Assembly (NCBI RefSeq): GCF_023111095.1
Contig: NZ_JALGYW010000013.1
Location: 62,001 to 126,000, forward strand
Source: Maribellus sp. YY47
GTDB taxonomy: Bacteria > Bacteroidota > Bacteroidia > Bacteroidales > Prolixibacteraceae
Length of the DNA stretch: 64,000 nt
Reading direction: 5' to 3'
A program made the translations under genes and the position numbers. The notes under the pieces were generated by a model. The model was not told where the DNA came from. It made no database searches and saw nothing but the letters and a program-made list of their open reading frames with translations. Positions 1-64,000 of this stretch are shown here, in pieces; within the stretch, counting starts at the first letter, position 1, and each line of letters starts with the position of its first letter.

Positions 1-170
1 CTGTTTATTTTCCGCATTCCTACAACTTTTCCGGCGAACTGTATGTGGTTCCTGCTGATCGTGTCGAAAAGCTCTCGCTGTCTCCTTCCGAAGTAATGAA
101 ATTTGTAGTTTCGGGCGGTGTAACGCGACTTGACGGCCCCGAGGATAAACTTCAGAAACCGGAGAAATAA
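1..170 (+). CDS. DUF502 family membrane protein, C-terminal fragment
   Basis: The reading frame entering from the left edge (codons from base 3) ends at TAA 168-170 and gives 55 residues. The pattern FPHSYNFSGELYVVP followed by a short helix and MKFVVSGGV matches the end of DUF502 membrane proteins, where a 'P-T-x-N-x-S-G' loop and a terminal '(V/I)SGGV' are typical. Transmembrane segments would lie upstream of the window. The gene converges on the TPR lipoprotein gene with only 2 bases between the stops. Function of the family is not established; the call rests on the C-terminal motif alone. Confidence 0.55.
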   Translation, partial: VYFPHSYNFSGELYVVPADRVEKLSLSPSEVMKFVVSGGVTRLDGPEDKLQKPEK

Positions 171-172
171 CC

Positions 173-1057
173 TTACTGATTCATGTGTTTTTTATAGAAG
201 TCCACTTTTTCTTCATCGCCAAAACGGGCATAAATATTAGCCAGGTAACTCGCGTATTCTTTCCCGGGTTTTTGTTCCCATAGTTTTTCCAAATACGGTA
301 GCGCTTTTTTGAAATCGGCGGTCACCAGGTCGAGTTCTTTTAGCAAGGTAGTGTATTGTTTGCGGGTTTTATTTTCCTCGTATTTCTTCATTTCTGTTTC
401 GTAACGGTTCTGCCCTGCCCAATAATATTTTTTTGCCATCCAGTCGAGCGCATCCGTTTGGTCGGGATTTACAAACAGCAAAGCCGAAGCCACAGAATCG
501 CATTTCGCATCATTTTCGAGCTTTTTATTTACTTCCAAATATGTTTCCAGGTTGTCCTCATTTTGCTGTGCCTTCTCTCCTATTTTTCCCCAGAATTGAT
601 TAGCCAGTTCCCACGAACTTATTTCTGCATACAACTGAAAGAGCCTTCCGTTTACCTTTTCATTGCCCGATCCATTTTGTTCGACATACGTCTCTAGAGC
701 CGACAATTCTTTCGAAAGATTGCCCTCCGATTGGTATATTTCGGCCAACGTTTGATACATTTCAGCATCGGCGTAATTTTTATACCGTGCCTGATCGAAC
801 CAGCTTTTGGCCGTCTCCGAATCGCCTGCCTTGAAAGCCAGTTTCGCGGCCTTCGCAAAGTCAGCGCCTTCAATTTGTTCAATCGGAGTACTCTCCACAA
901 ACGACTTCCACTGGGCTAATGCAGCAGCATAATTTCCTGCTGCCTCGTAAGTCTCAGCTTCGGTTTTGGCATTTGTAAGCACTTTGGGAGCGCTGCAACT
1001 ATAAATCAGAAAGGGAGTAATCACGAACAGAATAAACTTGCTAAATCTCATAATCAT
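173..1057 (-). CDS. TPR-containing lipoprotein
   Basis: A 294-residue protein with a hydrophobic N-terminus ending in the lipobox IYSC (Cys21), so it should be a lipid-anchored periplasmic or outer-membrane protein. The mature part is rich in alanine/tyrosine helical repeats (for example AETYEAAGNYAAALAQW, KAAKLAFKAGDSETAKSWFDQA) that read as tetratricopeptide repeats, a scaffold for protein contacts. ATG at 1051 is an alternative start two codons in. A -7-like element lies at 1071-1078, about 13 bases upstream of the start. The partner is unknown. Confidence 0.75.
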   Translation of the reverse strand: MIMRFSKFILFVITPFLIYSCSAPKVLTNAKTEAETYEAAGNYAAALAQWKSFVESTPIEQIEGADFAKAAKLAFKAGDSETAKSWFDQARYKNYADAEMYQTLAEIYQSEGNLSKELSALETYVEQNGSGNEKVNGRLFQLYAEISSWELANQFWGKIGEKAQQNEDNLETYLEVNKKLENDAKCDSVASALLFVNPDQTDALDWMAKKYYWAGQNRYETEMKKYEENKTRKQYTTLLKELDLVTADFKKALPYLEKLWEQKPGKEYASYLANIYARFGDEEKVDFYKKHMNQ

Positions 1058-1070
1058 ATTTATTGCGCCG

Positions 1071-1078
1071 CAAAACTA
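1071..1078 (-). promoter_or_regulatory. -7 promoter element (TAGTTTTG)
   Basis: Read on the minus strand this matches the Bacteroidota TAnnTTTG -7 consensus and sits 13 bases before the TPR lipoprotein start. No good -33 TTTG is visible at the usual distance. Confidence 0.4.
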
Positions 1079-1158
1079 AGCATTTCGCAAAAGAATCGAA
1101 AAGAGCTGAGAATTATTAGCTCGATGCTACCAAAGTTTGACTTTTTACCTGCCTCGAT

Positions 1159-1452
1159 TTATGAAATCTGACGGAAATATGTATCAATTTTTGTAGCCAA
1201 ATCAAAATCCTTTTCGGTTAAACCTCCGGCAGAATGTGTGCTCAATGCAATATTCACCTTGTTATACGAATTCTCCCAATTCGGGTGATGATCAGCTTTT
1301 TCGGCCAGCAAAGCCACTGCTGTCATAAACGAAAAGGCTGCCGTAAAATCTTTCAGCCGAAACGAGCGCTTTATAAACTGTCCGTCCAGTTGCCAGGAAG
1401 AATCGAGCTGCTGCAAATTTTCCCTGATTTGTTGATCACTGAATGTTTTCAT
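1159..1452 (-). CDS. phhB: 4a-hydroxytetrahydrobiopterin dehydratase (pterin-4a-carbinolamine dehydratase)
   Basis: A 97-residue cytoplasmic protein of the usual PCD/DCoH length. It carries the family motif [16 protein letters not shown], with the His-His-Pro-x-Trp active-site core, followed by [17 protein letters not shown], the second conserved block with the third catalytic His. The enzyme dehydrates 4a-hydroxytetrahydrobiopterin formed by aromatic amino acid hydroxylases; in bacteria without such a hydroxylase it may act on molybdopterin or other pterins. It is followed by a 265-base gap and stands alone. Confidence 0.92.
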
Positions 1453-1512
1453 GTCCGCTGTTTTTCTGTTTCTATAAGTAAAACAGACAACACTTCAACA
1501 TGTTCTGATCTC

Positions 1513-1532
1513 ATGGTCCAGATCATAACAAC
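1513..1532. repeat. Short inverted repeat TGATCT-N8-AGATCA
   Basis: Perfect 6-base arms in the 265-base gap upstream of phhB (1453-1717). It could be an operator for phhB or chance; nothing else is evident in this gap. Confidence 0.3.
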
Positions 1533-1717
1533 AGGCTCCATGCGAGTTTTATTTGTCTGAATTACTATATCTCCAGTAAGTAGAATTAAAAGCTAAAAAT
1601 GGACAGGTTACGTGGTTTAGTTTCATGAAAATAGTAAGTTGATTATAGGTTGTTTATGGTTTATTCAGATCATTCTTCCATTTTATATGCCTCCATTAAA
1701 CGGCTAATTGTTTGAGT

Positions 1718-2434
1718 TTACAACGACATCGGTTGGAGGAAATTAAACAGGATTCCCATCAGCAAGGCAATTCCGAAACTCAACAACGTGCCGATCAACA
1801 CATATTCGGTGAGTTTTCTGTCTTTGGCTTCTTTCAAATCGCCAAAACGAAAAATCGACTTGGCAGCAAGTAAAAAGCCGATTGCTTCCCACTTTCCGGC
1901 AATAACAAAAGCAAACACAAACAAACGCTCGAGGATTCCGATAAAATTACCGGCGCTTACCAGCGAGTCCGTATTGTTGCTGCCGGTGTCGGGTGTCCAT
2001 TTTGAAATAATAATCCGGATCAATACGGACACAGGTTGCGTTAAAGCATACAAACATGTGATAAGCAACAGGAAATTCTGGTTCCCGAAAATACTAAATA
2101 CATTGAGCGAAACAGACTGGCTCCAGGCCCAAATCAATACAATGGCGGAAAGATGGATGATCTGATCGGCAAAAAACCAGGCCCGTTTGCTGGTTGGCTT
2201 CTGAAAATACAATTTCAAAATATCGGTTGTAAAATGCAGAAGCGTCAGCAAAACCGCCCACATAATGAAATCAGCCTGCCCTACAAACAGGCAGATCAAG
2301 GCAAAGTGAATGCCTACGTGCGCATATAATTGCCAGGCGCGCCATTTTTTTTGCTCTTTGGCAACTACCCATGCATCGGGTTGCAAAATAAAATCACCTA
2401 ACAAATGTGCGAATATGAGTTTTAGTAAAATCAT
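1718..2434 (-). CDS. DUF3307 family integral membrane protein
   Basis: A 238-residue polytopic protein beginning MILLKLIFAHLLGDFILQPD, the hallmark of DUF3307, with about six hydrophobic segments. It lies 44 bases downstream of the satD-like gene on the same strand and is almost certainly co-transcribed with it. The SatD-DUF3307 pairing recurs in bacterial genomes, suggesting one regulated membrane function, but the substrate or activity is not known. The protein's own sequence shows no catalytic motif. Confidence 0.8.
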   Translation of the reverse strand: MILLKLIFAHLLGDFILQPDAWVVAKEQKKWRAWQLYAHVGIHFALICLFVGQADFIMWAVLLTLLHFTTDILKLYFQKPTSKRAWFFADQIIHLSAIVLIWAWSQSVSLNVFSIFGNQNFLLLITCLYALTQPVSVLIRIIISKWTPDTGSNNTDSLVSAGNFIGILERLFVFAFVIAGKWEAIGFLLAAKSIFRFGDLKEAKDRKLTEYVLIGTLLSFGIALLMGILFNFLQPMSL

Positions 2435-2478
2435 AGGATATGCTTTTCAACTTTCAATTATTCAACATTTTGTAGCCC

Positions 2479-3090
2479 TTACTTTAATCCTTCTACCCGG
2501 TTTTTGTACCAGTCTAGCAAATCAAGTATTTCATCGAAGTTAGCTCTTTTCAGCCGGTTGCTGATGGCATTTTGCCTGATTCCGAGCATATCTCCAAGTT
2601 GTGCCTGCGATTTTTCCGGGTGTTTCAGCGCCAGGTGAACCATTTCTGCAGAGTTAACCGTCCAGGCATTCATGGAAACAAGTGCCAGCCGGAGCATGAG
2701 ATTCATGTCGCGGTTAAACGTTTCAAAGGGAGAGGCAAACGCCAGGTTTTGCTTTGCTTTCGCGAGTTTTTCAAATGCTTCCCCCGAGTAAACAAAGGCA
2801 CTTCCGTTTGATTCGGTGATGTGGGTTGCACTGTATGTCTTCTCTCCTATTCCGATCGACATACGCACATCTCCTTTCCGGATGCTTTTGATCGCGGCTT
2901 TGATTTTTACGGCCGTTTTCAGCGCCTGCCCGGGATCTGCGATTTCCACCTGAAAACTATCCCCCCGGTAAATTTCCCAAGTTGCAGGCTGGTTGCCAAT
3001 TTCGTTTAACTCTTGTTTTAATTTTGTGAGCCACTCTTCAGCCACGAGTTTTTTTGATTGGATAATATCGCCGGTAATTACACTGATCAT
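2479..3090 (-). CDS. SatD family protein with C-terminal helix-turn-helix
   Basis: From the ATG at 3090 the protein is 203 residues and begins MISVITGDIIQSKKL, the characteristic SatD start (nine further codons upstream are in frame but are probably untranslated). The N-terminal part resembles a nucleotide-cyclase/ferredoxin-like fold seen in SatD proteins; the C-terminus (SQAQLGDMLGIRQNAISNRL) is a helix-turn-helix. It is therefore likely a DNA-binding regulator of its own operon with the downstream DUF3307 gene. An 18-base inverted repeat directly upstream (3113-3158) is a good candidate operator. Confidence 0.75.
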   Translation of the reverse strand: MISVITGDIIQSKKLVAEEWLTKLKQELNEIGNQPATWEIYRGDSFQVEIADPGQALKTAVKIKAAIKSIRKGDVRMSIGIGEKTYSATHITESNGSAFVYSGEAFEKLAKAKQNLAFASPFETFNRDMNLMLRLALVSMNAWTVNSAEMVHLALKHPEKSQAQLGDMLGIRQNAISNRLKRANFDEILDLLDWYKNRVEGLK

Positions 3091-3112
3091 GCATTTAATT
3101 TTCCCTAAAATT

Positions 3113-3186
3113 ATCACTTTATTTAATGATAAACAAAAATATCATCGAATTAAGTGATTTTGTCAAATATCATTTATTCAAAAGAT
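3113..3186. promoter_or_regulatory. Inverted repeat plus third half-site upstream of satD
   Basis: Left arm ATCACTTTATTTAATGAT (3113-3130) and right arm ATCATCGAATTAAGTGAT (3141-3158) are complementary at 15 of 18 positions with a 10-base spacer. A third copy, ATCATTTATTCAAAAGAT (3169-3186), agrees with the right-arm orientation at about 13 of 18 positions and begins exactly 28 bases after the previous one, as the second begins 28 bases after the first. The array lies 23 bases upstream of the satD start and is probably an operator. Confidence 0.6.
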
Positions 3187-3410
3187 ATAAATGAAAACGA
3201 GACGTCAAAAAGTAAGCGTTTTATCGGCCTATTCCACCAAAGCAAAAAAAACAATCATCGTTGCGATTGTGTTGCTTTCAGGTTTCCGGGTACGACATTT
3301 TATAATCTATAAAATAGAAGCCCTTAAGTACTTGCCCTCGCTATTCGTATTAGGAATAAGTTCTGCCTCCGGTCGTTCAAATCATGAGTATCGTCCCAGT
3401 GAAAGTACTT
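3187..3410. other. Intergenic stretch with two short palindromes, no supported gene
   Basis: Between the satD operator and the GH3 stop codon. It contains ACAATC-N8-GATTGT (3251-3270) and a perfect ATTTTATA-ATC-TATAAAAT palindrome (3297-3315). A plus-strand frame from ATG 3191 is open but runs 89 bases into the GH3 gene antisense and looks non-coding. Confidence 0.4.
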
Positions 3411-6026
3411 TTACTCCACGTAAAGATCTTTACCCGTTAGTGTTAAGGTTGCTGATACTGAATTTGAATTTTTGGCCTCAGGCTGACCACCTCCTATAAA
3501 TATGGTAAATTCGCCCGGTTCGATAACACGTTTATCCTCCTTGCCAATTATAGAAAACTGACGCGGATCGAGTTCAAATTCCACCGTTTTTGATTCGCCT
3601 GCTTTCAACGAAATTCGTTTGAATCCCTCCATCTGGAATTTGGGGCGCGGCGTACTTGCGACCAGGTCTTTTAAATACAATTGAACCACTTCTTCGCCAT
3701 CTTTTTCTCCCGTATTTCTCACTTCAACGCTAAGTTTCACCTTTTCTCCGGCCTTGGCTTTTTTTGGCATTTTTAACGAAGAATATTCAAAACGAGTATA
3801 GCTCAAACCATAACCAAACGGGAACAAAGGCTCTCCCTCAAAATACTTATAGGTGCGTCCTTTCATGTCGTAGTCCTCAAAAGGCGGCAATTGCTCTACC
3901 GATTTATAGTAGGTAAGCGGCAAACGACCGGCGGGATTATAATCTCCAAATAAAACATCGGCTACAGCAGCTCCTCCCTCCTGTCCCGGATATCCGGCAG
4001 TAAGAATAGCATCCAGGTTCTCATCGGCCCAGTTAACCGCCACCGCACTGCCATTCAACAATACTAAAATAACAGGCTTTCCGGTTGCTTTTATCGCATG
4101 CATCAACTCGCGCTGTGTTTCGGGGAGTTTCAGATGCGTACGATCTCCCCCTTCAAAACCATCCACTTTTATCGGCATCTCCTCACCTTCCAAACGCTGG
4201 GATAACCCAAGTACCAGAACAACAGCCTCAGCCTTATTAGCTGTGGCAACAGCTTCTTCCAGCATGTCCTCATTGGGCATGGTCCATAATAACTTAGCAT
4301 CGCCGTCACCGTGCCAGTTTTTGTATTCATAAACAAACTTGTATTTTTTACCGGCCTCCAATCTGACTGCTTTTTCGTGGTAAAAAGCATGATGTTCGGA
4401 GTTGTGCTGCAAAATCTTTTCGCCTTCGAACCAGATATCGAGCGTGGGCATTCCCCAGCATCCAATGTTGTAGGTTCCGCTGACCGGAGGAACAAGGTAA
4501 CCGGTCCATCGAATACTAAAATTGTCATCCTCCAGTTCGGGTGAAGGAGATCCGGTTTCCCAGTAAAAATCAATGTTTTTATCGACACGGGTAAAAGCGG
4601 GTTGCCCCTCCAGTTTGGCATTACTGAAATATTCTCCTACAACGCCGGGGTTTCCCTCAGATGTTTCCAAATAGGCGCCTGGAATCACATGAAGATTGCT
4701 TACGCCTTTTGCCAGATGACTGCCTTCTGCATAAAGAATTTCAGTATCTGAAAGTTTTTCCTGCAGGCCTTTTAAAACGGTAACCGGATGTTTGGCAATT
4801 CCATTGTAATTTCCCACCAACGACTCCCAGTTATCGGCATTGGGGCCAATAACCGCCAGTGTTTTAATGTTTTTTGAAAGCGGCAAAACCTGATCTTTGT
4901 TTTTCAGCAATACAATACTTTTTCGTGCCGCCTCCAGGGCCAGCTGATCGTTCTCTTTTGATGCATTTACCGAAAACGGAATCCGTGCATAAGCTACATC
5001 TTTCTCCGAATCGAACATTCCCAGTTTGAAACGTGCCGTAAACAAACGTTTAACTGCTACATCGATTTCATCTTCAGCAATCAGCCCTCTTTTTACCGCC
5101 TCGGGCAAATGCGCATAGGCAACACCGCAATTCAGGTCGGTACCGGCTTTTACAGCCGCTGCTGCCGCTTCAGCCGCATCTTTCGAGAAGGTTTGGAACA
5201 TATAAAAATCGGAAATGGCCCAGCAATCGGAAACTACATATCCCTGAAATCCCCATTCATCGCGGAGTATGTGAAACAAATCGGGGCTGGCACAACATGG
5301 GTAGCCTTTAAACTGATTGTACGCTCCCATTACTGAATAAACCTCCCCTTCTTTCACCAAGGTCCGGAATGCCGGCAGGTAAGTCTCCCTGAGATCACGT
5401 TCACTTACCAAGGCGTTAAACTCATGCCGCAAGGGTTCAGGGCCGGAATGTACAGCATAATGTTTGGCGGTGGCCACTACTTTCAGGTATTTCGGATCAT
5501 CTCCCTGTAATCCTTTAACGAACTCTGTACCCAAAACCCCTGTCAGGTAAGGATCTTCGCCATAGGTTTCATGACCTCTCCCCCAGCGCGGATCGCGAAA
5601 AATATTAATGTTGGGCGACCAAAACGTGAGTCCCTGGTAAATTCCCCGTTTGCCTTGGCGAACAAATTCATGATGTTTGGCGCGGGCTTCATCCGAAATG
5701 GCGGTCGCTACCCGGTGCATCAGATCGGCATCCCACGAAGCTGCAATGGTAATCGATTGCGGAAAAACTGTCGCATAACCGGCGCGCGCCACTCCGTGTA
5801 AACATTCGTTCCACCAGTTGTACTCGGGTACCTGCAAACGGTCAACTGCTTTTGAATTGTACAGCAGCTGATCCACTTTTTCCTGCAAGGTCAGTTGCGA
5901 AACAAATATATCCACCCGCTCGTCGATGGGTAGGTTGGTATCAAGGAAATCAAAATTTTCATTTTGTCCCCAAAGGATAGTGCTGAAACATAACAGCATA
6001 ACAGGTATTAGTAGTGTCTCTTTCAT
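3411..6026 (-). CDS. Secreted glycoside hydrolase family 3 (beta-xylosidase/beta-glucosidase type) with PA14 insert
   Basis: An 871-residue exo-glycosidase with a cleavable signal peptide (residues 1-20). The GH3 N-terminal domain carries YNWWNECLHGVA (residues 69-80), typical of the xylosidase-like branch, the substrate-binding KHY near 188, and the nucleophile in GYVVSDCW (Asp267). The second domain is interrupted by a PA14 domain at about 455-600 (GEYFSNAKLEG ... VSGTYNIGCWG), and a fibronectin-like domain closes the protein (about 770-871). It should release beta-linked glucose or xylose from oligosaccharides in the periplasm. No SusCD, regulator or other glycosidase is adjacent. Confidence 0.88.
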   Translation of the reverse strand: MKETLLIPVMLLCFSTILWGQNENFDFLDTNLPIDERVDIFVSQLTLQEKVDQLLYNSKAVDRLQVPEYNWWNECLHGVARAGYATVFPQSITIAASWDADLMHRVATAISDEARAKHHEFVRQGKRGIYQGLTFWSPNINIFRDPRWGRGHETYGEDPYLTGVLGTEFVKGLQGDDPKYLKVVATAKHYAVHSGPEPLRHEFNALVSERDLRETYLPAFRTLVKEGEVYSVMGAYNQFKGYPCCASPDLFHILRDEWGFQGYVVSDCWAISDFYMFQTFSKDAAEAAAAAVKAGTDLNCGVAYAHLPEAVKRGLIAEDEIDVAVKRLFTARFKLGMFDSEKDVAYARIPFSVNASKENDQLALEAARKSIVLLKNKDQVLPLSKNIKTLAVIGPNADNWESLVGNYNGIAKHPVTVLKGLQEKLSDTEILYAEGSHLAKGVSNLHVIPGAYLETSEGNPGVVGEYFSNAKLEGQPAFTRVDKNIDFYWETGSPSPELEDDNFSIRWTGYLVPPVSGTYNIGCWGMPTLDIWFEGEKILQHNSEHHAFYHEKAVRLEAGKKYKFVYEYKNWHGDGDAKLLWTMPNEDMLEEAVATANKAEAVVLVLGLSQRLEGEEMPIKVDGFEGGDRTHLKLPETQRELMHAIKATGKPVILVLLNGSAVAVNWADENLDAILTAGYPGQEGGAAVADVLFGDYNPAGRLPLTYYKSVEQLPPFEDYDMKGRTYKYFEGEPLFPFGYGLSYTRFEYSSLKMPKKAKAGEKVKLSVEVRNTGEKDGEEVVQLYLKDLVASTPRPKFQMEGFKRISLKAGESKTVEFELDPRQFSIIGKEDKRVIEPGEFTIFIGGGQPEAKNSNSVSATLTLTGKDLYVE

Positions 6027-6225
6027 AGTCGTTTAACTCTTGCGTTCTGTACTGTTCTGTAAAAGTAATGATTCGGACAGGAAAACACGGAGAATTGATT
6101 CTATTTTAAATGATTTTTAAAACTTCGGAGTGTAAATGGTAAGATGGAAAGAATTACCTGACGAAATGACGAGAGTTTATCCTGCTTATTCCAGGCAGGA
6201 AATAGTCAATCCGGCCCATAAGCCT

Positions 6226-6233
6226 TACCTTTG
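6226..6233 (+). promoter_or_regulatory. -7 promoter element (TACCTTTG)
   Basis: Exact TAnnTTTG match, 20 bases before ATG 6253. It argues that the YkgJ protein starts at 6253, because the longer in-frame extension from 6136 would run through the promoter. Confidence 0.5.
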
Positions 6234-6252
6234 TCCAACAAATTATACAACA

Positions 6253-6774
6253 ATGAAGAATAACAGGGACACATACGAAGCATTAAGAGACAAAATAGAC
6301 ACTCTTTCAGCAAAACTGGAAAAAGAGCACAAAAACCACCTGATGTGCAAGGCCGGCTGCGACTTGTGTTGTATGGATTACAGCATATTCCCGGTGGAGT
6401 TTTACCACATCCGTAACCGTTTGAAAGAATCAAATTATCTCCACACCGTTCCGCCAACCAACGATGAAGAGAGCTGCGTTTTTCTCAAAGATCACCAATG
6501 CACCATTTACGAAGAACGCCCCATAATATGCCGAACACATGGCCTTCCGCTGCTTTTTCAAAACGAAGACGGAGATTGGGTGCTTTCGGCCTGTGAACTT
6601 AACTTTACAGACTTCGACATGGATGAATTCACCGATAAAAATACCTTTCCACAGGATAAGTTTAACAGCCAACTATTTATGCTGAACAAGGAATTTATTT
6701 CAAATTTTGAGGAAAAGAAATACAATGAATTTGACCTGATCCCGATGAAAGATCTTTTGATACATCTGACTTAA
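6253..6774 (+). CDS. YkgJ family cysteine-cluster protein
   Basis: A 173-residue protein with the YkgJ zinc/iron-chelating pattern: CKAGCDLCC near the N-terminus and CVFLKDHQCTIYEERPIICRTHGLPL in the middle, giving eight or so conserved cysteines expected to bind a metal or Fe-S cluster. Start chosen at MKNNRDTY because a promoter element lies just upstream. The gene is followed 11 bases later by a secreted DsrE-like protein, likely in one operon. The biochemical role of the family is not established. Confidence 0.8.
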   Translation: MKNNRDTYEALRDKIDTLSAKLEKEHKNHLMCKAGCDLCCMDYSIFPVEFYHIRNRLKESNYLHTVPPTNDEESCVFLKDHQCTIYEERPIICRTHGLPLLFQNEDGDWVLSACELNFTDFDMDEFTDKNTFPQDKFNSQLFMLNKEFISNFEEKKYNEFDLIPMKDLLIHLT

Positions 6775-6785
6775 AATATACCATT

Positions 6786-7205
6786 ATGAAACATTTACTC
6801 CTTTTTCTATCAGCATTTACTTTGTATTCGGGAGTATTTGCACAAAACGAAACAGCAATGAAAGACAATTCAAACAAACTGGTGGTGCTTTGGACCAGCG
6901 GTGATCCGGAAGTAGCCGAAAAAATGGCCTTTATGTACACCTTGAATGCAAAAAAGCAGGGTTGGTTCGACGAAGTGGTGCTTATTATCTGGGGACCATC
7001 TGCCAAGCTGGCTTCGGAAAATACCATGATTCAGGAATATATTAAACGCATGCAGGAGGCCGGAGTAAAAACTGAGGCTTGCTTGTATTGTGCTAAAATG
7101 TATAATGTAGACGAAAAACTGAAAGAATTGGGAGTGGATGTGAAAGGCATGGGAATTCCCTTGTCGGATTATCTCAAACAAGGTTGGAAGACATTAAGTC
7201 TTTGA
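6786..7205 (+). CDS. Exported DsrE/DsrF-like protein with CxxC motif
   Basis: A 139-residue protein with a signal peptide (MKHLLLFLSAFTLYSGVFAQ) followed by a DsrE fold: KLVVLWTSGDPEVAEKMAFMY, then EVVLIIWGPSAKLAS, then EACLYCAKMYNVDEKLKELGV. DsrE relatives are usually cytoplasmic sulfur-relay or peroxiredoxin-like proteins; here the leader predicts the periplasm. The CLYC pair is in the position of the active cysteine of the family. Co-directional with the preceding YkgJ gene. A bidirectional terminator follows at 7224-7249. Confidence 0.72.
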   Translation: MKHLLLFLSAFTLYSGVFAQNETAMKDNSNKLVVLWTSGDPEVAEKMAFMYTLNAKKQGWFDEVVLIIWGPSAKLASENTMIQEYIKRMQEAGVKTEACLYCAKMYNVDEKLKELGVDVKGMGIPLSDYLKQGWKTLSL

Positions 7206-7223
7206 TAAAACGGAGGAAACAAA

Positions 7224-7249
7224 AAAGCATCCAAAATTATGGATGCTTT
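7224..7249. terminator. Bidirectional intrinsic terminator
   Basis: AAAGCATCC / GGATGCTTT stem of 9 bp around an 8-base loop, flanked by A and T runs, between the convergent DsrE-like and DUF2795 genes. Confidence 0.75.
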
Positions 7250-7261
7250 CTATGATGTCCT

Positions 7262-7483
7262 TTAATATTCGTCTTCGTTAAAGAAGAAATCATCTTTGCT
7301 TGGATAATCCGGCCAGATATCTTCGATACTTTCGTACATCTCACCTTCATCTTCAATCTCCTGCAGGTTTTCAATTACCTCCAGCGGAGCGCCTGAGCGA
7401 ATCGCGAAATCGATTAATTCGTCCTTTGTGGCCGGCCAGGGCGCATCTTCCAGTTTCGAAGCTAGTTCCAGAGTCCAGTACAT
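7262..7483 (-). CDS. DUF2795 family small acidic protein
   Basis: From ATG 7483 the product is 73 residues, beginning MYWTLELASKLEDAPWPATK and continuing DELIDFAIRSGAPLEVIENLQEI, the pattern of DUF2795 proteins, with a very acidic C-terminus. The longer in-frame extension to 7579 overlaps the upstream cobalamin adenosyltransferase gene and is not family-like. Role unknown; widespread in Bacteroidota as a short soluble protein. Confidence 0.75.
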   Translation of the reverse strand: MYWTLELASKLEDAPWPATKDELIDFAIRSGAPLEVIENLQEIEDEGEMYESIEDIWPDYPSKDDFFFNEDEY

Positions 7484-7575
7484 GTGTCTTAATTTTATGA
7501 AGTTAAACTCGTTTTTAAAATTTTCGCGAATATAACAAAAATTCAATACGAACAAACTTTCATTAAAGAATTTTA

Positions 7576-8133
7576 TCAATATTGCCAGGGAGTTTCTTTA
7601 GCCCCCTTTTGCTGTCCCAGGTAACGAGCCAGTACAAACAGAAAGTCGGAAAGACGATTGATGTATTTAATTAACTCCGGCTGAACCTTTTCCTGTTCCG
7701 AAAATTCAACAATGCGGCGCTCGGCCCTACGGCACACTGTTCGGGCCACATGACATTGAGCGACTGACAGTTCGCCTCCGGGGAGAATAAAGTTTCGCAG
7801 TTCGGGAAGCCCTTCCTGGTAACGATCAATGGCTTGTTCCAGCACTTCAATATCTTCATTTCGTACCGCTAGTTTCGATGTAAATTCGTCTCCCTTTTCA
7901 TCGGAGGCCAGCCTGGAACCTATGTTGAAAAGTTTATTTTGAATCTGGATCAGAAAATCAACGATTTCTGCCGGAACTTCCAACGAACGAATCACTCCCA
8001 GTAGTGAATTTAACTCATCAATTGTTCCGTAAGCCTCCAAACGTGGAGCGTATTTTTTAACACGCGTCCCTCCTACCAAACCGGTTGTGCCATCGTCGCC
8101 GGTTTTTGTATAAATTTTGAATTCCTTTGTCAT
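7576..8133 (-). CDS. Cob(I)alamin adenosyltransferase, PduO type
   Basis: A 185-residue ATP:cob(I)alamin adenosyltransferase. The N-terminal ATP-binding motif IYTKTGDDGTTGLVGGTRV is intact, followed by RLEAYGTIDELNSLLG and the C-terminal VCRRAERRIVEF and YINRLSDFLFVLARY blocks typical of the trimeric PduO family. It adds the 5'-deoxyadenosyl group to reduced corrinoid to make coenzyme B12. No cobalamin riboswitch is visible upstream and no other B12 gene is adjacent. Confidence 0.92.
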   Translation of the reverse strand: MTKEFKIYTKTGDDGTTGLVGGTRVKKYAPRLEAYGTIDELNSLLGVIRSLEVPAEIVDFLIQIQNKLFNIGSRLASDEKGDEFTSKLAVRNEDIEVLEQAIDRYQEGLPELRNFILPGGELSVAQCHVARTVCRRAERRIVEFSEQEKVQPELIKYINRLSDFLFVLARYLGQQKGAKETPWQY

Positions 8134-8162
8134 AATTCCCTATTTCACGGCAAATAAATAAA

Positions 8163-8190
8163 AATCCCGGAAATGTTGCTTACCGGGATT
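8163..8190 (-). terminator. Intrinsic terminator after the ABC ATPase gene
   Basis: AATCCCGG / CCGGGATT 8-bp stem with a 12-base loop, followed on the minus strand by TTTATTTATTT. Confidence 0.7.
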
Positions 8191-8231
8191 ATTTTTACAT
8201 ATACTCACTTTTCTATTTTATTGCATTTCTG

Positions 8232-8933
8232 TCAATAAACAGGATTTTCATTTATGATGTCCGATTCTACTTCACCATCTTTCAACCGGATTATACGGTG
8301 TGCATGCCGAGCAATATCTTCTTCGTGGGTAACCATTACCAGCGTATTTCCTTTGCGGTGGATATCGGCAAACAATTTCATAATTTCTTCCGAAATTTTT
8401 GAGTCAAGGTTACCGGTTGGCTCATCGGCCAGAAGCAACGCAGGTTTATTGATCAATGCACGGGCAATCGCTACCCTTTGCCGTTGTCCGCCCGACAATT
8501 CATTGGGGCGGTGTTCCATACGATCGGCCAATCCAACTTCATGCAAAGTTTTTTCAGCCATTTCTTTACGTTCGGCTTTTTTAACCCCGGCATACACCAA
8601 GGGCAGCATTACGTTTTCGAGCGCCGTATTTCTTGGCAATAAATTGAAAACCTGGAATACAAAACCGATTTCTGAATTTCTTATTTCGGCCAGGCTGTCA
8701 TCGGTCAAACGGCTTACGTCTTTTCCGTTTAACACATATTTTCCGCTGGTGGGGGTATCCAAACACCCCAGAATATTCATTAGTGTCGACTTTCCGGAAC
8801 CGGAAGCCCCCATAATAGCGACATACTCGCCTTTATAAATATCGATGGAAACAGAGCGCAAAGCACGTACAACCTGGGTACCTACCCGGTAGTTTTTTAC
8901 GATATTCTCGATCTCGATGATTTTTTCCTTCAT
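8232..8933 (-). CDS. ABC transporter ATP-binding protein, MacB/LolD type
   Basis: A 233-residue ATPase with Walker [10 protein letters not shown], the Q-loop [18 protein letters not shown], signature [15 protein letters not shown], Walker [13 protein letters not shown] and H-loop VMVTHE. The sequence around [15 protein letters not shown] and the overall length place it with the FtsE/LolD/MacB group that powers lipoprotein release or efflux of peptides and macrolides. No permease gene is adjacent, so its partner must be encoded elsewhere. Substrate cannot be told from sequence. Confidence 0.88.
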
Positions 8934-9158
8934 GCGTGTGGTTTTCTTATTGGTAGTTATTTTTGAACGTGCATTACAGCTTACAAAAATTAAGCCATAA
9001 ATATACCCTTTCTTTTCATATAAACCGGACTAAAACCTGAACTTTTACAAGGGATGTAAGTTGTTCGGTTTCAGACTTTCGAAGCTTAATTATGTTACTA
9101 ATGAATATTTTGTTTGGTATTTCGTGGTGTGAGTTTCCGGTATAATTAGCTGAATAAT

Positions 9159-9166
9159 TATCTTTG
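9159..9166 (+). promoter_or_regulatory. -7 promoter element (TATCTTTG) of recG
   Basis: Exact TAnnTTTG match ending 4 bases before the recG ATG, which predicts a leaderless or nearly leaderless transcript. A weak -33-like TTTC lies at 9134-9137. Confidence 0.5.
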
Positions 9167-9170
9167 TTTT

Positions 9171-11273
9171 ATGCCAGATTTTCTTGATCAGGAAATAAAA
9201 TTCTTACCGGGAGTTGGGCCTAAAAGGGCTGAAATTCTTAAAAAGGAACTGAAGTTATCGACTTTCAGAGACCTGATTTATTATTATCCCTACAAGTACA
9301 TCGATCGCACCAAATTTTACAAAATATCTGAGATTCATTCGCAGATGCCTTATATACAGGTAAGGGGTATAATTCGTGCGATAGAGACCGTTGGGACCGG
9401 GAGCAAACAACGCCTGAGTGCCAGGTTTACCGACGAAACCGGAAGCATTGAACTCACTTGGTTCAGAGCAATAAAATGGCAAAAAGAAAACCTGAAACTC
9501 AACAAAGAATACATTGTATTTGGCAAGCCGGCTGAATTTGGAGGACGAATAAGTGTGGTGCATCCCGAGCTGGAAACAGAAGAGGAAAAGCTGTTAACGC
9601 CATCAGGACTTTTCCAGGGGTATTATAACACCTCGGAAAACATGAAGAAAAAGTACCTGAACTCGAAAGCCATTCATAAAATGCAGCTGACACTTTTGAA
9701 TGTGGTTCGGGGAAAGATTCGGGAAACACTGCCTGCAGATTTGGTTTCACGGTTGAAACTAATGCCTTTGGAAGAAGCGCTGACCAACATACATAAACCG
9801 GAATCGACGGTGGAGCTCAAAAAGGCTACATTCCGTCTAAAATTTGAAGAGCTTTTCTTTATTCAGCTGAAAATACTGGCTATAAAACACAACCGGAACC
9901 AGAAATTCAAAGGTTTCCGGTTTGAACATGTGGGCTATAATTTCAATAAATTCTACAGCGATTTTCTTCCTTTTGATCTGACCAACGCTCAAAAAAAAGT
10001 AATCAAGGAGATTCGAAGGGATGTAAATCAGAATACACAGATGAACCGTTTGCTGCAGGGAGATGTGGGAAGTGGAAAAACGCTGGTGGCATTAATGACC
10101 ATGCTTTTAGCGATGGACAACGGATTCCAGAGTTGTTTGATGGCCCCCACCGAAATTCTGGCTCAGCAGCACTTCCAGTCCATTTCTAAGTTTCTGAATG
10201 GAATGAATATCCGGGTTGGTTTGCTCACCGGTTCTACAAAAACCAGCGAACGAAAAGAATTACATGAAGCACTGCAGTCGGGTGAAATGCAGATTATTAT
10301 CGGAACGCATGCACTGATTGAAGACACGGTGATGTTTGATAAACTCGGATTGGTGGTTATTGATGAACAGCATCGTTTTGGTGTCGCTCAGCGTGCAAAA
10401 TTGTGGCAAAAAAATGAATTGATTCCGCCTCACATTTTGGTAATGACAGCCACTCCTATTCCCCGAACACTGGCTATGACCGTTTATGGAGACCTGGATG
10501 TTTCGGTGATCGATGAACTGCCACCGGGTAGAAAACCAATCCAGACCATGCATTTCTACGAGAACAGGCGAAAGCAAGTCAATAATTTTCTGAAACAGCA
10601 GATTGATAAGGGAACGCAGGTTTACATTGTTTATCCGTTGATCACGGAATCGGAGAAAATGGATTTGAAAGATATGGAGAAAGGTTTCCGGCATATTTCT
10701 GAAACGTTTCCCGAGTTTAAAATCAGCATGGTTCACGGTAAAATGAAACCGGCAATCAAGGAAAATGCCATGCAGCATTTTAAAAACGGCGAATCACAAA
10801 TTATGGTGGCTACCACCGTCATTGAAGTGGGTGTTGATGTGCCCAATGCCTCGGTTATGGTGATTGAAAGCGCCGAGCGTTTCGGGCTTTCGCAGTTGCA
10901 CCAGTTGCGCGGACGCGTTGGCCGTGGCGCCGAACAGTCGTATTGTATCCTGATGTCGTCGTATAAACTAAGCAACGAAAGCCGCAAACGGCTCGAAACC
11001 ATGGTCCGCACCAACGACGGTTTTGAAATTGCGGAAGTAGATATGAAACTTCGCGGCCCGGGCGATTTGGAAGGAACCGCCCAAAGCGGAATGGGTTTCG
11101 ACCTGAAAATAGCCAACCTTGGAAAAGACGGAGAAATCCTTCAAATGGCCCGAAATGTAGCCAACGATATTTTGGATGACGATCCGTTCCTGCAAAAGGA
11201 AAACAACCGACTGCTTCTTCAAAGTTTATTATCGAACAAAGAAACCAGTTTCGACTGGAGCTCAATTAGCTAA
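9171..11273 (+). CDS. recG: ATP-dependent DNA helicase RecG
   Basis: A 700-residue helicase that remodels stalled forks and branched DNA. The N-terminal wedge domain starts PDFLDQEIKFLPGVGPKRAE and contains an OB fold; the helicase core has Walker A QGDVGSGKT, DEQHRFG in place of DEAH, TATPIPRT (motif III), motif V TTVIEVGVDVPNA and motif VI QLRGRVGRG. Length and motif order are those of bacterial RecG. It converges on the DmeF-like gene with 13 bases between stops. Confidence 0.96.
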   Translation: MPDFLDQEIKFLPGVGPKRAEILKKELKLSTFRDLIYYYPYKYIDRTKFYKISEIHSQMPYIQVRGIIRAIETVGTGSKQRLSARFTDETGSIELTWFRAIKWQKENLKLNKEYIVFGKPAEFGGRISVVHPELETEEEKLLTPSGLFQGYYNTSENMKKKYLNSKAIHKMQLTLLNVVRGKIRETLPADLVSRLKLMPLEEALTNIHKPESTVELKKATFRLKFEELFFIQLKILAIKHNRNQKFKGFRFEHVGYNFNKFYSDFLPFDLTNAQKKVIKEIRRDVNQNTQMNRLLQGDVGSGKTLVALMTMLLAMDNGFQSCLMAPTEILAQQHFQSISKFLNGMNIRVGLLTGSTKTSERKELHEALQSGEMQIIIGTHALIEDTVMFDKLGLVVIDEQHRFGVAQRAKLWQKNELIPPHILVMTATPIPRTLAMTVYGDLDVSVIDELPPGRKPIQTMHFYENRRKQVNNFLKQQIDKGTQVYIVYPLITESEKMDLKDMEKGFRHISETFPEFKISMVHGKMKPAIKENAMQHFKNGESQIMVATTVIEVGVDVPNASVMVIESAERFGLSQLHQLRGRVGRGAEQSYCILMSSYKLSNESRKRLETMVRTNDGFEIAEVDMKLRGPGDLEGTAQSGMGFDLKIANLGKDGEILQMARNVANDILDDDPFLQKENNRLLLQSLLSNKETSFDWSSIS

Positions 11274-11286
11274 AAATGAATCACTT

Positions 11287-12048
11287 TTAATGGTGCTGAT
11301 GACCATGATCGTGTTCACTTTCTTTCATATCCAGCAACATCATACCTGATTCCTTCAGCAAGCCGATCGACCACTTGATGATAACCAGCGAGCTGATAAT
11401 AGCAGCAATCGTGTCGATAAACGGGATATCCCAAATCATGGCAGCCAGTAATCCCAGGATGGCCGACAAGCTGGTCATGGCATCGGCAATTACATGCAAA
11501 TAAGCTGCGCGAATATTAACGTCGGAATGCTCATGGTCGTGATGCAACAGAAAGGCACTCGCAATATTTACCACCAGTCCAATCACGGCAATCATAATAG
11601 CATCGCGGTAGCTAATGTCCGCCGGTTCGATAAACCTTCCGATGGCTTCATATAAAATTACAATGGCAAACAAAAGCAGAATCAGACCACTGCTGTAGCC
11701 CGAAAGCGAAAGAATCTTTCCCGATTCGCCATTAAACGTATCGCTTTTTTGAGCTTTACGAACAAAAACATAGGCCAGCCAGCTTAGTCCAATGGCCAAC
11801 ACATGCGATCCCATGTGGATGCCGTCGGCCAACAATGCCATTGATTTTGTGGTTAATCCAAACACAATTTCAACCACCATGGTTCCCATGGTAAGCAGTA
11901 CTACCCAAAGCGTTTTCTTTTCGTATTTCTGAACATCCATATTTTCGTATTTTCCTTGCAGTGTTTTCCCTGATTTCAAATGAAGAGAAGCTGCACTTCT
12001 ATCGCTACTAACAATCGTAGCCTTAAATTGCTCACCGTTTCTTAACAT
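11287..12048 (-). CDS. Cation diffusion facilitator, DmeF-like (Co/Ni/Zn efflux)
   Basis: A membrane transporter with about six transmembrane helices. Helix II reads LLADGIHMGSHVLAIG, i.e. D-x-x-H-x-x-x-H rather than the D-x-x-x-D of zinc CDFs, a feature of the DmeF-like cobalt/nickel branch; helix V has HVIADAMTS (H-x-x-x-D). A histidine-rich loop (HHDHEH) and the tail HDHGHQHH may bind metal, while the usual cytoplasmic C-terminal domain is missing. MDVQKYEKKT at 11940 is a possible shorter start that would drop a 36-residue extension. Metal specificity is inferred. Confidence 0.8.
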   Translation of the reverse strand: MLRNGEQFKATIVSSDRSAASLHLKSGKTLQGKYENMDVQKYEKKTLWVVLLTMGTMVVEIVFGLTTKSMALLADGIHMGSHVLAIGLSWLAYVFVRKAQKSDTFNGESGKILSLSGYSSGLILLLFAIVILYEAIGRFIEPADISYRDAIMIAVIGLVVNIASAFLLHHDHEHSDVNIRAAYLHVIADAMTSLSAILGLLAAMIWDIPFIDTIAAIISSLVIIKWSIGLLKESGMMLLDMKESEHDHGHQHH

Positions 12049-12064
12049 ATTTCATTTAAGACAA

Positions 12065-12097
12065 AAAACGGGACACCCAATTACGATATCCCGTTTT
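12065..12097 (-). terminator. Intrinsic terminator
   Basis: AAAACGGGA / TCCCGTTTT 9-bp stem, followed on the minus strand by a T-rich stretch; it ends the lipoprotein gene before the DmeF-like gene. Confidence 0.7.
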
Positions 12098-12122
12098 AAC
12101 GATCAGAAAATTACCAGCGTTA

Positions 12123-12620
12123 TTATTTCTTTCCTGCGGGTGGTGTCTTTTTCTCCAACTCGGGCAAGGCCTGTTTAAAGAAACTTTCCCGGAGCGAATC
12201 CATTCGCTGAAACATTTTATCTACGTCAAAAAAATCGTTTTCAAACCGATCATGAAAATAATTGTCGCTAAAGAAATCGCGGCTTAATAACGAATCTCCA
12301 AACATGGGATTCATCAGGCTTTCGCCCCAAACCGACGGCATTTTTTTGTTGAAGAAAGATTCAAACGACTGCATCATGCTATCGACATCCACATTCACAG
12401 AATCGCCTTCGGTGTTGGTGTACGACCACGTATAAGTAGAATCGTACGAAATTACGTTGCCGTTCTCGTCCACCTCCTTGTTCACGGTCCAATGTTCTTC
12501 GGGCTTATTTTTGGCGTCTTTCTTTTCTGATAATTTTTTACCGCCCTTTTCCGGTTGATCCTGAGCACTGCAGCCCAGGGTAAAAAGGGCAACTACAATC
12601 GATAAAACCAATGTTTTCAT
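12123..12620 (-). CDS. Uncharacterised lipoprotein
   Basis: From ATG 12620 the product is 165 residues: MKTLVLSIVVALFTLGCSAQ with a lipobox cysteine at residue 17, then a Lys-rich linker and an acidic, phenylalanine-rich C-terminal half (FFNKKMPSVWGES, SRDFFSDNYFHDRF). A strong GGAGGA lies 7-12 bases upstream of this ATG, which decides the start. No family is recognised. It is probably membrane anchored and monocistronic, ended by the hairpin at 12065-12097. Confidence 0.65.
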   Translation of the reverse strand: MKTLVLSIVVALFTLGCSAQDQPEKGGKKLSEKKDAKNKPEEHWTVNKEVDENGNVISYDSTYTWSYTNTEGDSVNVDVDSMMQSFESFFNKKMPSVWGESLMNPMFGDSLLSRDFFSDNYFHDRFENDFFDVDKMFQRMDSLRESFFKQALPELEKKTPPAGKK

Positions 12621-12819
12621 TTTGCGTTCCTCCTTTATTTTGTTAAACAATTCAATGTATTTTTTTCGTGCGTTAATGGTTCAAATCCTGTACCATACCG
12701 CGGTTAAAAACGTTGAACAATAAGGAGCTTTAGCAAAGTTTAACACCCCATCCCAAAAGTAACATTTATTTAGGTTTCAGGACCAGAGAATACTGAAATC
12801 CTGTCAGTTATTTCTGAAA

Positions 12820-13665
12820 CTATAACTGATTTACTGCCGCGAAAAACAGTTGTTGAATCTTCCGGGTTACAGGCCCCGGTGCTCCACTACCAATGCAAAT
12901 ATCGTCCACCTCCACAACCGGCATAATTTCGCTTCCGGTTCCGCAGATAAAGACTTCTTCCATTTCCTTCAACTCTGCTTCTGTAAACAGCTTTTCTTCG
13001 AAAGGAAGTTGGTTTTTGGCACAAAGCTCCAATACCACTTTGCGTGTAATGCTGGGCAGAATAAGGTTCGAGAGCGGCCGGGTAATTAATACGCCATTTT
13101 TAACGGCAAACAGTCCGGAATGCGTAGCCTCAGTAACGTAGCCGTCACGAACCAGGATGCTCTCTCCCGCCCCTTTTTTCACTGCTTCGTTGTACAACAT
13201 GGTATTGGGCAAAAGCGACACCGATTTAATGTCGCATCGCTTCCAGCGAATATCTTCCTGAACGACCACTTTTATTCCTTTTTCCAGTTTCTCTTCTGCC
13301 GTTGGCAAAGGAAACGCAAAAGCATACAAAGTAGGTTTTATATCGGTTGGAAAATGATGGATTCGCGGATGAGCTCCACGACTGATTTGCCAGTACACCC
13401 CGGCATGTTTGTCCATCAGGTTATTCTTTTTCAGCAGATTTAATGAAATGGCTTCCAGTTCCGAAACATGCGGGTAATTAATATCGATCTCGTTCAGACT
13501 TCGTTTTAATCGTTCCAAATGATCGGCCAAACGAAAGGGTTTTCCATTATAAAATTTGGTGACTTCATAAATACCGTCGGCAAAAATAAATCCACGGTCG
13601 TCGGGCGAGATAGCCGCTGCCGATCGTTCAACATATGTTCCGTTCAAAAAAACCAGTTCACTCAT
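12820..13665 (-). CDS. dat: D-amino-acid transaminase (class IV aminotransferase)
   Basis: A 281-residue PLP fold-type IV enzyme. Family features: FLNGTYVERSAAAISPDDRGFIFADGIYEV, the PLP region with the lysine in DIKSVSLLPNTMLYNEAVKKGA, the EATHSGLFAV loop and a final TGSEIMPV block. These match D-alanine aminotransferases, which exchange amino groups between D-Ala and 2-oxoglutarate and supply D-Glu for peptidoglycan; branched-chain or 4-amino-4-deoxychorismate enzymes are alternatives with the same fold. It stands between a lipoprotein gene and the RRM protein gene. Confidence 0.85.
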   Translation of the reverse strand: MSELVFLNGTYVERSAAAISPDDRGFIFADGIYEVTKFYNGKPFRLADHLERLKRSLNEIDINYPHVSELEAISLNLLKKNNLMDKHAGVYWQISRGAHPRIHHFPTDIKPTLYAFAFPLPTAEEKLEKGIKVVVQEDIRWKRCDIKSVSLLPNTMLYNEAVKKGAGESILVRDGYVTEATHSGLFAVKNGVLITRPLSNLILPSITRKVVLELCAKNQLPFEEKLFTEAELKEMEEVFICGTGSEIMPVVEVDDICIGSGAPGPVTRKIQQLFFAAVNQL

Positions 13666-13715
13666 TTTATCACACTTTCAAAACTTTCGAAAATAGAATT
13701 ATTCAAGAAAAAAGA

Positions 13716-13739
13716 AAAGGAACCCTGACGAATTCCTTT
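13716..13739 (-). terminator. Probable terminator of the RRM gene
   Basis: AAAGGAA / TTCCTTT 7-bp stem, followed on the minus strand by TTTTCTTTTTTCTT. Confidence 0.45.
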
Positions 13740-13812
13740 CTTTATTTTTAATCCTGAATGTCTTATTTCAAACACATTTGAAACAGACACCAGGCAGTAA
13801 TTCCGAAAACTA

Positions 13813-14127
13813 CTAGTAACGGTTTCTTGGACGGAAACCACCACCACCTCTGCGGTCGCGATCGCCACCACCACGTGGGCTGCTTTCGCGTGGTTTAGAT
13901 TCGTTAACTTTAATGTTTCTTCCGCCAACTTCGGCGTTGTTCAATTCATCGATAGCTTTTTTAGCGCTATCATCGTCGTCCATTTCAACAAAACCGAAAC
14001 CTTTGCTGCGGCCAGTCAGTTTGTCCATTACAATTTTTGCTGAAGTTACATCTCCGTACTCTTCAAAAATCTCAACTAAATTTTCTTCGCCCAAGTTAAA
14101 GGGCAGATTACCAACATAAATGTTCAT
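13813..14127 (-). CDS. RRM-domain RNA-binding protein
   Basis: From ATG 14127 the product is 104 residues: one RNA recognition motif with RNP2 IYVGNL at residues 3-8 and RNP1 KGFGFVEM near 41-48, then a basic Gly/Arg tail (GGGDRDRRGGGGFRPRNRY). Such single-RRM proteins are common in Bacteroidota, which lack Hfq in many lineages, and bind single-stranded RNA. The likely promoter is about 230 bases upstream, giving a long 5' leader that may be regulatory. Confidence 0.9.
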   Translation of the reverse strand: MNIYVGNLPFNLGEENLVEIFEEYGDVTSAKIVMDKLTGRSKGFGFVEMDDDDSAKKAIDELNNAEVGGRNIKVNESKPRESSPRGGGDRDRRGGGGFRPRNRY

Positions 14128-14437
14128 TTTATACTCTTTTAAAGTGAATATTATTTTTTCTACCAGCAGTAAACCATTCAACATGGATTACCCCCTAGAG
14201 GTTACTTAAATACAGTACAAATGAAAATTGAAAGCAATAGAAATAACTTCGGGAAAACACAAGAAAGATGAACTGACCGGTTTGAAACAATCAATAAAAA
14301 AAGACCAACTTTGTTAATTATCAACGGAATGAATGTTCCACTATGATAAGTATTAACACGTCAAAGGTAAGGGAATCTTCGAAACAACAAGGATTTTTAT
14401 TAAATTTCTTTAAAAAATGCTTCTTTTTGAAGAAATT
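14128..14437 (-). other. Long upstream region / probable 5' leader of the RRM gene
   Basis: 310 bases without a gene between tcdA and the RRM gene. A TACCTTTG -7 element on the minus strand (14369-14362) with a TTG-containing -33 near 14385-14390 predicts a transcript start around 14355 and a leader of roughly 230 nt. No peptide or recognised riboswitch was found in it. Confidence 0.45.
14362..14390 (-). promoter_or_regulatory. Promoter of the RRM gene
   Basis: -7 TACCTTTG (14369-14362) with TTGTTG around 14390-14385 upstream; matches the Bacteroidota TAnnTTTG/TTTG pattern with slightly short spacing. Confidence 0.4.
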
Positions 14438-15151
14438 TCAGGAATGAACCAGATCGCGAATAACAGCGCTTGCTATAAAACACCCAAACAAAGGAGGCAT
14501 GTACGAAACCGTCCCCACTGTTGATTTTTTATTGCGTCCGTCTTCTTTTCTTACCACATTTTTATCGATTTCCTGAGAAGAAAAAACAACCTTTAGTCCC
14601 TTTTTTACTCCCAGACGTGAAAGGCGTTTACGCATCATTTTTGCCAGTTTGCAGTTGTAAGACTTTGAGATGTCGGCAAGTTCAATTTTTGAAGGATCAG
14701 TTTTACCTCCGGCTCCCATCGAACTCACAACTTTCAATCCCATCTGCAGGGCATGAAACACGAGAAAAACCTTGGGAGATAGTGTATCGATTGCATCCAC
14801 CACATAATCGAAAGGCTGGCTTTTAAGTAATTCAAGCGTACGTTCATCCTGAATAAAATCGTTGACAATTGTCAGTTCAATTTCGGGATTAATATCCTTA
14901 AAACGCTGAGCCAGGATTTCTGCCTTGGGCATTCCTTTGGTACTAACCAACGCCGGCAACTGACGGTTTCGGTTGCTTTCTTCCACCACATCGCCATCCA
15001 CGATAGTCATTTTCCCGATTCCGGCCCGGCACAACTGTTCTGCGGCATAGGCTCCAACTCCTCCCAGGCCAACTACCAAAACGTTTGCCTGTTTCAATTT
15101 CTCCAGCTTCTCCTTCCCGAAAAGCAGTTCAGTTCTTTCTAACCAACTCAT
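14438..15151 (-). CDS. tcdA: tRNA threonylcarbamoyladenosine dehydratase (TcdA/CsdL)
   Basis: A 237-residue ThiF/MoeB/HesA-type adenylating enzyme. The Rossmann motif VLVVGLGGVGAYAAEQLCRAG binds ATP, followed by IVDGDVVEESNRNRQLPAL (Arg finger/Asn region) and the C-terminal GTVSYMPPLFGCFIASAVIRDL block specific to TcdA. It cyclises t6A37 of ANN-decoding tRNAs to ct6A. The gene sits 7 bases after tatD on the same strand, so tatD-tcdA form a pair. Confidence 0.9.
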   Translation of the reverse strand: MSWLERTELLFGKEKLEKLKQANVLVVGLGGVGAYAAEQLCRAGIGKMTIVDGDVVEESNRNRQLPALVSTKGMPKAEILAQRFKDINPEIELTIVNDFIQDERTLELLKSQPFDYVVDAIDTLSPKVFLVFHALQMGLKVVSSMGAGGKTDPSKIELADISKSYNCKLAKMMRKRLSRLGVKKGLKVVFSSQEIDKNVVRKEDGRNKKSTVGTVSYMPPLFGCFIASAVIRDLVHS

Positions 15152-15158
15152 TTTTTAA

Positions 15159-15845
15159 TTAATATCGTCCGGACAGCGTTTTTTCAATACGGTTAAAATT
15201 TTTCCAGACAGCTTTTTTTAATTCTTCCACCGGAATTTGTTTGAGCAGGGCTGCCCGCTGGTAGATTTGTTCCACTTCCCCATCCATCTCATCGGTTTCG
15301 AGGAATACGCGGTTTAACGGTAAATACCGAAATGATTCAATGGCTTTCACGTTATCCCTGAATAAAATATCGCCAAACGAAAACATAAAATCCATCTCTG
15401 CCATTTGTTTGGTTATTTCAATACTACCGTTGTAACCGTGCATAATCCAGGTCATCGATGGTTTCATTTTTTTTCGCAAAGCAATCACTTCGTTGTAGGC
15501 TTTTACGCAATGAATTATAAGCGGATACTGGTATTCTTCGGCAATAAATGCCTGCGCCTCGAATACCCGGCTTTGCTCCGCGAAGTCTTTTTCGCAGACT
15601 TTATCAAGACCGGCTTCGCCCACAAAAATTACATGGTCAAATTCAAGCGCTTCCTCCACCAGTTGCAGTGCTTCATTATTTTCGTCCTCTGTTCCGATAT
15701 GCCAGGGATGAAGCCCAACCGAATAAAAATTACGGCCAGTAAAAGCTGCAAAACCATCGCCGGGATAAATATTCTGCACCGTAATGGTATCCGTTTCGTA
15801 ATGACTCGGATGCGTATGAATATCGACAAAAGGAACCGGATTCAT
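15159..15845 (-). CDS. TatD family metal-dependent hydrolase
   Basis: A 228-residue TIM-barrel hydrolase. Metal ligands are visible in VDIHTHPS, VGEAGLD (Glu), PLIIHCVKA (His) and FLETDEMDG (Asp). TatD enzymes are Mg-dependent 3'-5' exonucleases or deacylases; this one is shorter than E. coli TatD (about 260 residues), as is common in Bacteroidota. It lies between elbB (25 bases) and tcdA (7 bases), all on the minus strand. Confidence 0.82.
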   Translation of the reverse strand: MNPVPFVDIHTHPSHYETDTITVQNIYPGDGFAAFTGRNFYSVGLHPWHIGTEDENNEALQLVEEALEFDHVIFVGEAGLDKVCEKDFAEQSRVFEAQAFIAEEYQYPLIIHCVKAYNEVIALRKKMKPSMTWIMHGYNGSIEITKQMAEMDFMFSFGDILFRDNVKAIESFRYLPLNRVFLETDEMDGEVEQIYQRAALLKQIPVEELKKAVWKNFNRIEKTLSGRY

Positions 15846-15869
15846 GGTGTACGGTTTTTTCTGCGGGAA

Positions 15870-16517
15870 TTAAGCCATTTCCAATATTTTCGCTACTACG
15901 TTAGTGGCTCCATCAGCAATTTGGCTGATAGTAGCATCCAACATGTAGCAAGGCGTTGTTACCACTTTGTATTTTTCATCTACCACAATTTCGCCGTGCG
16001 TAGTTTTTATGTGCGTAGCGCCAAGTTTTTCAATCGCTGCTGCTGTCCCTTTATCCTGCCCAATGGTAACCTCCACATCGCACAGTACTTTGGCTATTAA
16101 TGCAGGAGAAATGCAAAGCGCTCCTACCGGTTTTTCTGCAACTACGGTTGAACGAATAGCCTTTTCGACATCGGGATTTACCGAGCAATCAGAACCATCG
16201 AAGGCAAAAGTGCACAGGTTTTTGGCGGCTCCAAAGCCACCCGGGAAAACAATTGCATCATAATCGGCAGCATTGTATTCCGAAAGCGGTTTAATATTGC
16301 CACGGGCTATGCGGGCTGCTTCCACCAACACATTGCGCGTTTCCGGCATTTCTTCCCCGGTAAGATGATTTACTACATGGGCTTGTTTTACATCCGGAGC
16401 AAAGCACTGGTATTGGGCGCCTTGCTGCGAAATAGCCAGCATCGTTAACGTTGCCTCATGAATTTCGGCTCCATCATAAACACCGCAACCGGCTAAAACA
16501 ACGGCTATCTTTTTCAT
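15870..16517 (-). CDS. elbB: Isoprenoid biosynthesis glyoxalase ElbB (DJ-1/PfpI superfamily)
   Basis: From ATG 16517 the product is 215 residues: KKIAVVLAGCGVYDGAEIHEA, the ElbB-type N-terminus, then AIVFPGGFGAAKNLCTFAFDG and the nucleophile-elbow GALCISPALIAKVL with its cysteine. ElbB is annotated as a glyoxalase linked to isoprenoid yield in E. coli; its physiological role remains uncertain. It sits at the end of the met operon, 114 bases after metA, and precedes tatD. Confidence 0.88.
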   Translation of the reverse strand: MKKIAVVLAGCGVYDGAEIHEATLTMLAISQQGAQYQCFAPDVKQAHVVNHLTGEEMPETRNVLVEAARIARGNIKPLSEYNAADYDAIVFPGGFGAAKNLCTFAFDGSDCSVNPDVEKAIRSTVVAEKPVGALCISPALIAKVLCDVEVTIGQDKGTAAAIEKLGATHIKTTHGEIVVDEKYKVVTTPCYMLDATISQIADGATNVVAKILEMA

Positions 16518-16631
16518 CCTGTATATTTTTTGAAAGGTTTTCAATTACCATCCAAAATTACGGTTAAATACTGAATTTTGAAATGAAAATGGCTTTCATA
16601 CGAGGCTCGTCCTCTGTTGAATGTTTTTTAA

Positions 16632-17549
16632 CTAACTGATTTCGTCGAGATTGTACGGAGTCTCCTGGTAAACGTAATAGTTCAGCCAGTTAGAAAAAAA
16701 CAGGTTGGCAGTGGATTGCCAGCGCATCAAAGGTTTCTCCTCCGGATTATCTTCGGGATAATAGTTCACCGGAACTTCAATCGGAAGGTTTTTTGCTTTG
16801 TCGCGGTGGTATTCTCCATCGAGCGTATTTCTTGAATATTCGGCATGCCCGGTAATAAAGAGTTGTCGTCCGTTCTTGGCTTTCACAATGGTTACACCGG
16901 CTTCCGAAGAAGAAGCTACAATTCGAAGTGCATCTACTTTTTCAACGTCTTCGGCCTTTATCTCTGTGTGGCGGGAATGAGGAACAAAAAACTCATCGTC
17001 GAATCCCCTGAATATCGGCAGGTTATCTTCGACATGTGTATGTTTGAAAACTCCGAACATTTTCTTATCCAGCGGATATTTCGGGATACCGTAATGATGA
17101 TATAATCCGGCTTGGGCGGCCCAGCAAATAAACAGGGTTGAAGTTACATGTTTCTCGGCCCAGTTCATTATCACCTTCATTTCCTCCCAATATTTCACCT
17201 CTTCAAAAGGAAGTTGCTCCACCGGTGCACCGGTAATGATCATGCCATCGTATTTCTTATCTCTGAGCTCGTCAAAACTCCGGTAAAAAGCCTTCATGTG
17301 CTCCAATGATGTATTTTTTGGAGTGTGCCCTTTGATTTTTAAAAAGTCGATCTGAATCTGTAACGGAGAGTTCGACAACAAACGTAGCAAATCCGTCTCA
17401 GTGGTTATTTTCAAAGGCATAAGATTCAGAATAACAATCTTTAACGGCCTTATATCCTGATGAGAGGCACGTGATTCGTTCATCACAAAAATGTTCTCTT
17501 TCTCCAGTATTTTTATGGCCGGCAATTTATCCGGAATAGTCAATGGCAT
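16632..17549 (-). CDS. metA: Homoserine O-acetyltransferase (MetA family)
   Basis: A 305-residue MetA-type acyltransferase: catalytic Cys142 in [15 protein letters not shown], and His235/Glu237 in GHAEYSR, exactly at the family positions. Residue 111 (TGAPVE) is glutamate; in this family Glu111 goes with acetyl-CoA and Gly with succinyl-CoA, so O-acetylhomoserine is the predicted product. That fits the upstream metY, which uses O-acetylhomoserine with sulfide to make homocysteine. A stable intercistronic hairpin (17571-17624) precedes the start by 22 bases. Confidence 0.93.
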
Positions 17550-17570
17550 ATTTTATCGGTCTTTTAGATT

Positions 17571-17624
17571 TGAGTAGTGAGAAATGAGTAAGTATTGCGA
17601 CTTAAACTCATCACCCACTACTCA
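17571..17624 (-). repeat. Intercistronic hairpin between metY and metA
   Basis: Outer stem TGAGTAGTG / CACTACTCA (9 bp), an AGAA/CACC internal loop, then ATGAGT / ACTCAT and TAAGT / ACTTA with a small loop. It has no T-run on the minus strand. It may protect or process the metY-metA mRNA, tune metA expression, or be a copy of a dispersed palindromic repeat. Confidence 0.6.
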
Positions 17625-17636
17625 ATATTTATTACT

Positions 17637-19001
<1,365 letters not shown>

Positions 19002-19021
19002 TCAAATCCCAATAAAATCAT

Positions 19022-20338
19022 TTATCCAAAGAATGCACTGTAAATTTCCCGAACGCTTTTTTCTTTATCTGACTTACTAACGATCAGATAGCTAACCAAA
19101 TCGGAAGCACCAGAACCGCTGATCACAACATTAATTTGATTGTTGGCAACGGCAGTAAAAATTTTAGCAGAAACGCCGTAAGCGTGCTGCATTCCGTGCC
19201 CGACAATTCCAATCAGTGAAAGGTCTTTTACAACCGATATATCGGTTACCGACGAAAATCCCATTCCGTTGACCAGCGAGAGTGCTTTATCTCCGTTTTT
19301 TTCACTTAAAATGAAGTTGATCGAAGTTTGTGAAGTAATTACTGATTTTATGTTAATACCGGCTTTGTTCAGCTGTGTTGTTACTCGAGCCAAAATCCCG
19401 GGTTTCAAACCAACGCCTGGCCCATCCAGTTTCAACAATGAAATGTCATCGGTGCAGGCCACACTTTTAACAATCTGGTCTTCGATAAACGTTTCTGTAT
19501 TGATGACCGTTTCCACCTTTCCTTCTGAGGATGCAGCACTCAACACTTCAATCGGAATATGAGTCCGTTCCAGAGGCTCCACTGTTCGCGGATGCAACGA
19601 ATAATGATCGAAATAGGCCAATTCGCTGGCTTCGGAATAGGTTAAACGTTTGATCACTTCCGGGCTTTCAATAATCCAAGGATCGGCCCGTTGAAAATCA
19701 AAATCCAGTCCCCACAATTCGAGTCGTTCTACACCCAGTTCACGTGTCAGAAATGCAGCAGTATAGTCGGCCGAAGTTTTCCCGGTACGCGCAATTTTCT
19801 TGTTTTCTGCAATACCATAAGTTCCGGGAATAATGAAGTTTCCGTTTGGTAACGATTTTAAATAAACGCTGTCGACCGAAACAAAGGATGCATTTCCATA
19901 GTCGGATGTGGTCTGCAACGCAATTTGCTCGGGTAAAAGAACCTGTGAATCGGGCCAGATGGTCTTCACAATTTCCACTGTCAGCTTTTCGGAAAAGCTC
20001 AGCACCTGGTCTTTCAGCGCCCTTGAATAATCGCCGATCAAAGCAATTCCTTTTAACAAACCACTGGCCTGCTCCGCCAGTTGATGGTAAGAATCACTCG
20101 CTTCTTTTTGGGTAATATTACGGTGCACCGAAAGCAGCTGAGTCAGCAATGCATCATGGTCGGGTTCCTTTTCCAATACTGTTGCCATATTAGCACTTAG
20201 TATTTCCAACAACTCAGGCACTGCTGAAACCACTATAAACCTGCGACCAACGAAATGGTTGAGGTATTTTGTCAAATGAACGATCGATTCAGAATTGCCC
20301 AGATGGCTACCGCCCAATCGAATAACCTTATCCGACAT
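19022..20338 (-). CDS. Aspartokinase-like protein with C-terminal ACT domains
   Basis: A 438-residue protein aligned end to end with monofunctional aspartokinases, which phosphorylate aspartate as the first step to Met, Thr and Lys. Recognisable blocks are SDYGNASFVSVDS, SADYTAAFLTRELG, SEASELAYFDHYSLHPRT and two ACT domains from about 290 (LKLDGPGVGLKPGILARVTTQL). The canonical KFGGTS is replaced by RLGGSH (Arg7 in place of the lysine), and the GRGGSDYTA loop by TGKTSADYTA, so activity could be altered. First gene of the met operon, behind a leader peptide and attenuator, so expression is probably tied to methionine. Confidence 0.82.
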   Translation of the reverse strand: MSDKVIRLGGSHLGNSESIVHLTKYLNHFVGRRFIVVSAVPELLEILSANMATVLEKEPDHDALLTQLLSVHRNITQKEASDSYHQLAEQASGLLKGIALIGDYSRALKDQVLSFSEKLTVEIVKTIWPDSQVLLPEQIALQTTSDYGNASFVSVDSVYLKSLPNGNFIIPGTYGIAENKKIARTGKTSADYTAAFLTRELGVERLELWGLDFDFQRADPWIIESPEVIKRLTYSEASELAYFDHYSLHPRTVEPLERTHIPIEVLSAASSEGKVETVINTETFIEDQIVKSVACTDDISLLKLDGPGVGLKPGILARVTTQLNKAGINIKSVITSQTSINFILSEKNGDKALSLVNGMGFSSVTDISVVKDLSLIGIVGHGMQHAYGVSAKIFTAVANNQINVVISGSGASDLVSYLIVSKSDKEKSVREIYSAFFG

Positions 20339-20396
20339 ACGAATTATGTTTTTAAGTAAAAAATCAATTTGTTTTTAAACGCTCAGGTACGAAAAT

Positions 20397-20429
20397 GCCT
20401 TCAATCAACGGAAACCATCGAATGAAGGC
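20397..20429 (-). terminator. Attenuator hairpin upstream of the met operon
   Basis: On the minus strand GCCTTCA (20429-20423) pairs with TGAAGGC (20403-20397); inside, CGATGG pairs with CCGTTG around a TTT loop. ATTTTC follows, a weak T-tract. The 5' arm starts at the last base of the leader-peptide stop codon, as expected for ribosome-controlled attenuation. The preceding CTTCATTC (20427-20420) can alternatively pair perfectly with GAATGAAG at the leader start (20523-20516). Confidence 0.6.
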
Positions 20430-20521
20430 TAGCGCATAAACATAGAAACCGACGACATAAACATGGTGCCACAGTAGTTTACTGTAACTCTCAAAATGCT
20501 ATTTCTGAAATCCATCTTCAT
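20429..20521 (-). CDS. Candidate Met-rich leader peptide of the aspartokinase-metY-metA operon
   Basis: A 30-codon frame from ATG 20521 (or ATG 20515, with AGGA at 20525-20522 correctly spaced for it) to TAG 20431-20429. The last 12 residues are TMFMSSVSMFMR, with four Met codons close to the stop. A perfect ACAGTA-AAC-TACTGT hairpin (20485-20471) lies in its middle and could pause polymerase. It is followed at once by the attenuator stem. The arrangement fits a peptide whose translation senses charged tRNA-Met. No homologue could be checked. Confidence 0.6.
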   Translation of the reverse strand: MKMDFRNSILRVTVNYCGTMFMSSVSMFMR

Positions 20522-20542
20522 TCCTGTCGATTTTGTTTGGCT

Positions 20543-20572
20543 CAAATATACTGGGATTTTTTAATCCGACAA
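20543..20572 (-). promoter_or_regulatory. Promoter of the met operon
   Basis: -7 TATATTTG (20550-20543) with CTTGTC near 20573-20568 at -33 spacing. Transcription would start around 20536, leaving a ~200-nt leader that holds the peptide and attenuator. Confidence 0.5.
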
Positions 20573-20689
20573 GCCTATTTAAAATGAATTCAGATAAATT
20601 TCACATTGGATATTTATTCATATGATTCTTCAATTGAAAATCCAGAAGTCGATTTTACTTCGATTCTACAATATCTGTATCCTCAAAAG

Positions 20690-20718
20690 TTGCAAATCTC
20701 AAAACATTTGTATTTTTG
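20690..20718 (+). promoter_or_regulatory. Promoter of the marR-type gene
   Basis: -7 TATTTTTG (20711-20718), 5 bases before ATG 20724, with TTG at 20690-20692 about 18 bases upstream. The short distance predicts a leaderless mRNA and shows that the in-frame extension to 20622 is not translated. Confidence 0.5.
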
Positions 20719-20723
20719 TTCGT

Positions 20724-21212
20724 ATGGAAACTACTGATATCCTGATTAAAATACGCAAGATTGTCCGGTCGATCGATATTGAATCCAAAAAGATTCAAAA
20801 AGATTACGGGGTAAGCATTCCGCAGGTGCTTTGCCTTAATTATTTGCACCAGTCACCCGGTTACCGGTCAACACAAGGAGATATACGTAAGTTTCTGAAC
20901 CTGAATCCCAGTACCGTTAGCGGAATTATCGATCGGCTGGAAAGAAAAGGCTACCTGGCCCGTTTGCCCAAACTTGGCGACAAACGGGTGGTAAACATTG
21001 TACTGACTTCTTCGGGAGATAAACTTTTAAAAAGCATTCCGGAACTTTTGCACATGCAACTTTCAGAGAAGCTCAAACTTCTGAAAGAAGACGAATTACG
21101 GGTCGTTGAGTCGGGACTAAATATCCTTATCGGCATTCTTGATATTGACACCCTGGAAGCTTCGCCAATGCTTACTTTAGAGGATGGCCTGGAAGAAATT
21201 GCAAGCGAATAG
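20724..21212 (+). CDS. MarR family transcriptional regulator
   Basis: From ATG 20724 (METTDILIKIRKIV) the product is 162 residues, a normal MarR size. The winged helix reads YRSTQGDIRKFLNLNPSTVSGIIDRLERKGYLARLPKLGDKRVVNIVLT, with the DNA-recognition helix and wing basic motif (GDKR) intact. It is divergent from the met operon and convergent on the GH15 gene (9-base gap). The nearby trehalose/acetyl-beta-lysine genes make it a candidate osmotic-stress regulator, but this is inference from position only. Confidence 0.88.
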   Translation: METTDILIKIRKIVRSIDIESKKIQKDYGVSIPQVLCLNYLHQSPGYRSTQGDIRKFLNLNPSTVSGIIDRLERKGYLARLPKLGDKRVVNIVLTSSGDKLLKSIPELLHMQLSEKLKLLKEDELRVVESGLNILIGILDIDTLEASPMLTLEDGLEEIASE

Positions 21213-21221
21213 CTTCCCTTT

Positions 21222-23024
21222 CTAATGTATTGCCTCTAATATTTGTCCGTCTTCGGTTAACTCCCCCTTTGCCAGGTTTATGGCGGTTTCAATTAATGCC
21301 AAATGTGAATAGGCCTGCGGAAAGTTTCCCAACAAGCGTTTGGTTTTAAAATCGATGTCTTCGCTAAATAATCCTACATGGTTGCTATACAAAAGAAGTT
21401 GCTCAAATAAGGCTTTTGCACGTTTCTTTTCGCCAATCGCATTCATCGCATTTATCAGCCAAAACGTGCAAATGGTAAAAGAAGAACTGGGCAAGCCGAA
21501 ATCATCTCTATTTCGGTAACGATACATCAACCCATCTACGCACAATTCCTTTTCAGTGGCTTTAACGGTTTGAATATAGCGCGGATCCGTTGCATCGATA
21601 AAACCATAGGAAGCCATCAGTAAAGTAGAGGCATCGAGATCACCGGAGCCGTAAAACTGTGTAAAAGCGCCAATTTCTTCGTTCCAGGCTTTATCCAGAA
21701 TTTCGCTACGTATGGTTTCAGCCAGCGGCTCCCACTCTTTTACGTATTTGTCTTTATGAATAAATCGGGCAATTTTCACAGCGCGGTCGATTGCCACCCA
21801 ACACAATACTTTTGAGAAGGTAAAATGTTTTTCGTCGGTACGGATCTCCCAAATGCCTTTATCGGGCTTATCCCAGTTATTTTCTACTATCCGAACAATG
21901 CTTCGCACAATGGTCCACAATGACTCGCTGTCTTCGAGCGAAATTTTAAAATCGGTAAACTGCTGATAAATAACATCTACCAGGATCCCGTAAATATCGT
22001 TTTGTTTTTGCAGGTAGGCTGCATTCCCAATTCGAACCGGAGAGGAATGCATGTATCCGCTCAAATGATCAAGGGTTTCTTCGGTCAGCACTTTTTCCCG
22101 GTTAATGCCGTACATGATCTGAATTTTTTCGTCCTTGTCAGGAATAATGTCGATGATAAAACGCATAAATCGTTTTACGGTATTCAAATGCCCTAAACTC
22201 GACATTACTTTTATCACCATCGAAGCATCGCGGATCCAGCAAAACCGATAATCCCAGTTTCTTTCTTCACCGATTGTTTCCGGCAAAGAGGTAGTTACTG
22301 CTGCCAAAACCGCTCCTGTTTTATCATAGCTCAACAATTTCAAAACCAAAGCACTCCGAACGATTTCTTTGTTGTACATCGCATAAGAAGTCAATTTGTT
22401 AGCCCATTCCAGCCAATACACTTTGGTTTTCTGAAGCTTTAAGTACTGGCGGTCGAGTGTTTGTGAGAGCAATTTCTGATCGTACGACATCAGTGCAAAA
22501 GCATCTTTTTCCAGATAAATTGTTTTTTGCTGAAGTATATCCTGCTTATTAAAATCGGTGTACAAATAAACCGAATCATAGTCACCACCGGTTGTATAAC
22601 ATTTTATGTATTCGTCTTCATCTTCGAGTCGAATATCAAAACGGGCATATTCCACCTTTGGATCGTACTTTAGCCTGAAAGCCGGTTTCCCCGAAACATA
22701 TCTGAAGTAACGTATTATTTCAGCCGGATTAAAATAGCCTTCGCCGTTTAAATAACGGGGCATAAAATCAATTACCTTAAAGCAATCATTTCCACTTCTG
22801 AAAACAGTAGAAACAATATTAGTGGTTCGTATATAGGATTGTTGAACTTGGTAACTATCATCAACCAGAATCTCGAAACTGCCGCCTCGGTTTTCGTCCA
22901 GAATTTTTGCAAAAACTGACGATGAATTAAAGTCGGGCAAACAGCACCAATCGATCGATCCTTTATCCGAAATTAAAGCAGCACTCTTACAATTACCAAT
23001 TACGGCATAATTTAAATTATCCAT
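21222..23024 (-). CDS. GH15 family glycoside hydrolase (glucoamylase or trehalase-like)
   Basis: A 600-residue cytoplasmic enzyme with the GH15 N-terminal beta domain (NYAVIGNCKSAALISDKGSIDWCCLPDF) and an alpha/alpha-barrel catalytic domain from about 220, with the conserved GEERNWDYRFCWIRDAS block and a later ...LPSSSFTICTFWLINAM region near the second catalytic acid. Bacterial GH15 proteins of this layout hydrolyse alpha-glucosides, and several are trehalases. It lies 72 bases after the trehalose synthase/phosphatase gene, so control of the trehalose pool is likely; glucoamylase activity cannot be excluded. Confidence 0.85.
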   Translation of the reverse strand: MDNLNYAVIGNCKSAALISDKGSIDWCCLPDFNSSSVFAKILDENRGGSFEILVDDSYQVQQSYIRTTNIVSTVFRSGNDCFKVIDFMPRYLNGEGYFNPAEIIRYFRYVSGKPAFRLKYDPKVEYARFDIRLEDEDEYIKCYTTGGDYDSVYLYTDFNKQDILQQKTIYLEKDAFALMSYDQKLLSQTLDRQYLKLQKTKVYWLEWANKLTSYAMYNKEIVRSALVLKLLSYDKTGAVLAAVTTSLPETIGEERNWDYRFCWIRDASMVIKVMSSLGHLNTVKRFMRFIIDIIPDKDEKIQIMYGINREKVLTEETLDHLSGYMHSSPVRIGNAAYLQKQNDIYGILVDVIYQQFTDFKISLEDSESLWTIVRSIVRIVENNWDKPDKGIWEIRTDEKHFTFSKVLCWVAIDRAVKIARFIHKDKYVKEWEPLAETIRSEILDKAWNEEIGAFTQFYGSGDLDASTLLMASYGFIDATDPRYIQTVKATEKELCVDGLMYRYRNRDDFGLPSSSFTICTFWLINAMNAIGEKKRAKALFEQLLLYSNHVGLFSEDIDFKTKRLLGNFPQAYSHLALIETAINLAKGELTEDGQILEAIH

Positions 23025-23096
23025 CTTCTGTCTTTTGAATCAGCCCAAAACCAGACCGGGCTCTACATTTGTTTACTATTATTTGACCGAACGCTA

Positions 23097-25310
23097 TTAT
23101 CGGTTTTTACCCGAGACAATCTCAGTTATGAAATTACGAACTTCCCGGTAATTGGTCAGATAGTATTTCGCTACCGAATTTTCAGTTCCCACCTTTATGG
23201 TATGGGCGCTTTCGGGCAATTCCTTAAACAGAAATTCATCGGTCCAGTCATCACCGATGGCCATAGAAAAATCGGCCGGATTTTCATGCAGAAATTCAGA
23301 TGCAGCAATTCCTTTATTGATACCTGAAACTTTAATTTCAATTACTTTTTTACCTTCCAGAATTTCCAGGTCCTGATTGTACAACATGTTTGACATATCA
23401 TGAAGCAACTCTAATGCTCGCAATGCTCCCAACTCGATATCAGCTTTTCTGTAATGCCAAACCAGCGAATAAGTCTTTTCTTCAATAAAACTTCCGGGCG
23501 TTCGGTCAACATACGATTCGAGTATAGGCAAAATATTTCCTTTCCACTCCGAGTTAATGGGTTTTCTTTCTTTCCATTCCCTGCCTGTTTTTTTGATCCA
23601 GGCACCATGCTCTGCAATCAATGTATAATTGCGGTCTCCAAACCAATTGTTAAAAGTTTCGCGATCGCGGCCACTCACCAACACCAGGCAGTTATTTTCC
23701 ACATTCGACAGGTTGTCGAGAATCGTGAACAACTCAGGATCGGGGCCTGCAGCCTGTGGATTGTCGTAAAAGCGCTGCAAAGTACCGTCGTAATCAAGAA
23801 AGATCACCCTTTTATCGGCTTTACTAAAATCTTTGAATATTTTATTTTTGATAGGAAGCGATACTTTTCTGGCATGATAATCTGATTGTCTGTCAACGGT
23901 GCCCGACAGGCTGGTTATAAACTCGTTGGCCCATTTATATATATCATACCTTCTGATGCGTTTTTGCATAGCCCGCATAGCTTTCGAACCTTCCTCGTGA
24001 TCCATTGTAAGTGCCCGATAAATAGCATCGGCTGTATCTGCAATGTTATTGGGATTTACAGCGATGGCTTCACCCAGTTCTTTCGATGCGCCTGCCATTT
24101 CACTGAGCACAAGCACTCCCTTTTGTTTTACTTTCGACGCCACGTATTCTTTGGCCACCAGGTTCATCCCGTCGCGTAACGGAGTCAGTAAAGCGACATC
24201 TGCAGAGCTGTAAAGTTCTATAAGGTTTTCAAGCGGCATCGACCGGTAGAAATAAATCACCGGATTCCAGTTCAGGCGGCCAAATTCTCCATTAATGCTT
24301 CCGACCAAAACATCTACCTCGTTTTTCAGATTCTGATACTGCTCAACATCTGTTCTGGAAGGAACGGTTAGCATAATCAGCGAAACCCGTTCAATGTACT
24401 CAGGATATTTCCTCAAAAAGAGACGAAAAGCCTTTAAACGCTGAGGAATCCCTTTGGTGTAATCCAGCCGGTCGATTGAAAGTATCAGTTTACGATTAGG
24501 CGTACTCATCAGAAACCGATCGATATCCTGATGAACAGGAGATCGATCCTTTATCGATTTACTTTGAATTTCCGATGCAAGACTTTCAAACTTTTTATAG
24601 TCGATCCCCATCGGAAATACGTCGACAAAAACTTTTCGATGTTCGAGTTTTATCTGACTGAACTCAACATCGTGCCCCAGCAATCGTTTTACCGAACTAA
24701 TAAAGTGCCGGGCATAATCGTAGGTATGAAACCCAATCAGATCAGCGCCAAGTAATCCTTCAATGATTTCCTTTCGCCACGGTAAAATCCGGATAATCTC
24801 GTACGAAGGAAACGGTATATGCAGGAAAAAGCCGATCGTAAGATCCGGGCGTTTTTCGCGAAGTATTTGCGGAACCAGTAATAGCTGGTAGTCGTGCACC
24901 CAAACCTGGTCATTTTCTCCGGCACTATCAATTATAGCCTGCGCAAAAAGCTCATTGACTTTTCGGTAGGCCTTCCAGTATTTTTCTTTAAACTCGGCAA
25001 ATTCGGTAAAGTAATGAAACAAGGGCCACAAAGTAGCATTGCTAAATCCATCATAATAATTCGCAATTAACTCTTCATCCAAAAAAACAGGAAGACATTG
25101 TTCCTGCTGCAACAATGAAGTTACTACCCGGGCTTCGTTATCAGACTCCGGAATAATCCCCGGCCAACCAATCCATACACTGTTATTGGCTTTATGATAA
25201 GATTTTAAACCCGTTGCCAATCCTCCGGCACTGGGCGTAATCTGCATTTCGTCTTCATTTTTATCAATCTTCACCGGCAACCGGTTTGAAGCTATTATTA
25301 ATCGTGTCAT
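23097..25310 (-). CDS. Bifunctional trehalose-6-phosphate synthase/phosphatase
   Basis: A 737-residue fusion. Residues 1-470 are a GT20 synthase ([59 protein letters not shown]) that joins UDP-glucose and glucose-6-phosphate. Residues 500-737 are a HAD phosphatase with DYDGT (Asp506, Asp508) and [11 protein letters not shown], releasing trehalose. Fusions of this order are common in Bacteroidota and eukaryotes. A TATCTTTG -7 element lies upstream, back to back with the ablA promoter, and GH15 follows on the same strand. Confidence 0.95.
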
Positions 25311-25342
25311 ATGATTTATTTCAATAGAAATTATTAATACAA

Positions 25343-25350
25343 CAAAGATA
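25343..25350 (-). promoter_or_regulatory. -7 promoter element (TATCTTTG) of the trehalose genes
   Basis: Exact TAnnTTTG match 33 bases upstream of the synthase/phosphatase start, divergent from the ablA promoter about 95 bases away. Confidence 0.5.
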
Positions 25351-25445
25351 GGTAAATTGTTTTAAACGATTCTAAATTCTATTTTAATGCATTGTTAAAC
25401 AAATGAAATGAAATATAACTATTTTTAAGGCTGATTTTATTTTTC

Positions 25446-25453
25446 TATTTTTG
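25446..25453 (+). promoter_or_regulatory. -7 promoter element (TATTTTTG) of ablA
   Basis: Exact TAnnTTTG match with a T-rich -33 region near 25422; about 80 bases upstream of the ablA ATG. Confidence 0.45.
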
Positions 25454-25532
25454 TTCGCATAGAAACATTTTTGTTGAATTATATTCTCTACAAGCTTTAA
25501 AGAATCGCGACAAAATAAAAACAGACACGTAC

Positions 25533-26837
25533 ATGATTTTTTCCGAAAAACAACAACTGATTGCCAACCGAATAGAAGACCAATTAAAAATATCAAAATG
25601 GAAAGACTGGAAATGGCAGCTGAAACACTCCATAAAGTCACTCGAAAAATTTGAGCAGCTTACGGGAGTTACATTCGACGCCAAAGAAAAAGAAAACCTT
25701 CAAAAAACTTTCGATAAATTTCCCTTGTCCATTACCCCCTACTACCTGTCTTTAATCGACAAACAGAATTTCAGAAACGATCCTGTATTTAAACAATCGT
25801 TTGGAAATATAGACGAACTAACCACACTAAAATCGGAACACGCAGATCCTTTATCAGAGGAAAAAGACAGTCCGGTAGAAGGAATCACACACCGGTATCC
25901 TGACCGTGTATTGTTTCACGTAAGCAACATATGCTCAATGTATTGCCGACACTGTACCCGCAAACGAAAAGTTGGCGACATCGATTATGTTCCATCGAAA
26001 GCACAGTTGATGAAAGGTATTGAATACATCCGGAATACACCACAGGTCAGGGATGTTTTGCTTTCGGGCGGCGATCCGTTTATGCTTCCCGACAGCATGA
26101 TCGATTGGTTGCTTTCAGAAATTCATAAAATCAAACACGTAGAAATTATCCGGATCGGTACCCGCATGCCGGTGGTTTTGCCTTACCGCATTACCGACGA
26201 TCTGGTTAATATTCTGAAAAAATACCAGCCGCTTTGGATCAATACGCATTTCAACCATCCGAACGAGATTACATCGTCTTCAAAAGAAGCGCTGGCCAAA
26301 CTGGCCGACGGAGGATTTCCTCTTGGAAATCAATCAGTATTGCTAGCCGATGTGAACGACTGCCCCAGAATTATGAAAACATTGTTGCATAAACTGGTGC
26401 AAAACCGCGTGCGCCCGTATTATCTTTATCAATGCGATCTGTCGGAAGGCCTGTCACATTTCAGAACGCCCATCGGGAAAGGGATTGAAATAATGGAAAG
26501 CCTGGTTGGACACACCAGTGGGTTCGCAAGGCCTACCTATGTTATTGATGCTCCCGGAGGCGGAGGAAAAATACCGGTAATGCCCAATTATATCATTTCC
26601 TGGTCGACCAACAAAGTGGTTCTCCGGAACTACGAAGGCGTTATTACTACCTATCAGGAACCCGATGCGTATGAACAAAAATTTTGTGATCGTGATTGCG
26701 ACAATTGCAACCTGGATCTCAAATTGAAAGAAATTGACGAATCGCAAGCCATCGGGATTGAGAAACTACTTTCAGACACAAACGATACCATTTCTCTGAT
26801 TCCGGAAGACAACGAACGTATATCAAGGAGGGATTAG
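25533..26837 (+). CDS. ablA: Lysine 2,3-aminomutase (KamA/AblA family radical SAM enzyme)
   Basis: A 434-residue radical SAM protein. The Fe-S cluster motif is CSMYCRHC (Cys134, Cys138, Cys141), LSGGDPFML follows, and the PLP lysine lies in [11 protein letters not shown]; the C-terminal [12 protein letters not shown] is the zinc-binding cluster of KamA enzymes. It converts L-lysine to L-beta-lysine. The next gene is a GNAT acetyltransferase of the AblB family, which makes the pair an N-epsilon-acetyl-beta-lysine pathway, an osmolyte known from methanogens and some bacteria, rather than lysine fermentation. Confidence 0.9.
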
Positions 26838-27674
26838 ATGCAGGATAAGATTGAAAAAATAGGAATTGGAACATGGATTCAGCATGGCAATCTCAACCAG
26901 AGGGTTTACCTTATGAAACTTGCCCCGGAAGATTGCCCTTCAGTTATAGAGGAAATGAATCAACTGGCACGTACCAACAGGTATTCCAAGATTTTCTGTA
27001 AGGTACCACAGCGAATGTCGCCCTACTTTATTGCCAACGGTTTTATGGTGGAAGCTCAAATCCCCCGATTTTTCAAGGGAGAGGAAACCGTGTTTTTTAT
27101 GTCGAAGTTTTTAAGTTCAGACCGGCTGCTAAATATCGAAAGTGAACAGCTTAATGAGCTCAGCAACTTGCTAAATCAACAGGACAAAGCAGAAAAAGAA
27201 ACGAATCGGCAAAGTACTTTTCAGGTACGCCGGTTAAAAGAGGAAGATTGCGAAAGTATTTCAGCGGTTTACAGTACCGTATTCGAAAGCTATCCCTTCC
27301 CTATTCAAGATCCGGCGTACATAAGCCATACCATGCAAAATGCAGTGCAGTATTTTGGAGTGGAAGCAGATAGGAAATTAATTGCACTGGCATCAGCCGA
27401 AGTTGACGAAGATGCACTAAATGCTGAAATGACCGATTTTGCAACCTTACCTGAATATAGAGGGAAAGGACTGGCGCAAATTTTACTGCGCAGCATGGAA
27501 AGTGAAATGAAAAAGGACGGTATAAAAACCCTTTACACCATTGCACGCCTGAATTCAGCAGGTATGAACAAAACCTTCCTGAAACTGCGTTATTATTACT
27601 GCGGAACCTCTTTAAAAAACACCAACATATCGGGAAAAATAGAAAGTATGAACATTTACTATAAACACATATGA
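26838..27674 (+). CDS. ablB: Putative beta-lysine N-acetyltransferase (AblB)
   Basis: A 278-residue protein starting directly after ablA, with AAGGAGGG upstream of its ATG. The AblB-type N-terminal region (IEKIGIGTWIQHGNLNQRVYLMKL, CKVPQRMSPYFIANGFMVEAQIPRFFKGEE) is followed by a C-terminal GNAT domain (DFATLPEYRGKGLAQILLRSMES, acetyl-CoA loop R-G-K-G-L). It acetylates beta-lysine at the epsilon amino group. Its stop overlaps the ATG of the next small gene by four bases. Confidence 0.9.
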   Translation: MQDKIEKIGIGTWIQHGNLNQRVYLMKLAPEDCPSVIEEMNQLARTNRYSKIFCKVPQRMSPYFIANGFMVEAQIPRFFKGEETVFFMSKFLSSDRLLNIESEQLNELSNLLNQQDKAEKETNRQSTFQVRRLKEEDCESISAVYSTVFESYPFPIQDPAYISHTMQNAVQYFGVEADRKLIALASAEVDEDALNAEMTDFATLPEYRGKGLAQILLRSMESEMKKDGIKTLYTIARLNSAGMNKTFLKLRYYYCGTSLKNTNISGKIESMNIYYKHI

Positions 27675-27862
27675 TGAATTTAGGAAATAGATGCAGGTTT
27701 GCCAGAGAATGCGACATATTCCAAGGCAAAGAAGTAGTGAGTTCTACCCCGCTTCCTATTTACAGAAACGTATTCTGTAACAGGGGAATTAAGGGGTGGA
27801 GAAACTGCAAACGATACAACGAGTTAATAATTGAAAACAGTGTAAACCAAGAAAAGGAGTAG
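27671..27862 (+). CDS. Small four-cysteine protein co-transcribed with ablAB
   Basis: A 63-residue protein whose ATGATG start overlaps the ablB stop. The cysteines are at positions 8, 14, 36 and 46 (C-x5-C-x21-C-x9-C) with aromatic neighbours (CRFARECDIFQG, NVFCNRGIKGWRNCKRY), which reads as a zinc- or cluster-binding mini-domain. Four-base overlap and the following AAGGAG-driven gene suggest a real operon member. I do not recognise a characterised family. Confidence 0.6.
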   Translation: MMNLGNRCRFARECDIFQGKEVVSSTPLPIYRNVFCNRGIKGWRNCKRYNELIIENSVNQEKE

Positions 27863-27865
27863 CAA

Positions 27866-28093
27866 ATGCAAGTAAGGAAACAACTGGATATAAGCAAAGT
27901 AAGCAACCCCTACGAAAAAGACATTCTATCGTTTCTAAACGCTAACGGGAAATGTATTTACGGTGAGATAATTAAAGAATTGAAAATATCGGCCACCAAA
28001 GGACAGGAAGCTATTTACTCGCTTATCCACAAAGGCCACATCAAACAAGCCAATAAAACTTCATATATCGAGCTCAACGTTGAGCTTAGGTAA
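27866..28093 (+). CDS. Small winged-helix-like protein
   Basis: A 75-residue protein with AAGGAG upstream of its ATG, three bases after the preceding stop. DILSFLNANGKCIYGEIIKELKISATKGQEAIYSLIHKGHIKQANKTSYIEL has the helix-helix-helix-wing pattern of a minimal winged helix. It could be a regulator of the ablAB operon or a protein-binding adaptor. No named family is recognised. Confidence 0.6.
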   Translation: MQVRKQLDISKVSNPYEKDILSFLNANGKCIYGEIIKELKISATKGQEAIYSLIHKGHIKQANKTSYIELNVELR

Positions 28094-28280
28094 TGGAGTT
28101 GGATTGATATTTCTTTTTCTGCATAAATCTGACTGCAATGCTGGACGTTGTGTTGTTTAATTCCCAAAATTACAATTTCATTACTCACAATATTCTTGTT
28201 CGCCGGTTTTGCAAGAACAATGAGTCATCGCATGGATTTTAGAATAAAAAAGCTACTTTTAATTGGTTTAAATAGTGAAC

Positions 28281-29117
28281 ATGGAAGCGTTTGAGCACTT
28301 ACTCGATTATCAAATTTTCAAATACAAGGAATTTGTATTTAGCCTGAAATCAGTATTGATCGTTTTATTTGCTGTTGTTGTTACCCATCTGTTTCTGTGG
28401 ATCATAAAAAAAATACTTTTCCGCAAAAAGAAATCACTCGATCCGTCGAAGCAGGGTAACCTGATCAGCGTGTTTCAGATCATCAAATATTTTGTTTGGG
28501 TAATTACAATCCTGATCATTCTCGAATCTTTCGGGCTAAAGCTGACGGTTTTAATGGCGGGATCAGCGGCTTTGCTGGTAGGTGTTGGCCTGGGGCTTCA
28601 AAGTACGTTTAATGATTTTGTTTCGGGCCTGATTTTATTGTTTGAAGGTTCGATTCGTGTTGGAGATATTTTGGAAGTGGATGGAGAAATTTTGCTGATA
28701 CGAAAAATCGGTTTGCGAACTTCGGAGGCACTTACCCGCGACGATATTATGGTCATTATTCCAAATTCACTGATCACCAACAGCAAAGTAATTAACTGGA
28801 GCCACCAGTCGAAAAAGACCCGTTTCCGGATAAAAGTTGGAGTAGCTTACGGAAGCGATATTGACTTGGTGGAAAGACTTTTGAAAGAAAGCGCTGCCGA
28901 ACATCCCGAAGTGGTAGAAGCGGAACTCATCAAAGCTCGTTTTGTCGATTTTGGCAGTTCTTCGCTCGATTTCGAATTGTTGTTTTTCAGTAAAAACATT
29001 TTCCGCATCGAAAATGTAAAATCCGACATCCGGAAAACCATCAACCGCAAGTTTGTAGAAAACAAGGTTACCATTCCGTTCCCGCAACTAGACCTGCATA
29101 TGAAATCGGGGAATTAG
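28281..29117 (+). CDS. Small-conductance mechanosensitive channel (MscS family)
   Basis: A 278-residue inner-membrane channel. Two N-terminal helices are followed by the pore helix TM3 with the Gly/Ala pattern GSAALLVGVGLGLQSTFNDFVSGLILLFEGSIRVGD, then the beta domain (IRKIGLRTSEALTRDDIMVIIPNSLITN) and the C-terminal alpha/beta vestibule. It opens on hypo-osmotic shock to release solutes. ATG 28281 is preferred over GTG 28275. Placement after the trehalose and acetyl-beta-lysine genes fits a joint osmotic role. Confidence 0.93.
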   Translation: MEAFEHLLDYQIFKYKEFVFSLKSVLIVLFAVVVTHLFLWIIKKILFRKKKSLDPSKQGNLISVFQIIKYFVWVITILIILESFGLKLTVLMAGSAALLVGVGLGLQSTFNDFVSGLILLFEGSIRVGDILEVDGEILLIRKIGLRTSEALTRDDIMVIIPNSLITNSKVINWSHQSKKTRFRIKVGVAYGSDIDLVERLLKESAAEHPEVVEAELIKARFVDFGSSSLDFELLFFSKNIFRIENVKSDIRKTINRKFVENKVTIPFPQLDLHMKSGN

Positions 29118-29124
29118 ACGTTTA

Positions 29125-32100
29125 TCATTTAAAATCTCTGGAGCGGAAAAGCTCTCCCTGAACCACCTGCAGAGTCCGTGAATTTTCTTCGGTTTTCACT
29201 GAATTTGCCCGCTTTTGAAAAGATCCCAGGTTGCGTCCTTTGTTTTTTAAGCTCATGATCTCATTCATATTGAAACAGGTATTTACCACCACATGAATCA
29301 CTTCACCGGCAATTTGCAGCTTTCCTTCCACCATCAGCAAATTCGACTGAAGAATCACTTTCCTGTATTTTTCAAAAACGGTGGACCATACCACAAGGTT
29401 GGCAAAACCGGTTTCATCTTCGATGGTAATAAACAACACACCTTTAGCCGTCCCCGGGCGCTGCCTGACGGTAATCAGTCCACACATTCTAACAGACTGC
29501 CCATTTTTCATCGAGCTTAATCCCGAGGTCGGCGTCACGTTCATCCGGTTCAACCTGCCCCGCAAAAAACTAACCGGATGAGCTTTCAGCGACAAGGAAG
29601 TGCTTGCATAATCCTGGATCACGTGTTCGCTGTCGGTCATAGCCGGAAGCTGAACAACTTCTTCGGAGGCACTTTGCGAAGGTGTTCCGGTAAATACCCC
29701 GGTTGGATGATCGCGCAAAGCCGAAACTTCCCACAAAGCCTGCCTTCTGTCGAGGCCAATGGAACGAAAAGCATCGGCATCGGCCAACCGTTCGAGCGCC
29801 GCCGGAGAAACACCTGCATCTAAAAGTTCATTTACATTTTTATAAGATACACACCTGCCCAAAACCAGCTTTTCCATATCTTCTTCGCGTAAACCTTTTA
29901 CCTGCCGAAAACCCAAACGAAGCGCACAATACGCCCCTTCCTTTTCTTCCAGGGTATTATCCCAATAAGAATGATTGACATCCACAGGCCGCACCTCCAC
30001 CCCATGTTTGCGGGCATCGATCACAATTTGTGCCGGCTGATAAAATCCCATGGGCTGACTGTTGAGCAAAGCTGCTGCAAAAACGTCAGGATAATGGCAT
30101 TTCAGCCACGATGAAATATACACCAGCAAGGCAAAACTGGCTGCATGACTTTCAGGAAAACCATAACTTCCAAATCCTTCGATTTGCTTAAACACACGTG
30201 AAGCAAACTCTTCGGTATAACCTCGTTTTACCATGCCTCCAACCAGCTTTTCGCGGTACCAGCTTACCTTCCCCTTCGATTTAAACGTGGCCATGCTTCG
30301 GCGTAAACCATCGGCCTCGGCAGGAGTAAATCCTGCAGCTACAATGGCAATTTCCATTGCCTGCTCCTGAAACAGAGGAACTCCCAACGTTCTTCCTAAA
30401 ATTTCCTTTAATTCTTCTGAAGGAAATTCCACCGGCTCCTCGCCATTGCGCCTTTTTAAATACGGATGTACCATATCGCCCTGAATGGGGCCGGGACGTA
30501 CAATGGCCACTTCGATTACCAGATCGTAGAATTTTCGGGGTCGCAACCGTGGTAACATCGACATTTGCGCCCGGCTTTCAATCTGAAATACTCCAAGCGT
30601 ATCGGCGTGGCTGATCATTTCGTACACTTTCGGATCGTCTTGCGGAATATTTGCCAAGGTCAGATCGAGTCCATAATGCCGCTTAGCCAGGTCAAACGCT
30701 TTTCGGATACAGGTAAGCATTCCCAGCGCCAGCACATCCACTTTCATAAATCCCAGCGCTTCAATATCGTCTTTGTTCCATTCTATACAGGTGCGGTCTT
30801 CCATGCGGGCATTCAGTATCGGGCACAGTTCGTGCAATTTTCCGCGGGTAATCACAAATCCTCCTGTATGCTGTCCCAACTGACGAGGAAAGCCAATGTA
30901 TTGCATCGTAATTTCCAATACTTTGCGCAAATGCGGATCGCGGGGATTGAAACTGGAAGTATCTGTCGTTTTTCCTTCAAACCAGTCTTCGGTAAACTCG
31001 TATTTTGATTTCGAAAGTACATTGATTGCATCAAGCGACAATCCCATCGCTTTGCCCACATCGCGTACGGCTCCTTTCCAATGCACCTGCGTAACAGTAG
31101 CCACAATGCCGGCCCGGTCGCGACCGTACTTCTCGTAAATATACTGCATGATCTCCTCGCGGCGCTCGTGTTCAAAATCCACATCAATGTCAGGAGGTTC
31201 ATTACGTTCGTCGCTCATAAACCGCGCAAACAGCACTTTAATTTTAGACGGATCGACAGCCGTAATTCCGAGACAATAGCAAACCACCGAATTAGCAGCC
31301 GAACCACGTCCCTGGCAAAGAATCCCGCGGGCACGGGCTTCCCGTACATAATCGTACACCGTAAGAAAGTAGGAAGCATAATCTTTCCGCCCGATAAACT
31401 CCAGCTCCATATCAATGGTTTCCTTGATCTTTGCGGGAATCTCCTTTCCAAAATACTCGTGAGCACCTTTCCATGCGAGATAAACCAACTCTTCCATGGG
31501 TGTTCGTCCTTCGCTGGTAATTTCTTCCGGGTAACGATATTTTAGCTCATCGAGCGAGAAACGACAGAAATCGGCTAGTTTCAATGCATTTCGAATGGCT
31601 TCCGGATATGGACGAAAAAGACGGTGCATTTCAGGAATCGACTTTAAGTAACGCTCGGCATTTTGGTGCAATTTAAAACCCGCCGACTGAATGGTACATT
31701 TCTCGCGGATGCACGTAAGCACATCCTGCAACTCTCTTCGTTCGGCGGCATGATAATGCACGTCGTTGGTCGCCACCAGCGGTACTCCCAATCGCGAAAG
31801 CCGAAATAGTTTTTTATGATCATCGCCCTGATACGAAAAACTTGCTGCGAGATACAGATCGCTGCCCAGCCTTTCTTTGTACTCTTTCAGCGCAGTTAAG
31901 AATTCAGTCTGGAAATCAAAATCGGTATTAAGTGATGCCGGTGGTATCGCAATAAATTTGATTCCTGCGGCATATTTATAGACATCGGTCCGGTAAAGAA
32001 AACATTCCCCTTTTTCTGCGCGCAGGTTACCATCGGTCAACAACTTCGACAAGTTGGCATAGCCGTTTTTGTTGATTGGATAAGCCAATAACGACGGGCC

Positions 32101-32319
32101 ATCCAGCAAAACGAGATGACAGCCGGGTATCAGTCTCACACGCTTCTCCCGTGCTGTTACATGGGCGCGAACCACTCCTGCGAGTGTATTGCGATCGGTA
32201 ATCGCAATTGCTTTGTATCCCAGTATTGCAGCTTGTTCAACCAGCTCGTCGGGATGCGAGCCTCCCCTTAAAAACGAATAACTGGTGGTTACCTGTAATT
32301 CTGCATACTCCATCGCCAC
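29125..32319 (-). CDS. dnaE2: Error-prone DNA polymerase DnaE2
   Basis: A 1064-residue C-family polymerase of ImuABC/DnaE2 type. The N-terminal PHP domain starts YAELQVTTSYSFLRGGSHPDEL; the palm has QGRGSAANS (336-344) and PPDIDVDFEHERREE with catalytic Asp377/Asp379; the C-terminus has an OB fold (SVRMCGLITVRQRPGTAKGVLFITIEDETG). ATG 32313 is an equally possible start. It lies 12 bases after imuB on the same strand. It synthesises across lesions during damage-induced mutagenesis. Confidence 0.94.
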   Translation of the reverse strand: MAMEYAELQVTTSYSFLRGGSHPDELVEQAAILGYKAIAITDRNTLAGVVRAHVTAREKRVRLIPGCHLVLLDGPSLLAYPINKNGYANLSKLLTDGNLRAEKGECFLYRTDVYKYAAGIKFIAIPPASLNTDFDFQTEFLTALKEYKERLGSDLYLAASFSYQGDDHKKLFRLSRLGVPLVATNDVHYHAAERRELQDVLTCIREKCTIQSAGFKLHQNAERYLKSIPEMHRLFRPYPEAIRNALKLADFCRFSLDELKYRYPEEITSEGRTPMEELVYLAWKGAHEYFGKEIPAKIKETIDMELEFIGRKDYASYFLTVYDYVREARARGILCQGRGSAANSVVCYCLGITAVDPSKIKVLFARFMSDERNEPPDIDVDFEHERREEIMQYIYEKYGRDRAGIVATVTQVHWKGAVRDVGKAMGLSLDAINVLSKSKYEFTEDWFEGKTTDTSSFNPRDPHLRKVLEITMQYIGFPRQLGQHTGGFVITRGKLHELCPILNARMEDRTCIEWNKDDIEALGFMKVDVLALGMLTCIRKAFDLAKRHYGLDLTLANIPQDDPKVYEMISHADTLGVFQIESRAQMSMLPRLRPRKFYDLVIEVAIVRPGPIQGDMVHPYLKRRNGEEPVEFPSEELKEILGRTLGVPLFQEQAMEIAIVAAGFTPAEADGLRRSMATFKSKGKVSWYREKLVGGMVKRGYTEEFASRVFKQIEGFGSYGFPESHAASFALLVYISSWLKCHYPDVFAAALLNSQPMGFYQPAQIVIDARKHGVEVRPVDVNHSYWDNTLEEKEGAYCALRLGFRQVKGLREEDMEKLVLGRCVSYKNVNELLDAGVSPAALERLADADAFRSIGLDRRQALWEVSALRDHPTGVFTGTPSQSASEEVVQLPAMTDSEHVIQDYASTSLSLKAHPVSFLRGRLNRMNVTPTSGLSSMKNGQSVRMCGLITVRQRPGTAKGVLFITIEDETGFANLVVWSTVFEKYRKVILQSNLLMVEGKLQIAGEVIHVVVNTCFNMNEIMSLKNKGRNLGSFQKRANSVKTEENSRTLQVVQGELFRSRDFK

Positions 32320-32331
32320 TCTCCTCTTTTA

Positions 32332-33825
32332 TTACACAAAAAATCCGTGAAGAAACCATTCCGGTTTTCGATCCCCATACAAACCCAACCGGAACAGCCA
32401 GTAACGTGCTCCGTTTTCATCTTCCACCTGGTAATAATCTCTTGGCGGCCCGCTCTGCAACCACCACTCCTGCTCAATACGTTCGGGTCCATCGGCACAA
32501 ACAATGTTGATAATCTCGCCTTTGTACCTGAAATGTTTCGGAGGATAATCGGGCAAAGCCACCATCACCTCAACCGGTTCCGGCCGGGATAAAATATGAA
32601 GTGGCCGCGGTTTGTCGGTACGCCATTCGGTTTCGGGTTGCTCACCTAGTGTGCTTACCTCTTTCACCGAGCGTTCGGGCCAGTAATGTTCCTGCGGCAG
32701 GTAACGATGAACAGCTTGTGCTCCCACCTTTCCGGCTATATTATCCAGTAATTCAGCAATAGCAGTCTGGTTGCTTCCGGGCATGCTCCACAGGGCTTCC
32801 TGTGCTTCACTGACATCTTCCACCAAAGTAGCTTCGAGCGTAAATAATTCAATACCCAGTGCGGGTTCCAGTTCCACTATTTTCAACTCGAAAAGCCGGA
32901 AAAGATGTGCTGCATTTCGCGATGCCCGATTCGTTCCAATGCTTATCTGAACGGTTTCACCATCTAACCGGTAACCTTTAAAAACGCCGGTACGCATTCC
33001 TTTTCCTTCCCTGAAAAACCGGGCACACAACATTTCGAGCAAACGCTCCAGTGCAATTTCAATTCCTTTTGCGGTGCGAATAGGCTCCAAACAAGGCAGG
33101 CGTTCCAAATAAACCGGTGTAGGCTGAACGGGCTTTAATAATTCGCGTTCGGTGCCCAGAGCCTGACCTAAGCGGTAAAGTAACATTTCTCCCAAACGTC
33201 GGCGCAGGTTGGCGCGCGGAATAGATAAAAGCTGACCAATTTGACGAAATCCCAGTTTATTTAACCGCTGCAAAGTAACATCATCCAGACGAAGAGCTAC
33301 AGGAGGCAACAGAGCCAGGGCATCGGACTGTTTTTGAGCCTCAACAATTAATTCGTTTCCATAACGGGCAACAGCCCGCGCTGCACCAATGGTATCGGCA
33401 ATGGCCGCTCGCACGCTGTATCCACCTTTGCGTAAACGGCTAATAATGGTTCTGACATAAGGAAGCTCGCCGCCCCACAGATGTGCACAACCAGAAATAT
33501 CGAGTATCAACCCATCTGTAGGATCAACAGCAACAGTGGGTGTAAAACGGAAACACCATTCAGCCAGATCCTTTAACAACTTTTCTTCCGCTGCGGGTTC
33601 TGCGGCAAACACTTTTACATCAGGAAATATCGCACGAACATCGGCAACCACCATTCCGCGGGTAATACCTTCTTCCTCCAGGGCCGGACTCACTGCACGA
33701 GCCACCATTCGCCCATGTTCCGCGGCATATAGCAAAAAAGGTCCATTCCGCAATTCCGGATTAATTTTCACCAGTCTGTCGGGTGCCAGATAGCCAAACC
33801 AAATATATAAATAGCGTTTAGGCAT
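32332..33825 (-). CDS. imuB: ImuB, inactive Y-family polymerase
   Basis: From ATG 33825 (MPKRYLYIWFGYLAPDRLVK) the product is 497 residues. It has a Y-family core (AEHGRMVARAVSPALEEEGI, VDPTDGLILDISGCAHLWGGE, RAAIADTIGAARAVARYG, QIGQLLSIPRANLRRRLGE) but not the acidic catalytic residues of active Y polymerases, as in other ImuB proteins, which act as beta-clamp and DnaE2 hubs. The start overlaps the imuA stop by eight bases (ATGCCTAA), indicating translational coupling. Longer in-frame extensions overlap imuA and are not used. Confidence 0.92.
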   Translation of the reverse strand: MPKRYLYIWFGYLAPDRLVKINPELRNGPFLLYAAEHGRMVARAVSPALEEEGITRGMVVADVRAIFPDVKVFAAEPAAEEKLLKDLAEWCFRFTPTVAVDPTDGLILDISGCAHLWGGELPYVRTIISRLRKGGYSVRAAIADTIGAARAVARYGNELIVEAQKQSDALALLPPVALRLDDVTLQRLNKLGFRQIGQLLSIPRANLRRRLGEMLLYRLGQALGTERELLKPVQPTPVYLERLPCLEPIRTAKGIEIALERLLEMLCARFFREGKGMRTGVFKGYRLDGETVQISIGTNRASRNAAHLFRLFELKIVELEPALGIELFTLEATLVEDVSEAQEALWSMPGSNQTAIAELLDNIAGKVGAQAVHRYLPQEHYWPERSVKEVSTLGEQPETEWRTDKPRPLHILSRPEPVEVMVALPDYPPKHFRYKGEIINIVCADGPERIEQEWWLQSGPPRDYYQVEDENGARYWLFRLGLYGDRKPEWFLHGFFV

Positions 33826-34564
33826 ATTTTCGCTGTTTTTTGACTGATTTTGCAGACAACGCAGTCGATTGCTGAACTGAATAAAGCTTTTCATTCTTCC
33901 ATTCGAACTGCCAGATGCCCGGCCGGCCATTTCGAATTTTAACCAGTTCAACCTGCCACCGGGGAAAACCCACTCCGGGAAGTCCATCATTTGCAGAACT
34001 TGGCAAGGGTGTGATTTTCCAACGTGCCACACAGGCCAATGCATTTTCCATACGCGGCTGCCTGCGATGCAGAAATCCTGTTACCTTGCTGTCTTCAACT
34101 GCCAGCTGCAATCGGCGCGATTCGGCAAAGTTCACATCGCGCAATTCGGCTACAACTGCCGACAAAGCTTTATTTTTTAATGCCTGTTCCATCACCCATA
34201 GTACTTCTTTCGGGCGCCGAACATCGATAAAAATAACCCGGTGAGGTTCAATACCTAGAAACTTTAATGCCGGAGGAAACAACTTCCGGTTAAAACTCAC
34301 CCAGAGGCAAATTCCCCCTTTTTTCATGAGCGTTCCCAACAACACGGAAAGAAATCCGTTAGCCGCAGCCGCACAAGTTTCGTCAGGACTACTGAACTCG
34401 TGAATTGCCCCCACAGGAAAAATACCGCCGGGAAAAGCTGCGTTCATCGCTCCCAACCCAAAATCAAGCCGGCGGCTATCGTCCCCCACATTGAATCCTT
34501 CCATCGAAAGAATCTTTTCTCTCAGCTGCCTGATCATCTCATTTTTTCCCGTAATCGCTTCCAT
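33818..34564 (-). CDS. imuA: ImuA, RecA-like mutasome protein
   Basis: A 248-residue protein of the ImuA (SulA/RecA-like) family: LDFGLGAMNAAFPGGIFPVGAIHEFSS near residues 33-60, then a RecA-like core (GGICLWVSFNRKLFPPALKFLGIEP, VLWVMEQALKNKALSAVVAELRDVNF) without a complete Walker A. It is first of the imuA-imuB-dnaE2 cassette, transcribed away from the S24 repressor gene, with 63 bases between the starts carrying two operator-like palindromes. Confidence 0.88.
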   Translation of the reverse strand: MEAITGKNEMIRQLREKILSMEGFNVGDDSRRLDFGLGAMNAAFPGGIFPVGAIHEFSSPDETCAAAANGFLSVLLGTLMKKGGICLWVSFNRKLFPPALKFLGIEPHRVIFIDVRRPKEVLWVMEQALKNKALSAVVAELRDVNFAESRRLQLAVEDSKVTGFLHRRQPRMENALACVARWKITPLPSSANDGLPGVGFPRWQVELVKIRNGRPGIWQFEWKNEKLYSVQQSTALSAKSVKKQRKYA

Positions 34565-34585
34565 AATTGAGAATTATTTCTAAAT

Positions 34586-34627
34586 TTGTTACGATCAATA
34601 ACAAAACTTTGTTTCTAAATATAACAA
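34586..34627. promoter_or_regulatory. Two TTGTT-N9-AACAA operator-like palindromes
   Basis: TTGTT-ACGATCAAT-AACAA (34586-34604) and TTGTT-TCTAAATAT-AACAA (34609-34627): identical arms and spacer, 23 bases start to start. They fill the gap between divergent imuA and the S24 repressor gene, the second ending just before the repressor's GTG. Likely operators of that repressor. Confidence 0.65.
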
Positions 34628-35437
34628 GTGAATAACAAAACGCAAAAGATTTTTTTTGCCGGTAACATTAAATTTCTTCGCGAACGGAAGAAAATGAGCC
34701 AGGAAGCACTAGCTGTAAAGCTGGGATTAACCCGTGCCAAGTTGGCCGCTATTGAAGCCGGGAACACCAAATCTCCGCAACCGGCGGATTATCTCAATTT
34801 TTCGGAATTTTTTAAAATCAGCATCGACACTTTGCTGAAAATTGATCTGTCGAAACTGGGCGAACTAAAAATCAGGGAACTGGAAACCGGAAACGACGTT
34901 TACATTCGGGGAGGAAACCTTCGGGTACTGGCCATTTCGGTAGACAAATCGAATAATGAAAACATTGAGTATGTTCCGGTAAAAGCCAAAGCCGGATATA
35001 TGGCAGGATACAATGACCCTGAATTTATTGCCGGCCTTCCCAAATATTCCATCCCCAACCTGCCGTCGCAAGGAACATTCCGCATATTTCCATCGGTTGG
35101 CGATTCGATGTTGCCTGTTCCCGAAGGCAGCGACATTATTGCGCAATATGTAGCCGACTGGACCGGGTTAAAAGCCAATACCCCCTGCATTGTTATTCTG
35201 AAAGGGCAACAGGATTTTGTGTTTAAAATGGTAACTGTAAATACCGACGGTACTTTGTTGTTGAAATCACTCAACCCTGAATACCAACCATACTTTGTTG
35301 ACGTAAGCGATGTAATGGAAATATGGCGTTTTTATGCCTACACCAGCCGCGAATTTCCGGAATCTCCCACCGAAATGGGCGTCGTATTAAAAGCGATTAA
35401 AGCCCTGGAAGAAAAAATCCGGGATATACAGAAATAA
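34628..35437 (+). CDS. LexA-like repressor: XRE helix-turn-helix plus S24 autoprotease
   Basis: A 269-residue protein starting with GTG. Residues 10-70 are a Cro/XRE helix-turn-helix (NIKFLRERKKMSQEALAVKLGLTRAKLAAIEAG). The C-terminus is an S24/LexA peptidase: Ser160 in GDSMLPVPEGSD and Lys200 in DFVFKMV make the catalytic dyad, and Ala122-Gly123 or Ala126-Gly127 (KAGYMAG) are the cleavage-site candidates at LexA-like spacing. It should repress the divergent imuA-imuB-dnaE2 genes and itself until damage triggers self-cleavage. A C-terminal helix (about 245-269) is extra relative to LexA. Confidence 0.88.
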   Translation: MNNKTQKIFFAGNIKFLRERKKMSQEALAVKLGLTRAKLAAIEAGNTKSPQPADYLNFSEFFKISIDTLLKIDLSKLGELKIRELETGNDVYIRGGNLRVLAISVDKSNNENIEYVPVKAKAGYMAGYNDPEFIAGLPKYSIPNLPSQGTFRIFPSVGDSMLPVPEGSDIIAQYVADWTGLKANTPCIVILKGQQDFVFKMVTVNTDGTLLLKSLNPEYQPYFVDVSDVMEIWRFYAYTSREFPESPTEMGVVLKAIKALEEKIRDIQK

Positions 35438-35486
35438 AGGGCACTTAATTCCTCCTTCTTGAAATACAGTCCGTCTAATGCAAGTA

Positions 35487-35522
35487 GAAAGAAGGCATTT
35501 CTTAATTGAAAAACCTTCTTTT
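35487..35522 (+). terminator. Terminator of the S24 repressor gene
   Basis: AAAGAAGG / CCTTCTTT 8-bp stem with an 18-base loop, then TTAAATTT. Confidence 0.5.
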
Positions 35523-35583
35523 AAATTTAAAATCGGGGACGACAGGGAGTAAACCGCAAAAGGAAATACTCATTCCAAAGGAT

Positions 35584-36027
35584 TTAATGACAAGCGGCCC
35601 GTGCATTTATCATGGAGGCATTGCCTTCGCCATTCCAATCTTCATAATGCCAGGTAAAATGAACGGTTGCCACTATTTTACCGGTATCAGACGACCGCAC
35701 TCTAAAGGTCATGGTTTGATTACTGTTGCCCGAAACTGAAATATCACGAACAAATAAATGGCAGTTAAATAAACTCTCAATGGTATATTCATGACCTTCG
35801 GAATCTGTAATTGTACCACTGGCTTTATTAAGCACCTTACCGGTGGCAAAAAATGTCATGTTCATAACAACAAGCCCCGAGTAGTCTCCAATACAGTCAA
35901 TTGGCACTACTGCAGGATTCCATTCCCAGGGCACCACAGCACTACTTTTATTTCCCCGGGCATTTCCGGCACCTGCCACAAAAGCAAATAAGAAAATGAA
36001 TACAGCTAAAAACCTAAGATTTTTCAT
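35584..36027 (-). CDS. Exported protein of unknown function
   Basis: A 147-residue protein with a signal peptide (MKNLRFLAVFIFLFAFVAGAGNARG) and a beta-rich mature part with three cysteines that could form a disulfide in the periplasm (PIDCIGDYSG, SLFNCHLFV, ARAACH). FHWHYED-like and GKIVATVHFTWHYEDWNGEG patterns suggest a compact beta-sandwich. No family recognised. Direct repeats upstream (36108-36140) may control it. Confidence 0.6.
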   Translation of the reverse strand: MKNLRFLAVFIFLFAFVAGAGNARGNKSSAVVPWEWNPAVVPIDCIGDYSGLVVMNMTFFATGKVLNKASGTITDSEGHEYTIESLFNCHLFVRDISVSGNSNQTMTFRVRSSDTGKIVATVHFTWHYEDWNGEGNASMINARAACH

Positions 36028-36107
36028 GGTAATTGATTTTAAAGTTTAACTACCACAAGTTCCTGATTTATCATTGAGACGACATATTAAGCATGCGGCA
36101 CAAAATC

Positions 36108-36140
36108 GCAATTTTGAAGCATTTGTTGCAATTTTAAGCA
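36108..36140. repeat. Direct repeat GCAATTTT(G)AAGCA, 20-base period
   Basis: GCAATTTTGAAGCA (36108-36121) and GCAATTTTAAGCA (36128-36140) lie 20 bases apart, about two helical turns, 80 bases upstream of the exported-protein gene. An oppositely oriented TTAAAATTG follows at 36152-36160. Looks like a tandem activator site. The rest of the 275-base gap (36028-36302) holds only the tRNA terminator. Confidence 0.4.
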
Positions 36141-36265
36141 CTGTGTTTAGATTAAAATTGAATTGGAGAATGTCGGAAAGTGAATATATGCTTGAAATTT
36201 GTTTCCCCACAGAAAGTTCAATTGATCCGAAGTGAACCTTACAAAAGTACCCCTAAAAAACAAAA

Positions 36266-36289
36266 GGGATCAGATTTTCATCTAATCCC
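36266..36289 (-). terminator. Terminator after tRNA-Arg
   Basis: GGGAT-C-AGAT / ATCT-A-ATCCC interrupted stem with a TTTC loop, followed on the minus strand by TTTTGTTTTTTAG. Confidence 0.6.
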
Positions 36290-36302
36290 CTATTCAATCA
36301 AG

Positions 36303-36376
<74 letters not shown>

Positions 36377-36499
36377 AGCCTTATTTTGCGCTGCAAAAGT
36401 ATAAATCAAATTTCAAACTCCAAATCCAAAACTCCAAATTAATCAGAAAAATCAAAATTTGTCGCTTTTATTGATCACTTTTACCGCATTATAGCTTTC

Positions 36500-37534
36500 C
36501 TACAACAGGTGAATTCCGTTGTTTTTGCAGGTTTCAGTCATTTCGTCGGGCCAAATGCTCGACTGAATTTCGCCGATATGTGCCTTTCTTAAAAAGTACA
36601 TGCACAACCTCGACTGACCAATACCTCCTCCAATAGTTAACGGTAATTCACCGTTCAGCAACATTTTGTGCCAAAGCAGTTCTTTGCGTTCTTCCTGACC
36701 ACGCAATTTCAACTGCTCCATCAATACGTTTTGATCAACCCGAATCCCCATCGATGAGATTTCAAATGAACGCTGCAATACGTCGTTCCACAAAATAATA
36801 TCGCCGTTAAGGCCTTTAAAACCATTTACGGTTTCGGTGCTCCAGTCATCGTAATCGGGAGCACGGCCATCGTGAATTTCGCCGTTTAACATCACGCCTC
36901 CAATTCCGATAACGAAAACAGCCCCATATTTTTTGGCTTCTTCGTTTTCACGTTCACGCGGAGTTAAATCCGGATATTTTTCAGCCAATTCTTCGGCATG
37001 AACAAAAGTTATTTCCTCCGGAAGCTGAGGTTCAATCTCTAAAAAATTTTCAGAGATAAAATACTCAGTTCTTACCAGGGCCGAATATATCTTGCGAACA
37101 ATGTATTTCAGGAAATCCAGATTGCGTTCTTCGGCAGTAATAACCCGCTCCCAGTCCCACTGGTCGACATAAAGCGAGTGAATGTTGGATAGTTCTTCAT
37201 CGGGACGAATGGCATTCATATCGGTGTAAATTCCGAAGCCAGTCTTCACCTCCAGATCGGCCAATGCCAATCTTTTCCACTTGGCCAGCGACTGTACAAT
37301 TTCAGCCATTTCGTCGCCTAATTCTTTGATCGGAAATGAAACCGGTCTTTCAATTCCATTTAAATCGTCGTTAATACCTGTTCCTTTTTTCACAAAAAGT
37401 GGCGCGGTAATTCTCCTCAAACGTAATTCGGATGAAAGATTCAGCTGAAAGAAATCTTTCAACTGCTTTATTGCCTGCTCCGTTTGATTCAAATCCAATA
37501 GGGATTTGTAGTTTTTTGGTATGTATAAATTCAT
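36500..37534 (-). CDS. asnA: Aspartate--ammonia ligase (asparagine synthetase A)
   Basis: A 344-residue class II aminoacyl-tRNA-synthetase-like enzyme that makes asparagine from aspartate, ammonia and ATP. Conserved blocks: RITAPLFVKKGTGINDDLNG (motif 2 region), LYVDQWDWE, YGAVFVIGIGGVMLNGEIHDGRAPDYDDW and the terminal GGGIGQSRLCMYFLRKAHIGEIQ (motif 3). Length is that of AsnA. Monocistronic between the tRNA and the acyl-CoA dehydrogenase terminator; a -7-like element sits about 110 bases upstream, leaving a leader of roughly 100 nt. Confidence 0.95.
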   Translation of the reverse strand: MNLYIPKNYKSLLDLNQTEQAIKQLKDFFQLNLSSELRLRRITAPLFVKKGTGINDDLNGIERPVSFPIKELGDEMAEIVQSLAKWKRLALADLEVKTGFGIYTDMNAIRPDEELSNIHSLYVDQWDWERVITAEERNLDFLKYIVRKIYSALVRTEYFISENFLEIEPQLPEEITFVHAEELAEKYPDLTPRERENEEAKKYGAVFVIGIGGVMLNGEIHDGRAPDYDDWSTETVNGFKGLNGDIILWNDVLQRSFEISSMGIRVDQNVLMEQLKLRGQEERKELLWHKMLLNGELPLTIGGGIGQSRLCMYFLRKAHIGEIQSSIWPDEMTETCKNNGIHLL

Positions 37535-37640
37535 GCTGTTAAATAAATCTGTTTACAAGCGAATAAAATGCAACTCGCTCCTTTCTATTCGACCGAACCA
37601 AACTTTATTTCATTTTATCAGCTTAAAGTCTGTTTCAGCG

Positions 37641-37648
37641 CAAAAATA
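37641..37648 (-). promoter_or_regulatory. -7 promoter element (TATTTTTG) of asnA
   Basis: Exact TAnnTTTG match on the minus strand, about 107 bases upstream of the asnA ATG. The leader holds an AGCGA/TCGCT hairpin but no obvious leader peptide. Confidence 0.4.
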
Positions 37649-37687
37649 TAATTCTACTTCGACTTTTGAGAATAGTTTTAAAAAAAC

Positions 37688-37726
37688 GTTGCCAAACAAG
37701 TCTTCCTATCTGACCCGTTTGGCAAC
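37688..37726 (-). terminator. Terminator of the acyl-CoA dehydrogenase gene
   Basis: Perfect 10-bp stem GTTGCCAAAC / GTTTGGCAAC with a 19-base loop, followed on the minus strand by GTTTTTTTAAAAC. Confidence 0.75.
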
Positions 37727-37775
37727 ATTAATCCAAACATTTTTAGCACAATAAATTCTTATGCTGAACTATTTC

Positions 37776-39314
37776 CTAAGCCGTTGCAAAATTTAACCAC
37801 GAGCTGTTTTCTTCGTATTCCGGAATAACCTGAATATCGTTTTTCATCGAAAATGCAGCCAATAATCCGGCGATCTCCTGCTGAAGCATGTTGATTCCGC
37901 CCTCAGCCAGATCTTTTCTAAATCCTTTTCCCATTAAATCAATTACCTGGTTCATCGAAATAACGCGCCCCATAATTTTACCCAAATCAACAAGGTTACG
38001 TTGCGGCATCTGGAAATTGATGTTAAAATTGGTTTGTTCTTTAATAAATCCGGCCGCTTTGCTGGTCAGGTCAAAGTCTTTCAGAAACTGAAAAAGATTG
38101 TTCTCTTTTGTACGTTTCATGAGCTTAACAAGAGCTTCGGAAATTTGTGCATAAAGGATATCGTTCGATCCTTCAAAAATCTGAAACGGGCGGCTGTCGG
38201 TAATACCTCTTCCGCCAATATGCGTTAGCTTGTAAGCTTTTGCGCCCACCAGCTGCACTAACGACTGTGCGGCTTCCTGCATTAAATCGGTTACCACACT
38301 TTTTACAGCGTTGGCTTCCATTCCGTGAGGAACCAAATCGACCTCAATCCCGGCTTTTTTGCTGCTGTTGGCGCACATAGCCGAACAAATGGTATAACTC
38401 GCCTGCAGTTTCGACAAACGCTCCTGCACCTGATCGTAAGAAAACAGGCTCTTCCCTCCTACCAGTCGCTGCTTGCAATGCGTGATTGCCTCGTCGAGCA
38501 TTCGTTTTATAAAGCCCATGGCCATTCCCGGAAACTGCATACGGCTGCGGTGCAGCAAATCGAGCATCATTTTTACCCCGGTGGTATGCGGCTCCAGTTT
38601 CTGAACGCCGGGGATTTTAACATCAATGTGATTTCTACCGTATGGAATCATGTAAAGGCCCAGGTTTTCAAAATATTCTTCCACCTTAATTTTTTGATCC
38701 GGAGCGCTAACGTCGCAAATAAAAAAGTCAATATCGCGCTGCAAATTACCCGATTCGGACTTTTGCCGGGCGGTTAACAGCCAAAAATCGGCCATTCCGG
38801 TTAAACCCGCCCAATGTTTTTTCCCCTTTAAGTGAAATCTGTTTTCTCTTTCGGTATAAAACGTTTGCATGTTCAGCGCATCGCTTCCATAATCGGGTTC
38901 TGTTATCATTAATCCCCCCATGTTTTGCTCCTCGATAAAACGCCTGAACACGGACGCTTTGGCTTCTTCGCGGGCATATTTCGCAACGGGTTGTAAGAAC
39001 AGTGCCGAGTTAATTCCAAAGGTTAACGAAAGCGGCAACGATTCATAGGAAGCGGCGGCCAGCAGGGCAATATTTTCATGCATCAGTCCGCCACGTCCGC
39101 CATATTCTTTCGGAATCCCTACCGACAACGGATTAGCCGACATAATTTCCTGAAGAGCTTCAGCCGGAAGCCCCCTGTTTACACTTAATTCATTGATATC
39201 ATTTTTATCGTGAAATACGCTTTTCATTTTGGCTTTAAGCGTATCCAAAAACTCTGATATTGAAGGGATTTTATTCTCCGTCTCCACAGTGTCGACAACT
39301 AATTCTAAATTCAT
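37776..39314 (-). CDS. Acyl-CoA dehydrogenase family protein
   Basis: From ATG 39314 (MNLELVVDTVETENKIPS) the product is 512 residues. It has the FAD enzyme pattern: GIPKEYGGRGG, GGLMITEPDYGSDALNM (FAD loop), GKKHWAGLTGMADFWLLTA, and GGRGITDSRPFQIFEGSNDILYAQIS, where the Glu of FEGSND corresponds to the catalytic base region. The protein is longer than the 380-residue short-chain enzymes, with an extended C-terminus. Substrate unknown; no beta-oxidation or ETF gene is nearby. The upstream in-frame extension to 39407 looks untranslated. Confidence 0.85.
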   Translation of the reverse strand: MNLELVVDTVETENKIPSISEFLDTLKAKMKSVFHDKNDINELSVNRGLPAEALQEIMSANPLSVGIPKEYGGRGGLMHENIALLAAASYESLPLSLTFGINSALFLQPVAKYAREEAKASVFRRFIEEQNMGGLMITEPDYGSDALNMQTFYTERENRFHLKGKKHWAGLTGMADFWLLTARQKSESGNLQRDIDFFICDVSAPDQKIKVEEYFENLGLYMIPYGRNHIDVKIPGVQKLEPHTTGVKMMLDLLHRSRMQFPGMAMGFIKRMLDEAITHCKQRLVGGKSLFSYDQVQERLSKLQASYTICSAMCANSSKKAGIEVDLVPHGMEANAVKSVVTDLMQEAAQSLVQLVGAKAYKLTHIGGRGITDSRPFQIFEGSNDILYAQISEALVKLMKRTKENNLFQFLKDFDLTSKAAGFIKEQTNFNINFQMPQRNLVDLGKIMGRVISMNQVIDLMGKGFRKDLAEGGINMLQQEIAGLLAAFSMKNDIQVIPEYEENSSWLNFATA

Positions 39315-39541
39315 AAAATGAGTACTTAAGTTGATTCCGATTTTAAAATTCCGGAAGTTTTTATTTATACAGCTACTCAAACATTTAATTGTTGTGAATG
39401 TTTTCATCTTTTAACCGACTAAAAACTAAAGCATTTAAAAATAAGGAGTTAATGGTATTAATTAAGATTTTTTAAGAAATCGCTTACTTCTCAAAAGCTA
39501 ACCGGATTATCAGAAAGGGCCTGAAAGAACCGTTTATTAAC

Positions 39542-39549
39542 TATTTTTG
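39542..39549 (+). promoter_or_regulatory. -7 promoter element (TATTTTTG) of the MFS gene
   Basis: Exact TAnnTTTG match whose last base is the first base of the GTG at 39549, so translation from that GTG would require a start at or before the promoter. TTG 39558 or 39564 are better placed. Confidence 0.45.
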
Positions 39550-40748
39550 TGCAAAATTTGAATTTGGCGAACTTCAGTAAAAATATTCCCCGGCTTTACC
39601 TCATTAAGATCTCGAAGTGGTTTAACATGGTTATGCCTGTGGTGGTTTTGTTTTACCAGGACAATGGCATGGGGATGCATGAAATATTTGTGCTCAAAGC
39701 CATTTATTCGGTTGCCATTGTTACCATGGAAATTCCTTCGGGTTGGATGGCCGACGTTTGGGGGCGCAAGAAAACATTGATCCTCGGAAGCATTTTGGGA
39801 AGCGCAGGTTTTTTCTTATACAGTTTGTCCTACGGCTTTTGGGCGTTTGCAATGGCCGAAATCATTTTAGGCATCGGTCATTCGTTTGTTTCCGGGGCCG
39901 ACTCAGCGCTTTTATACGATAGTTTGAAAGCCGACAATAAATCAGATAAATATATCAGGGAAGAAGGAAAAATAACTTCGGTAGGTAATTTTGCGGAAGC
40001 AATTGCCGGCGTTGTTGGCGGCTTACTGGCGGCCGTTAGTTTACGCATGCCTTTTTATTTTCAGTTCGCTGTTGCCGCAATTGCCATCCCCTCTGCACTT
40101 ACGCTGATTGAACCACGAATACACTCGAAAGAGCACATTCATTCCATGAAGAAACTGGTGAGCAATATCCGCAAAACCTTTGTTTCCAATCCCGATCTGC
40201 GTATTTCTATTTTACTGTCGTCGGTAACCGGAACTGCTACGCTTACTTTTGCCTGGTTTGTTCAGCCTTTTTTCAAAGCCATTAACCTGCCTGTAGAATT
40301 TTTTGGGATTTTCTGGACAGCCCTGAACCTGACGGTTGGGGTTTCGTCGGTTTTTGCCTACAAAGCTGAAGTATTTTTAGGGCGAAAGTGGTCGATACTA
40401 CTGGTGATCACGTTGCTGGCTGCTGGATATATTTTTGCCGGGATAAGCATTTCGTACTGGGGGCTTGTCTTTCTGTTTATGTTTTACCTGGTTCGGGGAA
40501 TTGCCACGCCTATTTTCAAAAATTACATCAACCAGTACACCGAAAGCGAAGTACGGGCCACCATGCTTTCTGTCCGGAATTTTGTGATTCGGATTGCTTT
40601 TGCCGGAATAGGACCTTTATTGGGATGGATCACCGATAATATCAGCTTAAATGCCGCACTATTTCTTTCGGGAATAATTTACCTTGTAAGTTCGCTTGTA
40701 ATTGTTCTGCCGTGGTTAAAACAACGTTCAGAACGGGAACTGAATTAA
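39549..40748 (+). CDS. MFS transporter
   Basis: A polytopic membrane protein of about 399 residues with some ten to twelve hydrophobic helices. The loop 2-3 motif reads GWMADVWGRKKTLILGS, the classical MFS G-x-x-x-D-R/x-x-GRKK signature. N-terminal NFSKNIPRLYLIKISKWFN is typical of Bacteroidota drug/metabolite exporters of the 'SKWF' type. The exact start is uncertain: GTG 39549 overlaps the promoter, while TTG 39558 or 39564 give a short leader. It overlaps the convergent MBL gene by four bases at the stop. Confidence 0.85.
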   Translation: MQNLNLANFSKNIPRLYLIKISKWFNMVMPVVVLFYQDNGMGMHEIFVLKAIYSVAIVTMEIPSGWMADVWGRKKTLILGSILGSAGFFLYSLSYGFWAFAMAEIILGIGHSFVSGADSALLYDSLKADNKSDKYIREEGKITSVGNFAEAIAGVVGGLLAAVSLRMPFYFQFAVAAIAIPSALTLIEPRIHSKEHIHSMKKLVSNIRKTFVSNPDLRISILLSSVTGTATLTFAWFVQPFFKAINLPVEFFGIFWTALNLTVGVSSVFAYKAEVFLGRKWSILLVITLLAAGYIFAGISISYWGLVFLFMFYLVRGIATPIFKNYINQYTESEVRATMLSVRNFVIRIAFAGIGPLLGWITDNISLNAALFLSGIIYLVSSLVIVLPWLKQRSERELN

Positions 40749-41530
40749 AGTTCCAGTTTCAGTCCGTCGTAAGCCATAAAAACATTCTCCGGCAATTCTG
40801 ATTGCAGCTCCCGGTGTTTTCCAAAGCCATGACTGATGTGTGTCAGAAAAGCTTTTTCGGGCCGGACTTTTTCAATCACAGCCAGCGCTTCTTCCAGGTT
40901 AAAATGCGAAATGTGTTTTTCTTTCCGAAGGGTATTGATGATCAGAATTTTTGTCCCGGCCATTTTCGCCAATTCGTCTTCCGGAATTGAATTTGCATCG
41001 GTTATATAGGTCAAATCACCAATTCGGTAGCCGTATACCGGTAATTTATGGTGAAAACACCGAATCGGGATAATCTCAACTCCATCAATAGCGAAGGGGC
41101 TTCCATTTACATCTTTTAACTGCATCTTCGGAATTCCGGGATACTTGTATTCGGCAAAAACATAACTGAAGATCCGGCGAATGGCTTCCTGTACCCTTTC
41201 CTCGGTGTAAATCTCCATTGGGTGGCGCTGAATCCAGTTGTAAGAGCGGATATCATCGAGGCCAAAAATATGATCTACATGCTCATGTGTCAATAAAATA
41301 GCCCGAAGTGTTTCCACCTTTTCGCGCAACATTTGCTGCCGGAAATCGGGACCCGCATCAATCACCAGGTTTTGTCCGTTAATATTCAGCAAGAGTGACG
41401 ACCGCAATCGTTTATCGCGCGAATCATCCGACCGGCATACCTCGCAATCGCAGGCTACTACGGGCACTCCCTGCGAAGTTCCGGTACCCAGAAAAGTTGC
41501 TGTTATTTTATTGTTTTTGATGGAAGTCAT
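40745..41530 (-). CDS. MBL-fold metallohydrolase, PhnP-like
   Basis: A 261-residue metallo-beta-lactamase fold protein. FLGTGTSQGVPVVACDCEVC contains the PhnP/RNase Z-type start with a cysteine pair, LLTHEHVDHIFGLDDIRSYN is the H-x-H-x-D-H zinc motif, and ITDANSIPEDE and HISHGFGKH complete the site. PhnP is a cyclic ribose phosphodiesterase; this Bacteroidota branch lies outside any phn cluster, so the substrate is open. A TAATTTTG -7 element ends 5 bases before the ATG. Confidence 0.85.
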   Translation of the reverse strand: MTSIKNNKITATFLGTGTSQGVPVVACDCEVCRSDDSRDKRLRSSLLLNINGQNLVIDAGPDFRQQMLREKVETLRAILLTHEHVDHIFGLDDIRSYNWIQRHPMEIYTEERVQEAIRRIFSYVFAEYKYPGIPKMQLKDVNGSPFAIDGVEIIPIRCFHHKLPVYGYRIGDLTYITDANSIPEDELAKMAGTKILIINTLRKEKHISHFNLEEALAVIEKVRPEKAFLTHISHGFGKHRELQSELPENVFMAYDGLKLEL

Positions 41531-41534
41531 GGAG

Positions 41535-41542
41535 CAAAATTA
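41535..41542 (-). promoter_or_regulatory. -7 promoter element (TAATTTTG) of the MBL gene
   Basis: Exact TAnnTTTG match, last base 5 bases before the start codon, predicting a leaderless mRNA; back to back with the methylase promoter 32 bases away. Confidence 0.4.
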
Positions 41543-41573
41543 GCAAAAGCAACTGTGAAACGATGAGATTGAC

Positions 41574-41581
41574 TATTTTTG
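41574..41581 (+). promoter_or_regulatory. -7 promoter element (TATTTTTG) of the methylase gene
   Basis: Exact TAnnTTTG match, 17 bases before ATG 41598. Confidence 0.45.
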
Positions 41582-41597
41582 CACAAATCTTTTTACG

Positions 41598-42296
41598 ATG
41601 GCTTCACTTTATCTTGTTCCCAATGTTTTGGCCGATGGCGACTGGCAATCGGTTATGCCCGCACCTGTTTTTACGGTGCTTACTTCTACCAAATTTTATA
41701 TCGTTGAAAATATTCGTACGGCACGTCGTTTTATGAAACAGGTAAACCGCGATATCGACATTGATTCGTGTACTTTTTTCGAAATAAATAAACACACTCA
41801 GGCCCAGGACCTACCCCGTTTTTTACAGCCACTGGAACAGGGGAACGATGTGGCGGTTATTTCCGAAGCGGGATGTCCGGGAGTCGCTGATCCCGGAGCC
41901 GATGTGGTTCGGCTGGCTCACCAAAAAGGATTAAAAGTTGTGCCGATCGTTGGCCCGTCGTCTATTTTGCTGGCTTTGATGGCTTCCGGATTAAACGGAC
42001 AAAATTTTGCGTTTCGCGGATATCTGCCCGTAAAACCGAATGAACGCACGCGCGAACTGGCCAACCTAGAGCGGAAAATCAAATCATCAGGACAGACCCA
42101 GATTTTTATTGAAACACCTTACCGAAATAACCAGATGGTAGAAGATATTCTGAAAAGTTGTTCGCCCTCTACCCTTTTGTGTATTGGCGCCAACATTACC
42201 GCAGAAAACGAATTTATTGTCACAAAAACGGTGCAGCAATGGAAAGGAAAGGTGCCTGACTTGCACAAACAGCCGGTAATCTTTTTGCTGGGATAA
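41598..42296 (+). CDS. RsmI-like SAM-dependent methyltransferase (tetrapyrrole methylase fold)
   Basis: A 232-residue protein of the RsmI/CbiF superfamily: VAVISEAGCPGVADPGADVVRLAHQKGLKVVPIVGPSSILLALMASG is the SAM-binding region and GYLPVKPNER a conserved loop. It is shorter than RsmI (about 280 residues) at the N-terminus, where LVPNVLADGDWQSVMPAPV replaces the usual glycine-rich 'VGTPIGN' strand. The likely role is 16S rRNA 2'-O methylation, but Bacteroidota carry this short paralogue besides a canonical RsmI. Confidence 0.85.
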   Translation: MASLYLVPNVLADGDWQSVMPAPVFTVLTSTKFYIVENIRTARRFMKQVNRDIDIDSCTFFEINKHTQAQDLPRFLQPLEQGNDVAVISEAGCPGVADPGADVVRLAHQKGLKVVPIVGPSSILLALMASGLNGQNFAFRGYLPVKPNERTRELANLERKIKSSGQTQIFIETPYRNNQMVEDILKSCSPSTLLCIGANITAENEFIVTKTVQQWKGKVPDLHKQPVIFLLG

Positions 42297-42298
42297 TA

Positions 42299-43366
42299 CT
42301 AAATCAACTTTTGTTGGATGAGCATGGCGTATTCCTGCTCAAAGTTGGGGGTAAAAATTCCGTTACCGATTTCGCTCTCGATTTGCTTTTTAGTCCAGAA
42401 ACGAAGCTCTTCCACTTCGTCGGACTGAATTCCAATATTTTTGAAATCGTGGGTGGTAAACAGATAAATGAGTTCAGCTTCTACTTCCGATTCCCACTTG
42501 TAGACCTTTTGCAGACGGGCGCTGAAGTCTGCTAAGCCAATTTCTTCGGAGGCTTCTTTTTTTAGCGCTGCTTCCAGGGTTTCTCCCGCCGAAATATGAC
42601 CGCCCACCGCTGTGTCCCATTTCCCGGGCTGAATCTGTTTATTCATCGGGCGTTTTTGAAGCAGAATCGATCCATTTCGGTTCAGTACGTGCAAATGCAC
42701 CACCGGATGCAGCAATTTGCTCCCGTTGTGTACCTGGCTTCGCGGCGTCTGCCCAAGCACTTTTCCCTGCTCATCGACGAGCGGCACCCACTCTTCGCGG
42801 GCAAATCCTTTTTGAATTTTACGCTGTCTCAGCCATTCAAACAAAAAATAGATTCCGAATATCACATAAAACAAACCTCCGCTAATAAAAGCCCAGGCTT
42901 CTTTACTCATGTAAAATGCCGAATAAAAAACGAGCAGAGTGTGAATCGAAAAGATGTAAAACAAGATTTTAAGGCTCCGTCGCATTTGCGCCATTTGCGC
43001 ATCGTTGAATTCTGTTCCCTTGAGGTAACGTTGCCCCATGAGACCGATAATATTTACCCTCGAGAATGCAGAAACGGCCAGCACAACAATCAGAATCAGT
43101 TCAACGAGTCCGGGTTTTAATTTGAAAAAGATATCGTTATCCAGCAAAATAGAAACGGCACCCAGAGCCACGAGTAAAAGTGTATCGAACAGCACAAATT
43201 TCTCAAACCGTTTTTCTTTTATGGCCACCCATACCAATTCGGCAATACCTACACCAACAGCCACAAAAAGCCCGATTTTAGTCCCCCAGATTTCATCGGC
43301 AGCGATAAAAACAAAAAGAGGAATAAAACCGGGCAATAATTTCTTTAGCAGTTGTGCTCTGTTCAT
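42299..43366 (-). CDS. Membrane-anchored Nudix hydrolase (septation-protein-A-like N-terminus)
   Basis: A 355-residue two-part protein. Residues 1-180 hold about five transmembrane helices resembling YciB/IspZ (intracellular septation protein A): LLPGFIPLFVFIAADEIWGTKIGLFVAVG and FFKLKPGLVELILIVVLAVSAFSR. Residues 195-355 are a Nudix domain with box GHISAGETLEAALKKEASEEIGL, where the usual Arg is Lys, and an isopentenyl-diphosphate-isomerase-like start (VDEQGKVLGQTPRSQVHNG). Converges with the methylase gene two bases away. Substrate unknown. Confidence 0.8.
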   Translation of the reverse strand: MNRAQLLKKLLPGFIPLFVFIAADEIWGTKIGLFVAVGVGIAELVWVAIKEKRFEKFVLFDTLLLVALGAVSILLDNDIFFKLKPGLVELILIVVLAVSAFSRVNIIGLMGQRYLKGTEFNDAQMAQMRRSLKILFYIFSIHTLLVFYSAFYMSKEAWAFISGGLFYVIFGIYFLFEWLRQRKIQKGFAREEWVPLVDEQGKVLGQTPRSQVHNGSKLLHPVVHLHVLNRNGSILLQKRPMNKQIQPGKWDTAVGGHISAGETLEAALKKEASEEIGLADFSARLQKVYKWESEVEAELIYLFTTHDFKNIGIQSDEVEELRFWTKKQIESEIGNGIFTPNFEQEYAMLIQQKLI

Positions 43367-43387
43367 GTTTTTCGAGCCAAACTGATT

Positions 43388-43927
43388 CTATTCGGTAGTG
43401 GTTTCCAACGGAATCACTTTAGAAACTTCAACTTCCATCAAAATAGTCTTGAACATTCCCACCGTTCCTGAACCGTTTTGACCGTATGCTAATGCCGAGT
43501 TGATTACCAATCTCGATCTCGTACCGGGTTGCATGTAAGTTACGCCTTCTTCCAAACCTGAAATAGTACTACCGGCTCCTGCGATTAACGAAAGCGGTTC
43601 AAACCGATGGCCTTCGAGATAGCCGCTGGATTGATCCACCAAAAAGCTGTCGATCACTCCTTCGCTGTCTTTGTCCAAAACCCAGGTTGCATAGAAAATC
43701 TGTACTTCGTCGCCCAATTTAATGGTGTCGCCCTCGCCTGTACCCGGTTCGTTGAAATAATACAGTCCCGATTTTGTTGGTTCTGCATTCGGATGTTTGG
43801 CTGCCAAATATTCGTCAAGTGTAGCCAATTCTTCCTGTCTCATTTTTTCATAGTCGATGCCATCGCTACAGGCAAAAAAGCCAACTGCTGAAAACAGGAA
43901 AAACAATCCCGTTAATATTTTCTTCAT
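43388..43927 (-). CDS. FKBP-type peptidyl-prolyl isomerase-like lipoprotein
   Basis: From ATG 43927 the product is 179 residues: lipoprotein signal MKKILTGLFFLFSAVGFFAC (Cys20), then an FKBP-like domain (YYFNEPGTGEGDTIKLGDEVQIFYATWVL, PLSLIAGAGSTISGLEEGVTYMQPGTRSRLVINSALAYG). Bacteroidota carry several such surface or periplasmic FKBP lipoproteins, including GldI, that assist folding of exported proteins. It sits 21 bases after the Nudix gene start on the same strand and may be expressed with it. Confidence 0.85.
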   Translation of the reverse strand: MKKILTGLFFLFSAVGFFACSDGIDYEKMRQEELATLDEYLAAKHPNAEPTKSGLYYFNEPGTGEGDTIKLGDEVQIFYATWVLDKDSEGVIDSFLVDQSSGYLEGHRFEPLSLIAGAGSTISGLEEGVTYMQPGTRSRLVINSALAYGQNGSGTVGMFKTILMEVEVSKVIPLETTTE

Positions 43928-44067
43928 TTTTCTACTGGTGTTATCTGTTATCAATTATTATTACTGGTTATTCTGAAAACGCTACAAAGTTAAAAAGCTT
44001 ATTCAATTATCATCCTTTAAAACAAAACAGTACATACATTCGCTAATCTTGCTGATCAATGCTGAAA

Positions 44068-45120
44068 TCAAATCACGGTTTCGTCCAATAGATGCTTAAA
44101 CTCGGGTAAAAGTTGCGTGAATTTTTCCAAAGTGTCTTTAAAATTCAATTCCGATTCTCCGCCTGCTGCATTCAAATGACCGCCGCCATTGAAATGCTCG
44201 CTCGAAAATTTATTGGCCGGAAAATTTCCTTTCGAACGGAAGGAAGCTTTCACATAGTTTTCCTTTTCGATAAAAAGCGCACTGAATACGATGTTATTGA
44301 TTGAAAGCGGATAATTCACAAATCCTTCTGTATCTCCGGGGGTAAAATTAAAGCGTTCCAATTCCTCCTTTGTAAGGCTGATAACGGCAGCCCTGTATTC
44401 GGGAAAGACTTTCATTTTTTCGTATAAACAATAGCCCATCAGCTTCATTCGGTCGGCTGAAAAATTATGAAATACCGCAGACTGAATCCTGTCGGTATTG
44501 ATGCCATAATTCAACAGTTCCGATACCGTTTTAAACGTATTCTGCGAAGTATTATGACTAAAACCTCCGGTGTCGGTAAGTATGCCGGTATAAAGCGCTT
44601 CGGCAACCTGTTGGTTGATGTATTCGTGGTACCCCAGTTGCGAAATTACATCGAACACCAACTCGGCCGACGAACTGTAAGAAGGCTCCGATATTGTATA
44701 ATCACAAAAATCAGTGGGATACGGATGATGGTCAATCAAAATTTTTGTTTTTTGAAAGCAGGCAATCATTTTTGAAAGGTGCCCGGCACGTTTTTGCTCG
44801 TTAAAATCGACACAGATCATCACGTCTGAATCAAACAACCATTCTTTTGCTGCTTTCTTCTCTTTCTCGTAGATCATCACCTGAACATCAGACGAAAACC
44901 ATTTCAGAAAACCGGGATAATCGTTGGCCGAAATTACTTTTACCTGTAATCCCTTGTTGGCAAGCGTTTGCCCAAGCCCCAAAGCCGAACCAATCGCATC
45001 TCCATCCGGGTTTTCGTGTGGAATAATACTTACTTTAGCCGCACTTCCCAACTTCTCTTCAATCGCACTAAATATCTCTTTTACAGTATTTTTCAAGTCT
45101 AAAAAATTTTGAAGGGACAA
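44068..45120 (-). CDS. nrnA: Bifunctional oligoribonuclease / PAP phosphatase NrnA (DHH family)
   Basis: A 350-residue DHH-DHHA1 phosphoesterase. HENPDGDAIGSALGLG carries the first metal-binding motif, ILIDHHPYP the DHH motif, and EHFNGGGHLNAAGGE the DHHA1 substrate loop. It degrades short RNA oligomers and 3'-phosphoadenosine 5'-phosphate. The 45120 start codon is TTG and overlaps a TATATTTG -7 element (45125-45118), so TTG 45096, eight codons later, is the more likely start. Confidence 0.9.
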   Translation of the reverse strand: MSLQNFLDLKNTVKEIFSAIEEKLGSAAKVSIIPHENPDGDAIGSALGLGQTLANKGLQVKVISANDYPGFLKWFSSDVQVMIYEKEKKAAKEWLFDSDVMICVDFNEQKRAGHLSKMIACFQKTKILIDHHPYPTDFCDYTISEPSYSSSAELVFDVISQLGYHEYINQQVAEALYTGILTDTGGFSHNTSQNTFKTVSELLNYGINTDRIQSAVFHNFSADRMKLMGYCLYEKMKVFPEYRAAVISLTKEELERFNFTPGDTEGFVNYPLSINNIVFSALFIEKENYVKASFRSKGNFPANKFSSEHFNGGGHLNAAGGESELNFKDTLEKFTQLLPEFKHLLDETVI

Positions 45121-45125
45121 ATATA
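45118..45125 (-). promoter_or_regulatory. -7 promoter element (TATATTTG) of nrnA
   Basis: Exact TAnnTTTG match overlapping the most upstream possible nrnA start; supports the internal TTG start at 45096. Confidence 0.45.
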
Positions 45126-45206
45126 CTAATTCTTAAGCGGGTGAAAAGGTTAAAATATTCTATTTTTAGTATTATTGTAAACAGCAACTAAACAAAAACT
45201 TAAATT

Positions 45207-45626
45207 ATGGCAGGTAACCTTACCTTCACAATGATTAAACCTACTGCGGTTAAGAACAATCACACGGGTGATATTCTGAAAATGATAAACGACGCGGGAT
45301 TTAAAATTATCGCGATGAAATATACCCGGCTGGCTCCCGAACGGGCCGAATTGTTTTATGCCGTTCACAAAGGCAAACCTTTTTTCGAACGCCTGGTGAG
45401 TTTTATGTGTTCGGGCCCCATTGTGGCGGCTATTCTTGAAAAAGAAAATGCGGTGGAAGATTTTCGGAAGCTTATCGGATCTACCAACCCCGAAAAAGCG
45501 GAAGAAGGTACGGTACGTAAACGTTATGCTACCAGTATGACAGAAAATGCGGTTCACGGCTCCGACAGCGACGAGAATGCCAACATTGAGGCCGACTTTT
45601 TCTTTTCAAAGCTTGAGCGGTACTAA
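45207..45626 (+). CDS. ndk: Nucleoside diphosphate kinase
   Basis: A 139-residue protein of normal Ndk size that transfers the gamma phosphate among nucleoside triphosphates. The catalytic His117 lies in [20 protein letters not shown], and the N-terminal [13 protein letters not shown] block is conserved. Monocistronic, convergent with the DUF721/recF pair with four bases between the stops. Confidence 0.95.
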
Positions 45627-45630
45627 CAAT

Positions 45631-45921
45631 TTACCTGAATACAATACGTTTGATAATTTCGCCTCCGGCATTTTCATTGATCCGGCGACAAATCTCTTCA
45701 CGCATCAGGAAGAGTTCGTTTTTTACCACTGACGAACTGATCTCGACATACAATATTCCATCCCGGATGTATATGTTACGGGTATAATGTGCGATGGTTT
45801 TTCCAAGCAGTGCCTCCCACCCTTCAACAATATCGACCTCTTTTAGCTTTCGTTCGATGCGGTTTTGTTCGATGTATTCTTTCAAAACGTCGCTTAACGA
45901 TTGTGTATTGCTCCTTCTCAT
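45631..45921 (-). CDS. DUF721 domain protein (DciA-like)
   Basis: A 96-residue protein with the DUF721 pattern VDIVEGWEALLGKTIAHYTRNIYIRDGILYVEISSSVVKNELFLMREEICRRIN. DUF721/DciA proteins load the replicative helicase in bacteria lacking DnaC. Its start codon overlaps the recF stop (TAATG), so it is translated from the recF message, an arrangement that links two replication-related functions. Confidence 0.85.
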   Translation of the reverse strand: MRRSNTQSLSDVLKEYIEQNRIERKLKEVDIVEGWEALLGKTIAHYTRNIYIRDGILYVEISSSVVKNELFLMREEICRRINENAGGEIIKRIVFR

Positions 45922-47024
45922 TATACACGTTTTACTTTTCCTGTTTCCACATTAAAAATACGAAAATCGGTTCCAAGCTTTCGTATCATCGCATCTAAAT
46001 GACTGCGATCGGTATCGGTAATAAAAATCTGTCCGAATTGTTCGCCCGCAACAGTTGTTACAATTTGCTGCACCCGGTGTTGATCCAGTTTATCAAAAAT
46101 ATCGTCGAGCAGCAGGATCGGTTTTATGCCTGAAATTTCCTTTATAAAATCAAATTGGGCCAGTTTCAGCGCCACCAGGTAGGTTTTCTTTTGTCCCTGC
46201 GAACCCAGTTTTTTCATCGGGAAATTCCCCAGGTTCAGTAACAGGTCATCTTTATGGATACCCACAGTGGTGTATTGTGCCGCCCGGTCTTTTAATACCG
46301 AATCTTTCAGCAATTGTCCAAAATCGGTTTCATACAAATCGGATTGGTGCACAAGGTCGACTTCTTCATTTCCCTGCGAAATAAAAGTATAATAGCGCTG
46401 AAAAACAGGAATCAGTTTTTTCACAAATTCAGTACGTTCACGATGAATTCGCGTGCCATAGTCCAACAGCTGATCATCCCAAATCGACAACAAATCGGCA
46501 TCGAAGCGTCTTTCTGCAGCAAAATGCTTTAGCAAATTGTTCCGTTGCACCAGTGCACGGTTGTATTTAAGCAGGTCGTCGAGATAATTCTGGTTGTATT
46601 GCGAAATCACCCCATCCATAAATTTACGGCGTTCGTCGCTTCCTCCTAAAATAAGTTCAACATCCGACGGGGAAATCATTACCAGCGGTAATAAACCAAT
46701 GTGCTCCTGAAGCTTTTTGTAGACTTTTGAATTCCGCTTAAACTGCTTCTTTTGTCCTTTTTGAATACCACAGGCGATGGTTTCCGATGAATCCAGCCGA
46801 TCGTAAGTACCATTCAACATAAAATAGCTTTCGTCGTGATTAATGTTTAACAGATCGCTGGAGTTGAAAAAGCTTTTACAAAATGACAAATAATAGATGG
46901 CATCGAGCATGTTGGTTTTACCGGCTCCATTCTTCCCGATAAAACAATTTAACCGGGGGGAAAATTCAACCGTAGCCTCGTTTATATTTTTAAAATTTAC
47001 AATTGAAATTTCTTCAATTCGCAT
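45921..47024 (-). CDS. recF: DNA replication and repair protein RecF
   Basis: A 367-residue ABC/SMC-like ATPase that loads RecA at gaps through RecOR. Walker A is GKNGAGKTN near residue 33, the signature region KKLGSQGQKKTYLVALKLAQ, and Walker B LLLDDIFDKLD. Starts RIEEISIVNFKNINEATVEFSP as in RecF proteins. A TAGTTTTG -7 element (47058-47051) lies 27 bases upstream. Confidence 0.95.
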   Translation of the reverse strand: MRIEEISIVNFKNINEATVEFSPRLNCFIGKNGAGKTNMLDAIYYLSFCKSFFNSSDLLNINHDESYFMLNGTYDRLDSSETIACGIQKGQKKQFKRNSKVYKKLQEHIGLLPLVMISPSDVELILGGSDERRKFMDGVISQYNQNYLDDLLKYNRALVQRNNLLKHFAAERRFDADLLSIWDDQLLDYGTRIHRERTEFVKKLIPVFQRYYTFISQGNEEVDLVHQSDLYETDFGQLLKDSVLKDRAAQYTTVGIHKDDLLLNLGNFPMKKLGSQGQKKTYLVALKLAQFDFIKEISGIKPILLLDDIFDKLDQHRVQQIVTTVAGEQFGQIFITDTDRSHLDAMIRKLGTDFRIFNVETGKVKRV

Positions 47025-47050
47025 GCTTTAAATTCTTTGATAAGGATGTA

Positions 47051-47058
47051 CAAAACTA
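47051..47058 (-). promoter_or_regulatory. -7 promoter element (TAGTTTTG) of recF
   Basis: Exact TAnnTTTG match on the minus strand, 27 bases upstream of the recF ATG. Confidence 0.4.
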
Positions 47059-47172
47059 TTAAAAAAGCCTGCATTTTCAGGAATTGTTTACAAAAAGCCG
47101 ATAATAACAAGCATCTGTTGATTATTCATCAAAATAATAAAGAGATACCCTAATCGATTATGAAAAAAAAAC

Positions 47173-47180
47173 TATTTTTG
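47173..47180 (+). promoter_or_regulatory. -7 promoter element (TATTTTTG)
   Basis: Exact TAnnTTTG match, 26 bases upstream of the TPR membrane protein ATG at 47206. Confidence 0.45.
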
Positions 47181-47205
47181 CCCCACAATTTTGAAATAGA
47201 AAAAG

Positions 47206-47892
47206 ATGGCTAAGAAAAAAACTGAACAAGTCGACAATTTACAAGAACTTGAAAGCGCTTTAACAAAAACTGAACAGTTTATTGAAGACAATCAAAAAAT
47301 CATCAGTTATGCTGTTGCTGGTATTGTATTGGTAGTTGCTGTTTTCCTTGGATTTAAAAAGTTTTATGTTCAACCACAGGAAAAAGAAGCCAACTCACAA
47401 ATGTTTATGGCTGTAAACTATTTCGAAAAAGATTCATTTAACCTGGCAATTAACGGCGACGGTAACTATTTAGGATTCCTTGATATTATTGACGATTACG
47501 GAATTACCAAAGCAGCTAACCGTGCAGCTTATTACACCGGGATTTCGTACCTGCACCTGGGACAGTACGAAGAAGCAATCGATTATCTGAATAAATTTGA
47601 TTCTGATGATCTTCTGTTAGCTCCGGTTGCAGAAGGCGCCAAAGGCGATGCTTACCTCGAACTGGGCGATAGCGATAAAGCGTTAAAGCAATACAAAAAA
47701 GCCTACAGCGAATACGAAAACGATCTTACAACCCCGGTTTACATGATGAAAGCAGCGAAATTGCTCGAATCGAATGGTGAACTGAAAGATGCACTTGCTT
47801 TATACGAAGGTGTGAAAAAGCAATTCCCGGCATCGACCGAAGCGACAAACGCAGACCGTTACATCGCACGGGTGAAAATAAAGATGAACTAA
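47206..47892 (+). CDS. Membrane-anchored tetratricopeptide repeat protein (YfgM-like)
   Basis: A 228-residue protein with one N-terminal transmembrane helix (about residues 36-54, ISYAVAGIVLVVAVFLGFKKF) and four to five TPR-like helix pairs (AAYYTGISYLHLGQYEEAIDYLNKF, GDAYLELGDSDKALKQYKKAYSEYEN). The topology is that of YfgM, which works with PpiD at the Sec translocon, though this is inference. It ends at a strong terminator with a TTCG tetraloop before ribH. Confidence 0.8.
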   Translation: MAKKKTEQVDNLQELESALTKTEQFIEDNQKIISYAVAGIVLVVAVFLGFKKFYVQPQEKEANSQMFMAVNYFEKDSFNLAINGDGNYLGFLDIIDDYGITKAANRAAYYTGISYLHLGQYEEAIDYLNKFDSDDLLLAPVAEGAKGDAYLELGDSDKALKQYKKAYSEYENDLTTPVYMMKAAKLLESNGELKDALALYEGVKKQFPASTEATNADRYIARVKIKMN

Positions 47893-47915
47893 TTATCTGA
47901 AAATTGATAACTTGC

Positions 47916-47938
47916 ACCCCTCTTCGGAGGGGTTTTTT
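47916..47938 (+). terminator. Strong intrinsic terminator with TTCG tetraloop
   Basis: ACCCCTC-TTCG-GAGGGGT stem-loop followed by TTTTT, between the TPR gene and ribH. Confidence 0.88.
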
Positions 47939-47951
47939 ATTTTATATAGTT

Positions 47952-48434
47952 ATGGCAACAAAAGATTTATCAGCGTACGATATTAACTCGGTTCCTTCGG
48001 CAGAAAACATGACCTTTGGAATTGTGGTAGCAGAATGGAATTGGGAAATCACTTCGGCTTTGGCCAAAGGTGCAGTAGCCACCTTAAAAAAGCACGGAGC
48101 AACAGACGAGAACATCTCCGTAAAATACGTTCCCGGAACCTTTGAACTTCCTTTAGGCGGGCAGTTTTTTGCTGAAATGGCCAACATCGATGCAGTGATT
48201 CTGCTGGGGTGTGTCATTCAGGGCGAAACACGTCATTTCGATTATATCTGCGAAGGCGTTACCCAGGGAACAGTGGACCTGAACCTAAAATACAACAAGC
48301 CTTTTATTTTTGGCGTTCTAACCACCAACGACGAACAACAGGCTTTGGACAGGGCCGGAGGCAAACACGGAAACAAAGGGGACGAAGCAGCCATTACTGC
48401 CATCAAAATGGTTAGCCTGCAACGCTCGTTCTAA
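47952..48434 (+). CDS. ribH: 6,7-dimethyl-8-ribityllumazine synthase
   Basis: From ATG 47952 (MATKDLSAYD) the product is 160 residues, a normal lumazine synthase. Conserved blocks: FGIVVAEWNWEITSALAKGA, VPGTFELPLGGQFFAE, GCVIQGETRHFDYICEGVTQG with the catalytic His, and FGVLTTNDEQQALDRAGGKHGNKG. It catalyses the penultimate step of riboflavin synthesis. Frames upstream of 47952 run through the terminator, which fixes the start. No FMN riboswitch is evident. Confidence 0.94.
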   Translation: MATKDLSAYDINSVPSAENMTFGIVVAEWNWEITSALAKGAVATLKKHGATDENISVKYVPGTFELPLGGQFFAEMANIDAVILLGCVIQGETRHFDYICEGVTQGTVDLNLKYNKPFIFGVLTTNDEQQALDRAGGKHGNKGDEAAITAIKMVSLQRSF

Positions 48435-48468
48435 AAAGGTAACTTACACGAAACAATACAACAAAAAA

Positions 48469-48491
48469 AGGGCTTGCACTCTGCAAGCCCT
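48469..48491. terminator. Bidirectional intrinsic terminator
   Basis: AGGGCTTGC / GCAAGCCCT 9-bp stem with a 5-base loop, between the convergent ribH and Spy-like genes. Confidence 0.75.
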
Positions 48492-48523
48492 ATCCTAACT
48501 AATTAAACTAAACTGTAGAAGAA

Positions 48524-48925
48524 TTAACGTTGCCCACCGGGACCTCCAGGTCCGCCAGGTCCTCTCTGTGAACGCCTTTCTTCCAGGTATTTTTCATATT
48601 TTTTATACTGGGCATCAGTAAGAATTTTCTTCATTTCGGCTTTTTGTTCTTCGCGCATCTTTGTCATTTTTTCACGCATAGCCTCGCGGTCGCCGCCTCC
48701 GTCTCTCATTTCCCCGCGCATTGCCGACATCTTTTCTCCCATTTTGGTATTCAGTTCCAATACCTTTTTCGCCTGATCTTTATTCAGATCGAGGGTTTTT
48801 GTCAATTCTTCCGTTTGACGCTGGGCCATTTCCTTGGGATCAAAATTTCTGGGTCCCCTATCCTGTGCCATGGTTACTGTGGCAAATGCAATCACCGACA
48901 GTAATAATAAACCTAATTTTTTCAT
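48524..48925 (-). CDS. Periplasmic Spy/CpxP-like protein
   Basis: A 133-residue protein with signal peptide MKKLGLLLLSVIAFATVTMAQ and an all-helical, highly charged mature part (RQTEELTKTLDLNKDQAKKVLELNTKMGEKM, ILTDAQYKKYEKYLEERR) containing the 'LT..Q...Y' LTxxQ-like motif of Spy/CpxP chaperones. The C-terminus is a GPGGPGGPGG tail. Bacteroidota DUF4890-type proteins have the same layout. Probably a stress-linked periplasmic protein; no partner kinase is adjacent. Confidence 0.72.
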   Translation of the reverse strand: MKKLGLLLLSVIAFATVTMAQDRGPRNFDPKEMAQRQTEELTKTLDLNKDQAKKVLELNTKMGEKMSAMRGEMRDGGGDREAMREKMTKMREEQKAEMKKILTDAQYKKYEKYLEERRSQRGPGGPGGPGGQR

Positions 48926-49101
48926 GCGTTTAAATTGTTTAATTTTTATAGTAACACATTAAGCGTTCGTAAGCTTCATCTTCGCAAACAGATACTTTTA
49001 CCACGATTTACTTGTAATTATCGTTAATGTAAATTAGTAATCGTTATCACTGTGTGCTTTGACGACCAACCCTTGAGAAGGTTTAATCGGGTATATAAAA
49101 A

Positions 49102-49743
49102 TTATATGCGGAAATGAAAATCGAGTCCCAGAATATCGAGGGAATTCCATACATCAGTTGTTCTGGACTTTTGTAATGCATAGTAAAAATCGAGATCAAA
49201 CCGCCTGGACTTTATGGCGCGCAACCCCGAATAAATCCGTGCCAGATGTAAATCATTAGGACTTAATTTCATAAACGTTTCCTCTGAAAGATAGAAAGTC
49301 ATTCCCCATTTCGCCATCGAAGGGAAATAAAGGCTAAATGCCTGGCGGTGTCTGAAATTATTATCGGCTTTTTTGAAAGTCCTGTATTCTATCCGGTTTG
49401 CAAAATTAAATACAAAATTTTGAAGGTTATGATGGAGATTGGCAAATAGCATCGGCCGGTTTTCGGTCAACCAACTCCCGTTACCCCTGTTGTAATCCAA
49501 CAACCGATAACCCAAACCATACTTTAACCACCTGTTTGGAATATGACCTACATTTATCTCTGCGTATTTAACCCCTATGGAATTTGAAGCTGTTGAATAG
49601 TGAATCTTTTCGGCCGCATCAATAACGATTTTATCAAACGGTTTCACCTGAACCTGGTTTTTATTCCAAACCTCCAGGTCCCGCTTCTGTGCATACACCT
49701 GAAACGATGCAATAAAGAATATTATGATCAACCATTTTAACAT
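49102..49743 (-). CDS. DUF2490 outer-membrane beta-barrel protein
   Basis: From ATG 49743 (MLKWLIIIFFIASFQVYAQ) the product is 213 residues with a signal peptide. The mature part is made of alternating aromatic/basic strands (YAEINVGHIPNRWLKYGLGYRLLDYNRG, FVFNFANRIEYRTFKKADNNFRHRQAFSLYFP) ending LDILGLDFHFRI, the terminal aromatic strand of outer-membrane barrels, as in DUF2490. Function unknown; divergent from the TetR gene. Confidence 0.75.
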   Translation of the reverse strand: MLKWLIIIFFIASFQVYAQKRDLEVWNKNQVQVKPFDKIVIDAAEKIHYSTASNSIGVKYAEINVGHIPNRWLKYGLGYRLLDYNRGNGSWLTENRPMLFANLHHNLQNFVFNFANRIEYRTFKKADNNFRHRQAFSLYFPSMAKWGMTFYLSEETFMKLSPNDLHLARIYSGLRAIKSRRFDLDFYYALQKSRTTDVWNSLDILGLDFHFRI

Positions 49744-49883
49744 AATAGCAAAAGTATCAAAACCGTTAATCGAAGTCTGACGTGTTGCTAATATCAATCA
49801 TAAAATAACCTGAACTTAATATTAATTCGCTTTCATCAAAAACTTATGTTTTCAAAAATGAATAAGTCAATTAATATTTTTTG

Positions 49884-49891
49884 TACTTTTG
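49884..49891 (+). promoter_or_regulatory. -7 promoter element (TACTTTTG) of the tetR gene
   Basis: Exact TAnnTTTG match, 18 bases before ATG 49909; it shows that the upstream in-frame codons from 49846 are not part of the protein. Confidence 0.45.
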
Positions 49892-49908
49892 AACGAAATT
49901 CGTCGAAA

Positions 49909-50481
49909 ATGGCAAAATCAAAATTACAGATCATTGAAGCCGCTGCACATACTTTCGATCGTTATGGTTTTAAGAAAACAACCATGGACGACATTGCTTA
50001 TGCTGCAGGAAAAGGGAAAAGTTCGCTTTACTACTACTTTAAAAACAAAGAGGAAGTATTTGAAGCTGTGGTTGATTACGAAGCCGAACATTTAAAAAAT
50101 GAGATTTACGAGGTTTTAAACAAAACAGAATGCGCTGTAGAAAAATTAAGGGGATACATACTTATCAGAATGCAGCGTTTTGTAAAACGAGGTAACCTTT
50201 ACAAGGCATTAACCGACAATTTCCTTACGACGTTCTCATTTATTGAAAAAATAAGGGACCGCCACCGGGAATGGGAACTCGAAATGCTGGAACAGATTCT
50301 CAGCAAAGGAATAGAAAGAAAAGAGTTTAAACCCGTTGATATTGAATTTATGAGCAATGCTGTTTTAACGGCAATGATTGGATTTGAATTACCTCTACTG
50401 CAGAAAGCTGAAACAGAAACAGAATTTGACAAAAAAATTAATGATGTAATCGACATGCTGTTCTACGGAATTTGCTCGTAA
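49909..50481 (+). CDS. TetR/AcrR family transcriptional regulator
   Basis: From ATG 49909 (MAKSKLQIIEAAAHTF) the product is 190 residues, the normal TetR size. The N-terminal helix-turn-helix is RYGFKKTTMDDIAYAAGKGKSSLYYYFKNKEEVFEAVV; the C-terminal ligand domain is not specific. It precedes an outer-membrane barrel gene by 81 bases on the same strand, which could be its target. Confidence 0.9.
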   Translation: MAKSKLQIIEAAAHTFDRYGFKKTTMDDIAYAAGKGKSSLYYYFKNKEEVFEAVVDYEAEHLKNEIYEVLNKTECAVEKLRGYILIRMQRFVKRGNLYKALTDNFLTTFSFIEKIRDRHREWELEMLEQILSKGIERKEFKPVDIEFMSNAVLTAMIGFELPLLQKAETETEFDKKINDVIDMLFYGICS

Positions 50482-50562
50482 TTTTTTTACATCAAAATTC
50501 GAATATTTTACAAATAAAGTCGAAACATACAAGACATTATGAAACATTAAAAGAAAAAAATC

Positions 50563-51228
50563 ATGAAAAGGAAAACAGAAAAACAAATGAAAAGATTTAC
50601 AAACGTGAGTCAGACCCGCAGTAATTATCCGCTATTCCTGGCTCTTTTGATTGCTTTTAGCCTTTTGGGGAACAAACCGGGTATGGCACAATTTCAGTAC
50701 GGAATTAAAGCCGGTATCGGAGGCACGTGTCAGTCGGAGTTGCTTCAACTGGCCGACAATAACAATCTCATGCTAGGTTATAGTTTTGGCGTTGACACCA
50801 AGTATCGGTTCAGTGATGGATTTGCCCTGCAAACCGGTTTGGAATACCAGCAGAAAGGCAGAAAAGTTGATGAAAATGATTTAACCGAGAAACTACATTA
50901 TCTTCATCTCCCAGTGAGAGCTGAATTTTCGGCCGGAGAAAAAGCAGGTTTCAAAAATGGGCAGCGCATCTACTTTGCTGCCGGCCCGTATTTGAGCTAC
51001 CTGTTAGATGCAGACGGAACAAAAAATGGAGCCGGTTTTGATTTAAAAAGCCAAACAAAGGATTTCGACACAGGATTATCGCTCGAAATCGGTTTTGAAT
51101 TTCCCGTTTTTGAAAGCCATTCTATTCAATTGGGACTCAATTACGACATGGGATTCGCGAATGTGTACAAAGACAAATCAGACCTGAACAACAAAATGGC
51201 TGCTGTTAGTTTGGGGTATTTCTTTTAA
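50563..51228 (+). CDS. PorT-like outer-membrane beta-barrel protein
   Basis: A 221-residue protein with an N-terminal hydrophobic signal (PLFLALLIAFSLLGNKPGMAQF) and an eight-strand-like barrel pattern (YGIKAGIGGTCQS, YSFGVDTKYRFSDGFALQTGLEYQQKGRKV, IYFAAGPYLSYLLD, SLEIGFEFPVF, SIQLGLNYDMGFANV) ending in AAVSLGYFF. This is the outer-membrane beta-barrel family related to PorT. The first ATG at 50563 or the ATG at 50587 may start it. It may form a unit with the TetR gene. Confidence 0.78.
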   Translation: MKRKTEKQMKRFTNVSQTRSNYPLFLALLIAFSLLGNKPGMAQFQYGIKAGIGGTCQSELLQLADNNNLMLGYSFGVDTKYRFSDGFALQTGLEYQQKGRKVDENDLTEKLHYLHLPVRAEFSAGEKAGFKNGQRIYFAAGPYLSYLLDADGTKNGAGFDLKSQTKDFDTGLSLEIGFEFPVFESHSIQLGLNYDMGFANVYKDKSDLNNKMAAVSLGYFF

Positions 51229-51276
51229 CACAAAATCCGATTGTAACTACACCGAACACAGTTGATTCCAAATAAA

Positions 51277-51306
51277 AATTCCGGAGAAGCTAGCCTCTCC
51301 GGAATT
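51277..51306. terminator. Bidirectional intrinsic terminator
   Basis: AATTCCGGAGA / TCTCCGGAATT 11-bp stem with an 8-base loop, T- and A-flanked, between the convergent barrel and SusCD-locus genes. Confidence 0.8.
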
Positions 51307-51339
51307 TACTATTTAAACGGTATCTGTTTTAGTATCCTA

Positions 51340-52125
51340 TTAATACTTGCTTGTAATTTCGAATGTATCATTATAAACACCGTAAGACCCGGCACTTACC
51401 GTCCATTTAATTGCAAAGGTATAAGTATTAGTGGCACTATCGAAGCTTGATCCAGCTTGCGCTGTGGCCGAAATCATACCATAATCTTCATCTACATAAC
51501 CCGTTTCAGTAGTTTCCGGCACCTGAGTAATTGTACCATCTTCAGCCACCTTGAAAATATAATTGTAACCGCTTACCCAGTTATCTTTAAAACGATACTG
51601 ATCTGTAGCAGGCGAATACTGCAAAGTTGCGTCCCATGAATCTCCAAAAAAATCGCTAGTATACACTCCGTCAGCGTAAGGCGCGAAATCTTCTTTTGAA
51701 ATAGTAAGCTCAATTCTTGGGTATACATCTTGCTGTGTATAAGGCTTTGTTTGCTCCTGATCAATTACAATGGCAAGATGGTAACTTTCCATCAGGACAA
51801 TCTCTTCACTAACTTCAACAGTGATGCTCTTTTGCTTTTCACCGGCTGCAAAAGTTACAGACTCGGGAATAGTGAATAAATCACTACGGACATTTTCAGC
51901 ACTTAGAGATACGGTTTGTTCTGAAGCGCTAACTTCTCTTGAAACAATAACTTCAAAACTAGTCGACTCAATTGGCAGCACTACATTAGAAACATTGTCC
52001 TTTGAAAAATACACATTGGTACTATTGGGATTCTGCTCAGGAGAAAGTTCTCTTTCAACATCATCTTCGCAGGCTGCAAATAGTGCAACAACCGCTATTA
52101 TTATAAAATATTTTAATGCCTTCAT
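51340..52125 (-). CDS. SusCD-associated surface lipoprotein
   Basis: A 261-residue lipoprotein (lipobox FAAC, Cys19, followed by EDD, a surface-export-type acidic start). The N-terminal half is a Calx-beta-like or BACON-type immunoglobulin domain (VSREVSASEQTVSLSAENVRSDLFTIPESVTFAAGEKQKSITVEV); the C-terminal half (DGVYTSDFFGDSWDATLQYSPATDQYRFKDNWVSGYNYIF) resembles domains in other SusCD lipoproteins. It lies 14 bases after susD and is the last gene of the operon, likely a surface glycan- or peptide-binding protein. Confidence 0.72.
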   Translation of the reverse strand: MKALKYFIIIAVVALFAACEDDVERELSPEQNPNSTNVYFSKDNVSNVVLPIESTSFEVIVSREVSASEQTVSLSAENVRSDLFTIPESVTFAAGEKQKSITVEVSEEIVLMESYHLAIVIDQEQTKPYTQQDVYPRIELTISKEDFAPYADGVYTSDFFGDSWDATLQYSPATDQYRFKDNWVSGYNYIFKVAEDGTITQVPETTETGYVDEDYGMISATAQAGSSFDSATNTYTFAIKWTVSAGSYGVYNDTFEITSKY

Positions 52126-52139
52126 ATTCTGTCAGATTT

Positions 52140-53807
52140 TTAAATAACACCATCCATTAAAGAAGCTCCATCTCCCTGCGAAGGCTGAGCCCCTCCTTCA
52201 TTTTGTTCAACGGCAACATTGTTATTGGTTTCACCCTGAACAAAACGCAATAGCAGCCATGGATCATCTTTTGATAAGTTAAAACGATAATCTTCAGGCA
52301 CATTTGTAGGTTGATTCGGGTGATAACGAATAATATTTCGTCCTAAACGCATTGCATCAGACATTCCAAAACCTTCGCCCCACAATTCGATACGACGCTG
52401 CAACCAAACTTCATTTTGTAAGTCTTCGGCTGAAGTAGCACTGGTTGTATACGAAGGATCACGATCTGTTTTAATGAAATTTTCAAGGACTTGCTTTCCT
52501 TGGCTTGGGTTTCCTCCCATCGCTAAGGCCTCTGCTTTTATCAGAATCATTTCTTCTGCACGCATCATACACCAGTCGCCATCATTGTATGCTGAACCAA
52601 TTCCGGAACGCTGACCAAATTTAACATTCGCATAGGCATCCATTGGTGCTTTTACATCCGCAATACTTGCAGTTGCAATGGCCTGTCCTTCATATACAAC
52701 ATTTGTAGCAGGGTCTTCCCAGGTAAGTCCTTCAAGGTAAGGAGAGGTTTTATTCTCATCCAGCCACCAGTTCTTTCTTACATCAGTATCATTGATTTTA
52801 TTATACAATAAGACATTTATCGATCTGTAAATGCCTGCATAAGCAACGTAAGCGTCTCCCGAAAAAGAACCTAACTGAGAAGGCCAAGTGGCATAATTAC
52901 CTGCACTAATAACATCCGTAGGCAAAAGCAATGCCCAGATCCAATTGTGATCAGTTGCCTGGTTAAATCCGGGTTTTGTTAATTCTGATATTCCGTAAGG
53001 AGTATATCCTGCCATTGCCTTATCTGCATCAGCAGCGGCATTGCTCCAGGCTTCCATGTTCAAATATGCCCTGGCACGCAATCCGTAAGCAACATTCTGA
53101 TCAATTGCACTTTTATTTGGTCTGACATAACCTTCGAGATCCGAAATGGCGTCTGTCAGATTTGTTAAAATATAATCATACAAATCAGTCAAAGACGCTC
53201 TTGGATTGTTCCTGAAATCTGTGCCTTCCTCAACAATTGGGACTGAGGGTTTATCTTCATTTCCTACATATTTAAATTGAAAATACGGAGCTAATGAAAG
53301 GTAACAGAATGCACGCATTGCCTTTGCCTGACCTCGCGCATAAATCAGCTGCTTGTTATCCGTATCTGCCGGGATTGCACTTAATACATCATTGGCTGCA
53401 TATATAATTTTATAAAACAGTCCGTAACGAATACGTGGGTTGGCATAGGTGGGAGTACGGTCAGAATACTCTAAAGCAGCAGAAAACCAATCATACCCTG
53501 AAACGACATTTACCATATTACCACTGTTCAGGTCCTGACTTAGGGCAATCCCAGGATAACCGGCGTCATCTGCCCGGTAACTACTTCCGCGATCGAAAAA
53601 TCCATCTGGTTTACCTAACAATGAATACATTCCGCTAATCGATGAATTAATTCTATTGGGCAATGCTTCTACAGTTTCCTGTATCTGGTCATCATCTAAA
53701 GTACCACCTTCATAATGCCTTTCTAAAAAATCGTCATCACAAGATGAAAACAAGGCTAATGCAACAACAACTGTTGCAAATACTAATAAATAATTTTTTA
53801 CTTTCAT
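52140..53807 (-). CDS. SusD/RagB family nutrient-binding lipoprotein
   Basis: A 555-residue outer-membrane lipoprotein: signal MKVKNYLLVFATVVVALALFSSCDDDFLE (lipobox Cys23, FLE as in SusD), then TPR-like helices (INSSISGMYSLLGKP, IIYAANDVLSAIPADTDNKQLIYARGQAKAMRAFCYLSL) and the C-terminal RMEEMILIKAEALA-type motif (MRAEEMILIKAEALAMGG) and RRIELWGEGFGMSDAMRLGRN. It caps the SusC channel encoded 15 bases upstream and binds the transported ligand. Confidence 0.93.
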   Translation of the reverse strand: MKVKNYLLVFATVVVALALFSSCDDDFLERHYEGGTLDDDQIQETVEALPNRINSSISGMYSLLGKPDGFFDRGSSYRADDAGYPGIALSQDLNSGNMVNVVSGYDWFSAALEYSDRTPTYANPRIRYGLFYKIIYAANDVLSAIPADTDNKQLIYARGQAKAMRAFCYLSLAPYFQFKYVGNEDKPSVPIVEEGTDFRNNPRASLTDLYDYILTNLTDAISDLEGYVRPNKSAIDQNVAYGLRARAYLNMEAWSNAAADADKAMAGYTPYGISELTKPGFNQATDHNWIWALLLPTDVISAGNYATWPSQLGSFSGDAYVAYAGIYRSINVLLYNKINDTDVRKNWWLDENKTSPYLEGLTWEDPATNVVYEGQAIATASIADVKAPMDAYANVKFGQRSGIGSAYNDGDWCMMRAEEMILIKAEALAMGGNPSQGKQVLENFIKTDRDPSYTTSATSAEDLQNEVWLQRRIELWGEGFGMSDAMRLGRNIIRYHPNQPTNVPEDYRFNLSKDDPWLLLRFVQGETNNNVAVEQNEGGAQPSQGDGASLMDGVI

Positions 53808-53822
53808 AATCCTATATATTTT

Positions 53823-56800
53823 CTAGAATGAAATAGATACACCTCCGGAAACTACTCTTAACTGGCTATAAACATAGTTACCCGAAGAGGTAGAAATAGC
53901 AACACCTGATCCACGGGAGTTTTGAGTCTGACGAGGATCGAATCCTTTACGTGCAGACAATAGAGCTAAATTATCGCCTGAAACATATAATCTAAGTTTC
54001 TGAATGTTCATTTTACGAGTGAGTGTTACCGGGAAAGTGTATCCCAAAGTAACATTATTAAGACTCAAGTAATTAGAACTAGTCAGGAAACGGCTAGAGT
54101 TCTTCTGATCAAAATCATCAGAAGATGAAATACGTGGAACGTTCGTGTTTTTATTATCCGGAGTCCAGGCGTCCAGAATATCAGTGTGCCAGTTACGGCC
54201 TATCTCTTTCCCTGTGTGCATCAATTCCTGGTAAGAGCCATCATACGCTTTTCCTCCTAATTGATAAGCAAACTGAACTCCAAGGTCAAAACCGAATGCG
54301 TTAAGGCTTGTACCAAAACCACCATACCACTTAACACTAACATCTCCTAAATCAGTCTGCTTTGCTGCACTATAATCAGTTGTTGTTGAATAATCATCAT
54401 TGTCAGGATCTACATAATACAACGACATTCCTGTTTCACTGTCAACGCCTGCATATTCAACCAGGTAAGCCTGATTTAAAGAACCACCTTCTTTCAAGAT
54501 ATATGAAGAATTTTTAATACCTCCTGATGACTTCGTGTATTCTGGTAATTCCTTAATTTTACTGTTAATGTTAGTAATATTTGCAAATACACTCCAGGTC
54601 AGTTCATTTGTGCGCAATACATCCGATTTTACATCAACTTCAAAACCTTGATTAAGCACTGCTCCTACGTTCTTTGGAATGGTAGCCAAACCAGATGATA
54701 CAGGCTGTGGCTCATTAAATAACATATCAGAGTTATAGCGACTAAAATAGTCAACGCTACCAGTTAATATATTATTCACCAACGAAAATTCAAATCCTGT
54801 ATTAAACAGCTTTTGCGCTTCCCAGGTTAATTCGGGATTTCCTTTTTCAGAAAGTACTTTTGTGTACTCACCGGTATCACTGTTGTAAGAAATCTGGTAC
54901 CTGTTTCTATAGGCATAATAGGTTCCAATTTGATCGTTACCCTGGGTTCCGAAACTAACTTTGTATTTCAACTCACGAAGCCAGCCGGAAGTCGATTGCA
55001 TAAATTCTTCTTTCGTTAACATCCAGGCTGCACCAACACTTCCAAAAAGTCCCCAACGGTTGTCTTTCGCAAAACGTGATGACCCTTCATACCTCATAGA
55101 AGCATTAAAGAAGAAACGTTCCTGGAAATCGTATTGTGCACGGCCAACAAACCCCCGGGTTGCATAATTGTCTACAAAAGAACTTGCATTTGAACTGGTA
55201 GGTTGTGTTCCAAAGGCGTTATCCAATTCAGGGATGAAAGGATCATACAGGTGATCATTATTGGCTGATAACTCCTGGTTTTTTAATTCAAAACTCTCAT
55301 AACCTACCAAAAACTGCAAGCTATGTATGTCTGAAATAGTTGTTTTGTAATCTGCCAAATATTGCTGATTCATTGTAAATAACCGTCTATGGCTAACTGA
55401 TACATAACCTTCAGTTGTTTTTGAACCATAGAAAGGGTTAGACAAATAATTTGAGCGGATATTCGATGCCTCAGGAGATACACGAGCCGTAAAAGAAAAT
55501 CCTTCAAACGGAGTTAGTTTTGCATAGAAAGATCCGGTAAAAAGATCCCTGGTTTCATTGTCGGTATCTAATATCAGGTTAATAGCATTGTTTCCTCTCG
55601 GAGCAGATCCAGGTCTGGTAAAATTAGTTGATGTTCCCTGATCGTAAATTTTATTTCCATTGTTGTCGTATGCAATAGAACCGTCGGTATTTCTAACATA
55701 AAACGGATAGATCGGAGCCATCATGTTACTTGCATAGAATACGTTACCTGTGCTTCCCCATGAAGTTTGAGAACCCGGACTTTCCAGTTGCGTATTTACA
55801 TATGATGTTGACAATCCTACGTTCAACCATTCTTTTGCCTGAGCATCAATTTTTCCACGAAGAGTGAAACGTTTAAAACCTGAACCGTTTATGATACCCG
55901 GATCTTCCAAATAACCTCCTGAAATAAAATATTGAGATTTGTTCTGTCCCCCGCGTATAGAAACATTATATTCCTCGCGGAGGTTGCCAGATGCCAGTGT
56001 CTCATCCTCCCAATTATCCGGAGTATAATAATATTTGCCATCAGTATAACCTAAAGTAGCCTTGGGATTCAATTTAAAATTGGTTCCGATTAAACGCTCA
56101 CCTTCAGGATAAGAGTAAATCTGATAACCGACACCCTGCTGGGTGAAAAAATTAGCATCAGCATAAGCAAATGCATCTGTCGCAGAAACTCCGTTATAGG
56201 CTTGTGAATTATACAACGCTTTATAAGCAGTTTCATAATACATAGCAGGGTCAGTCATTACATCATAATTTGGAACACCACGGGTTGAGTGTCCCCATTT
56301 GGCATCAACATCAATAATAACGTTACCATCTTTAGATCCATTCTTTGTGGTAATAAGAATAACACCATTTGCCCCGCGAGCACCATATATCGCAGTTGAC
56401 GCTGCATCTTTTAAAACAGTCATCGACTCTATGTCGTTGGGGTTAATTGTGTTTAAGTTAAACTCATATGGACTTCCATCAACAATGTACAACGGTGTGG
56501 TTCCACCATTAATCGAACCAACTCCGCGGATACGAATGGTAGCTTCAGACCCCGGCTGCCCACTACCATTAACAACCTGAACACCCGCAACAGCTCCTTG
56601 CAAAGCATTCGTAACATTTGATGTAGCTTTCATGGCCAGCTCCTCTCCTTTTACTGCTTTCGCAGCCCCTACGAACTGAGAGCGTTTGGTAGTTCCATAT
56701 GCTACTACCATTACTTCATCTACTCCAATAACATCGGCTGATAAAACAGCATCAAGAGTAGATCCGCTTATTGAAAGCTCCTGTGTTTTCATCCCAACAA

Positions 56801-57026
56801 ACGAAAATACCATCACTTTTGCATCGGCAGGAATATCTAAACGATACTCGCCATCAATGTTTGTAACAGTACCAATTGTCGTTCCTTTAACACTCACTGA
56901 GACTCCAGGTATACCAGAACCATCTTCTGAACTTGTGACCGTTCCGGCAATAGTTTTAACCTGAGCCTCAGCTACAAGCATGCCAAAAAAGGCAATGCTA
57001 AACAGCATTAGCGCAATTTTTCTCAT
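53823..57026 (-). CDS. SusC/RagA family TonB-dependent outer-membrane transporter
   Basis: From ATG 57026 (MRKIALMLFSIAFFGMLVAEAQ) the product is 1067 residues. After the signal peptide come a carboxypeptidase-regulatory-like domain (IAGTVTSSEDGSGIPGVSVSVKGTTIGTVTNIDGEYRLDIP), the plug with the SusC signature (VDEVMVVAYGTTKRSQFVGAAKAVKGEEL, IVDGSPYE, VLKDAASTAIYGARGANGVILITTKNG), and the 22-strand barrel. With SusD it forms a pedal-bin importer for oligosaccharides or peptides. No STN domain, so an anti-sigma link is unlikely. Confidence 0.95.
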   Translation of the reverse strand: MRKIALMLFSIAFFGMLVAEAQVKTIAGTVTSSEDGSGIPGVSVSVKGTTIGTVTNIDGEYRLDIPADAKVMVFSFVGMKTQELSISGSTLDAVLSADVIGVDEVMVVAYGTTKRSQFVGAAKAVKGEELAMKATSNVTNALQGAVAGVQVVNGSGQPGSEATIRIRGVGSINGGTTPLYIVDGSPYEFNLNTINPNDIESMTVLKDAASTAIYGARGANGVILITTKNGSKDGNVIIDVDAKWGHSTRGVPNYDVMTDPAMYYETAYKALYNSQAYNGVSATDAFAYADANFFTQQGVGYQIYSYPEGERLIGTNFKLNPKATLGYTDGKYYYTPDNWEDETLASGNLREEYNVSIRGGQNKSQYFISGGYLEDPGIINGSGFKRFTLRGKIDAQAKEWLNVGLSTSYVNTQLESPGSQTSWGSTGNVFYASNMMAPIYPFYVRNTDGSIAYDNNGNKIYDQGTSTNFTRPGSAPRGNNAINLILDTDNETRDLFTGSFYAKLTPFEGFSFTARVSPEASNIRSNYLSNPFYGSKTTEGYVSVSHRRLFTMNQQYLADYKTTISDIHSLQFLVGYESFELKNQELSANNDHLYDPFIPELDNAFGTQPTSSNASSFVDNYATRGFVGRAQYDFQERFFFNASMRYEGSSRFAKDNRWGLFGSVGAAWMLTKEEFMQSTSGWLRELKYKVSFGTQGNDQIGTYYAYRNRYQISYNSDTGEYTKVLSEKGNPELTWEAQKLFNTGFEFSLVNNILTGSVDYFSRYNSDMLFNEPQPVSSGLATIPKNVGAVLNQGFEVDVKSDVLRTNELTWSVFANITNINSKIKELPEYTKSSGGIKNSSYILKEGGSLNQAYLVEYAGVDSETGMSLYYVDPDNDDYSTTTDYSAAKQTDLGDVSVKWYGGFGTSLNAFGFDLGVQFAYQLGGKAYDGSYQELMHTGKEIGRNWHTDILDAWTPDNKNTNVPRISSSDDFDQKNSSRFLTSSNYLSLNNVTLGYTFPVTLTRKMNIQKLRLYVSGDNLALLSARKGFDPRQTQNSRGSGVAISTSSGNYVYSQLRVVSGGVSISF

Positions 57027-57162
57027 AGAATAAAATTTAAATATTAATAACTCACTCACTCAATAATTTAACTAATGTAATAAAATAGTCAAATCGATTA
57101 ACATATTTTCAATATTTATTACCTCCGCAGGGTTACTTCTTATTGTAAATTTAATAGGGCTG

Positions 57163-57194
57163 CAAATTTGAATCAATTGGTTAACTGCAGCAAA
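57163..57194 (-). promoter_or_regulatory. Promoter of the susCD operon
   Basis: -33 TTTG (57194-57191) and -7 CAAATTTG (57170-57163, one mismatch to TAnnTTTG), 20 bases apart, about 135 bases upstream of the susC ATG. Confidence 0.5.
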
Positions 57195-57238
57195 AAGTTA
57201 GTTCTTCATCGACCACAGCATAAAATATTAGCTTGCAG

Positions 57239-57274
57239 ACAGTTAAAATTTGACCTTTGAAACAGTAAAATTTG
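57239..57274 (-). repeat. Tandem direct repeat upstream of the susC promoter
   Basis: ACAGTTAAAATTTG (57239-57252) and ACAGTAAAATTTG (57262-57274), 23 bases start to start, about 45 bases upstream of the -33 element: position and form of an activator binding site. The ACAGTTAA core resembles LytTR-type direct repeats, though the period is slightly long. Confidence 0.45.
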
Positions 57275-57360
57275 TTGCATGTATGGATTAACAATACAAT
57301 AATTTTCACTAAAAAACTTGCAAATAGAAATCTAAAACCATAAGAACAGTATTTTGTTCA

Positions 57361-58548
57361 TTACAGTTTTAGCTGAATTTTTATTGATCCTAATTTCAAT
57401 GCAATTACAAGCATTAAACATGCCCAAATAACAGATCCGCATATTGCGAGAGATGCAGAACCCGAATTTTTGTAAAAGAAAAAAGGAAGATTCAGAGACC
57501 AGATTATATAATATAGTAAGCTCGGAAACAGGTATGTGGTGAGAGAATTCTTTCCTGCTTGCACAAACAAATCAGTCCATCTTCTTATATTGAATTTATC
57601 GATAACGATGTATAACAATACAAAAACCAAGACGCTGATACCACTGCAAATTGCACCCCAACTTGGAGTAGCTTTAATTTTTGAGATGATAAACCAATTT
57701 CTCAGGAAAAAGCCGAGCAAAATCAGCGATATGCCCAATACTGTTACAATTACAATAAACCGGACTGGCATTTGTTTTAATTTTCGCAAAAGCAGGCTGA
57801 CAAATAATCCGGAGACAACAAGTAATGGCACATTACCTTCTAATATTATTCCGAAAACCGGTCTCAACGGGTCAAGAGTCTGAAGATAGCCCAATTGATT
57901 AATAATATTGAGGAAAAGAAACACGCCCCAAACCATAGCTGTACCTATCAAACTATCGCGAACCAGTAAATAAGTTAATGAGGCAGCCAGGTATCCCCAT
58001 CCAATTAATCCAAGAATCCCCCACCAACCTGTCACTAACCATTCGGGATCGGCTTCTGTGCCGGACCGGAATTTGAAAATAAGATAAACCAGCAACAAAA
58101 CAGCCGGCGCTTTTAACACAAGCGCTCTCCACGACAAGCTTGATGGATATCGGTTCCAAATCATAAAAACGCTAACGTACATCAAAATAGCCCACAAGTT
58201 TTTCGATATTCCTGCCAAATCAGGATTCAGCCGGCCGCTATTTAACATCAGAACACCAATCAACAAAAGACTTATTGTTCTGATAATGATATGTAAAACT
58301 ATTTTATGTGTCGATTCACCTTTATTAAACCTGTTTTGAACAGCGAAGGGAACAGCCATCCCAACCATAAACAGGAAGCCCGGAAATACCCAATCTGCGA
58401 GTCCCATTCCATCATAACCGGCCGGGCGATGTGTCAGCCATTCGGGCACAACAGCAACATTCAAATCGTTTACAAAAAGCATCAGAAAGAGGGTTATTCC
58501 GCGCATTACATCGATTGAAAGTACACGTTTTGATTCTGTCATGGTCAC
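57361..58548 (-). CDS. DUF5009/heparan-alpha-glucosaminide N-acetyltransferase-like membrane protein
   Basis: A 395-residue inner-membrane protein with about ten helices. It begins RVLSIDVMRGITLFLMLFVNDL, and has MGLADWVFPGFLFMVGMAVPFAVQNR, the signature of the DUF5009/YeiB/NAGAT acyltransferase superfamily; the conserved Asp in D-V-x-R-G is present. Such genes often sit in carbohydrate utilisation loci and may acetylate imported glycans. It starts just after the LytM-like gene (15-base gap) on the same strand. ATG 58542 is an alternative start. Confidence 0.8.
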   Translation of the reverse strand: MTMTESKRVLSIDVMRGITLFLMLFVNDLNVAVVPEWLTHRPAGYDGMGLADWVFPGFLFMVGMAVPFAVQNRFNKGESTHKIVLHIIIRTISLLLIGVLMLNSGRLNPDLAGISKNLWAILMYVSVFMIWNRYPSSLSWRALVLKAPAVLLLVYLIFKFRSGTEADPEWLVTGWWGILGLIGWGYLAASLTYLLVRDSLIGTAMVWGVFLFLNIINQLGYLQTLDPLRPVFGIILEGNVPLLVVSGLFVSLLLRKLKQMPVRFIVIVTVLGISLILLGFFLRNWFIISKIKATPSWGAICSGISVLVFVLLYIVIDKFNIRRWTDLFVQAGKNSLTTYLFPSLLYYIIWSLNLPFFFYKNSGSASLAICGSVIWACLMLVIALKLGSIKIQLKL

Positions 58549-58563
58549 ATTGGTTTAATGATA

Positions 58564-59433
58564 TTATTTTCCCAGGAACCGGCGTTGTTCTTTTTTATTC
58601 ATTTCGCGACCACGGACCTCTTTGGGATGAACAACAAAATATTCGGTGCTCGAATTCAGAATTCCGGTGGTATTTTCGTCAATCACAAATTTTGGAATTA
58701 CAAACAACAGATTCTTGGCGTAGAGCGAATCGTGAAAAATGAGAACTATTACTTTATCAGCATTTGTAACCCGGGCAATCTCCTGCCCGGCATAAACGGG
58801 ATCTCCAATCTTAAATTTCCCTTGATCAACAGTAACGTTGTGGTAACAAATCAGGGTACCATCGGGCTGCAACAATGTAATGGAATTGTTCCAGGTATGA
58901 TACCATGATTTTGGATCTCCGTTTTTTACGGCTCCGGCTATTTCTGCAATAATCCCGTTCCTGGCTGCACAAACAATCTCGCCGGGGCTGGCATAGAAAC
59001 CTGTAGCTGTCCACGAGTCAAGGCCTTCTTTACCCCAAAAACCATCGATCTGCTTTACATCAAAAACTTTCACTTTCTTTCCCAGCTCAAAGGGAATTAA
59101 ATACGGGAAATCAAGATCCACCCTGGCAACCGGATCAGAGCGAAACATTTTTATATCGTAGTTAAACCGCGGTACACCGGCGTTCGGATCGCGAGGTAAG
59201 GTAAACAGACTGTTAAATCCGGTACTTATTTTTTTTACATAGGGAAGCGGTTCGCTAAAGTAAGTGTTCTCCAGATCGGCAAAATTTATCTGAAGATAAA
59301 CCGGTACCGGAGAATTATTATAGGCAGAGAATAAACAATCGCCAACTGCATTGTAATCGGCTTGCACTTCGACCTGCGCCTTCAGGTTGTTTATTACAAA
59401 TACTGCGAAAATAAAAATCAGGAGTCTTTTCAT
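58564..59433 (-). CDS. Exported LytM/M23-like protein lacking zinc ligands
   Basis: A 289-residue protein with signal peptide MKRLLIFIFAVFVINNLKAQ. The C-terminal half has the LytM fold: FYASPGEIVCAARNGIIAEI, TLICYHNVTVDQGKFKIGDPVYAGQEIARV. The H-x-x-x-D metal motif expected where GLDSWTATGFY lies is absent, and only one His (ICYHN) of the second motif is kept, so it is probably a non-catalytic regulator or cell-wall binder like EnvC/NlpD. Co-directional with the DUF5009 gene downstream. Confidence 0.75.
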   Translation of the reverse strand: MKRLLIFIFAVFVINNLKAQVEVQADYNAVGDCLFSAYNNSPVPVYLQINFADLENTYFSEPLPYVKKISTGFNSLFTLPRDPNAGVPRFNYDIKMFRSDPVARVDLDFPYLIPFELGKKVKVFDVKQIDGFWGKEGLDSWTATGFYASPGEIVCAARNGIIAEIAGAVKNGDPKSWYHTWNNSITLLQPDGTLICYHNVTVDQGKFKIGDPVYAGQEIARVTNADKVIVLIFHDSLYAKNLLFVIPKFVIDENTTGILNSSTEYFVVHPKEVRGREMNKKEQRRFLGK

Positions 59434-59474
59434 AAGTTGCGTATTTCAAACTCAAAAATAATGATTTAAACCAA

Positions 59475-59482
59475 TAACTTTG
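59475..59482 (+). promoter_or_regulatory. -7 promoter element (TAACTTTG)
   Basis: Exact TAnnTTTG match ending 4 bases before the DUF4268 ATG at 59487, predicting a leaderless mRNA. Confidence 0.45.
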
Positions 59483-59486
59483 CCGC

Positions 59487-59957
59487 ATGTATTCGAAAGA
59501 AGAAGTTAAACAACTGCGTGTCAGTTTTTGGGAGAAATTTGGGCAACGGTGCGAGATTCACCCTGATTTGATGTACAAAAAACGAAAATGGATATTACAC
59601 CGTACAAAAATCAAAGATGTTGCTTTACGTTTTGATGTGAACCGCGAAAACGCCCAGGTGATTCTGGAACTGGGGAGTCGTAATGAAAACCTTCGTTTAC
59701 GTGCCTTTGAATTTCTCGAACAATATAAGGTGGTGATGGAAGAGGGTTTTGACAATGGCTTGATATGGGAATTCTTTCACGAACGAGAAGACAGCAATAA
59801 GGAAGTCTGCCGAATTTACACGCAATTGAACGGAGTGGATTTCCATCGCCAAAACCAATGGCCTGAGATTTACAATTTTTATATTGAAAACATGCTTCGT
59901 CTCGAAGATAACTTTATGTCGATCAAAGATCTACTACAGGAAGAACTCAAAAACTAG
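59487..59957 (+). CDS. DUF4268 domain protein
   Basis: A 156-residue soluble protein. Key pattern: LRVSFWEKFGQRCEIHPDLMYKKRKWILHRTKIKDVALRFDVNRENAQVILELGSRNENLRLRAFEFLEQYK, the DUF4268 nuclease-like or restriction-enzyme-accessory fold region. The family's activity is not proven. It stands alone, converging on the cupin gene. Confidence 0.75.
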   Translation: MYSKEEVKQLRVSFWEKFGQRCEIHPDLMYKKRKWILHRTKIKDVALRFDVNRENAQVILELGSRNENLRLRAFEFLEQYKVVMEEGFDNGLIWEFFHEREDSNKEVCRIYTQLNGVDFHRQNQWPEIYNFYIENMLRLEDNFMSIKDLLQEELKN

Positions 59958-59964
59958 CAAAAAA

Positions 59965-60462
59965 TTACATCCTGATTAAGCCCGCAATTTCTTCCGCCAG
60001 TTCTGGATATTCTTCCAGAAGTTTTTGATCGGCCATTTCAAAATCGTCGAAATGAAACCCCGGAGCTACCGTGCAGCCAAGCAATGCATAACCGGTCTTA
60101 TCCGCTAACCTCGCTGCAAACCAAGCGTATTTTGGTACTACCGCCTGGAATGCGTCTTTTTCTCCCACTCCCAGCACAAAGTATTTGAGTTTATTCCCAT
60201 CAATCCAAAGAATTTCGGTGGCGGAAGTTCCGGTGTAATAATGCCAGATTTCGTCGGATTTGATTCGGTGAAAAGATGAAAAATCACTTCCTTCCAACAG
60301 GTAATAAATGGAGGTACAAATATTTCGCCTGACATTTGGCTGAAAACAAGCAGGATCAGGAAACATCAGATCTTCCGACCGGTAGACTTCTTTAAACCAG
60401 CCACCTTCGGGATGTCTTTCCAGATCCAGCTTTTCAATCCAATAAGCGGAAGAGAATTGCAT
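59965..60462 (-). CDS. Cupin-fold protein (DUF985)
   Basis: A 165-residue protein with the DUF985 pattern LERHPEGGWFKEVYRSEDL, SIYYLLEGSDFSSFHRIKSDEIWHYYTG and ALLGCTVAPGFHFDDFEMADQKLLEEYP. The His-rich SFHRIKSDEIWH block is the probable metal-binding cupin motif. Its ATG overlaps the stop of the SRPBCC gene (TGATG-type overlap at 60462), so the two are translated together. Substrate unknown. Confidence 0.85.
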   Translation of the reverse strand: MQFSSAYWIEKLDLERHPEGGWFKEVYRSEDLMFPDPACFQPNVRRNICTSIYYLLEGSDFSSFHRIKSDEIWHYYTGTSATEILWIDGNKLKYFVLGVGEKDAFQAVVPKYAWFAARLADKTGYALLGCTVAPGFHFDDFEMADQKLLEEYPELAEEIAGLIRM

Positions 60463-60839
60463 CAGATAAATAATTCATTCAAAGCGCCAAAATAATCGTC
60501 ATCCCAGCCTTCCGAAATGTTATCATAGGCATCATCCGGAATATTGACATGAATTAATTCGACACTGGTTCCTTTTTTATGCGGATGCAGTTTAATGGTA
60601 ACGATCGATTCTTCCTCCTCTTCGCCAAAGAACCACTTTTGAACGATTTTTCTGTTTTCTTCAAACTCCAGGTTAAGACCTGTTATACTGCCGTTCCATA
60701 ACGAAAATTCGGTATTCGGCTCCGTTTGCATGATCACTTCTTCCCCTGTCCATATCTCGAGCATTCTTTGGTTGGTAAGCGCATTATAAACGTCCTTAGG
60801 ATCGGCATGCAACGTATAGTATCTTTTTAAATCTTTCAT
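60462..60839 (-). CDS. SRPBCC/START-like domain protein (AHSA1 family)
   Basis: A 125-residue protein with the AHSA1/SRPBCC fold: RYYTLHADPKDVYNALTNQRMLEIWTGEEV, FSLWNGSITGLNLEFEENRKIVQKWFFGEEEEESIVTIKLHP, VELIHVNIPDDAYDNISEGWDDDYFGALNELF. It may bind a small hydrophobic ligand or act as an Hsp90-type co-chaperone. Co-translated with the cupin gene. Confidence 0.82.
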   Translation of the reverse strand: MKDLKRYYTLHADPKDVYNALTNQRMLEIWTGEEVIMQTEPNTEFSLWNGSITGLNLEFEENRKIVQKWFFGEEEEESIVTIKLHPHKKGTSVELIHVNIPDDAYDNISEGWDDDYFGALNELFI

Positions 60840-60915
60840 CGATTAATCTTTTTGTCAACAGTAATTCTACATAAATTCAGAAGCAACAACCCGCTATAAG
60901 AAGCAAGATAAATTA

Positions 60916-62904
60916 TTATCTCACTCTTCTGGTTTTCATTATCTTCTTATTGATTTTATAGTTAAAACCTAATGTAATGAATTCTTTCAACTGAAGTTTT
61001 GACTTCTGTCCCACCTGTGCTCCGGTGTCATCATAAATGGGAAACATAACATTAGCATCGTAGATCATATGCAGCATCACCGTCATATTCATGTAATCGT
61101 TCAGTTTCATTGATACCTGGTTTTCCAGTTCCATATCAAGATTATCAAAAGTGTTACGGTAGTTCATGAACGTTTTATATTTCATGTTCCATGTAATATC
61201 GTTTGTAATCTTTTTATTCATGTTTATGTCGGCGTTTAAACCCACCTCCCAGAAAGCCTTTTTGCCGGCTGGAATTCCATATTTTACCTGATCAATCAAG
61301 GCAGTATCTCTTACATAAACGTTTTTCAGCGAAATCGGCGAAAGCAACATCGAGAATTTATTGCTGGGTTTGTAATCCAAACCTATTTTAAAAATCGTTT
61401 TAGAAGGTCCTAAAAAAGCTGAAATAGGATCAGGATTATTGGCTTTTGGATATCTGAAACCTCTGAAAAACTGGGTATTAAAGTTTAATTCTGTACTGTA
61501 GTACCATTTTCTGAAAGCACTTAATCCAAAACGTGATGTAACTTCGAATTTATCGTCGTTCTTGCGTACTTCCTCACCTCCGCCGGGTTTCATCCATCCG
61601 TTACGTATTTCAACCGAATTTTCCCATTTCTTTTTGCCATTGGCGCTGCCATAATTGGCAAATCCTTTTAACACCAACAAAATCGAAAGGGCGTTCTGTC
61701 CCCCTTTTTTCCAGTTTTCATAATAGGTTTGGGTAAATCCGGCATTCCCGTCGCCGCCCAGCGACCAGGGCGTTTCCAGCTCATAGGCATTACCAACTTT
61801 TGTGAATTTCGAGTGATTGCCTTTCAAGCTCTCAAAATCAAAGTCTTTTGTCTGACGCTCAGAAAAACGATTAAAAGTAACTCCATCGTTAATTAGGAAC
61901 TGCATTTCGCGTTTTCCGGTAGATTTTACGAGCAATTGCAACGAATCTTTCTGTTCGTTTTTCAGCCAAACACGTGCATAGCGTTCCCTGTCTTTTTGCA
62001 ACACGATCTCGCTTCCTTCACCATTCATGTTCGTCATGGCGATAGTTGCCGTATCAATGTAATCAGCGTATGCCGTTAAAATATTGATTACCGACCGGAT
62101 ACTGTCGTTAACCAAGGCAATCTGCTGGCTGTTGTATGCCTTCAATACATCGTAGTTGCTAAGTGCCACCACGTCTTTGTAGCTTTTAATTCTGAAACGA
62201 ATTTGCTCTTCAAACGTACGATTCCGGTAATCTGCCGACATCCGGTTCACATAGACACTGGTAATAGAATCGTTGTATGCCAACCGTTTATTTTCTACAT
62301 ACACGTTCCGCAAGCTGTCGATAGCCACCAGTTTTTTGAACTGCTCGGGCGAATTAAGCACCGAATCGGGAATAACTTCCGGCATTACCAATTCCTTCGG
62401 GAAAGAGTATATTGAATCGGAAAAAAGCTGCAGCCCTTTTCCTTCGGGAACAACAGGAGCTTGCTGTTTGGCCTCTATGATAACCCGCTCGGGCACCGGA
62501 ATCGGATTTTTTGTTACTTCTGCCGTATAATCCGCAATTATTTTTTCAATATTGCGCTGAACCAGACTGGCTGAAACATACCCCGGAACCGACAAGCTGT
62601 CTTTTACATTCTCCGGAAGACGAAAAACGTAAATACTGTCATTCATCTGTGCTTGATTCAAATTTTGAAGGATCGCATCGATTGGTGCATCCTCCAGAAA
62701 ATTGATTAAACCGGTGATGTTTGAATGAACATCTTTTTGAGTTAAATGCCAGGTACGATCCTCCAGAAAATAATTCCTGAGAATACGAATTCCGTCCTCC
62801 AATGCCTTTTCGTTTTCAGTTTTATCCAGCTCTTGCGCATACGAATACTGGAAAAATAATACCCCCAGGAGAACAAATAGTATTGATTTCTTGAAATGGA
62901 ACAT
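60916..62904 (-). CDS. DUF3078 outer-membrane protein
   Basis: A 662-residue exported protein: signal MFHFKKSILFVLLGVLFFQYSYAQ, a long helical/linker part (about 25-360) and a C-terminal DUF3078 region from about 380 (SLGGDGNAGFTQTYYENWKKGGQNALSILLVLKGFANYGSANGKKKWENSVEIRNGWMKPGGGEEVRKNDDKFEVTSRFGL), made of beta strands ending in LGFNYKINKKI. It is probably an outer-membrane barrel with a periplasmic extension. Function unknown; the N-terminal extension is unusual compared with short DUF3078 proteins. Confidence 0.8.
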   Translation of the reverse strand: MFHFKKSILFVLLGVLFFQYSYAQELDKTENEKALEDGIRILRNYFLEDRTWHLTQKDVHSNITGLINFLEDAPIDAILQNLNQAQMNDSIYVFRLPENVKDSLSVPGYVSASLVQRNIEKIIADYTAEVTKNPIPVPERVIIEAKQQAPVVPEGKGLQLFSDSIYSFPKELVMPEVIPDSVLNSPEQFKKLVAIDSLRNVYVENKRLAYNDSITSVYVNRMSADYRNRTFEEQIRFRIKSYKDVVALSNYDVLKAYNSQQIALVNDSIRSVINILTAYADYIDTATIAMTNMNGEGSEIVLQKDRERYARVWLKNEQKDSLQLLVKSTGKREMQFLINDGVTFNRFSERQTKDFDFESLKGNHSKFTKVGNAYELETPWSLGGDGNAGFTQTYYENWKKGGQNALSILLVLKGFANYGSANGKKKWENSVEIRNGWMKPGGGEEVRKNDDKFEVTSRFGLSAFRKWYYSTELNFNTQFFRGFRYPKANNPDPISAFLGPSKTIFKIGLDYKPSNKFSMLLSPISLKNVYVRDTALIDQVKYGIPAGKKAFWEVGLNADINMNKKITNDITWNMKYKTFMNYRNTFDNLDMELENQVSMKLNDYMNMTVMLHMIYDANVMFPIYDDTGAQVGQKSKLQLKEFITLGFNYKINKKIMKTRRVR

Positions 62905-63030
62905 TGACTTGTTTTTTAGCTTTTAGTTGGAAACGTAAAATTAGTATTTATGTTATTCAGAAAAATAAATTTCCCGGTTTACTTTCAACAATTAACTATT
63001 AATAAATTATTTAGCTGCTCTTTGAACAAA

Positions 63031-63489
63031 TTACCAACGGGAATAGGGATTACGTGACATATATGAATTGTAAAACCGCAGATCATGTGTTACTTCTTCT
63101 GTAATCCAAACTGGTAATTGCACCTGTTCCTCTTCACTCTGCAATTCGATCTCCGCCAGGATCAATCCGGCATTTTCACCCTCAAAAACATCTATTTCCC
63201 ACCATTTTCCATGATGAAGTTCTTTGTATCTGGTTTTCTCAATCGGATGATTTAAACACATTTTCAGCATTGGCAAGGCATCATCAACCGGTATTTCGTA
63301 CTCAAATTCGGCACGGGTAATTCCTTCCATTTTCCCTTTAATGGTCAAAAAGGCCTTCTCTCCCTTTGTCCGAACCCGAACTACTCTTTCCTTGTCGGTT
63401 GACAAATACCCCTGCAAAATCTTTTCGCCAGTAACCGCCGGGTTCCACTTGCTTTTATCTACCAGATATTTGCGTTCTATTTCAAACAT
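63031..63489 (-). CDS. CYTH domain protein (triphosphate tunnel enzyme)
   Basis: A 152-residue CYTH protein. MFEIERKYLV contains the E-x-E-x-K signature, RVRTKGEKAFLTIKGK and AEFEYEIP follow the beta-tunnel pattern, and LILAEIELQSEEEQV has the C-terminal acid pair. Family members hydrolyse inorganic triphosphate or make cAMP or thiamine triphosphate; inorganic triphosphatase is most common in bacteria. Divergent from the HD gene. Confidence 0.85.
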   Translation of the reverse strand: MFEIERKYLVDKSKWNPAVTGEKILQGYLSTDKERVVRVRTKGEKAFLTIKGKMEGITRAEFEYEIPVDDALPMLKMCLNHPIEKTRYKELHHGKWWEIDVFEGENAGLILAEIELQSEEEQVQLPVWITEEVTHDLRFYNSYMSRNPYSRW

Positions 63490-63580
63490 ACTCGATCAAT
63501 TTGGATGAATTGCAGCCGAAGTAAAATGGCTGTCCGGCAAAATTATTATTATTTTTATGATGCTGTAAAAATTAACATCT

Positions 63581-64000
63581 ATGATTTCAAGAACAGAAGC
63601 CATCCGCCTACTGAACGACAATATTACGTCGGAAAACATGCGAAAACACTGTCTGGCATCGGAAGTGGTACTGCGGGCCATGGCCAAACGTTTGGGCCGC
63701 AACGAAGACGAATGGGGTCTGGCAGGTCTTTTACACGATATTGATGTGGAAATTACCCATGCCGATCCTTATACGCACGGTCCTTATGCAACCAATATTC
63801 TGGCAGGAAAAGTAACGGATGAAATGCTGGATGCCATTGTGATGCACAACGAAGTTGCAACCGGGAAAGAAAGAACTACCGAATTTCAGCATGCATTAGC
63901 CGCAGGGGAAACAATCACCGGACTGATTACTGCTACCACACTTGTTTATCCGGATAAAAAGATAGCTGGTGTAAAAGCCAAATCGGTTACCAAAAGGATG
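63581..64000 (+). CDS. HD domain phosphohydrolase, truncated by the window end
   Basis: An open frame from ATG 63581 (MISRTEAIRLLNDNITSENMRKHCLASEVVLRAMAKRLGR) to base 64000 with 140 codons and no stop. LLHDIDVEIT is the HD metal motif and AIVMHNEVATG a downstream His block, as in small HD-domain hydrolases of Bacteroidota. The rest lies beyond the window. Confidence 0.85.
   Translation, partial: MISRTEAIRLLNDNITSENMRKHCLASEVVLRAMAKRLGRNEDEWGLAGLLHDIDVEITHADPYTHGPYATNILAGKVTDEMLDAIVMHNEVATGKERTTEFQHALAAGETITGLITATTLVYPDKKIAGVKAKSVTKRM

Follow-up and report, generated by a model that had tools for sequence, protein, structure and literature searches.

The aspartokinase-metY-metA operon of Maribellus sp. 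YY47 is preceded by a short, Met-rich leader frame whose stop codon abuts a hairpin, an arrangement that recurs ahead of aspartokinase in almost every Prolixibacteraceae locus compared. On the strength of this comparison, which bears directly on the frame, its Met codons, the hairpin with its position and the association with SAM-I aptamers, the leader is probably a cis-acting methionine sensor that would read Met-tRNA through the ribosome, with the hairpin set against the last Met codon.

The leader locus and its conservation in Prolixibacteraceae

The window, that is, the whole stretch of 64,000 nucleotides that was analyzed, contains the following features of the locus, given in the direction of transcription.

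20575 to 20597, minus strand: operator-like stretch TTATCT...AAATAG, upstream of the promoter, a block conserved in 29 genus members
20543 to 20550, minus strand: promoter-like box TATATTTG, 21 nt upstream of the leader ATG, which we take to be of the Bacteroidota -7 promoter type
20429 to 20521, minus strand: leader peptide frame of 30 codons, reading MKMDFRNSILRVTVNYCGTMFMSSVSMFMR, with stop codon TAG
20432 to 20467, minus strand: terminal Met cluster TMFMSSVSMFMR, with Met at codons -11, -9, -4 and -2
20397 to 20429, minus strand: hairpin GCCTTC...GAAGGC, whose first base is the G of the TAG stop
20339 to 20396, minus strand: spacer of 58 nt between hairpin and aspartokinase start, without conserved structure
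19022 to 20338, minus strand: aspartokinase, with AA_kinase and ACT domains (Pfam)
17637 to 18980, minus strand: metY, Cys/Met metabolism PLP enzyme (Pfam)
16632 to 17549, minus strand: metA, homoserine O-succinyltransferase family (HTS, Pfam)

An earlier note on this DNA had described a Met-rich frame of 30 codons ahead of a methionine operon and a hairpin abutting its stop codon, and both descriptions hold. The first hairpin base, which is also the final base of the stop codon, lies 91 nt ahead of aspartokinase and at +9 counted from the A in the last ATG. With four Met residues in its last 12 codons, the leader is alone among 951 frames of 15–60 codons from the whole window and both strands, a count that runs from the first ATG, GTG or TTG to the stop and therefore includes the leader in a longer form of 38 codons. 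Folding of the 221-nt leader, the check put forward with the original description, gave -63.8 kcal/mol (z -4.5), and none of 200 shuffles was as good. That no SAM riboswitch is visible here was also correct: none was found in the window, nor in its whole genome at E 0.001. A MarR-family regulator gene (20622 to 21212, plus strand) lies divergently and adjoins the leader.

A search for aspartokinase covered 140 genomes of the family; for 70 of these, counting the window's own, the DNA upstream was read (30 loci plus 40 regions). The family set was judged to include Sunxiuqinia, Mangrovibacterium and Gaoshiqia, and NCBI likewise places Sunxiuqinia in Prolixibacteraceae. Leader frame and hairpin stand ahead of aspartokinase in 69 of the 70 loci, own locus included; the sole exception, L050, whose gene start is uncertain, is without the leader element. 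The strict hairpin CCTTC-loop-GAAGG is present in 59 of the 70, and in 56 of these the stop codon lies immediately 5' of the stem. Nine further loci show the same arrangement with GGAGG, GAGGG, AAAGG or a longer loop, and L037 combines a leader ending MPMCM-stop with an AGTCTTC/GAAGACT hairpin. At three loci (L030, L031 and L033), the leader stop has been lost and the frame continues into the hairpin, which is kept. By eye, the order aspartokinase-metY-metA is preserved in eight operons from six other genera.

Copies beyond this set were sought in several ways. Covariance model R1 listed one match in the own genome and, across the order, matches in 27 of 393 genomes (E 0.01, strict filters); among the 24 loci read, six outside the family lie ahead of met genes (L081, L082, L087, L090, L092 and L093), one (L080) belongs to genus g8, and the remaining 17 were judged by eye to be chance matches. 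A pattern scan of named genomes returned 16 loci, two of them chance matches in coding regions of Methylotenera and Acinetobacter; L112 ends at the locus edge, and L114 contains no aspartokinase frame of 80 aa, its start being visible all the same. A pattern search of the 393 genomes produced ten matches, of which L122 lies inside a frame without met context. Within the own genome, the pattern AGCCTTC...GAAGGC matched twice, once at the leader, and the reversed control matched nine times, so the pattern alone says nothing about further copies there.

Codons of the leader and the placement of the hairpin

The codons at the end of the frame carry Met in fixed positions. Among the 59 strict-hairpin loci, codon -2 is Met in every one, the search pattern not having asked for ATG, and codon -4 is Met in 57; together with the 69 of 70 loci that keep the arrangement, these counts answer the question raised by the earlier note, whether relatives retain the frame, its Met codons and the hairpin, for nearly all of them. 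A non-redundant set of 27 family leaders that stop with TAG, collected with a pattern that itself requires ATG at -2, has Met at -4 in 24 members, at -9 in 18 members and at -6 in 13; codon -3 is variable (Ser, Phe, Cys, Ile and others), and 23 of the 27 carry Arg or Gln at codon -1. Single-base codon differences among these leaders are synonymous in a share of 0.31 against 0.20 expected, the pairs not being independent of one another. The three leaders without Met at -4 are those of genus g8 (three genomes; L044, L045 and L046/L080), in which Thr and Ile codons replace most Met codons, as in TITRTSISML-stop; their hairpin start and operon are unchanged, and a SAM-I aptamer lies upstream. Such a replacement with the hairpin kept is what a codon sensor allows, and the g8 leaders possibly represent a natural switch of codon specificity.

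Across the 69 family leaders, the stretch of 48 nt behind the last Met codon folds with a mean z of -4.66, compared with -0.16 in a downstream control, and the first paired base falls at +9 from the last ATG in 45 of the 69. We scanned the start of the best hairpin by its distance from the last ATG, scoring the excess over shuffles in three sets of leaders, and +9 showed the largest excess in each. The values were -16.1 against -1.8 kcal/mol in shuffles for 37 non-redundant aspartokinase leaders, with a mild bias from an anchor pattern that requires pyrimidine-pyrimidine-T behind the stop; -5.5 against -1.4 kcal/mol for 16 Prolixibacteraceae leaders ahead of HcyBio-like genes; and -5.7 against -1.6 for 35 leaders of other lineages, where the excess is broad to +12 and a mild bias comes from four leaders found via a model that includes the hairpin. 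In this last set, a start at +3 is equally low in energy (-5.8 against -2.9 in shuffles), and the strongest hairpin begins at +3 to +5 in 14 leaders and at +9 to +12 in 10. In 12 of the 16 HcyBio-like leaders, an unrelated GCGGT...CCGC hairpin encloses the region of the stop codon, which ties the hairpin to the Met codon and not to the stop.

Stems differ altogether across lineages, and the hairpin loses strength beyond the family: 19 SAM-I leaders of the order gave a median z of -0.5 and a mean of -1.24. Compensatory variation of the stem had been named as a mark of a functional hairpin; the hairpin is indeed constrained, but compensatory change in the family's lower stem is slight, this part being nearly invariant, with one pair changed on both sides and 14 of 500 shuffles as high in a set of rows mostly selected by stem sequence. 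Two other details noticed at first are real in the window but local to it and a few relatives among the 65 leaders with an identified start: the AGGA ribosome-binding site, since a Shine-Dalgarno-like site occurs in six of them, own included, and the 8-base match between the 5' arm and the start region, which reaches at least 7 bases in 12, own included. Pairing with the start region was accordingly rejected as a conserved, mutually exclusive structure.

SAM-I aptamers ahead of related leaders

Leaders ending in MPLMPMCMR-stop, or close to it, were found in other families of the order, ahead of metY, metH, aspartokinase and metX, by means of a covariance model of the leader and DNA patterns. 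When 20 leader sources were scanned with Rfam (L082 and L116 being the same locus, as are L092 and L117), 19 carried a SAM-I aptamer upstream, the exception being L093, ahead of metH. The downstream genes are methionine and sulfur genes, assigned by Pfam for the window, one metH, one metY and the HcyBio composite and by eye for the rest; metX (L092/L117) was recognized by eye from a 100-residue fragment without a Pfam match, and with 22.4 bits, the fragment of L105 taken for aspartokinase stayed below the cut-off of 24.9. The HcyBio-like assignment refers to PF01837, found with a composite query.

An independent survey that set out from SAM-I gave matches in 43 of 149 order genomes, 64 of 140 family genomes and 177 of 247 class genomes. 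The DNA behind the aptamers was read for all 48 of the order, for the best-scoring 30 from the 64 family genomes with matches and, as a control, for the best-scoring 30 from the 177 class genomes with matches. A short frame with its start 8–16 nt downstream accompanies 32 of the 48 aptamers of the order and 25 of the best-scoring 30 of the family, compared with one of the best-scoring 30 of the class. Met-x-Met occurs within the last 14 residues of the frame behind 18 of the 48 order aptamers, 20 of the best-scoring 30 family aptamers and none of the best-scoring 30 class aptamers; 14 of the 32 short frames of the order are without it. Where ATGNNNATG occurs behind the aptamers, it stands in the frame of the ATG 8–16 nt downstream, with frame counts of 20:2:1 in the order and 24:0:0 in the best-scoring family set, and none was present in the best-scoring 30 of the class control. 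T runs of at least 6 without such a frame follow seven of the 48 order aptamers, none of the best-scoring 30 of the family and 20 of the best-scoring 30 of the class; in the order, the leader frame often stands where the T run would be.

A gene's own start lies at the distance of the leader ATG behind three of the 48 order aptamers and two of the best-scoring 30 of the family. This points to an action of the aptamers on any start codon placed behind them. At five loci (L135, L143, L146, L190 and L199), a SAM-I aptamer stands 11–15 nt before the start of a metH-like or HcyBio-like gene, without a leader, and translational control is probable there. Most of the loci L178 to L207 pair SAM-I with a leader containing ...HGANMCMR.. 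ahead of HcyBio-like genes in Prolixibacteraceae. Of the family loci read, those of genera g8 and g17 have SAM-I ahead of the aspartokinase leader, which begins 11 nt behind the aptamer in g17 and, in two g8 cases, 16 and 21 nt behind it. The remaining copies among the best-scoring 30 of the family mostly lie ahead of HcyBio-like genes.

In most aspartokinase leaders of the family, a promoter-like box occupies the place of the aptamer. Of the 69 leaders, 63 have TAnnTTTG 60–160 nt ahead of the last Met codon, 58 of them at 104–115 nt; shuffles gave 4.1. The six leaders without it are five g8/g17 leaders and L037, for which no SAM-I aptamer was found either. Read from these sequences, loss of the aptamer with retention of the leader would be the simplest history of the family aspartokinase leaders.

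This distribution raises the prospect of a two-input regulator of methionine genes, a tentative proposal to which we give slightly less than an even chance. SAM-I would work neither through a terminator nor on the start of the gene itself but on the leader start codon 8–16 nt behind it, so that SAM would decide whether the sensor is translated, and the leader would count charged Met-tRNA with Met-x-Met codons placed opposite a hairpin at the mRNA entry, which would decide how the ribosome behaves on it. The proximity of the leader to the aptamer is what suggests that SAM would gate leader translation wherever SAM-I stands just upstream. Before aspartokinase-metY-metA, a promoter would later have replaced the aptamer in most family members, the ribosome sensor alone being kept. 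Combined in this way, aptamer and leader would form a naturally occurring circuit, the riboswitch gating a sensor borne by the ribosome, with SAM and Met-tRNA reported separately; since leaders of this kind occur both with and without the aptamer, the two inputs would be separable by ordinary reporter fusions.

Proposed mode of action, alternatives and known systems

By general ribosome geometry, a hairpin starting at +9 from the A of the codon in the ribosomal A site would lie at about +12 relative to the P site, close to where mRNA enters the ribosome. We infer translation of the leader, sensing of tRNA, gating by SAM and the direction of the response. The leader peptide would be translated first, up to its last codons Met-x-Met-(mostly Arg or Gln)-stop. 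When the last Met codon occupies the A site, the hairpin would have its base at the mRNA entry, and the dwell time at the Met codons, set by the level of charged tRNA-Met, would therefore decide whether and when the hairpin forms or opens, and with it the expression of aspartokinase-metY-metA, which would be higher when Met is short. Were the hairpin to stay free during stalls at the first Met codons and to be opened by passage of the ribosome, it would serve as the ON structure under starvation; should the stall at the final codon alone matter, it would serve as the OFF structure. Rho-dependent termination, mRNA stability and translation of the first gene are the candidate outputs.

The same ending might instead be an arrest peptide, for which TnaC, arrested with Trp, is the model: a nascent M-P-x-M-x-M-C-M-R would bind methionine or SAM in the tunnel and stall the ribosome at the end of the frame. 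In several families, MPLMPMCMR retains its Pro, Leu, Cys and Arg, and outside Prolixibacteraceae this conservation could point to a specific nascent peptide and not to a codon count; the invariant Met at -2 and the usual Arg or Gln at -1 would fit as well. However, the MPMCMR set was partly found by patterns requiring those letters, residue -3 and others vary within the family, and the forms behind SAM-I (MRMR, MGME, MDMH and MVMH) share only Met-x-Met. With the exchange of Met for Thr and Ile in g8 added to these points, arrest by the nascent peptide appears unlikely.

We consider classical attenuation, as the earlier note had proposed it, very doubtful. The hairpin would then be an intrinsic terminator whose 5' arm is covered by a ribosome stalled on the Met codons. 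The GC-rich stem and the TTTT behind it are present in the window, and a stall at the last Met codon would place the ribosome over the arm; stalls at earlier Met codons would, by the same geometry, leave the hairpin free, so the simple covering model does not carry over to the whole Met cluster. Nor is the T run a conserved feature: at least 6 T in the 9 nt after the stem occur in three of 59 leaders, and a terminator scan of 20300 to 20800 called no terminator. Related bacteria do use T-run terminators, as the 20 of the best-scoring 30 SAM-I copies of the class indicate. Intrinsic termination by this hairpin is unlikely on these grounds. A classical 3:4 hairpin downstream was rejected as well, no conserved structure being present between leader and gene: in the 45 of 69 leaders with a clear gene start and stem, mean z was +0.26 for the spacer and +0.46 with the 3' arm included. 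Rfam gave no match at the leader at gathering score, and a T-box leader (RF00230) was rejected at 16.1 bits against a gathering score of 93 (E 0.21 in a permissive search).

That the ATG triplets form an RNA element binding uncharged initiator tRNA or a protein, with the frame incidental, is highly implausible: the SAM-I neighborhood and a known SAM-I platform sensing uncharged tRNA-fMet (PMC7270179) speak for it, but ATGNNNATG stands in the frame of an upstream ATG in 44 of 47 cases (order and best-scoring family sets), the frames are open throughout the family with synonymous changes in excess, and the Xanthomonas element, according to the available text of that source, from which the term 'leader peptide' is absent, has no use for the anticodon.

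A sensor of Met codons read by the ribosome, the reading we favor, would have relatives among the trp, his, leu, thr and ilv leader peptides, which are ribosome-mediated attenuators of amino-acid operons. It shares with them a short frame rich in codons of the product, an adjacent hairpin and a biosynthetic operon downstream. Unlike them, it uses the Met codon, has neither a T-run terminator nor a conserved alternative hairpin among the structures found, keeps its hairpin fixed at +9 of the last Met codon, and in relatives often stands behind a riboswitch. That riboswitch, SAM-I (S-box, RF00162), lies directly upstream of such leaders in other families, at HcyBio-like genes and in g8 and g17, but is absent from the window and was not found in its genome at E 0.001.

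As described in the available text, the Xanthomonas SAM-I element binds uncharged tRNA-fMet directly, without need of the anticodon, and senses SAM too (PMC7270179); it is likewise a leader of the Met pathway with two Met-related inputs, but there the RNA binds the tRNA directly, whereas here decoding of Met codons in a frame would be the sensing step. One published riboswitch works together with translation of an upstream frame; its ligand and phylum are different, and its abstract does not speak of Met-codon sensing. To judge from the accessible portions, PMC7270179, PMC11260477 and PMC9373788 are the nearest in logic. The Cys leader peptides of Mycobacterium, in the parts of PMC1262725 available, also have pathway codons near the stop and no conserved terminator hairpin, and their authors point to Rho; they differ in carrying Cys codons and no conserved hairpin. 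The same portions report no conserved RNA structure upstream of methionine operons in Actinobacteria (PMC1262725). Within Bacteroidota, excerpts describe leader-like short frames in B. thetaiotaomicron (PMC7366714) and clues of leader-peptide attenuation in Flavobacterium (PMC9723704). The open-licence literature searched yielded no case of methionine being sensed by a leader peptide, no methionine leader peptide in Bacteroidota and no combination of SAM-I and leader peptide. According to the part of PMC3155529 available, Bacteroidetes are generally without Shine-Dalgarno sites, and a family-wide Met leader free of a terminator would show how Bacteroidota use ribosome stalling.

A further layer of control may lie upstream. 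In 29 members of the genus, the window's own locus among them, the leader promoter is immediately preceded by the conserved, operator-like block TTTATCTAAAnTCATTCCAnATAAG, and a transcription factor acting there may add a second regulatory layer. By a loose pattern, the inverted repeat in this block is present in 20 of the 29 genus members and in six of 33 other family members.
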